A DNA stretch of 21,311 bases from a virus, in the IMG/VR virus record IMGVR_UViG_3300021963_000763, positions 1 through 21,311 of that record; one strand, given 5' to 3'. Each line of letters opens with the position of its first letter. The first letter of the stretch is position 1. Positions 1-21,311 of the stretch are shown here, in pieces. The notes under the pieces were generated by a model. It made no database searches, had not been told where the DNA came from, and was given only the letters and a program-made list of their open reading frames with translations. Both the position numbers and the translations under genes were made by a program.

Positions 1-306
1 ACACAGTACGTAGACCGCACACCATTCGTGGCTGGTGCAGTTGGCGTAATCGAAGGTGCATTCGTAGTAGAGACACCTCGTGTGCCTTACGCTGCGAACT
101 CAGGATCAGTTAACGTCTACAAGGCTGTTATCGCTGGTCGTGAAGCACTTGCAGAAGCACAGGGTCAGGACATCTCTACCGTTATCGGACCAGAGATCGA
201 TGCACTCCGTCGTTTCCGCACAATCGGTTGGTACTATATGGGCGGCTTTGCTCGCCTACGTGAAGCAGCTCTATATCGTATTGAGTCAGCTTCATCTATT
301 AACTAA
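1..306 (+). CDS. Major capsid protein, N4-gp56-like (C-terminal part)
   Basis: The reading frame is open from base 1 and stops at 304-306, so only the last 101 residues are in the window; the GTG at 28 is internal. The visible part has a capsid-like ending: a region with VYKAVIAGREALA, then IGWYYMGGFARLREAALYRIE close to the C-terminus. This resembles the C-terminus of N4-gp56 family capsid proteins, where a Gly-Trp-Tyr segment leads into a final RIE-type strand. It would build the icosahedral head shell. It is followed by a hairpin and a long series of small coupled genes, as expected in a late operon. Seen: frame, motif and position. Inferred: family, by recall of the pattern. Confidence 0.8.
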   Translation, partial: TQYVDRTPFVAGAVGVIEGAFVVETPRVPYAANSGSVNVYKAVIAGREALAEAQGQDISTVIGPEIDALRRFRTIGWYYMGGFARLREAALYRIESASSIN

Positions 307-322
307 GTAATTGGTTGACTGC

Positions 323-344
323 AGGGCTTGGGAAACCAAGCCTT
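323..344 (+). terminator. GAAA-loop hairpin after the capsid gene (attenuator-like)
   Basis: GGCTTGG (325-331) pairs perfectly with CCAAGCC (336-342) around a GAAA loop. A G-U and an A-U pair (323/344, 324/343) can extend it to 9 bp. The following bases are GTGGTAAG, not a T-run, so it is not a full intrinsic terminator. It lies in the only sizeable gap between the capsid gene and the next gene. It may partially terminate transcription or stabilise the 3' end of the capsid message. Confidence 0.5.
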
Positions 345-368
345 GTGGTAAGCCCATTAAGGAGAGCA

Positions 369-692
369 ATGCCATACGAACTAAGAACACCTTGGCAAAA
401 TGAAACCTGGTGCGATAGCACCTATTTCAATATGTACGCACGCCTTGCCGGGCGTCCACTTGCAGGTGGTTCCTACACAGGTGCCACTCCGTCATTTATG
501 ACAGACGTTGCACGTGGCGTTACATTGCTAGTCAATGGAACTGTTGTTACTGAAAGCAGAACTCCATACCAAGATGACTTGGCAAATGCCACTACCTACT
601 ATCTTGGCGGTCACGCTTATACGCTGACAGATGCTGAAGCTCAGGTACTTATTGACGCTGGTTACAGCGAGTATCTGACACCGGTGGTCTAA
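369..692 (+). CDS. Small phage structural protein, unknown (head or neck)
   Basis: 107 residues, starting at ATG 369, which has AAGGAGAGC just upstream. A TTG 54 bases further upstream would run into the hairpin and has no ribosome site. The protein begins MPYELRTPWQNETW and contains a Gly/Thr-rich middle and a C-terminal segment (YTLTDAEAQVLIDAGYSEYL) predicted helical. No catalytic motif is visible. Its place directly after the capsid gene suggests a head-completion, decoration or head-tail joining role, but this is inference from position. The stop overlaps the next start (TAATG at 690-694), implying translational coupling. Confidence 0.65.
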   Translation: MPYELRTPWQNETWCDSTYFNMYARLAGRPLAGGSYTGATPSFMTDVARGVTLLVNGTVVTESRTPYQDDLANATTYYLGGHAYTLTDAEAQVLIDAGYSEYLTPVV

Positions 693-961
693 TGGCTAAA
701 CATAGAGAAGATCACCCAGTAGATGTAGAAGGTTGCTTTGGTTGCAAGGTAATCGGTCTACAGTTAGACCCAGGTGTTGCAAAGAGCAATGGCGTACCTA
801 CTGCTAAGCAACACGACAAAGAGTTGAGTTCCTACTACAGCGCAGTAAGGCAAGGTATCGAACCTCGTTCGACCAAGCAGCACGATATTGACGCAGCAGT
901 AAGAATCAGCAACGAAGCAGGCAAAGCATTTGATGGCGGAAGTTTAACACTTAAAGACTAA
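692..961 (+). CDS. Hypothetical phage protein with CxxC motif
   Basis: 89 residues, ATG overlapping the previous stop. The N-terminal third has VEGCFGCKVIGLQLDPG, a Cys-x-x-Cys pair followed by a hydrophobic segment. The rest is helical and polar, with two similar stretches (TAKQHDKELSSYYSA and STKQHDIDAAVRIS), suggesting a short internal repeat. The same kind of small CFGCK protein occurs, as far as I recall, near the capsid genes of other actinobacteriophages, but no function is known to me. With one CxxC pair it could bind zinc as a dimer or with other ligands. It belongs to the late operon. Confidence 0.65.
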   Translation: MAKHREDHPVDVEGCFGCKVIGLQLDPGVAKSNGVPTAKQHDKELSSYYSAVRQGIEPRSTKQHDIDAAVRISNEAGKAFDGGSLTLKD

Positions 962-971
962 GGAGTAACAA

Positions 972-1115
972 ATGGAAGACAAGAACAAGAAGGTTGTCAT
1001 TGTCCGTAACGTTGACGAGGCAGATTACTACCCAGCACCAGACAAGCAGTTTGAATCTAACCGTAAGTATATGACTTACGAGTCAATCTCTACAGGAGTA
1101 GGCGGTAAGAAGTAA
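972..1115 (+). CDS. Small hypothetical protein (47 aa)
   Basis: ATG 972 is preceded by TAAGGAGTAACAA, a good ribosome site. The 47-residue product starts MEDKNKKVVIVRNVDEADYY, has a Val/Ile strand followed by an acidic patch, and ends in a Gly-Gly-Lys-Lys tail. No family was recognised. Evidence that it is a gene: its own ribosome site, its stop (1113-1115) overlapping the ATG of the next gene, and a place in an unbroken series of coupled small genes. Function unknown; location suggests a head-associated or packaging-related accessory protein. Confidence 0.6.
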   Translation: MEDKNKKVVIVRNVDEADYYPAPDKQFESNRKYMTYESISTGVGGKK

Positions 1116-1270
1116 TGTCAGTTAAAGGCGAGAAGTACAAGTCAACAGCAGCAATGAAGAAGCACGAGAAGACTGAATCAGCTGCAATGCGTAAGAAGGA
1201 ATACGGCGCAAAGGCTGCAGCAGGAAAGTGCAAGAAGTGTGGCAAGTCTAAGAAAGCGTGTAAGTGCTAA
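1115..1270 (+). CDS. Lysine-rich small protein with Cys knuckle (51 aa)
   Basis: The start overlaps the previous stop (TAATG). The 51-residue product has 16 lysines and one arginine and ends in CKKCGKSKKACKC, a four-cysteine cluster able to bind one zinc ion in a very basic setting. Such composition suggests nucleic-acid binding, and the late-operon position suggests a role inside the head or in DNA condensation. Both are inferences. The stop at 1268-1270 overlaps the ATG of the next gene, so translation is probably coupled. No family was recognised. Confidence 0.6.
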   Translation: MSVKGEKYKSTAAMKKHEKTESAAMRKKEYGAKAAAGKCKKCGKSKKACKC

Positions 1271-1452
1271 TGAAGAAGACTAAAGAAGCCAAGGTAATGG
1301 GTGAGTTCAAGCGAGGAACTCTTCATTCAGGTAAGGGTGGACCAGTAGTTAAGTCTCGCAAGCAGGCAGTTGCTATTGCATTGTCTGAGGCTGGCAAGTC
1401 AAAGCCTAAGCCAAAGGTCAAGATGAAAGCCAAGAAGAAGAGTGGCAAGTAA
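1270..1452 (+). CDS. DUF6496-like small basic protein
   Basis: 60 residues from ATG 1270, which overlaps the previous TAA; a GTG two codons upstream is less likely. The centre, GEFKRGTLHSGKGGPVVKSRKQAVAIALSEAGK, matches my memory of the DUF6496 pattern (F-K-x-G-x-L-x-S-G followed by a KQAIAIALSEA helix). It is followed by a Lys/Pro-rich tail like a histone tail. Members are common in phages and bacteria and have no assigned activity. The basic tail suggests DNA or RNA contact. It is part of a cluster of five very small basic genes behind the capsid gene. Confidence 0.65.
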   Translation: MKKTKEAKVMGEFKRGTLHSGKGGPVVKSRKQAVAIALSEAGKSKPKPKVKMKAKKKSGK

Positions 1453-1708
1453 GAAAGATCCTCGCCTAGAGCGAGCAGGGGTTGCAGGCTTTAATAAGCC
1501 TAAGCGCACACCCAGCCATCCAACCAAGTCGCACGTTGTAGTTGCTAAAGAAGGCGATAAGGTCAAGACCATCCGCTTTGGACAGCAAGGTGTAACTGGA
1601 GATAAGAAGCCAACTGCACGTCAGGCTTCATTCAAAGCACGTCACGCAGATAACATTGCCAAGGGCAAGATGTCTGCTGCGTACTGGGCGAATAAGGTGA
1701 AGTGGTGA
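1442..1708 (+). CDS. Small basic phage protein (KARHA...AAYWANKVKW type)
   Basis: GTG start at 1442 inside the 3' end of the preceding gene (11-base overlap); 88 residues. The C-terminal half carries the run FKARHADNIAKGKMSAAYW and ends with Lys-Val-Lys-Trp. I recall this ending in small phage proteins of unknown function, often beside structural genes. The N-terminal half has a predicted strand pair (SHVVVAKEGDKVKTIRFGQQG). The net charge is strongly positive. No catalytic residues are apparent. A DNA-binding or head-internal role is possible but not shown. Confidence 0.7.
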   Translation: MASKKDPRLERAGVAGFNKPKRTPSHPTKSHVVVAKEGDKVKTIRFGQQGVTGDKKPTARQASFKARHADNIAKGKMSAAYWANKVKW

Positions 1709-1869
1709 AGAAGAAGGCAGCATTTTGGGATACAAAGAATCCTAAACAAAAGTCAACCAAGTTGACGCCCAAGCAAAAGGAACAAGCTAGGGCAAAGGCT
1801 AAGGCAGCAGGCAGGCCTTATCCAAATCTAATTGATAACGCAGCGGTAGCACGCAAAAAGAAGAAGTGA
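1705..1869 (+). CDS. Small Lys/Ala-rich phage protein (54 aa)
   Basis: GTG at 1705 overlaps the previous stop (GTGA); the GTG at 1702 is an equally possible start. The product starts KKKAAFWDTKNPKQKS, has a highly charged helical centre (PKQKEQARAKAKAAG), a conserved-looking segment GRPYPNLIDNAA, and a tail of four lysines. It resembles small basic proteins I have seen beside capsid genes of actinobacterial phages, but it has no known function. It is the last member of the basic-protein cluster. Confidence 0.6.
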   Translation: MKKKAAFWDTKNPKQKSTKLTPKQKEQARAKAKAAGRPYPNLIDNAAVARKKKK

Positions 1870-1878
1870 GGTAGATAG

Positions 1879-2174
1879 GTGCCAACAGGAACACCAGGAT
1901 CAACGCTAGTAGCAGAACTCAACAGGCTCGCAAATGGCGGCACCTACCCACCAATCAACAGTTATCTAGATGAAGCAGGTGCAGCTCGTGCTTGGGCTGC
2001 ACAACGAGGTGTAACGCCTTACCACACAGACACAGTAGGAGTTCTTAATGATATCGCGGGTATTCCAGATGGGTCGAACTATCGTCTTGATTACACTGGT
2101 GTATGCAACTACCTCGCTGGTACTACTGGCCTTACTGCAAACGCAGCACTCCAAAGCATTGATGAAGGTGCTTG

Positions 2175-2175
<1 letters not shown>
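1879..2175 (+). CDS. Hypothetical phage structural protein (98 aa)
   Basis: GTG start at 1879 behind GAGGTAGATAG. The 98-residue product has an Ala-rich N-terminal part (STLVAELNRLANGGTYPP), a central DEAGAARAWAAQRG helix, and a C-terminal helix ending LQSIDEGA. It resembles small proteins I associate with fibre modules of environmental phages, without known function. Its stop overlaps the next start (TGATG at 2173-2177). The following gene appears to be a fibre or baseplate-like protein, so an appendage or head-joining role is the best guess. Confidence 0.6.
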
Positions 2176-3954
<1,779 letters not shown>

Positions 3955-3958
<4 letters not shown>

Positions 3959-5016
3959 AAATAGCAATCTATACGATTTCAAAGAATGAGGAAAAACACG
4001 TTGAGCGTTGGTATGAGTCCACGAAAGAGGCTGATTACCACATCATCGCAGATACAGGGTCAACAGACCGAACAGTTGAGATTGCTAGATCTCTTGGTAT
4101 CACGGTTGTCCCGATCCATATTTTCCCATTTAGGTTCGATGACGCAAGAAACGCATCGCTTGCCGTAGTTCCAAAAGATGTTGACTACTGCATAGCACTT
4201 GATATGGATGAAGTGCTTACACCTGATTGGCGCAAGCCACTAGAGGAAGCGCTAGCCAGAGGTATTGACAGGCCAACATATAGACGCATTGAAGCCTTTA
4301 ATGATGATGGCTCAGTAGCTTCAGAGTTTAATGGATTCAAAGTACACAGGCGAGATGGTATTCGCTGGCACTATCCGATTCACGAGGTACCTCACTGGTA
4401 TGAAGAACGTGAAGAAGTTAAAGACTTTATCTACGGCTTTGAAACTCACCACTTGCAGGATAGAACAAAGTCTCGTGGACAATACCTGCCAATGCTTGAG
4501 ATGGCAGTACGTGAGAACCCAGATGCTAGAAACCTGTACTACTTAGGTAGAGAACAGTCTTACCATCAGCAACACGAACAGTCTGCAGAGTCTCTTAAGA
4601 AATACCTAGAGTTAAGTATCTTTCCAGAAGAACGTTCAGCTGCTTGTCGCATCTTATCTAAGTGCGAACCAGACAATGCTGAAGAGTGGTTAATCAAAGG
4701 CACCGAAGAGTTTGCAAGTAGGGAGTCAATCCTAGCCCTTGCAAACCATTACTACGTTAATTCAATGTGGGATGAATGCTTGTTGGTTTCTGAGAAAGCA
4801 CTGAAGTTTAATGAGAAGCCTTCACAGTTCCTTGCAGAGTCTTGGGCGTGGGGGCCAATGGCCTATGACTTAGCAGCGATTAGTTGCTGGCAACTAGGTC
4901 GTTGGAAGATGGCATACAAGTACGGTAAAGAAGCAGTAAAGATAAGTCCAAACGATGAGCGCTTGGTTAATAACCTGGCTTTCTATAAGGAGAAAATGAA
5001 TGGCAACGTTAAATGA
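3955..5016 (+). CDS. Glycosyltransferase family 2-like protein with C-terminal TPR-like helices
   Basis: 353 residues; ATG 3955 overlaps the previous stop. The N-terminal part is a GT-A fold: KIAIYTISKNEEKHVERWYES (2-22), the nucleotide-sugar loop ADTGSTDRT (32-40), and metal-binding DMDEVL (83-88). A tryptophan/histidine-rich segment around 130-145 (WHYPIHEVPHWY) is typical of TPR-containing glycosyltransferases. The C-terminal third has helix pairs such as YDLAAISCWQLGRWKMAYKY followed by AVKISPNDERLVNNLA, a TPR-like repeat. It would transfer a sugar from a nucleotide donor in the cytoplasm. The neighbour is the GT25-like gene, so the pair may build a short glycan on one acceptor. The next gene starts inside its last codons. 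Confidence 0.8.
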
Positions 5017-5896
5017 TCTGATAGGTGAGGTTAGATCTTCACTCGCAGGTTTTACCCTGCGTCAAGATCGCATCTCGTATCTGACGAGTGCTTTGTCCAC
5101 AACAGATACAGCAATTCCTATTGGCTCATCTAATAACCTAGCTAAAGGCATCATTGAGATTGGTGATGAACTTATCTGGATTGATAACTTTACTAAAGAG
5201 AACAACACAATGAATGCCGCTCCAGGCTTTGGACGTGGCTACCAAGGTACTTCACCATCGCCACACGCAGTTAACTCTCAGGTTATTCTGACACCTACAT
5301 ATCCCCGCACCAACATCAAGCAAGCCATCAACGACACTATCAACTCAGTGTACCCAAAGTTGTGGGCTGTTTACTCATACACATTTACCTTCAATGCTTC
5401 ACAGGTTACATACGCTTTGCCAGATGATGTACAGAATGTTCTGTATATGTCTTGGCAGACAACAGGTTCTAGCCGTGAGTGGCTACCACTGAAGAAGTGG
5501 CGTGCAGATCTTATGGCTAACGTTGCAACATTTAACACACAAAAGACTATTAACATCTACGAGAACGTACAGCCTGGTAGAACTATTCAGGTTTGGTATG
5601 CAGCAACACCACAGACTATGACATCTGGAACAGATGACTTCAGCGCAGTAACTGGTTTGCCAGAGTCTTGCCGTGACGTAGTTGTATATGGCGCAGCTTA
5701 TCGTCTGCTCTCATTCGTAGATCCTGGTCGTATCAACTTGACCTCTGCAGAATCTGACCTTGCCGATAGCAAGGTGCCAGGTGCTGCTGGTTCTACAAAC
5801 TCCAGATACATCTATGCGCTCTATCAACAGCGCTTGCAGGATGAGTCACTCAAGCTATCTGACAAGTTCCCAATTCGCGTTCACTTCACCCGTTAA
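5000..5896 (+). CDS. Adaptor or tail-attachment-like structural protein
   Basis: 298 residues; ATG 5000 with AAGGAGAAA upstream, overlapping the glycosyltransferase by 17 bases. Visible features are an N-terminal helix LIGEVRSSLAGF; a beta-rich part with GIIEIGDELIWIDNF and GFGRGYQGTSPSPH; then PRTNIKQAINDTINSVYPKLW, a helix motif typical of phage head-tail adaptor proteins; and a C-terminal part with VVVYGAAYRLLSFVDPGRIN and a long helix. The middle helix plus the terminal AAYRLL helix suggest a neck or portal-adaptor protein. I recall similar proteins in environmental actinophages only as hypothetical. It opens the fibre/tail gene group. Confidence 0.6.
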   Translation: MATLNDLIGEVRSSLAGFTLRQDRISYLTSALSTTDTAIPIGSSNNLAKGIIEIGDELIWIDNFTKENNTMNAAPGFGRGYQGTSPSPHAVNSQVILTPTYPRTNIKQAINDTINSVYPKLWAVYSYTFTFNASQVTYALPDDVQNVLYMSWQTTGSSREWLPLKKWRADLMANVATFNTQKTINIYENVQPGRTIQVWYAATPQTMTSGTDDFSAVTGLPESCRDVVVYGAAYRLLSFVDPGRINLTSAESDLADSKVPGAAGSTNSRYIYALYQQRLQDESLKLSDKFPIRVHFTR

Positions 5897-5915
5897 AGAA
5901 AAGGCAGCATAAACA

Positions 5916-6728
5916 ATGACCAGAAAATATAGTACGACTTCGGTTGCCACAACCCTTTCGGCTAGCATCAATACAACTGCTACATCTATGACTGTAGCTG
6001 CTGGCACTGGTGCTGCGCTTATGGGTGGAGTTAGCCTCGCAGCAGGTAACGTTGACTCGTTTGCTGTAGCACTCGATGTAGATACACAGAACGAAGAGAT
6101 CGTCTGGATTACGCAGGTAGCAACAGACACCTTCACAATCTCACGTGGACAAGCAGGAACAGGAACCGCAGGTGTGTCAGGTATTGCACACACAGCAGGT
6201 GCAACTGTTAAGCACGTGCTTACCGGTGATGACGCAACATTCTTTACAGCAGGTGTAGCAACTGCAAATGCTGCAATTCCAAAGGCGTTAGTAACAGCCA
6301 AGGGTGACATCGTAGGTGCGACAGCGTCAGGCGTTCCAGATAACCTTGCGGTTGGTACAGATGGTCAAGTGCTTACAGCAGATGCAGCAGCAACAATGGG
6401 CATCAAGTGGTCTACACCATTTAGCCCATCATTAGTACTTAATGCACAGACTGGTACAACATACACAGCAGTATCAACTGATGCTAACAAGCTAGTAACT
6501 CTTAACAACGCCAGTGCAATTACAGTAACTATTCCTAATGGAGTCTTTACAGTAGGCCAGCAGATTAACTTCTTGCAACTAGGAGCAGGGCAAGTAACAT
6601 TCCAGGGAGATGGAACAAGCACAATCGTTTCAAACCCTGGAGTTAAGACCCGTGCTCAGTACTCAATTGCCACAATAGTTTGCATTGCTACTAATACGTT
6701 TCTATTGACAGGAGATATCACAGCCTAA
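5916..6728 (+). CDS. Tail fibre-like protein
   Basis: 270 residues from ATG 5916, 19 bases after the previous gene. Residues 1-115 form a beta-rich domain (NTTATSMTVAAGTG, EEIVWITQVATDTFTISRGQ) that looks related to part of the preceding adaptor-like protein. Residues 124-165 carry the phage fibre motif LVTAKGDIVGATASGVPDNL ending GQVLTADAAATMGIKW, frequent in tail fibres. Residues 173-270 form a C-terminal domain that is nearly duplicated by the gene at 7057. Probably a host-recognition fibre or its shaft; inferred from motifs. Its stop overlaps the next ATG (TAATG). Confidence 0.7.
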   Translation: MTRKYSTTSVATTLSASINTTATSMTVAAGTGAALMGGVSLAAGNVDSFAVALDVDTQNEEIVWITQVATDTFTISRGQAGTGTAGVSGIAHTAGATVKHVLTGDDATFFTAGVATANAAIPKALVTAKGDIVGATASGVPDNLAVGTDGQVLTADAAATMGIKWSTPFSPSLVLNAQTGTTYTAVSTDANKLVTLNNASAITVTIPNGVFTVGQQINFLQLGAGQVTFQGDGTSTIVSNPGVKTRAQYSIATIVCIATNTFLLTGDITA

Positions 6729-7057
6729 TGCCTACAGTATATAAAGTCCTAGGGCAGTCAGCCCCATCAGCTGCTACAGCGACAACGCTGTATACGGTGC
6801 CTTCGGCAACAAGTGCAATTATTTCCAGCATTAACGTTGCTAATATTGGCGGATCTGCTGATCTGATTCGTATAGCAATACGCCCTGCAGGTGCTTCTCT
6901 TGCTAACCAGCACTATCAAGCATTTGGGTTACAGGTTCCACCAGGTTCTGTATACACCTGGACAACAGGTGCAACTCTTGCCACAACAGATGTTATTACA
7001 ATTTACTCAACAACTGGCACCAGTTCATTCTCAGCATTTGGATCGGAGATTTCATAA
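6728..7057 (+). CDS. Small beta-rich fibre/appendage protein
   Basis: 109 residues; start overlaps the previous stop, and its own stop overlaps the next start. The product is Ala/Thr/Ser-rich with alternating strands (TTLYTVPSATSAIISSINVANI, LIRIAIRPAG, VPPGSVYTWTTGATLATTDVITIYS). It looks like a single beta-sandwich domain of the type found in phage and virion accessory fibres. No catalytic motif. It lies between two genes sharing a domain, so it is part of the same fibre module. Function inferred from context. Confidence 0.65.
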   Translation: MPTVYKVLGQSAPSAATATTLYTVPSATSAIISSINVANIGGSADLIRIAIRPAGASLANQHYQAFGLQVPPGSVYTWTTGATLATTDVITIYSTTGTSSFSAFGSEIS

Positions 7058-7425
7058 TGTCAGTATCAATCGTAGGCGGTACCGTTCAAGCATCAGCTGC
7101 GCTTGCAACTAACGCTCAGACTGGAACTACGTATACATTCGTCTTATCTGACGCAAACAATACTGTAGTTGAATTCAATAATGCTTCAGCAATTACAGCA
7201 ACAATTCCACTCAACTCATCTGTTGCTTACCCAACAGGTTCACAGATCCAGTTGCTACAGACAGGTGCAGGTCAAGTAAACGTTGCAGTAACTGCTGGCG
7301 TGACACTTAACGTGTCTCCATCTGCTGGAACTAACGCAGGTAAACTTCGTGCTCAATGGTCTTTTGCAACGCTTATCAAGCGTGGCACTGATACTTGGGT
7401 ATTAGTAGGGGATGTGACAGCCTAA
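7057..7425 (+). CDS. Fibre domain protein, stand-alone copy of the upstream fibre C-domain
   Basis: 122 residues. From residue 12 on it aligns with the last 98 residues of the fibre protein at 5916-6728: shared blocks are NAQTGTTYT, NNASAIT(A/V)TIP, Q(I)..LLQ.GAGQV, RAQ(W/Y)S(F/I)AT and the ending GD(V/I)TA followed by stop. A nine-residue head precedes the domain. This is a tandem duplication or a recombined module in the appendage gene set. The domain is a beta-rich fold of unknown name. The stop overlaps the next ATG. Confidence 0.7.
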   Translation: MSVSIVGGTVQASAALATNAQTGTTYTFVLSDANNTVVEFNNASAITATIPLNSSVAYPTGSQIQLLQTGAGQVNVAVTAGVTLNVSPSAGTNAGKLRAQWSFATLIKRGTDTWVLVGDVTA

Positions 7426-7991
7426 TGCCAGTATCATTAGCCTCATCATCAGCTGCTTCAATGCACGGCGCAATGGTGCCGATTGCAAATGTTGCTGCTA
7501 GTGGTTCAAGCAACTCATTGTCATTTAGTAATATACCTTCAAATTATCAAGACTTGATGATTGTTCTTAACGCTCGATCTACAAATGCGTCAACAACAAC
7601 TCAGGCAATTATGTTTTTTAATGGTGACACAGGCTCTTCAAGTTATTCAGCAACTTGGTTAAATGGAAATGGATCATCTGTATCATCAGGTCGCGACACA
7701 AACTTTTCACAGCTCTACTGCGTTGACGGTATGCCAGCAGCTTCGGCTACTTCTGGTATTTTTTCATCTACTACTTTTCACATATTGAACTACACAAGCA
7801 CCTCAGCATTTAAGACTGTTCTTATTCGTCAAGCAGCAGACCTTAACGGATCAGGATTAACTCGATTGACAGTTGGGTTATGGAGAGCAACACCAGCAGC
7901 GATTACCTCTTTGGGTGTCAACACTGTGTCAGGTAACTATGCAACAGGTTCTACAATGAGCTTATATGGAATCAGATCGGTAGGTCAGTAA
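7425..7991 (+). CDS. Fibre paralog 1 of 3, putative receptor-binding protein
   Basis: 188 residues from ATG 7425, which overlaps the previous stop (TAATG); an in-frame GTG-type extension to 7395 is less likely. Key blocks are SLSFSNIPSNYQDLMIVLNA (N-terminal), NGNGSSVSS (middle), a strand HILNYTSTSAFKT, a late RLTVGLWRATPAAITSLGV and the ending SLYGIRSVGQ. The same blocks occur in the next two genes, so the three are paralogs. This architecture, about 180 residues of beta-sandwich, is common in phage receptor-binding or adhesin-like proteins. Function inferred. Confidence 0.65.
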   Translation: MPVSLASSSAASMHGAMVPIANVAASGSSNSLSFSNIPSNYQDLMIVLNARSTNASTTTQAIMFFNGDTGSSSYSATWLNGNGSSVSSGRDTNFSQLYCVDGMPAASATSGIFSSTTFHILNYTSTSAFKTVLIRQAADLNGSGLTRLTVGLWRATPAAITSLGVNTVSGNYATGSTMSLYGIRSVGQ

Positions 7992-7992
7992 T

Positions 7993-8538
7993 ATGTCTAT
8001 GTTTCCTTTAGCAAGCATCAATATGAATAGCGGTGCAGCGGCTAGTTTTAACTTTACCAATATCCCCTCTACTTTTACTCATTTGCAATTACGTTGTTTT
8101 GTTAGGGCTACATCATCACAGTCAACTCCATATGATTTAACTCTAACAGTCAATGGAACAAATCCTACTGAGTTTGCATATCATCAACTAAGAGGCGATG
8201 GATCAAGTGTGAGTAGCGCAAACCTTACATCTGACAATGTTTTTCGTATCCCTCTTGCAGTTCCAGACGCATTTCATACAGCAAATGTATTTGGTAATGT
8301 AGTAATTGATATATTAGATTATGCTAATACAAACAAAAGCAAAACAATGCGAGCGATTTTTGGTTGGGACAATAATGGTGGCTCAAGTCCTTCTGCTGGA
8401 TGGACTGGGTTGACTAGCTCTGGATGGTTTAATACTAATGCAATTAACCGTTTAGAAATAGCAACTTTTGGTAATTTTTCACAATACAGTCGTGTAGATC
8501 TTTACGGCATCTCAACTTCAACTGCGACAGGAGCATAA
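7993..8538 (+). CDS. Fibre paralog 2 of 3, putative receptor-binding protein
   Basis: 181 residues; ATG 7993 follows the previous stop by one base (ATG 7999 is an alternative). It shares with its neighbours the blocks ASFNFTNIPSTFTHLQLRC, LRGDGSSVSS, VIDILDYANTNKSKT, NAINRLEIATF and VDLYGIST. Base composition is markedly AT-rich: one 60-base line at 8281 has 15 G/C, against 34-35 G/C per 60 in flanking genes. The divergence between copies is high at the protein level, suggesting diversification of binding specificity. No enzyme motif. Confidence 0.65.
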   Translation: MSMFPLASINMNSGAAASFNFTNIPSTFTHLQLRCFVRATSSQSTPYDLTLTVNGTNPTEFAYHQLRGDGSSVSSANLTSDNVFRIPLAVPDAFHTANVFGNVVIDILDYANTNKSKTMRAIFGWDNNGGSSPSAGWTGLTSSGWFNTNAINRLEIATFGNFSQYSRVDLYGISTSTATGA

Positions 8539-8541
8539 ATA

Positions 8542-9060
8542 ATGTCTGTATTTTTACAACCGATTTATACGCAGACTGTTGGAGCTGGTGGAACAACTGT
8601 AATTAGCTTTAATAATATTCCTCAAACATTTACAGATTTGCAAATTGTTATTAGTTCACGAACCAATGGAACTGGTGGCGTAAGACTTATTGGTGCATAT
8701 TTTAATGGTACTGGTTATCCATCAAATGCTAGTTTTAGAGAACTTATTGGTAACGGTTCAAGCGTTTCATCTTCGGGTAATTCTGCATACTCAACTTTTG
8801 GATATACAAACGATGCTTCGCAAACTGCAAACACATTTTCTTCGCACACAATTTATATTCCAAATTATGCAAATACATCAAACTTTAAACAATTGATTAT
8901 TGATTCTGTATCAGAAAACAATGCAACTACTGCAAGGCAATATTTGGCGGCAAACTTGTGGCGCTATACAAACGCAATTACATCACTTCAAGTGGATTGC
9001 GGTGGTGAGGTTTTTCAGCAATACACAACATTTTCACTCTATGGAATCACGAAAGGATAA
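8542..9060 (+). CDS. Fibre paralog 3 of 3, putative receptor-binding protein
   Basis: 172 residues; ATG 8542 three bases after the previous stop. Shared blocks are VISFNNIPQTFTDLQIVISS, LIGNGSSVSSS, IYIPNYANTSNFKQ, NAITSLQVDCGG and FSLYGITKG at the very end. The order and spacing match paralogs 1 and 2. Sampled lines have about 30-33 percent G+C, clearly lower than the next gene (about 58 percent). Likely a receptor-binding or adhesin-like component; the relation to the other copies is directly visible, the role inferred. Confidence 0.65.
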   Translation: MSVFLQPIYTQTVGAGGTTVISFNNIPQTFTDLQIVISSRTNGTGGVRLIGAYFNGTGYPSNASFRELIGNGSSVSSSGNSAYSTFGYTNDASQTANTFSSHTIYIPNYANTSNFKQLIIDSVSENNATTARQYLAANLWRYTNAITSLQVDCGGEVFQQYTTFSLYGITKG

Positions 9061-9063
9061 ACA

Positions 9064-9288
9064 ATGCCAACAGTAATCGAGGTTGACTGCTCAACTGGAA
9101 TCTCAACAGAGCGTGAGATGACAGCAGCAGAAGTAACCGCACGCCAAGAAATGCAGGCACACGCAGAAGCACGCCGTCACGAAGAAGAAGCGGCAGCAGC
9201 AGCTGTTGCTGAGGCTAAGGCTTCAGCAGAAGCAAAACTCACAGCGCTTGGCTTGACAGCAGAAGAGATCGCAGCACTTTCTAAGTAA
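9064..9288 (+). CDS. Small Ala/Glu-rich helical protein, fibre-assembly-like
   Basis: 74 residues; ATG 9064. The head MPTVIEVDCSTGISTEREMTAAEVTA is the form seen in small proteins that follow phage tail fibre genes; the rest is a continuous Ala/Glu helix (ARRHEEEAAAAAVAEAKASA) ending LGLTAEEIAALSK. A coiled-coil chaperone or fibre-attachment role is plausible. GC rises sharply at this gene compared with the paralogs before it, which marks a module border. Confidence 0.6.
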   Translation: MPTVIEVDCSTGISTEREMTAAEVTARQEMQAHAEARRHEEEAAAAAVAEAKASAEAKLTALGLTAEEIAALSK

Positions 9289-9325
9289 AACCCAGCATTA
9301 AACAACAACGATCAAGGAGTAAGTA

Positions 9326-11539
9326 ATGGCCTATGGCGATGACATCAGCGAGGGTTTACCCTATGTACTATCAAACCCAGCTGGATCTACGACCTATACA
9401 CCAACTGGTTATGCCTATGACATTGCCATTGCTGGTTTGCCATTCTTCATTTCACCACTAGATGAGTCACCATATCGTCGCGTAACAGCGCAGTATCGTA
9501 AGCAACAGATTGACCAGTCGCGTGAACCAGGTGAGCAGACGCTTACCGGTTGGTGGCTACGTTCTCAGTCTTCGTTTCATTACGGACAAGGCATCAAGTT
9601 CTTTGAGCCTATCCAAGATGAATCGCTACGCTTTCAGTACACTTCATCAAAGGGTGTAGATGTTTGGACCAGAGGACAGGCAACGCTGCTTAAGGATGTA
9701 GATGGTGGTATCCATACAACCACTGGTGGACTGCAGGCCAATGGCCGTCCTAACCAGATGCTTCGTTCTATTAAGTGGGAGAAAAACGGTAACACCTACA
9801 ACGGTGTGCTGATGTTAGATGAGTATGATGTGGACAAGATCCTTCCACGCATCACTGTATCTATTACTAACAAGGCTCTTACTACAAATGTAGCAACGCT
9901 GACTACCAGCACAGCTCACGGTCTTGCAGTAGGTATGCAGATAACAATTACCAATGTAGATGCAACCTTCAATGGTGAGTACCGCATTACAGGTGTGCCT
10001 ACAAGCACCACCTTTACCTATGCTAAGACTGCATCTAACGTACCATCGGCTGCAGTTACACCACCAGGTACTGGAACTTCAGATGTAACCCACTTCATTG
10101 ACTACAACGCAGGTACTGATGACCCAGTCTTTGCTATCTGTGATGATGGTGAGTACGCCTACTGGGTAACTAACCAGACATCAGGCGGTGCAAAGAAGAT
10201 GCACGTCTACAAGAAGTTGTTGTCAGATGATTCAAGCGTATCTCCAACCCTGATGTTTAATGCCACAGGTATTGTAGTTACTAACGCTGTTATTGAATAC
10301 ACAAAGCAGCGCCTTATCCTTGCTGCTAACAATAAAGTTTATTCATTTGCAACAAGTGCTACTTCTTTACCTACTGAAAATTACACCCACCCAACTGATA
10401 ACTTTGTTTATACAAGTATCACTTCATCGGGTGCTGCTGTGTATCTTTCTGGGTTTACAAACATCCAGTCAACGATTCAAAAGTTTACCCTTGATTCCAC
10501 TGGCGCTATGCCAAACCTAACAACTAATGCCATCACTGCAGCAGAACTTCCAGTAGGTGAAAAGGCATTTAAGATTTCTTACTACCTGGGTTATATGTGC
10601 ATTGGTACAAACCTAGGTATGCGAGTTGCTGCACTATCAGATGCTGATGGTTCTATTAACTACGGTCCACTGTTGTTCCAATCAGATCAACCAGTCTATG
10701 ACTTTGCTTTCCGAGATAAGTTTATCTGGGCTGCAACTGGCGTAGAAGGACAGGTTGGTGTTACACGTGTAAACCTTGGTCAAGAGATTGGCCAGTTGGT
10801 ATTTGCCTATGCTTGGGACTTGTATGACCCAGCAGATTCTCTAGGCCACTACACCACAGCGTGTGCTTTCCTTGGAGATACCAACCGCCTTGCATTCTGC
10901 AACGCAGGTAACGGAGCTAATGGTTATGTCTATGTTGAATCAGCAACAGATTTAATTCCGAGTGGTTCATTGCGTACAGGTTTCGTACGTTACAACACAC
11001 TTGAAGGCAAGATCTTTAAGCTGATTAACGCACGTATCAATACAGCACACGGTGCTTTTGGTATGGACTCTGTTACTGCAGAAGGTGGAACCTACAACAT
11101 CGGTACCTTTGCACAAGGTCAAACCGTGCCAGAGGTAAACGTTAACTATCCAATCGGTTCTCAAGAATACCTTGGCTTTAACTTCACTATGTATCGTGAT
11201 GAGAACGATGCTACACAGGGACCATTGTTTACTGGCTACCAAGTCAAGGCATTGCCTGCTATTCCACGTCAGCGACTTATCCAGTATCCAGTGATGTGCT
11301 ATGACCACGAGATGGATAAGTTCAACAATGAGGTTGGCTACGAAGGTTCAGCATTTGCTCGTATGTCACAGCTTGAATCAGTAGAAAATATTGGTGACAC
11401 CATCCGTATCGAAGACTTTAGAACTGGTGAGAACTACATCGGTCTAATCGAAGAGATGGATTTCATCAACCGTACACCAACCGATAAGCGATTCTCCGGC
11501 TATGGAGGCTTGCTCTTAGTAACCATCCGGAGCGTTTAA
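9326..11539 (+). CDS. Large tail protein (nozzle, tubular or hub-like)
   Basis: 737 residues, the largest gene in the window; ATG 9326 with AAGGAGTAAGTA upstream. Residues 1-170 are a tail-like start (GLPYVLSNP, RRVTAQYRKQQIDQSREPGE, WWLRSQSSFHYGQGIKFFEP). Residues about 176-252 form an inserted Ig-like or beta domain (ALTTNVATLTTSTAHGLAVG, ITNVDATFNGEYRITGVP), a module common in phage virion proteins. The centre (about 255-520) has repeating strands with aromatic turns, compatible with a beta-propeller. No clear enzyme motif. In a podovirus this position suits the tail tube or nozzle protein, but a siphovirus minor tail protein cannot be excluded. Confidence 0.6.
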   Translation: MAYGDDISEGLPYVLSNPAGSTTYTPTGYAYDIAIAGLPFFISPLDESPYRRVTAQYRKQQIDQSREPGEQTLTGWWLRSQSSFHYGQGIKFFEPIQDESLRFQYTSSKGVDVWTRGQATLLKDVDGGIHTTTGGLQANGRPNQMLRSIKWEKNGNTYNGVLMLDEYDVDKILPRITVSITNKALTTNVATLTTSTAHGLAVGMQITITNVDATFNGEYRITGVPTSTTFTYAKTASNVPSAAVTPPGTGTSDVTHFIDYNAGTDDPVFAICDDGEYAYWVTNQTSGGAKKMHVYKKLLSDDSSVSPTLMFNATGIVVTNAVIEYTKQRLILAANNKVYSFATSATSLPTENYTHPTDNFVYTSITSSGAAVYLSGFTNIQSTIQKFTLDSTGAMPNLTTNAITAAELPVGEKAFKISYYLGYMCIGTNLGMRVAALSDADGSINYGPLLFQSDQPVYDFAFRDKFIWAATGVEGQVGVTRVNLGQEIGQLVFAYAWDLYDPADSLGHYTTACAFLGDTNRLAFCNAGNGANGYVYVESATDLIPSGSLRTGFVRYNTLEGKIFKLINARINTAHGAFGMDSVTAEGGTYNIGTFAQGQTVPEVNVNYPIGSQEYLGFNFTMYRDENDATQGPLFTGYQVKALPAIPRQRLIQYPVMCYDHEMDKFNNEVGYEGSAFARMSQLESVENIGDTIRIEDFRTGENYIGLIEEMDFINRTPTDKRFSGYGGLLLVTIRSV

Positions 11540-11742
11540 TGACAGCGCAAGACTATGCAACCGTAGCCGTAGCCGTATGCACAATCGTAGGCGGCTTTGC
11601 CACCGCAGTGCGTTGGTTAGTAAAGCATTACCTGAATGAACTCAAGCCTAACTCTGGCTCCAGTCTTAAGGACTCAGTCATCAGGCTAGAAGAAAAAGTA
11701 GAAATTCTGTATCAGATAATTGTCCAAGAGGGAAAGAGATGA
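11539..11742 (+). CDS. Single-pass membrane protein, holin-like
   Basis: 67 residues; ATG overlaps the preceding stop (TAATG). One hydrophobic segment (about residues 6-27, ATVAVAVCTIVGGFATAVRWL) is followed by a basic patch, a Ser-rich linker and a C-terminal helix with heptad-like spacing (VIRLEEKVEILYQIIV). This is the shape of small actinophage membrane proteins encoded beside endolysins. It may be a holin or a lysis regulator acting with the 12213 gene. Context and topology are the only evidence. Confidence 0.6.
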   Translation: MTAQDYATVAVAVCTIVGGFATAVRWLVKHYLNELKPNSGSSLKDSVIRLEEKVEILYQIIVQEGKR

Positions 11743-11745
11743 CCG

Positions 11746-12210
11746 ATGAAACCTGTTGCCAAGAAAGCCACACCTGCCGCTATTGCTGTTCTGCGCCAGG
11801 CCACAGCGATAGCACCATTGCGTATGAAAGCCTCCGATGGATTGCTCCCATCGAAGTCGCATATTCATCAGAATCCCAACAGTGACCACAACACAGGTCA
11901 CGCAGTAGATTTAACTCACGACAAGCTAGGTGGCATTGACTGCTTCGTATTGTTCCAGAAGCTACAAGGTGACCCACGTGTGAGTTACTTGATTTTCCAG
12001 GGCAAAATCTGGTCAAGAGAAAGAGGACTGCGTGAATACACCGGTCCGAATAAGCACAATAAACATCTTCACATCTCCATCAAAGAAGGATGTGGAGACG
12101 ACACTTCCCCTTGGTTCCCTTGGTTGGGTACACCAAAGGCTGTCGCAAAGGTAAAGGCTGCAGTTAAGCGCTTGCCTAAGAAGAAAGAACCAACAAGTCC
12201 AAAGGAGTAA
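11746..12210 (+). CDS. M15-like peptidase endolysin
   Basis: 154 residues from ATG 11746, three bases after the previous stop. The zinc site is readable: S46-D-H48 followed by TGHAVD55 matches the SxHxxGxAxD signature of M15 D-Ala-D-Ala carboxypeptidases/L-Ala-D-Glu endopeptidases, and KHLH109 supplies the last ligand. Residues 30-45 (SDGLLPSKSHIHQNP) and WSRERGLREYTGPNK (89-103) fit phage versions. The C-terminal 40 residues are Lys/Pro-rich and may aid wall binding. It would cleave the peptide part of peptidoglycan at the end of infection. Two membrane-protein genes flank it, forming a lysis cassette. Confidence 0.8.
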   Translation: MKPVAKKATPAAIAVLRQATAIAPLRMKASDGLLPSKSHIHQNPNSDHNTGHAVDLTHDKLGGIDCFVLFQKLQGDPRVSYLIFQGKIWSRERGLREYTGPNKHNKHLHISIKEGCGDDTSPWFPWLGTPKAVAKVKAAVKRLPKKKEPTSPKE

Positions 12211-12212
12211 CA

Positions 12213-12404
12213 ATGGATAAGAACAAGTTAAAGGCAATGACAGCTACGTACCTACGTGCTGGTGTTGCATCAGTAATCGCTTTGTACCTTGCAGGCGTAA
12301 CAGATCCAAAAGCCCTAGCATCAGCAGCACTAGCTGCAGTTGCAGGTCCACTGCTTAAGGCATTAGACCCAAAGGCTGCAGAGTTTGGTCGCGGTTCTAA
12401 GTAA
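12213..12404 (+). CDS. Holin-like two-segment membrane protein
   Basis: 63 residues; ATG 12213 behind AAAGGAGTAACA. Two hydrophobic segments (about 15-29 GVASVIALYLAGV and 34-50 ALASAALAAVAGPLLKAL) are separated by the turn TDPK, and charged ends (MDKNK, GRGSK) flank them. This is typical for small phage holins in class II topology. It is the last gene before the strong terminator and follows the endolysin by two bases. Probably forms the lysis pore, but a minor membrane role is possible. Confidence 0.65.
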   Translation: MDKNKLKAMTATYLRAGVASVIALYLAGVTDPKALASAALAAVAGPLLKALDPKAAEFGRGSK

Positions 12405-12428
12405 CCGATAGCGCGAGGCAACACAGGA

Positions 12429-12462
12429 GGTCGGTCCCTACGGGGACCGGCCTTCTTTTTTT
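12429..12462 (+). terminator. Intrinsic terminator of the late operon (UACG loop)
   Basis: GGTCGGTCCC (12429-12438) pairs with GGGACCGGCC (12443-12452), nine Watson-Crick pairs plus one G-U. The loop TACG closed by C-G is of the very stable UNCG class. TTCTTTTTTT follows. No T-run exists on the opposite strand, so it acts mainly on plus-strand transcription from the lysis genes. Confidence 0.9.
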
Positions 12463-12470
12463 ATGCCGTT

Positions 12471-12770
12471 TTATTCTTTGTCTGCAGGGCAGGGAACTGT
12501 CACGATATTGCCACAGTTAACACAGGTAGCATCAAGGAAGTACCAGACCAGCTCGTAGTCATCAAAGGAGCACATAACGCTGAAGACCTGAGACCCACAC
12601 GGACAGACGTGGATCGGGCCAAAGGCCCTTAAATCGCTGCCAAAAGGCTCAGGAAGGGTATCGTGGCTGCGTCGTAATGATTGCAGGGTGAGTAGACGGA
12701 GCAGGCGGTAGGCTGTACCGTTGCTACTGCGACCCTTGAGGGGTCGCCGGTCCTGTTTAATTCGCCTCAC
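12471..12770 (-). CDS. Small four-cysteine zinc-motif protein, minus strand
   Basis: 99 residues if the GTG complementary to 12768-12770 is used. The last 50 residues are well organised: FGPIHVCPCGSQVF (C56, C58), VMCSFDDYELVWYFLDATC (C83) and VNCGN (C86). The paired cysteines and the DYELVWYFLD strand look like a zinc-ribbon, of a kind I recall in actinophages. The first 40 residues are Arg-rich and less protein-like, so the real start could be nearer; no ATG, GTG or TTG occurs in frame inside. It stands alone, convergent with the late operon and divergent from the hydrolase gene. No ribosome site is visible upstream of the GTG. Function unknown. Confidence 0.6.
   Translation of the reverse strand: MRRIKQDRRPLKGRSSNGTAYRLLRLLTLQSLRRSHDTLPEPFGSDLRAFGPIHVCPCGSQVFSVMCSFDDYELVWYFLDATCVNCGNIVTVPCPADKE
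12729..12747. other. Perfect 7-bp stem hairpin near the 5' end of the minus-strand gene
   Basis: GCGACCC (12729-12735) and GGGTCGC (12741-12747) form a perfect inverted repeat with a five-base loop. There is no T-run on either side, so it is not a terminator. On the minus strand it would fold about 25 bases after the proposed GTG and could modulate translation or message stability. Confidence 0.4.
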
Positions 12771-12777
12771 GGCTCAT

Positions 12778-12783
12778 ATTGTA
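12778..12783 (-). promoter_or_regulatory. Candidate -10 element for the minus-strand gene
   Basis: The minus strand reads TACAAT, one base from TATAAT, ending seven bases before the proposed GTG at 12770. That places +1 at or next to the start codon, a leaderless arrangement. The expected -35 position falls inside the palindrome and does not match TTGACA. No ribosome site is present. Confidence 0.45.
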
Positions 12784-12796
12784 GTCCGACAGGTAG

Positions 12797-12814
12797 GTGT
12801 CGCAGGTGCGACAC
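12797..12814. promoter_or_regulatory. Perfect 18-bp palindrome, candidate operator/activator site
   Basis: GTGTCGCA (12797-12804), GG, TGCGACAC (12807-12814): both 8-base arms match without mismatch. The centre (12805.5) is about 35 bases from the start codons of both divergent genes (12770 minus, 12840 plus). This looks like a dimer-binding site controlling both promoters. No second copy was found by eye in the window. A regulator candidate is the ribbon-helix-helix protein or WhiB further downstream. Confidence 0.6.
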
Positions 12815-12827
12815 ACCGTTGTAATGA

Positions 12828-12833
12828 TAGGAT
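12828..12833 (+). promoter_or_regulatory. Candidate -10 element for the early operon
   Basis: TAGGAT ends six bases before ATG 12840, so +1 would coincide with the start codon. The same bases contain AGGA, seven bases from the ATG, which could instead be a short ribosome site. The matching -35 position lies in the palindrome and is not TTGACA-like. Experimentally undecided. Confidence 0.4.
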
Positions 12834-12839
12834 GCAGCT

Positions 12840-13397
12840 ATGACAACTATCGCAGGTGTGCAAGGCATTGATTACGCTGTGCTAGTTGCAGACTCACAGA
12901 TCACCGAGGACAACTTAGTAACGCTAGCCGTTACTACACCCAAGATTGTAGAGGTAGGTAAGTTCCTCGTCGGTATCTCAGGTGACACCAGACCAGGTGA
13001 CATCCTTTCGTATAACTGGAAGCCACCTCTATATCGGGGCGAAGATCCTGTTCAGTTTATGGGAAAGAAAGTAATCCCAAGTATCAACGCAGTTTTTAAC
13101 GACAACAACTACGACTACAACAAGGTGGACAAAGATGGCGGTTTTGATTATCTCATTGCTTTTAACGGTAACATCTTTAGGGTTGCTTGTGATCTCTCTT
13201 TTTTCCAAAGCGATGTCGGAATTTACGGCATCGGTAGTGGTGGCCAGTTTGCTCTCGGCTACCTTTCTTCAATTGTCAAACCTGATATGGAGTTAGCCTA
13301 CGCAAAGAGACACGCCCGTAAAGCAGTTGATATAGCTTCGGTACTTGACGCCAATACTGGTAAGCCTTTACAGTTGGTAGTACAAGAACGGTTCTAG
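12840..13397 (+). CDS. HslV/proteasome beta-like N-terminal-nucleophile hydrolase
   Basis: 185 residues. The protein starts MTTIAGVQGIDYAVLVADSQ, very like HslV after Met removal (TTIVSV...GDGQ). Thr2 would be the exposed nucleophile without a propeptide; Asp18, Lys35 (the Lys33 counterpart with a one-residue shift), the GISGD turn (45-49) and GIGSGG (130-135, HslV/proteasome Ser125 region) complete the active site. The final helix KRHARKAVDIASVLD and the strand QLVVQE also fit. HslV is the peptidase of the HslVU protease; proteasome beta subunits share the fold. No HslU or other AAA unfoldase lies in the window, so it may use a host ATPase or act alone. First gene of the early operon. Family assignment by motif; activity inferred. 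Confidence 0.85.
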   Translation: MTTIAGVQGIDYAVLVADSQITEDNLVTLAVTTPKIVEVGKFLVGISGDTRPGDILSYNWKPPLYRGEDPVQFMGKKVIPSINAVFNDNNYDYNKVDKDGGFDYLIAFNGNIFRVACDLSFFQSDVGIYGIGSGGQFALGYLSSIVKPDMELAYAKRHARKAVDIASVLDANTGKPLQLVVQERF

Positions 13398-13405
13398 GAG
13401 GAGCT

Positions 13406-13537
13406 ATGAAACAAATAGAAATTGGAAACGGTTGGATTGCTTATGGCAAGCTCAACGGATTTGGTATTGGTTTTAGTATTACTAGATACAACATAGACTT
13501 GAATCTTGGGTTTTGGTTTATCGGGTTGGAGTTCTAA
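13406..13537 (+). CDS. Small beta-rich hypothetical protein (43 aa)
   Basis: ATG 13406 has TAGGAGGAGCT upstream, among the best ribosome sites of the window. The product alternates aromatic and hydrophobic strands: KQIEIGNGWIAYGKL, FGIGFSITRYNIDLNLG, FWFIGLEF. That is a compact beta-sheet with many Gly turns. I recall similar short proteins in early regions of diverse phages, with no known function. The stop overlaps the next start (TAATG). The region is AT-rich (20 G/C in the 60 bases from 13441). Confidence 0.6.
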   Translation: MKQIEIGNGWIAYGKLNGFGIGFSITRYNIDLNLGFWFIGLEF

Positions 13538-13656
13538 TGGAAATTAAATCAATACCAATGACAGATGAATACGCTGCTCATTACTTTTATCAGATGGGTT
13601 GGATGGCTTGTCGTTTAGCATACAAGTTGCACGAAGAGGCTAACGATGACAACTAA
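13537..13656 (+). CDS. Small hypothetical protein (39 aa)
   Basis: ATG 13537 overlaps the previous stop; the 39-residue product is MEIKSIPMTDEYAAHYFYQM followed by GWMACRLAYKLHEEANDDN. It is probably one long helix with aromatic faces. The next gene begins 11 bases before its stop. Only gene order, overlaps and the absence of any other frame support it. No family recognised. Confidence 0.5.
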   Translation: MEIKSIPMTDEYAAHYFYQMGWMACRLAYKLHEEANDDN

Positions 13657-13942
13657 AAAGAAAGCTGCACCAAAGAAAAAGAAGGCAGCACCTAAAGAAG
13701 ATTACCTAACTATCAAGACGCAACAGTATGGTTTCCCATCATTAATGGGCAATGCCTACAATAATCTTATTAACAGTATGCTCAATGACAAAATGCCTGA
13801 GTCATTGGAAGGTCAGGTTCAGTACTGGAAAGAAAAGTACGAGCGATCTGAAAAGCAATGCGATAAGTATGCAGCACAAGTTGGTGTGCTTGAAAGAATT
13901 ATTGATGGTGCTTTGAGAAGGAGTTGTAATGGCAACGACTGA
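13646..13942 (+). CDS. Hypothetical protein with Lys-rich N-tail and coiled coil
   Basis: 98 residues. The first 18 residues are a lysine/alanine/proline tail (TTKKKAAPKKKKAAPK), resembling histone-like tails. A middle part (QQYGFPSLMGNAYNNLINSM) is followed by a helix with regular charged spacing (EGQVQYWKEKYERSEKQCDK, then VLERIIDGALRR). It could bind nucleic acid through the tail and dimerise through the helix. It overlaps the nuclease gene by 14 bases. Function unknown; position suggests a replication or recombination accessory. Confidence 0.6.
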   Translation: MTTKKKAAPKKKKAAPKEDYLTIKTQQYGFPSLMGNAYNNLINSMLNDKMPESLEGQVQYWKEKYERSEKQCDKYAAQVGVLERIIDGALRRSCNGND

Positions 13943-14876
13943 CCCAAAGGAACTACTACTTACTGCACTACGTGCAGGTGATGCTAAGCGTTCACGATCT
14001 ACTCAGGTACAGATTGGTCCATCTGAGGTAGGCGGTTGCCGACGCAAGGTGTGGTACCGACTTAACGATCAACCTGAAACTAATGACCACGAACTCAAGC
14101 TCGCTGCAATTATGGGTACTGCTATCCACGCTGAGATTGAGAAGGCGCTGGCAGATAACAAAGATGTTTTAATTGAAACAGAAGTTGAATACAACGGTAT
14201 GAAAGCACACGTTGACTGCTTTGTACCTGGTACTGGTGATGTGATTGACTGGAAGACAAGCAAGGTCCGGAACCTTTCTTACTTTCCATCAACGCAGCAA
14301 CGGTGGCAGGTACAGCTATACGGCTACCTCCTAGCTAAGAACGGCTATGCGGTCAACCGAGTGTCACTGGTTGCAATTGCCAGGGACGGGGACGAACGCG
14401 ATGTCAAGGTTCACACCGAAGACTACGATGAGTCCATTGCACTAGAGGCACTCGGTTGGCTAGCGGCTGTTAAGGAAGCAAAGGAAGCGCCAGCACCTGA
14501 GAAGGATGCAAGTTACTGTCAGCATTACTGCAAGTTCTATGACGCAAGTGGGCAGATGGGATGCGTTGGTCTAAAAAAAGAACTTACCGCAGTCAGTGAT
14601 GTAATCATTGATGATGCAGATGTTGACAAGAATGCACTGCTGTACTTACAGTTAGCAGCACAGATTAAAGATCTTGAGAAACAGCAAGACTCACTCAAGG
14701 CCAGCTTTGAAGGACTGCTCGGTGTTACACCTAGCGGTATCGAAGTAAGTTGGACAACTGTTAAGGGACGTGAATCCGTTGACAGTAGCGAGGTAGAAAA
14801 ACTATTAGGGTTTGTCCCTAAGAAGGTAGGAGCTGAAAGCCAGCGACTATCTATAAAGCAAAGTGGAGGTAAGTAA
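13929..14876 (+). CDS. Cas4/RecB-like PD-(D/E)XK exonuclease
   Basis: 315 residues; ATG 13929 with AGAAGGAG upstream. Order of motifs: GGCRRKVWYR (C37), GTAIHAEIE (about 63-71, the conserved His), VDCFVP (D96), VIDWKTSK (D107, K109) as the metal-binding core, QQRWQVQLYGYLLA (123-136) as the Q-Y motif, then C197, C201 and C212. Four cysteines at these places are the Fe-S layout of Cas4/AddB-like nucleases. The C-terminal part (230-315) is extra and helical. The likely role is end processing or recombination in phage replication; it could also counter host DNA defence. No cas1/cas2 lies nearby. Confidence 0.8.
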   Translation: MATTDPKELLLTALRAGDAKRSRSTQVQIGPSEVGGCRRKVWYRLNDQPETNDHELKLAAIMGTAIHAEIEKALADNKDVLIETEVEYNGMKAHVDCFVPGTGDVIDWKTSKVRNLSYFPSTQQRWQVQLYGYLLAKNGYAVNRVSLVAIARDGDERDVKVHTEDYDESIALEALGWLAAVKEAKEAPAPEKDASYCQHYCKFYDASGQMGCVGLKKELTAVSDVIIDDADVDKNALLYLQLAAQIKDLEKQQDSLKASFEGLLGVTPSGIEVSWTTVKGRESVDSSEVEKLLGFVPKKVGAESQRLSIKQSGGK

Positions 14877-14877
14877 T

Positions 14878-15267
14878 ATGGCTTCAGAAACAACTAAGTA
14901 CCAGATCAATTTCAAGACACACAAAGACGGTACCTTGGTAAACATCTATGCAGATAGCATTAAAGAATTAGAAACACAGATCACTGACATCTCAATGATC
15001 TCTGCTTTGATTAAGTCAACAGAGGCAGAGCTTTATACAGGTCCACGCAACGTTGCGTCAGCACCAACAGTTGAGTCAGTTGCTCAGGCATTTGGTGCAA
15101 CACCAGTACAGGCAGCACCAGCTGCACCAGCAGGCGGTGGCAATACCTGCCGTCACGGTGTGATGGCACTGCGTGAAGGAACATCAGCACGAGGACCTTG
15201 GAAGGGCTATATGTGTGCTGCACCAAAGGGTGCAACAGACAAGTGCGACACCATCTGGGTTCGATAA
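14878..15267 (+). CDS. Putative ssDNA-binding-like protein with C-terminal zinc motif
   Basis: 129 residues from ATG 14878, behind GGAGGTAAGTA; an in-frame upstream TTG/ATG start is less likely. Residues 1-55 are a beta/alpha domain (YQINFKTHKDGTLVNIYADS). Then a Pro/Ala-rich linker (about 60-88), and a C-terminal unit CRHG...MCAAPKGATDKC (C91, H93, C113, C123) ending IWVR. The same ending occurs, as I recall, in actinophage proteins beside Cas4-like nucleases. A role in DNA replication or binding is likely but not proven. The next gene starts with its stop (TAAATG). Confidence 0.55.
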   Translation: MASETTKYQINFKTHKDGTLVNIYADSIKELETQITDISMISALIKSTEAELYTGPRNVASAPTVESVAQAFGATPVQAAPAAPAGGGNTCRHGVMALREGTSARGPWKGYMCAAPKGATDKCDTIWVR

Positions 15268-15531
15268 ATGCTACGGCGACCAGAACAATTTGAGTCGCCA
15301 AGTTGTGCAACAGTAGGTGGAGATTTCTGGTTTCCTGAGAAGGATGCCAGCAAGTATGAGAATCAGTTTGCTAAAACAATCTGTGCTTCTTGCCTCCACA
15401 AAAACGAATGCGCTGAGTGGGGTATCCAAAAAGAAAACTTTGGTATCTGGGGTGGGTTGTCAGATGTGGACCGCCGACTAATCAGACGCAAGCGTGGGAT
15501 CAGAGTTAATCAGGAGGAAGACGTTGCTTAA
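15268..15531 (+). CDS. WhiB-like Fe-S transcriptional regulator
   Basis: 87 residues from ATG 15268. The four WhiB cysteines are C13, C39, C42 and C48, in the C-x(n)-CxxC-x5-C layout, followed by GIWGG (59-63) and a basic C-terminal part RRLIRRKRGIRV. WhiB proteins hold a [4Fe-4S] cluster, bind the housekeeping sigma factor and change promoter choice; they exist only in actinobacteria and their phages. In phage TM4 a WhiB alters host WhiB2 function and superinfection. Here it lies between a replication protein and the helicase gene and is likely early. It supports an actinobacterial host. Confidence 0.9.
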   Translation: MLRRPEQFESPSCATVGGDFWFPEKDASKYENQFAKTICASCLHKNECAEWGIQKENFGIWGGLSDVDRRLIRRKRGIRVNQEEDVA

Positions 15532-16372
15532 TCTATCCCGTGCGTGGGGCGGTGTGCTTACCAAAGCAACACCACTGCCTGATGTATGGGATGGCTTAGC
15601 TGCCAAGCAGATTAAGTTCAGACGTGGGCAAGTATGTATGGTTGCAGCAGCACCTAATGCTGGTAAGTCAATGTTCGCATTGATCTATGCAATCAAAGCA
15701 AAGGTGCCTACCTTGTTCTTCTCTGCCGACACTGATACAACTACCGTGATGATGCGAGCAGCATCGCATACATCCGGTCACTCACAGATTACTGTTGAGG
15801 CAAACTTGGCTAGCGATAGCCACCACTACGACCATCACTTCCAGAAGATTGACCACATCAAGTGGGTCTTTGATTCGTCACCAACGATAGATGATCTTGA
15901 GTTAGAGATCAGAGCTTACGTAGAACTCTACGGTGAAGCACCTGAACTCATCATCATAGATAACCTAATGAACGTGGCAGCAGAGACAGACAATGAATGG
16001 TCAGGACTACGTGCGATTATGATGGAACTGCACGATATGGCACGTAAGACTGAGGCTTGTGTAATGGTGTTGCACCACGTCTCTGAGCAATCAGAGTACG
16101 GGTCAACTACTAAGCCACCAGCACGTAGGTCTATCCACGGTAAGGTCAGTCAGTTACCTGCATTGATTCTTACACTGGGCTACGACCCGAATCAAAACAC
16201 TTTGGCAGTAGCAGCTGTGAAGAACCGCTTTGGTCCACACACAGCAGATGCTTCCGATTATGCACAACTGCTAGTAAACTATGCAGCCTGTCAGATCGGT
16301 GACCAGGATGAGTTTGGTTGGATGTTAAGAAGAGATGCAATGGCTGGGTATCAAGGAGGATACAACGTATGA
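15524..16372 (+). CDS. DnaB/RecA-fold ATPase, putative helicase
   Basis: 282 residues if TTG 15524 is the start: AGGAGGAAG lies directly upstream, while GTG 15494 has none. The stop of whiB overlaps the start by 8 bases. Walker A is AAAPNAGKS (about 41-49), Walker B is LIIIDN (about 145-150), and the conserved VMVLHHVSE segment (about 180-190) fits a RecA/DnaB-like motor. The N-terminal region of DnaB is missing, so the protein is a short helicase core, perhaps working with the separate primase genes downstream. Otherwise it could be a RecA-like recombinase. Confidence 0.75.
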   Translation: MLNLSRAWGGVLTKATPLPDVWDGLAAKQIKFRRGQVCMVAAAPNAGKSMFALIYAIKAKVPTLFFSADTDTTTVMMRAASHTSGHSQITVEANLASDSHHYDHHFQKIDHIKWVFDSSPTIDDLELEIRAYVELYGEAPELIIIDNLMNVAAETDNEWSGLRAIMMELHDMARKTEACVMVLHHVSEQSEYGSTTKPPARRSIHGKVSQLPALILTLGYDPNQNTLAVAAVKNRFGPHTADASDYAQLLVNYAACQIGDQDEFGWMLRRDAMAGYQGGYNV

Positions 16373-16566
16373 CAAGACTAAAAGATCCTGAGAACGTTTG
16401 GTCTTTGCGTTACAGAGATGATATGCGTGAGACATTACAGATACGTCTGAGCAAAGAGCAGAAGCAAACGCTGAACTCTGAAGCTAAGGACAGGGGTATC
16501 TCTACCAATGAATTGATTAGACAGTACGCCGACTACTTAATGAACTACGAGGAAACCAATGGCTAA
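16369..16566 (+). CDS. Ribbon-helix-helix DNA-binding protein
   Basis: 65 residues from ATG 16369, behind AAGGAGGATACAAC and overlapping the helicase stop by 4 bases. Residues 20-27 (RETLQIRL) are the ribbon strand; SKEQKQTLNSEAKDRG and STNELIRQYADYLMN are the two helices of a CopG/Arc-like fold. Such proteins dimerise and bind short inverted repeats, often as repressors. It is a candidate for the palindrome at 12797-12814. A toxin-antitoxin antitoxin is another possibility, but no toxin neighbour is visible. Confidence 0.75.
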   Translation: MTRLKDPENVWSLRYRDDMRETLQIRLSKEQKQTLNSEAKDRGISTNELIRQYADYLMNYEETNG

Positions 16567-16720
16567 CACAGAGATGCAGTATGTAAAGAACCGCATTGTT
16601 AAATTAGAGAAGGACTTTGCTGCCTTTGCTTCGCTCTTAATTCAAGCAGGTATCGTTGAAGTTAAAGAAGAAGATGGCGTTCAGGTTTATGCAGTCAACA
16701 AGGTCAAGCTAGATGGCTAA
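16559..16720 (+). CDS. Small hypothetical protein (53 aa)
   Basis: ATG 16559 overlaps the previous gene by 8 bases; the product runs MANTEMQYVKNRIVKLEKDF then AAFASLLIQAGIVEVKEEDG and ends VYAVNKVKLDG. One long helix is followed by a strand pair. The next gene starts 8 bases before its stop. No family recognised. Supported by overlaps on both sides and by the absence of other open frames here. Confidence 0.55.
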   Translation: MANTEMQYVKNRIVKLEKDFAAFASLLIQAGIVEVKEEDGVQVYAVNKVKLDG

Positions 16721-17063
16721 TAAGAACGGACGCAAGGGTTCTCAGTTTGAGACAGACGTTATGAAATGGCTTCGCGGTGCGGGAGTTATGGCAGAACGTT
16801 TGACTAAGGCTGGGGCAAAGGATGAGGGAGATATGGTTGTTATCATATCTGGAGAAACCTACATCCTTGAACTAAAGAACAGGCAGACGCTATCGCTGCC
16901 GGAGTTCTGGAGAGAAGCGCAAGTTGAGGCGCTTAACTACGCAAAGGCTAGGGGTCTCGGGGAAGTGCCTCTTTCATACGTTGTAGTTAAGCGTCGCAAC
17001 GCTTCAATAGATCAGGCTTGGGTAATCCAAGACTTAACTCAATGGCTAAAGGAGAAGAAGTAA
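16713..17063 (+). CDS. Holliday-junction-resolvase-like PD-(D/E)XK nuclease
   Basis: 116 residues from ATG 16713. The core is visible: FETDVMKWLRGAGVMAERL with E13, DEGDMVV with D40, and YILELKNR with E53 and K55, then LPEFWREAQVEA. This is the archaeal Hjc/VRR-like resolvase arrangement found in many phages. It would cut branched DNA intermediates before packaging. The position between replication genes agrees. Specificity for Holliday junctions is inferred from the family. Confidence 0.75.
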   Translation: MANKNGRKGSQFETDVMKWLRGAGVMAERLTKAGAKDEGDMVVIISGETYILELKNRQTLSLPEFWREAQVEALNYAKARGLGEVPLSYVVVKRRNASIDQAWVIQDLTQWLKEKK

Positions 17064-17218
17064 TGCCAGTACCAGGTGGAGAAATTACAACAACAGAACT
17101 ATGGCAAGCGCCAGTAGAGGTTGAATCAGCTGAGGCTGTTGCTGCTATTGAAGATGATGAGCAGTTAGTTGAAGTGGTAGAGGAGTTAGTGCAAGATGAT
17201 CTGCCAGAACTGTCTTAA
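17063..17218 (+). CDS. Highly acidic small protein (51 aa)
   Basis: ATG overlaps the resolvase stop (TAATG at 17061-17065). The product has 11 Glu and 4 Asp and no Lys, Arg or His. The acidic part is helical, IEDDEQLVEVVEELVQDD. Such a charge pattern is typical of DNA-mimic or protein-interaction peptides. The following zinc-motif gene begins in its last 23 bases. No family recognised; real coding status is supported by the overlaps. Confidence 0.5.
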   Translation: MPVPGGEITTTELWQAPVEVESAEAVAAIEDDEQLVEVVEELVQDDLPELS

Positions 17219-17363
17219 GGGTGGGGCTGAGAACAGAGCTAGCCACTTCAAGCGTGCCTCACACTGGCACTCTAAGTGCGACTTCAAGGGGTGCGTATGT
17301 CAACACAAGACTGGTCCAGGACTAGTAAAGGTAACAGAGTCCAAGCTAACACCATCCCAATAG
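17196..17363 (+). CDS. Small zinc-binding protein (55 aa)
   Basis: ATG 17196, with AGGAG ten bases upstream; too short for many gene finders. The protein reads MICQNCLKGG, a linker with two or three His (SHFKRASHWH), then KCDFKGCVCQHKTGPG. Two CxxC-like pairs and several His form one or two zinc sites. I recall this type in many actinophages (CxxC ... CKGCTCQHK), without known function. It overlaps the acidic gene by 23 bases and the primase zinc gene by 67 bases, all in different frames. Confidence 0.7.
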   Translation: MICQNCLKGGAENRASHFKRASHWHSKCDFKGCVCQHKTGPGLVKVTESKLTPSQ

Positions 17364-17665
17364 AACCAATCGTAAGTTTCTTCGGCGGTGAAACAAGAGG
17401 TGGCACCGGCGAGATAAGAGTCAAGTGCTTGATGCACAATGACTCACATAGATCTGCCTCAATGAACGTAGATACCAACCTTTACTACTGTCAAACCTGT
17501 GGTAAGGGTGGCAATGCAGTCAACATAGTCTGCATACTAGAGAACTTGGAGTTTATAGATGGCCTCAAACGTGCAGTCGAAATTGCTGCTGGAAGCGGCG
17601 CAGCGATACGCACAGGCAATAAGTCCAGAGGTGCTAGACGTGCTAGCCGCACGTGGGATATCTGA
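17297..17665 (+). CDS. Primase zinc-binding (CHC2) domain protein
   Basis: 122 residues from ATG 17297; an upstream GTG at 17276 is less likely. The CHC2-type zinc finger is C44-x2-H47 (VKCLMHNDS) and C65-x2-C68 (YYCQTCGKGGNAVNIV), normally the N-terminal domain of DnaG-like primases, which recognises the template initiation site. The C-terminal 35 residues lie over the start of the TOPRIM gene in another frame. The primase therefore seems to be made in two pieces that should act together with the ATPase at 15524. Confidence 0.8.
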   Translation: MSTQDWSRTSKGNRVQANTIPIEPIVSFFGGETRGGTGEIRVKCLMHNDSHRSASMNVDTNLYYCQTCGKGGNAVNIVCILENLEFIDGLKRAVEIAAGSGAAIRTGNKSRGARRASRTWDI

Positions 17666-18209
17666 ATTAGTTGCAGCTAAGTTTCAACTAGGCACAGTTT
17701 ATGAGCCACACAATGGACACGAGATGCACGAGGGTTGGCTGTCTATTCCATACATCACTGCCAGTGGTAGTTGCGTAGGCTTTAAGTTCAGACGCATAGA
17801 TGATGGTAAGCCTAAGTACGGCTCACCTACAGGGCAGAAGGCACACCTGTATAACGTATGCGACATCACCATTGACTCACCACACATCGTTGTGTGCGAG
17901 GGTGAACTAGATGCAGTAATTACTAGCGGTGTGCTTGGTATCCCAGCAGTGGGTGTGCCAGGTGTTGCTGCTTGGAAGCCACACTTTCCAAAACTATTTA
18001 ATGGCTACGAAACTATCTACGTTGTTGGTGACAACGACATCAAAGAAGATGGGTCTAATCCTGGAGCTGAGTTTGCCAAGCGTGTTGCTAACGAGGTAAT
18101 GAACTCAGTTATTGTTACACTACCACCAGGTATGGACATCAATGACTACTACCTAGCACACGGGGCAGATGCCACACGTGCTTTGCTAGTAGGTGAGCAG
18201 ATTGGATAA
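17559..18209 (+). CDS. TOPRIM-domain primase subunit
   Basis: 216 residues; ATG 17559 has TTGGAGTTTATAG upstream and lies 107 bases inside the zinc-domain gene, in the +1 frame. The TOPRIM signature is VVCEGELDAV (E114) and IYVVGDNDIKEDG (about 153-165; D158, D160), the metal-binding catalytic core of primases and gp4-like enzymes. An N-terminal helical part (1-45) and a beta part follow the usual primase order. It lacks a helicase part. It would make RNA primers together with the upstream zinc-domain protein. Confidence 0.8.
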   Translation: MASNVQSKLLLEAAQRYAQAISPEVLDVLAARGISELVAAKFQLGTVYEPHNGHEMHEGWLSIPYITASGSCVGFKFRRIDDGKPKYGSPTGQKAHLYNVCDITIDSPHIVVCEGELDAVITSGVLGIPAVGVPGVAAWKPHFPKLFNGYETIYVVGDNDIKEDGSNPGAEFAKRVANEVMNSVIVTLPPGMDINDYYLAHGADATRALLVGEQIG

Positions 18210-18215
18210 GAGTGA

Positions 18216-18611
18216 ATGGCTACAGATGGTACAGATTTTGCAGCATATGGGCTTCCAGATCCTAGAGATCAATACGGAAACCGAGACACTCTTGATTCGA
18301 CCTACACAGACAAGATAGATGCTGCCTTTATCGCAGATGTCTGGCGCATAATGGACCAAGCGGGTAATCTCTTGGTGCGTAAGCATCACGACTACGGCCC
18401 AAAGAACATTGCTCACTCACCAGGTGGACCACTTAATGGTTTGCGTGTACGTATGTGGGACAAGATAGCTCGTATCAATAACCTATTAGACTCAGGCGTT
18501 AAGCCAAGTAACGAGTCACTGCGTGATTCTTTCTTAGACTTACTGAACTACTCAGCTATTGCAATGATGGTACTCGATGGCGTATGGCCTGAAGTGCAGG
18601 ACAATGACTGA
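18216..18611 (+). CDS. DUF1599-like nucleotide-modification-associated protein
   Basis: 131 residues; ATG 18216, six bases after the primase stop. The run LLVRKHHDYGPKNIA (about 52-66), PLNGLRVRMWDKIARINNLL (72-91) and ESLRDSFLDLLNYSAIAM (100-117) matches my memory of DUF1599, a domain linked to modified nucleotide metabolism and often found in phages with hypermodified DNA. The helices and the Asp-Leu-Leu-Asn-Tyr pattern resemble MazG-like pyrophosphohydrolase folds. No other base-modification gene is seen here. Its stop region overlaps the sigma-like gene by 8 bases. Confidence 0.7.
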   Translation: MATDGTDFAAYGLPDPRDQYGNRDTLDSTYTDKIDAAFIADVWRIMDQAGNLLVRKHHDYGPKNIAHSPGGPLNGLRVRMWDKIARINNLLDSGVKPSNESLRDSFLDLLNYSAIAMMVLDGVWPEVQDND

Positions 18612-19236
18612 GTTACACCCAGTTGTGTATGACCTAGCACCTAGCGTAGCTGGGACTATCTATCGCAGGTACAAGAACTACGTTGAACGTGATGACATCA
18701 AGCAGGAGTGTATGGCTTGGGCTATTACTCGTACTGCTTACATCACTGAGCAGATGAGTGAAGAGAACGAAGAGCGACGCAAGCACAACGAGCAACGCAT
18801 CGCATACCAAATGCGACGTGTAGCAGAACGCTATGCTCGTAAAGAGAAGGCATCTAAGTCTGGCTATCAGACAACAGATGAAGCCTACTATGAGTCAGCT
18901 GGTATCGGACAGTTGCTACCTTTTGTTATTGCATCAGTCATTGATGGCACAGTATTAGAACAGGTACAACAGATGGTGCAGGACGGACAACCCAAGGGTA
19001 AGTCCAGTCCGGCAGAAGGTGGCAACCTACTTGCTACTCTCATTGACATCAAGCGTGCATACCTATCACTAGATCCAGATGAGCAGACCTTGCTGCGCCT
19101 ACGTCACCACGAGAGCGCAACCCTACAACAGATCGCACAGGTGGTTGAGTGTGCAGTATCTACTGCAGATCGCAGATGCAACAACGCTATGCGTAAACTA
19201 ATTGAACAGCTCGGAGGCCCCAGTCCGTGGCAATGA
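18604..19236 (+). CDS. Sigma-70-like factor
   Basis: 210 residues from ATG 18604 (the first in-frame codons upstream belong to the previous gene). The N-terminal YVERDDIKQECMAWAI (about 26-41) resembles sigma region 2. The end, LSLDPDEQTLLRLRHHESA then IAQVVECAVSTADRRCNNAM with RKLIEQL (about 155-203), is a region-4-like helix-turn-helix. The middle, including TDEAYYESAG, is variable. It would direct host RNA polymerase to phage promoters, possibly late ones. The similarity is motif-level, and a plain HTH regulator remains possible. Confidence 0.65.
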   Translation: MTELHPVVYDLAPSVAGTIYRRYKNYVERDDIKQECMAWAITRTAYITEQMSEENEERRKHNEQRIAYQMRRVAERYARKEKASKSGYQTTDEAYYESAGIGQLLPFVIASVIDGTVLEQVQQMVQDGQPKGKSSPAEGGNLLATLIDIKRAYLSLDPDEQTLLRLRHHESATLQQIAQVVECAVSTADRRCNNAMRKLIEQLGGPSPWQ

Positions 19237-19616
19237 AAGAGCAAGACCTATTTGATTTCCTCAAGTCTAGTTTGTATCCAGACTTAGAGCGTAGCCCTGG
19301 CATCTATGATGCCTTCGACTGCTTCAGTATGGCAGCTGGTCACTACATAGAGTTGAAGTGTCGTTACACTCACTACGATACGTTGCTGATTGAAGAGATG
19401 AAGTACCGCAAGCTGATAACGCAGGCAGCAGAGCGAGATCTCATCCCGTTCTACATCAACTCGACACCGAAAGGTGTCTTTTCTTTTGACCTAATGGATG
19501 TACCTGAACCTGACTGGGTAAGCCACTGGATGCCAGCGACTACCGAGTTCTCACGTTCACAAAAGATTAGTAAGTTAGTAGGTTACCTAGCAATCGAAGA
19601 GGCAGTACAACTATGA
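19227..19616 (+). CDS. PD-(D/E)XK-like nuclease/phage hypothetical
   Basis: 129 residues from GTG 19227, which has GGAGG nine bases upstream; ATG 19233 is the alternative. The visible core is IYDAFDCFSMAAGHYIELKC with D31, E42 and K44 (D...ExK), then YTHYDTLLIEEMKYRKLI. The layout is like small phage PD-(D/E)XK proteins such as endonuclease-like or restriction-like proteins. Other conserved residues are not clear, so this is a weaker assignment than for the resolvase at 16713. It overlaps its two neighbours. Confidence 0.6.
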   Translation: MAMKEQDLFDFLKSSLYPDLERSPGIYDAFDCFSMAAGHYIELKCRYTHYDTLLIEEMKYRKLITQAAERDLIPFYINSTPKGVFSFDLMDVPEPDWVSHWMPATTEFSRSQKISKLVGYLAIEEAVQL

Positions 19617-19786
19617 TGTATGACTATCGTTGCACAGAGTGCAACAGTGAGATAACTATTGAGCGTAGCATCCACGATGAACCGCGTTCGCCTTCTTGCT
19701 TTGACTGTCACATAGAGATGGTCCGTAAGTTTGATGCACCTAGTATCCAGTTCAAAGGCGGAGGGTTCTATGTCAACGGCGGATAA
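19613..19786 (+). CDS. FmdB-like zinc ribbon protein
   Basis: 57 residues; ATG 19613 overlaps the previous stop (ATGA). The start MMYDYRCTECN and the pairs C7-x2-C10 and C29-x2-C32 (SCFDCHIEM) with RKFDAPSIQFKGGGFY match the FmdB family CxxC-CxxC ribbon. Such proteins are putative transcription or translation-related regulators of unknown mechanism. It overlaps the methyltransferase by 17 bases. Confidence 0.7.
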   Translation: MMYDYRCTECNSEITIERSIHDEPRSPSCFDCHIEMVRKFDAPSIQFKGGGFYVNGG

Positions 19787-20342
19787 GTTTCCTGATTGGT
19801 TTAGTATGACAGCTAAGCCTAACTTCGAGAAGTATCTAATTCCGTTAGCGGGCGTGGATAATTTAGAGTTCCTTCAACTTGGTGCATACACAGGGGACGC
19901 TAGCGTGTGGATGCTAGACAACATTAAACCTTTGATGCTAACAGATGTAGATACTTGGGAAGGTAGCGACGAGGAAGCACATAAGAAGATGAACTTCTCT
20001 GAGGTTGAGTCTGTCTATGATGAGAAAGTCAAGGGTCGTACAAACAAATATAAGTGCACAACTTTTGATTACCTATTCAAGTATTCAATACCAGGTTTTA
20101 TTGAGTACGACTTCATCTACGTAGATGCAGACCACACCGCAGCTGGTGCATTACTAGATGGTGAGTTATCCTGGCCACTGCTTAAGTCTGGTGGCATCAT
20201 AGCCTTTGATGATTACCAATGGGGCGCAGAACTACCTGCATCTAAGTCACCCAAACTAGGCATTGATCTATTCTTAGAGCGTCACGCTGGTGAGTATGAG
20301 TTACTAGAGCAGGGTCTACAAGTTTGGTTGCGTAAACTTTAA
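19770..20342 (+). CDS. Class I SAM-dependent methyltransferase
   Basis: 190 residues from ATG 19770, behind GGCGGAGGGTTCT; an upstream start at 19731 is not needed. Motif I is FLQLGAYTGDAS (34-45), an acidic strand end LTDVDTW follows (57-63), then DFIYVDADHTAAG (114-126) and the late SGGIIAFDDYQW (140-151). This is the Methyltransf_24-like class I fold. The substrate is not clear: a sugar, nucleotide or small molecule. It ends the early plus-strand operon, followed by a terminator. It might act with the virion glycosylation genes. Confidence 0.75.
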   Translation: MSTADKFPDWFSMTAKPNFEKYLIPLAGVDNLEFLQLGAYTGDASVWMLDNIKPLMLTDVDTWEGSDEEAHKKMNFSEVESVYDEKVKGRTNKYKCTTFDYLFKYSIPGFIEYDFIYVDADHTAAGALLDGELSWPLLKSGGIIAFDDYQWGAELPASKSPKLGIDLFLERHAGEYELLEQGLQVWLRKL

Positions 20343-20350
20343 GCAAAGCA

Positions 20351-20385
20351 AAAGACCCACCGGTTCCCGTTACCAGTGGGTCTTT
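20351..20385. terminator. Bidirectional intrinsic terminator between convergent operons
   Basis: AAAGACCCAC (20351-20360) pairs perfectly with GTGGGTCTTT (20376-20385); the loop can form a short inner GGT/ACC stem. Because the arms carry A-run and T-run ends, the structure can stop transcription from both the methyltransferase side and the minus-strand operon. It lies in the only gap between the two convergent operons. Confidence 0.85.
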
Positions 20386-20389
20386 GTTA

Positions 20390-20418
20390 GCTAAGGGAAA
20401 GGGTTAGAAACCCTTAGC
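20390..20418. other. Second inverted repeat in the convergent gap
   Basis: GCTAAGGG (20390-20397) and CCCTTAGC (20411-20418) are perfectly complementary with a 13-base loop; an alternative AAGGGTT/AACCCTT pairing overlaps it. It sits between the terminator and the end of the minus-strand operon. It could assist termination or protect the 3' end of minus-strand messages. No T-run of its own. Confidence 0.5.
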
Positions 20419-20430
20419 AAGATTATGCTA

Positions 20431-20730
20431 TCACACCTTAGTACCACCCTCTTCTATCGGAGTGGCGCTTAGCGCTGCACGCACTCCCTGAGTAGCGGTG
20501 AGCAAGGTATCTAATACCGTGGAGGATCTGTAATTCAGGTTGGCTACTACGCTCTCTAAGGAGTTGAGCAATTCCGTAAGCTGACGAAGCTGGTTTACCC
20601 TGAGAGTCTCTTGGGCGAGCAAGGTGGTCGAACCGGGACTCACGGGTCCAAAGCTCGACAAGACATCTGACTTGATTGTCATTGTATCCGAGTGCTCTTG
20701 CGTAACTAATCGTAAGTGTCTTGTTTTCAC
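20431..20730 (-). CDS. Alternative-frame ORF overlapping the transglycosylase (doubtful)
   Basis: 99 residues from a GTG complementary to 20728-20730, with a strong GGAGGAGAAGC just upstream. It overlaps the transglycosylase gene almost completely in another frame. The protein has a helical middle (LAQETLRVNQLRQLTELLNSL) and ends EEGGTKV. The open length, the good ribosome site and the helix pattern suggest real translation. The transglycosylase frame has clear enzyme motifs, so this one may be chance. Listed as a second reading frame, not as a known gene. Confidence 0.35.
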   Translation of the reverse strand: MKTRHLRLVTQEHSDTMTIKSDVLSSFGPVSPGSTTLLAQETLRVNQLRQLTELLNSLESVVANLNYRSSTVLDTLLTATQGVRAALSATPIEEGGTKV

Positions 20731-20875
20731 GCTTCTCCTCCATTGTCGCTTTCGTTCTCGCCTGCATCTCCGGTACTACCGGTAAATGCAGGGACGGCGT
20801 TCGCCCGTGTATGTGTAGTAATAGTAAGACGGGTACTATCAGCAACACCAATCCACTTTTTGCCTTCTTGCTCAT
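20438..20875 (-). CDS. Lytic transglycosylase-like protein with N-terminal membrane segment
   Basis: 145 residues from ATG complementary to 20873-20875, behind GAGGGAG; ATG 20743 (M45) is an alternative that would remove the membrane segment. Residues 1-22 are a basic start and hydrophobic run (GLVLLIVPVLLLLHI) like a signal or anchor. The enzyme part has LVELWTRESRF (catalytic E79), SSAYGIAQLL (98-106), PELQILHGIRYLAHRYSG (113-130) and the ending GWY, all typical of phage SLT-type proteins. It would cut the glycan chains of peptidoglycan, complementing the M15 endolysin on the other strand, or act at entry if virion-bound. Its 5' part overlaps the next upstream gene by 149 bases. Confidence 0.75.
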   Translation of the reverse strand: MSKKAKSGLVLLIVPVLLLLHIHGRTPSLHLPVVPEMQARTKATMEEKRENKTLTISYARALGYNDNQVRCLVELWTRESRFDHLARPRDSQGKPASSAYGIAQLLRERSSQPELQILHGIRYLAHRYSGSACSAKRHSDRRGWY

Positions 20876-21014
20876 CTAACTCCCTCTCTTCTACAAGCAA
20901 CTGCCTGTATTCGTCAGCGTATAAATGAGACAAGCGCACAAGCGCTCGATCTCTAGCTCTTCGATAGTTACGGTAATGAATAGACTGCTTCCCGCTTACC
21001 TCTCTACTCTCCAT
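20727..21014 (-). CDS. Conserved-looking small protein (IHYRNYRRARDRAL type)
   Basis: 95 residues from ATG complementary to 21012-21014, preceded by GGGAGGACAAGATCA; a TTG at 21035 is less likely. The centre IHYRNYRRARDRALVRLSHL then YADEYRQLLVEERELDEQEGKKW is a basic helix pair followed by a conserved Gly-Lys-Lys-Trp, a pattern I recall in actinophage proteins. The last 30 residues are polar and acidic. It might bind DNA or RNA, but this is a guess. Its start overlaps the 27-residue membrane gene by 11 bases; its 3' half overlaps the transglycosylase start. Confidence 0.65.
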   Translation of the reverse strand: MESREVSGKQSIHYRNYRRARDRALVRLSHLYADEYRQLLVEERELDEQEGKKWIGVADSTRLTITTHTRANAVPAFTGSTGDAGENESDNGGEA

Positions 21015-21087
21015 TGATCTTGTCCTCCCATACAATAAGTAGATAGACTACCACCATAACTGCAGCTAAACCTAGCCAGTAACTCAT
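21004..21087 (-). CDS. Tiny single-pass membrane protein (27 aa)
   Basis: ATG complementary to 21085-21087 overlaps the upstream stop (ATGA), with GGGAGGTAGGACT just before it. The product MSYWLGLAAVMVVVYLLIVW ends EDKINGE: one transmembrane helix followed by a charged tail. Translation coupling to both neighbours and a good ribosome site argue for reality. Function unknown; tiny phage membrane proteins may affect lysis or superinfection. Confidence 0.5.
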   Translation of the reverse strand: MSYWLGLAAVMVVVYLLIVWEDKINGE

Positions 21088-21311
21088 AGTCCTACCTCCC
21101 TTGCTTGCTGAATGATCTCTGTTATGTCTATCGTCTGCCCTACTAGGTGAGCATCCTCTTCATCACTATCCCACGCTGATACCAGTATGCGTGAGCCAAC
21201 AGGTGCCAGGTATAGCCACTGCATAGCAGACTTGACATCTCCCCCGCCCCAGCGTATGCCATTCTTAGGCTCTACAATTTCATAGAATAGAATTAGATCA
21301 GACTTAGGCGG
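21084..21311 (-). CDS. Hypothetical protein, partial (start outside window)
   Basis: An open frame enters from the right edge and stops at the TGA complementary to 21084-21086; 75 residues are visible. It includes LILFYEIVEPKNGIRWGGG, SAMQWLYLAPVGSRILVSAW and TIDITEIIQQAREVGL. The strand-helix-strand pattern looks like a small soluble protein; no family is recognised. It is the first visible gene of the minus-strand operon, and its stop overlaps the start of the 27-residue membrane protein. Confidence 0.6.
   Translation of the reverse strand, partial: PPKSDLILFYEIVEPKNGIRWGGGDVKSAMQWLYLAPVGSRILVSAWDSDEEDAHLVGQTIDITEIIQQAREVGL

Follow-up and report, generated by a model that had tools for sequence, protein, structure and literature searches.

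A conserved asymmetric GACAC site in the gap between lysis and replication modules of a tailed phage, a proposed divergent control region

What controls two phage genes that are transcribed away from each other and have only 69 nt between them? The question is raised by a virus record of 21,311 bases (the whole of which is referred to here as the window), in which a gene for an HslV/proteasome-like hydrolase and a gene for a small Cys-rich (zinc) protein diverge from such a gap. As the best explanation, it is proposed that divergent transcription is controlled from this gap, which separates the lysis module from the replication module of a tailed phage with freshwater actinobacteria as its probable hosts. 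The features on which the argument draws are listed below in the numbering of the window.

12471–12770, minus strand: gene for the small Cys-rich (zinc) protein; GTG at 12770–12768, in the loop of hairpin A
12729–12747, minus strand: hairpin B, G+C-rich, with compensating changes in relatives
12760–12777, minus strand: hairpin A, AT-GA-GCC-[GTGA]-GGC-GA-AT, with tandem G·A pairs; loop (12770–12767) at the predicted transcription start
12778–12783, minus strand: −10 element TACAAT of the zinc gene
12797–12814: perfect 8+2+8 palindrome GTGTCGCA-GG-TGCGACAC, centre 12805.5
12809–12818, plus strand: conserved asymmetric site CGACACACCG, consensus RCGACACGCCGT, with a WhiA-type GACAC core; in 138 of 139 relatives
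12825–12833, plus strand: extended −10 promoter TGA-TAGGAT, TG at 12825–12826; window sequence TGATAGGAT
12840–13397, plus strand: gene for the HslV/proteasome-like hydrolase; ATG at 12840, predicted leaderless start
15268–15531, plus strand: gene for a WhiB-like protein, the proposed co-regulator

In a preliminary description the gap had been read as a symmetric region, in which the palindrome replaces the −35 elements of two leaderless genes and is bound by one dimeric regulator. The positions given there were confirmed: the palindrome is exact, both start codons lie where they had been placed and the −10-like hexamers TAGGAT (12828–12833) and TACAAT (minus strand, 12783–12778) are 6 nt from the ATG and 7 nt from the GTG, respectively. 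A TTGACA-like −35 element is absent in both directions in the window, and none is conserved in relatives. A family search with the sequence of the zinc protein returned no named family, and its predicted structure has a mean pLDDT of 62.9. A hairpin followed by a T run, resembling an intrinsic terminator, is present at 12428–12466 (plus strand), 3′ of the lysis genes and adjoining the 3′ end of the zinc gene. An Rfam search of the gap gave four matches, all far under the gathering scores and located on or beside this plus-strand terminator, and these were rejected.

Relatives were gathered by three protein searches with the hydrolase (queries from the window, L147 and L087); the control region was not a selection criterion. 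The hydrolase start was found in 226 of the 231 loci obtained, 218 of which had at least 160 nt upstream, giving 149 distinct upstream regions with hydrolase identities to the window down to about 50%. Loci seeded by a motif were left out of the conservation counts. Hairpin A is present in 139 of the 149 regions, and counts of the site refer to these 139. Where it is missing, the zinc gene either begins as an ATG 5 nt after TATCAT (L036, L309, L315 and L331), which by its sequence would be another leaderless arrangement of this gene, or there is no recognisable promoter beside the matched start (L210, L215, L217, L250, L314 and L339), apparently since another gene sits in front. Small extra genes apparently lie between promoter and hydrolase in L084, L210, L215, L217, L229, L237, L244, L250, L314 and L339.

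A TANNNT hexamer ends 5–8 nt 5′ of the hydrolase start codon in 128 of the 149 regions, compared with 4–25 in control bins of equal width further upstream; the last two bins (53–60 nt), with 54 and 61, coincide with the minus promoter. TG is found at −15/−14 in 104 of the 128, and TGNTANNNT occurs 104 times at that place versus 0–7 times in the control bins. When representatives were taken at 70% identity, the −10 was present in 41 of 54. An extended −10 requires no −35, which explains the missing −35 element and leaves the palindrome without the role of a −35 substitute at the hydrolase. The AGGA before this gene was rejected as a Shine–Dalgarno sequence, as it overlaps the −10 and its bases vary in relatives. 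Shine–Dalgarno sequences were flagged in 15 of the 149 regions, none of which also has a −10 at the start (four of the 15, namely L210, L215, L229 and L244, are uninformative owing to a gene apparently inserted ahead); in L119 and L129 a −10 (TATACT) is located further upstream, ahead of an AGGAGG leader. Because the two kinds of start never coincide, the hydrolase mRNA is, as judged from sequence, most likely to be leaderless in the window. Extended −10 promoters of leaderless genes are known in actinobacteria. The hydrolase promoter resembles these in its TGnTANNNT element, the lack of a −35 and a start codon 6–7 nt after the −10, but differs from them in being coupled to a regulatory site and a divergent promoter.

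The palindrome consists of two opposed GACAC motifs (GTGTC at 12797–12801 and GACAC at 12810–12814, spacer 8). It is the sole 8+2+8 palindrome in the window, where 0.1 would be expected per dinucleotide shuffle; 8 bp arms with any gap of 0–12 occur three times window-wide against 4.3 expected, so that on this scale it is not exceptional. Within the 69 nt gap, a repeat with 8 bp arms (gap 0–12) was obtained in 12 of 2000 shuffles. In the relatives the right arm proves to belong to the site RCGACACGCCGT, which is found in the forward orientation in 116 of 139 and reversed in 22, with one consensus common to both; the lone exception, L269, has GACTC instead. GACACRC was the search string, and the independent evidence therefore lies in the flanking positions and in the presence of the site. 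GACAC alone is frequent, with 32 occurrences on both strands of the window. The promoter elements, the site, its freedom of orientation and its spacing rules can all be read directly from the relatives. In the forward class the site is 25–29 nt from the minus −10 (26 nt in 67 of 116) and its gap to the plus −10 is 5, 7 or 9–13; in 21 of the 22 reversed cases 39–41 nt separate it from the minus −10, and 18 of the 22 have a gap of 4 to the plus −10. The latter gap differs between the classes, so that the geometry at the hydrolase promoter is not fixed.

The left arm, GTGTC, accompanies the site in 99 of the 116 forward cases with spacers of 4 (32 cases), 7–8 (10), 9 (8) and 10–11 (49). Inverted repeats that include the GACAC core and have arms of at least 6 bp occur in 65 of the 116 forward-class relatives versus 2.2 expected with shuffled flanks, counts that raise the palindrome above chance; in the reversed class there are none (0 of 22), and for this class the palindrome was rejected as a conserved unit. 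The exact 8+2+8 form is shared by only five close relatives, whereas opposed half-sites recur in many. The second opposed half-site is thus real in many phages, with a spacing too free for one rigid dimer. What the relatives uphold of the preliminary description are the two divergent promoters, which have conserved −10 elements and lack −35 elements, the control site that they share and a hydrolase mRNA predicted to be leaderless. Its single rigid symmetric dimer site is contradicted by half-site spacings of 4–11, by the lack of the opposed partner in 17 of the 116 forward relatives, by the 22 reversed relatives without a repeat and by the asymmetry of the universal part, and its placing at −35 of both promoters by a location around −39 to −45 relative to the minus promoter.

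Which protein might bind there? A phage-encoded repressor or activator (the RHH protein also encoded in the window, or another DNA-binding protein) could occupy the opposed half-sites as a flexible dimer or as two dimers, in which case the gap would hold an ordinary operator without WhiA. The opposed half-sites in 99 forward relatives, the inverted repeats far above shuffles and the RHH gene itself are what such a regulator would predict, as against the spacing of 4–11 and the single sites of the reversed class, to which one rigid dimer is ill suited. The RHH protein was found in only four loci, whereas 46 of the 47 loci that extend 4.5 kb or more downstream contain WhiB, a weak comparison as the RHH gene lies beyond the end of most loci. 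The phage site also has about 11 conserved bases, compared with only GACAC in Streptomyces sites, and this conservation beyond GACAC would suit a regulator other than WhiA. A phage-encoded regulator of this kind is regarded as possible, but not as probable.

On the other side of the gap, a TANNNT of the TAYAAT kind stands ahead of the hairpin in 139 of the 149 regions, and neither a −35 nor an in-register TG is conserved among the relatives. Hairpin A follows this −10 directly and is laid out as an outer stem of 2–3 bp, GA, an inner stem of 2–3 bp, a loop, the inner strand, GA and the outer strand, with the loops GTGA (99 of 139), GTAA (20), GTA (9), GATA (8), GTTA (1), GAA (1) and ATA (1). 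The search fixed the GA, inner complement and GA and left the outer pairs free; both nearest outer pairs are Watson–Crick in 139 of 139, the first position being TA or CG and the second of all four types, with no G–U among 278 pairs. Nine stem states, all complementary, were counted among 48 representatives, which reflects fewer separate changes than the counts imply since related sequences are not independent. The motif has a single match in the window. That it might be a promoter element in general was rejected: a search of about 2.02 Mb, taken from loci that partly overlap, gave 344 matches, of which 335 follow a TANNNT and nine (four distinct contexts) do not. Two bacterial matches (Mesorhizobium and Saprospiraceae) were also discarded, with neither gene present there and a number estimated to be about that of chance.

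The zinc reading frame has an in-frame GTG at the expected start in 89 of the 139 relatives, 27 of which have no other start within 120 nt. In 46 of the 139 there is no start at the expected place, and 36 of these 46 have a Shine–Dalgarno start further down; the core of the zinc protein was out of reach in four of the 139. A leaderless GTG would consequently hold for the lineage of the window and not for the whole group.

Hairpins A and B might function as RNA, in a zinc mRNA whose longer leader begins upstream of 12783, with TAYAAT as a single-stranded RNA signal and the GTG presented in an mRNA loop. Most loops are of the GNRA type (GTGA and GTAA above), both hairpins show compensating changes and the folding energies are better for RNA than for DNA, although calculations on single hairpins did not decide between the two. 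Against an RNA leader, the TANNNT at a fixed distance from the GACAC site reads as a −10, the GTG is not preceded by a Shine–Dalgarno sequence, G–U is absent from the outer pairs and no other conserved −10 is found upstream. The RNA leader is considered unlikely. If transcription starts in the loop, half of the stem is not transcribed and the constraint would lie in the DNA. It is equally tentative to suppose that transcription from the zinc promoter begins within the loop of a mini-hairpin of the non-template DNA strand, with tandem sheared G·A pairs and a G-N-(N)-A loop. Such a hairpin would arise when the DNA is negatively supercoiled or melted, and would either replace a −35 or extended −10 by favouring opening or act as a supercoiling-sensitive block.

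There are partial precedents for structured promoter DNA. According to the available text of the source, the early promoters of N4 contain a small hairpin with a G…A loop closed by C–G that can extrude from supercoiled DNA (PMC4496689), and DNA hairpins of the GCGAAGC type are described as unusually stable (available part of PMC6582339). Hairpin A is like the hairpins of the N4 virion RNA polymerase promoters, as far as they are described in that text (PMC4496689), in its G…A loop, C–G closure and position at a promoter, but unlike them in having its loop at the predicted +1 instead of −11, mostly four-base loops and tandem G·A pairs. An N4-type hairpin promoter was rejected, as the hairpin is not centred at −11 and no virion RNA polymerase gene was seen in the window fragment, the longest open reading frame of which has 737 amino acids. 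A host-polymerase promoter with such a start-site hairpin was not found in the PMC open literature. A hairpin kept at a predicted start site by compensating changes poses the puzzle of how promoter activity could be tied to the structure of a strand.

The site is not confined to this arrangement of genes. Phage E7 was isolated on 'Ca. Planktophila', and E7 and F5 are freshwater actinophages of about 39 kb that encode WhiB, sigma-70 and an HslV-like protein; WhiB-like genes occur in every member of their family (available text of PMC10202952). E7 holds GCGACACGCCGTAG, a 14-base match, in the equivalent place, the gap between its holin and replication genes. This gap (L355:31405–31711) is very A+T-rich, with TATATA runs, and contains the site as GACACGCCG; it is a possible replication origin. 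Unlike the window, E7 has neither a divergent zinc gene nor hairpin A at the gap. A homologue of the zinc protein (43% over the core) is encoded elsewhere (L355:37433–37606, minus strand), near the WhiB gene.

The control region in the window might likewise be mainly a replication origin, with its promoter and hairpins serving primer synthesis or initiator binding. The replication module does begin here, close to the minimum of the cumulative GC skew, and the A+T-rich gap of E7 is in the equivalent place; iterons and an A+T-rich stretch are, however, lacking in the window gap, and the −10 elements and start codons fit promoters. An origin as the main function is judged improbable.

The favoured candidate is WhiA. 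The best matches of the phage WhiB are the chains 8dy7_H (1.4e-11) and 8dy9_H (4e-11), both named Transcriptional regulator WhiB, which we take to be Streptomyces WhiB from a WhiA/WhiB polymerase complex; matches to WhiB1 (1.7e-6 and 2e-6) and WhiB7 (3.6e-5) followed. Going by the best match, the phage protein would be closest to Streptomyces WhiB, the partner of WhiA. A search of the window record for a WhiA helix–turn–helix domain gave none (0 of 1). WhiA sites lie upstream of the −35 region, a placing that agrees with the minus promoter (−39 to −45) and disagrees with the plus promoter. In Streptomyces, WhiA binds a short asymmetric GACAC as a monomer in either orientation, either activates or represses and requires WhiB in vivo (available text of PMC3781837 and PMC6282962). 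The phage site is like the WhiA/WhiB promoters described in the parts available of these papers and of PMC4850268 in its asymmetric GACAC core, its occurrence in both orientations and the WhiB encoded nearby; it is unlike Streptomyces WhiA sites in being viral, in its longer conserved flank (GCCG) and in its often opposed two copies.

A WhiA/WhiB-type switch, in which WhiA of the host binds the GACAC site together with the WhiB of the phage, is given an even chance. We infer this binder and this partner because of the WhiA-like features of the site, the match of the phage WhiB, its presence in nearly all sufficiently long loci (46 of 47), the recurrence of the site with WhiB and the site in E7. 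Rightward, the extended −10 promoter would yield the leaderless hydrolase mRNA; leftward, a −10 without a −35 or an extended −10 would drive the zinc gene. Host WhiA and the WhiB of the phage would together bind the asymmetric GACAC(G/A)CC site, which often has an opposed second copy. As a product of the rightward operon, this WhiB would assist the leftward promoter, the site being just upstream of the would-be −35, and would hinder the rightward promoter, where the site is inside the spacer region and within the polymerase footprint; the sign of regulation is taken from these positions relative to each promoter. The outcome would be that the phage switches from one programme to another. With a GACAC site conserved at a divergent phage promoter, there is a concrete target at which a phage WhiB may borrow host WhiA to time phage genes, and it offers one lead on the so far unclear use of WhiB-like genes in freshwater actinobacterial phages.

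Newly fetched loci were scanned for the site plus an extended −10 regardless of genes. The combination was found before the hydrolase in 67 cases of the forward and 39 of the reversed pattern. A further 16 loci of the forward pattern had no match to the hydrolase, and 14 of them keep the zinc gene. The 33 reversed-pattern loci that are not before a hydrolase comprise 12 from a second phage group, one contig ending before the hydrolase and about 20 chance or coding-like matches. WhiB was found in six of the 12 loci of the second group, several of the others being short, and both WhiB and a sigma factor were found in several contigs. The site here is 1 base from, or adjoins, the TG of the extended −10, which is not an activator position. 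In L439 and L494 the promoter is directed back to the lysis genes. In these two contigs (L494:8892–9000, plus strand, and 6284–6390 of L439 as turned) the site and extended −10 are followed by a hairpin with a GTAA or GAAA loop and then by further structure and six T in a row, the structure downstream of the promoter being a candidate small RNA.

Follow-up and report, generated by a model that had tools for sequence, protein, structure and literature searches.

A proteasome-like protein, predicted to be an N-terminal threonine hydrolase, is encoded by an exchangeable gene of freshwater actinophages

The stretch of virus DNA analysed here (IMG/VR record IMGVR_UViG_3300021963_000763, 21,311 nucleotides; hereafter the window) contains a real gene for a protein of 185 amino acids, apparently an active, virus-borne single-subunit relative of the proteasome. 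Comparisons of sequence and predicted structure place the protein in the proteasome superfamily and, tentatively, nearest to the betaproteobacterial proteasome homolog (BPH), in a phage-rich branch and not with HslV proper. Across related phages, the gene behaves as an accessory cassette that has been gained, swapped and lost. We favour, with a probability of about 0.55, the reading that the product is a phage-borne group I threonine peptidase close to BPH, which would act as an ATP-independent ring cutting particular host or phage proteins. A preliminary description of the sequence had proposed an HslV- or proteasome-like Ntn hydrolase with an early role in infection; the observation was confirmed, and its interpretation is partly supported.

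Relationship to the proteasome superfamily

The features of the gene are the following, with the type of evidence in brackets.

12840..13397, + strand: proteasome-like (group I, BPH-proximal) N-terminal threonine hydrolase, 185 aa (profiles, fold, Foldseek)
12843..12845, + strand: codon of Thr2, the mature Thr1, predicted nucleophile once Met is removed (alignment, codon analysis)
12891..12893, + strand: codon of Asp18, corresponding to proteasome Asp17 (alignment, invariance)
12942..12944, + strand: codon of Lys35, corresponding to proteasome Lys33 and BPH Lys37 (alignment, invariance)
12981..12983, + strand: codon of Gly48, corresponding to oxyanion-hole Gly47 (alignment, invariance)
13101..13142, + strand: residues 88-101, DNNYDYNKVDKDGG, a pore-loop segment lying between helix H2 and the strand that follows (model, alignment)
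13236..13238, + strand: codon of Ser133 in GSGG, corresponding to proteasome Ser129 (alignment; AGY and TCT codons both used)
13347..13358, + strand: Asp170-x-x-Thr173, corresponding to proteasome Asp166-x-x-Ser169 (alignment, invariance)

The Pfam Proteasome profile (PF00227) matched the protein at 5.9e-12, with 46.1 bits against a gathering cut-off of 22.4, and PHROG 1040, 'peptidase HslV family', matched over residues 1-182 at 3.1e-27, a full-length match to a family whose annotation is also given to proteins of Aeromonas, Tunturiibacter and other phages. When the family profile was compared with PDB chains, BPH (5ovu) came first at 1.2e-13 and HslV next at 6e-10. Scores with the HslV models were far below their cut-offs (TIGR03692, 23.6 against 157.75 bits; NF003964, 24.8 against 137), and the archaeal-beta model TIGR03634 gave 31.8 bits against a cut-off of 224. 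The label 'HslV' of the preliminary description therefore holds for the superfamily but not for HslV proper, an identity that was rejected on these scores and on the absence of HslU from the phages searched and from 60 Actinomycetia; in PHROG 1040 it is a name only and exaggerates the closeness to HslV. HslV (E. coli ClpQ) and the window protein have in common the N-terminal TTI, Asp17, Lys33, GSGG and the lack of an alpha subunit, whereas the window protein is without HslU and has Asp170-x-x-Thr173 and a longer pore loop.

An AlphaFold (AF2) monomer model, built from 35 window and IMG/VR sequences, had a pLDDT of 91.4 and predicts an alpha-beta-beta-alpha sandwich with the strand and helix order of a proteasome-like subunit and helices H1 to H4 (H1, residues 50-58; H2, residues 70-88). 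A Foldseek search of the PDB gave BPH chains as best matches (5ovs, 1.3e-11), followed by HslV and proteasome beta. VIA-align returned a tie: proteasome beta and BPH each aligned over 150-174 residues with a Z of about 20. Both the profile matches and the predicted fold bear out the Ntn hydrolase assignment; of the two checks that the preliminary description had set, the sandwich fold and a Thr2 near Lys35 and Asp18, the model bears out the first. In a maximum-likelihood tree, in which several branches are long and the deep order is tentative, HslV and proteasome beta grouped together, then came BPH and then a phage-rich branch containing the window protein. This branch has 41 rows (support 98/83), chromosomal actinobacterial copies included, and the two BPH sequences form a separate branch (100/98) with the window protein outside.

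Among proteins of known structure, BPH (5ovs, 5ovt, 5ovu) is the best match, at 24-25% identity. It lacks a propeptide, assembles as a double heptamer, has a long acidic pore loop and reacts with epoxomicin at Thr1 (PMC5777263). Both proteins have the Thr1/Asp17/Lys/Gly/Ser set and an extended acidic pore loop, lack a propeptide and have no known ATPase; they differ in that BPH forms its own tree branch and has the more acidic loop. In the window protein, 4 of 17 pore-loop residues are acidic and 2 are basic, and the segment is extended and net acidic across the whole family, more mildly so than in BPH. The 20S proteasome beta subunit is likewise similar in its active site (Thr1/Asp17/Lys33/Ser129/Asp166/Ser169 type) and alpha-beta-beta-alpha fold, but the window protein has no propeptide and the phages searched encode no second proteasome-like subunit, each gene-bearing phage having a single proteasome-like gene.

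Fuchs, Alva and Lupas (2021) described group I proteasome homologs, kin of HslV and BPH, among them PPH, of about 140 aa and without H2, in phages and their hosts, and AAH in actinobacteria, alphaproteobacteria and phages (PMC8665760). The window protein resembles both as a compact, phage-borne group I relative of BPH and HslV without propeptide or AAA+ partner. Its 185 residues and its H2 do not fit the definition of PPH. With AAH (reference WP_035979212), the comparison is one of published description; actinophages carry a related protein here, whereas no actinobacteria-specific phage with AAH was found in 2021 (PMC8665760). Since the kind had been described with no function reported, it is known yet uncharacterised: we found no functional characterisation of such phage proteins, as the preliminary description had suspected, but the protein is not the first of its kind, as the PHROGs family, relatives on more than 590 IMG/VR contigs and the naming of PPH and AAH (PMC8665760) attest.

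Connectase, a further member of the superfamily, is a monomeric ligase (PMC8665760), so the fold alone does not prove proteolysis. Moreover, purified BPH, the nearest solved relative, is inert on peptides and casein (PMC5777263), which speaks against a peptidase and could instead point to a specialised Ntn transpeptidase, ligase or amidase of connectase type. We consider such a function improbable, since the AF2 model has H1 to H4 with no connectase-type helical insertion, and the window clade keeps the proteasome-type Asp170/Thr173 pair.

Amino terminus, active site and selection

The ATG at 12840 is preceded by an in-frame TAG (12828-12830) and then by only three non-start codons, leaving no room for a propeptide, as the preliminary description had stated; the protein thus begins Met-Thr-Thr-Ile. 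Met-Thr is a standard substrate of methionine aminopeptidase, and the methionine would be removed co-translationally, exposing Thr1.

The active site was found to be complete. Thr2, Asp18, Lys35 and Ser133 of GSGG stand where the preliminary description had placed them (Thr1, Asp17, Lys34 and Ser132 in mature numbering), and Gly48 and the Asp170/Thr173 pair can be added, so that the catalytic set Thr/Ser1, Asp17, Lys33 and Gly47 is present by alignment. The active-site alignment used sequences that we take to be those of E. coli HslV and the T. acidophilum beta subunit; in it, E. coli HslV has no counterpart of Asp170-x-x-Thr173.

The catalytic residues, including the Asp170/Thr173 pair, are invariant across 79 close IMG/VR relatives and are retained with few substitutions across 27 clusters formed at 70% identity, the invariance of residues 1-4 being partly circular because these residues served to locate the starts in the conservation scripts. 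Only one of 311 family profile hits failed this start filter, and it reads MTTV. Some branches (the L125 type and the portal-site H2 type) have Asn or another residue in place of Asp170. Among 107 distinct genes, the median dN/dS was about 0.09, and the codon of Ser133 was AGY in 82 and TCT in 25, a codon switch of two steps that leaves Ser unchanged. These substitution patterns indicate strong purifying, not positive, selection on the protease of the window clade.

Genomic context and promoter region

The surroundings of the gene in the window are as follows.

12425..12463, + strand: intrinsic terminator closing the late/lysis operon upstream (14-pair stem and T run)
12471..12770, - strand: divergent 99-aa gene with GTG start and two Cys pairs (CPCG..CVNCG), zinc-ribbon-like (sequence)
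12778..12783, - strand: predicted leftward promoter, TACAAT, 7 nt ahead of the divergent gene's GTG (sequence reading)
12797..12814, no strand: inverted repeat GTGTCGCAGGTGCGACAC (GTGTCGC..GCGACAC), possible operator (single site in the window)
12828..12833, + strand: predicted leaderless promoter, its -10-like box TAGGAT (TANNNT) ending 6 nt ahead of the ATG (clade alignment)
13406..13656, + strand: two overlapping small genes of 43 aa (13406-13537) and 39 aa (13537-13656) (sequence)
13646..20342, + strand: rest of the rightward operon (Cas4/RecB-type exonuclease, L5 gp49-like protein, WhiB, DnaB-like helicase)

A lysis module and the strong terminator close the late operon. The divergent 99-aa gene, conserved in 179 of 185 relatives and without a Pfam or PHROG family match, is separated from the protease gene by a compact divergent promoter region of 69 bp (12771-12839). 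Among 111 distinct sequences of this region, 110 have a TANNNT box that ends 5-8 nt upstream of the protease start, and 93 of the 111 contain GTGTC..GACAC. The box emerged from the clade alignment, a simple sigma-70 scan having found no promoter before the protease gene. Leaderless transcripts are common in actinobacteria, and the nearness of the boxes to the start codons suggests that the protease transcript is leaderless and made with a host sigma factor; the inverted repeat is possibly the operator of this putative promoter pair.

Downstream, the 43-aa and 39-aa genes join the protease gene to the replication operon, which also contains primase pieces, a sigma factor and a methyltransferase. 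The rightward replication operon thus begins with the protease gene. In this respect the preliminary description, according to which the gene opens the early operon, is correct; the operon is presumed to be early, a timing that the conserved promoter does not by itself establish.

Elsewhere in the window, a collagen-like Gly-X-Thr/Pro repeat protein of 286 aa (2510-3370), probably a tail fibre, is followed by two glycosyltransferases (3380-3958 and 3955-5016). Among the structural genes, 1115-1869 encodes a series of tiny proteins (51-88 aa) rich in Lys and has a strong skew of A over T (0.32).

Position, exchange and loss of the gene in related phages

The window clade consists of syntenic freshwater actinophages of about 40 kb, whose isolated relatives infect 'Ca. 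Planktophila'. A search for the host by DNA similarity gave no phage match; WhiB, L5 gp49, DnaB kin and synteny with Planktophila phages indicate that the host is probably an actinobacterium. Genomes of the window clade (G001) and of the ct2KA10 clade (G016) are largely syntenic, and the latter clade includes LanE43-AprE7 and LanE43-AprF5 (E7 and F5; OX376640 and OX376641), freshwater actinophages isolated on Planktophila (PMC10202952). These two phages are similar to the window in gene order, in having WhiB and a sigma factor, and in a homolog 29-30% identical to the window protease, but in both the protease gene lies directly after the portal gene and does not head the replication operon.

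The position and presence of the gene differ between the clades. It is fixed in the window clade, in all 59 loci with enough upstream sequence. In the ct2KA10 clade, with terminase and portal assigned by PHROGs, it directly follows the portal gene in 57-58 of 69 testable loci and is missing from 11 or 12, about one sixth, one of the 12 loci scored as absent (L433) in fact carrying it. In the L247 clade it lies upstream of the portal and major capsid protein (MCP) genes. Because syntenic relatives have the gene among the head genes after the portal, the early role proposed in the preliminary description is no rule for the family.

Adjacency to portal and MCP genes had suggested a morphogenesis protease, acting on the prohead or on ejection proteins. 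This reading is largely refuted and is, in our estimation, very improbable. In the window clade, although synteny otherwise holds, the gene has moved to the replication operon, and its type is not linked to the neighbouring giant virion-module protein. One phage (G420, 39.9 kb) lacks the gene but is close to a gene-bearing phage (G430) in its MCP (95% identity), scaffold (86%) and portal (88%), and a gene-less phage with a 95% identical capsid protein argues against prohead maturation. No protease family that might substitute for it was found in six clade-specific ORFs of G420. A prohead protease was accordingly rejected on the near-identical heads without the gene and on the relocation.

At the same post-portal site, at least three major protease types from different branches of the tree occur, and copies are down to 28-30% identical beside portals that are 85-92% identical. 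Such a history of gain, exchange and loss makes it likely that the substrate lies outside the virion and is most likely a host factor. A sharper version of our favoured reading is that the protease serves counter-defence or host takeover by removing a particular host protein, the type swaps tracking host variation. The exchange of so divergent types at one site that is empty in about one sixth of loci is consistent with this, as is the host-type promoter with which the window-clade protease heads the replication operon. We hold this version to be possible, if on the unlikely side: no target and no linked defence gene were found, the window clade shows purifying and not positive selection, and many phage genes are commonly exchanged as cassettes. 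The protease copies of E7 and F5, which share a host, are 92% identical, though this is one pair only.

Giant proteins of 1500-1900 aa are encoded between the portal and scaffold genes (L335, 10214-15346; L333, 4943-9706; and the matching region of G420, L485). In BLAST comparisons they often have no match between phages with similar portals, and they form a hypervariable island; such an island likewise distinguishes E7 from F5 (PMC10202952). A role of the protease as dedicated processor of the neighbouring giant protein was rejected, protease types and giant proteins being unlinked.

Unfoldase partners and chromosomal relatives

The preliminary description had noted that the gene has no unfoldase neighbour, which is correct. 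Among the roles that it proposed, each of which may apply, were degradation of host proteins, antagonism of the host proteasome or Pup system, and partnership with a host ATPase. No gene of the HslU/ClpX type (PF07724) was found in 27 distinct phage records (23 + 5) of up to 308 kb, and no AAA domain (PF00004) in 15 window-clade contigs of 31-42 kb, some of them incomplete. Among 60 Actinomycetia genomes, examined as plausible hosts, none gave an HslU match, against 5 of 14 control genomes. The lack of HslU and of phage unfoldases weakens the proposed partnership.

Docking on a general host AAA+ unfoldase (ClpX, ClpC or Mpa/ARC), so that the phage protein redirects or replaces the host protease chamber, would still agree with the way HslV and the proteasome work, with the retention of such unfoldases by the hosts and with the lack of one in the phages searched. 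We regard it as doubtful, because this branch has no known partner other than HslU, which is missing from the Actinomycetia searched, and the pore loop, longer than that of HslV, suggests self-gating. Fuchs et al. moreover reported no AAA+ protein co-occurring with any of the new homologs, nor any function for them (PMC8665760), and pull-downs with BPH recovered no ATPase (PMC5777263).

A narrow-profile search of genome contigs gave no chromosomal relative, and a PHROG search over 395 Actinomycetia did find such relatives. About a tenth of these genomes (L318-L332) have an extra chromosomal copy besides the usual proteasome; those read start with MTCIVGVQ.. or MTVIVGL... The extra copies group with those of Aeromonas and Pseudoalteromonas phages (100/99), beside the branch of the window, and may be AAH. 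Of 13 small actinobacterial genomes (1.0-1.9 Mb), mostly chosen for having no phrog_1040 match, 10 have no proteasome-family gene.

Aeromonas phage 2L372X (end of L086; 114931-115500 and on) has two adjacent 'peptidase HslV family' genes, one with GCG instead of GSG, and a PhoH-like gene about 2 kb upstream of the pair. In Pseudoalteromonas phage J2-1 (L087), PhoH directly adjoins the homolog (4001-5167), which has 388 aa and a C-terminal extension of about 200 residues.

Proposed mode of action

Under the favoured reading of an ATP-independent threonine peptidase, copies of the processed protein would assemble into a closed ring or double ring like that of BPH, without propeptide, alpha subunit or dedicated AAA+ unfoldase. 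The substrates, unfolded proteins or particular proteins of host or phage, would be cut in the chamber by the Thr1/Asp17/Lys33 mechanism, without ATP. In the window clade, the gene, standing first in the replication operon, would be expressed from a leaderless promoter of its own, of host type, and the substrate would probably be a host factor relevant to infection and not a virion protein. A bolder form of this proposal, which we put forward only as an unlikely idea, is a self-sufficient viral proteasome: a ring independent of ATP and partners that destroys a host protein, for example one of defence, and is encoded by a swappable, host-matched cassette in abundant freshwater phages.

Significance

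Catalogues of proteasome-like phage proteins go back at least to 2021. New here are the syntenic freshwater actinophage clade, the swapping of types at the portal site and the gene-less near-twin phage. This clade makes the function testable, as it offers an active site under selection, matched phages with and without the gene and matched phages with differing types, and isolated carriers exist on Arthrobacter, such as phages Hum25 and Pitbull (A. globiformis B-2979), and on 'Ca. Planktophila'. If the protein proves to be an active protease that needs no ATP, viruses would have put the proteasome fold to a new use, and the workings of a proteasome-like chamber that has no unfoldase might be explained.
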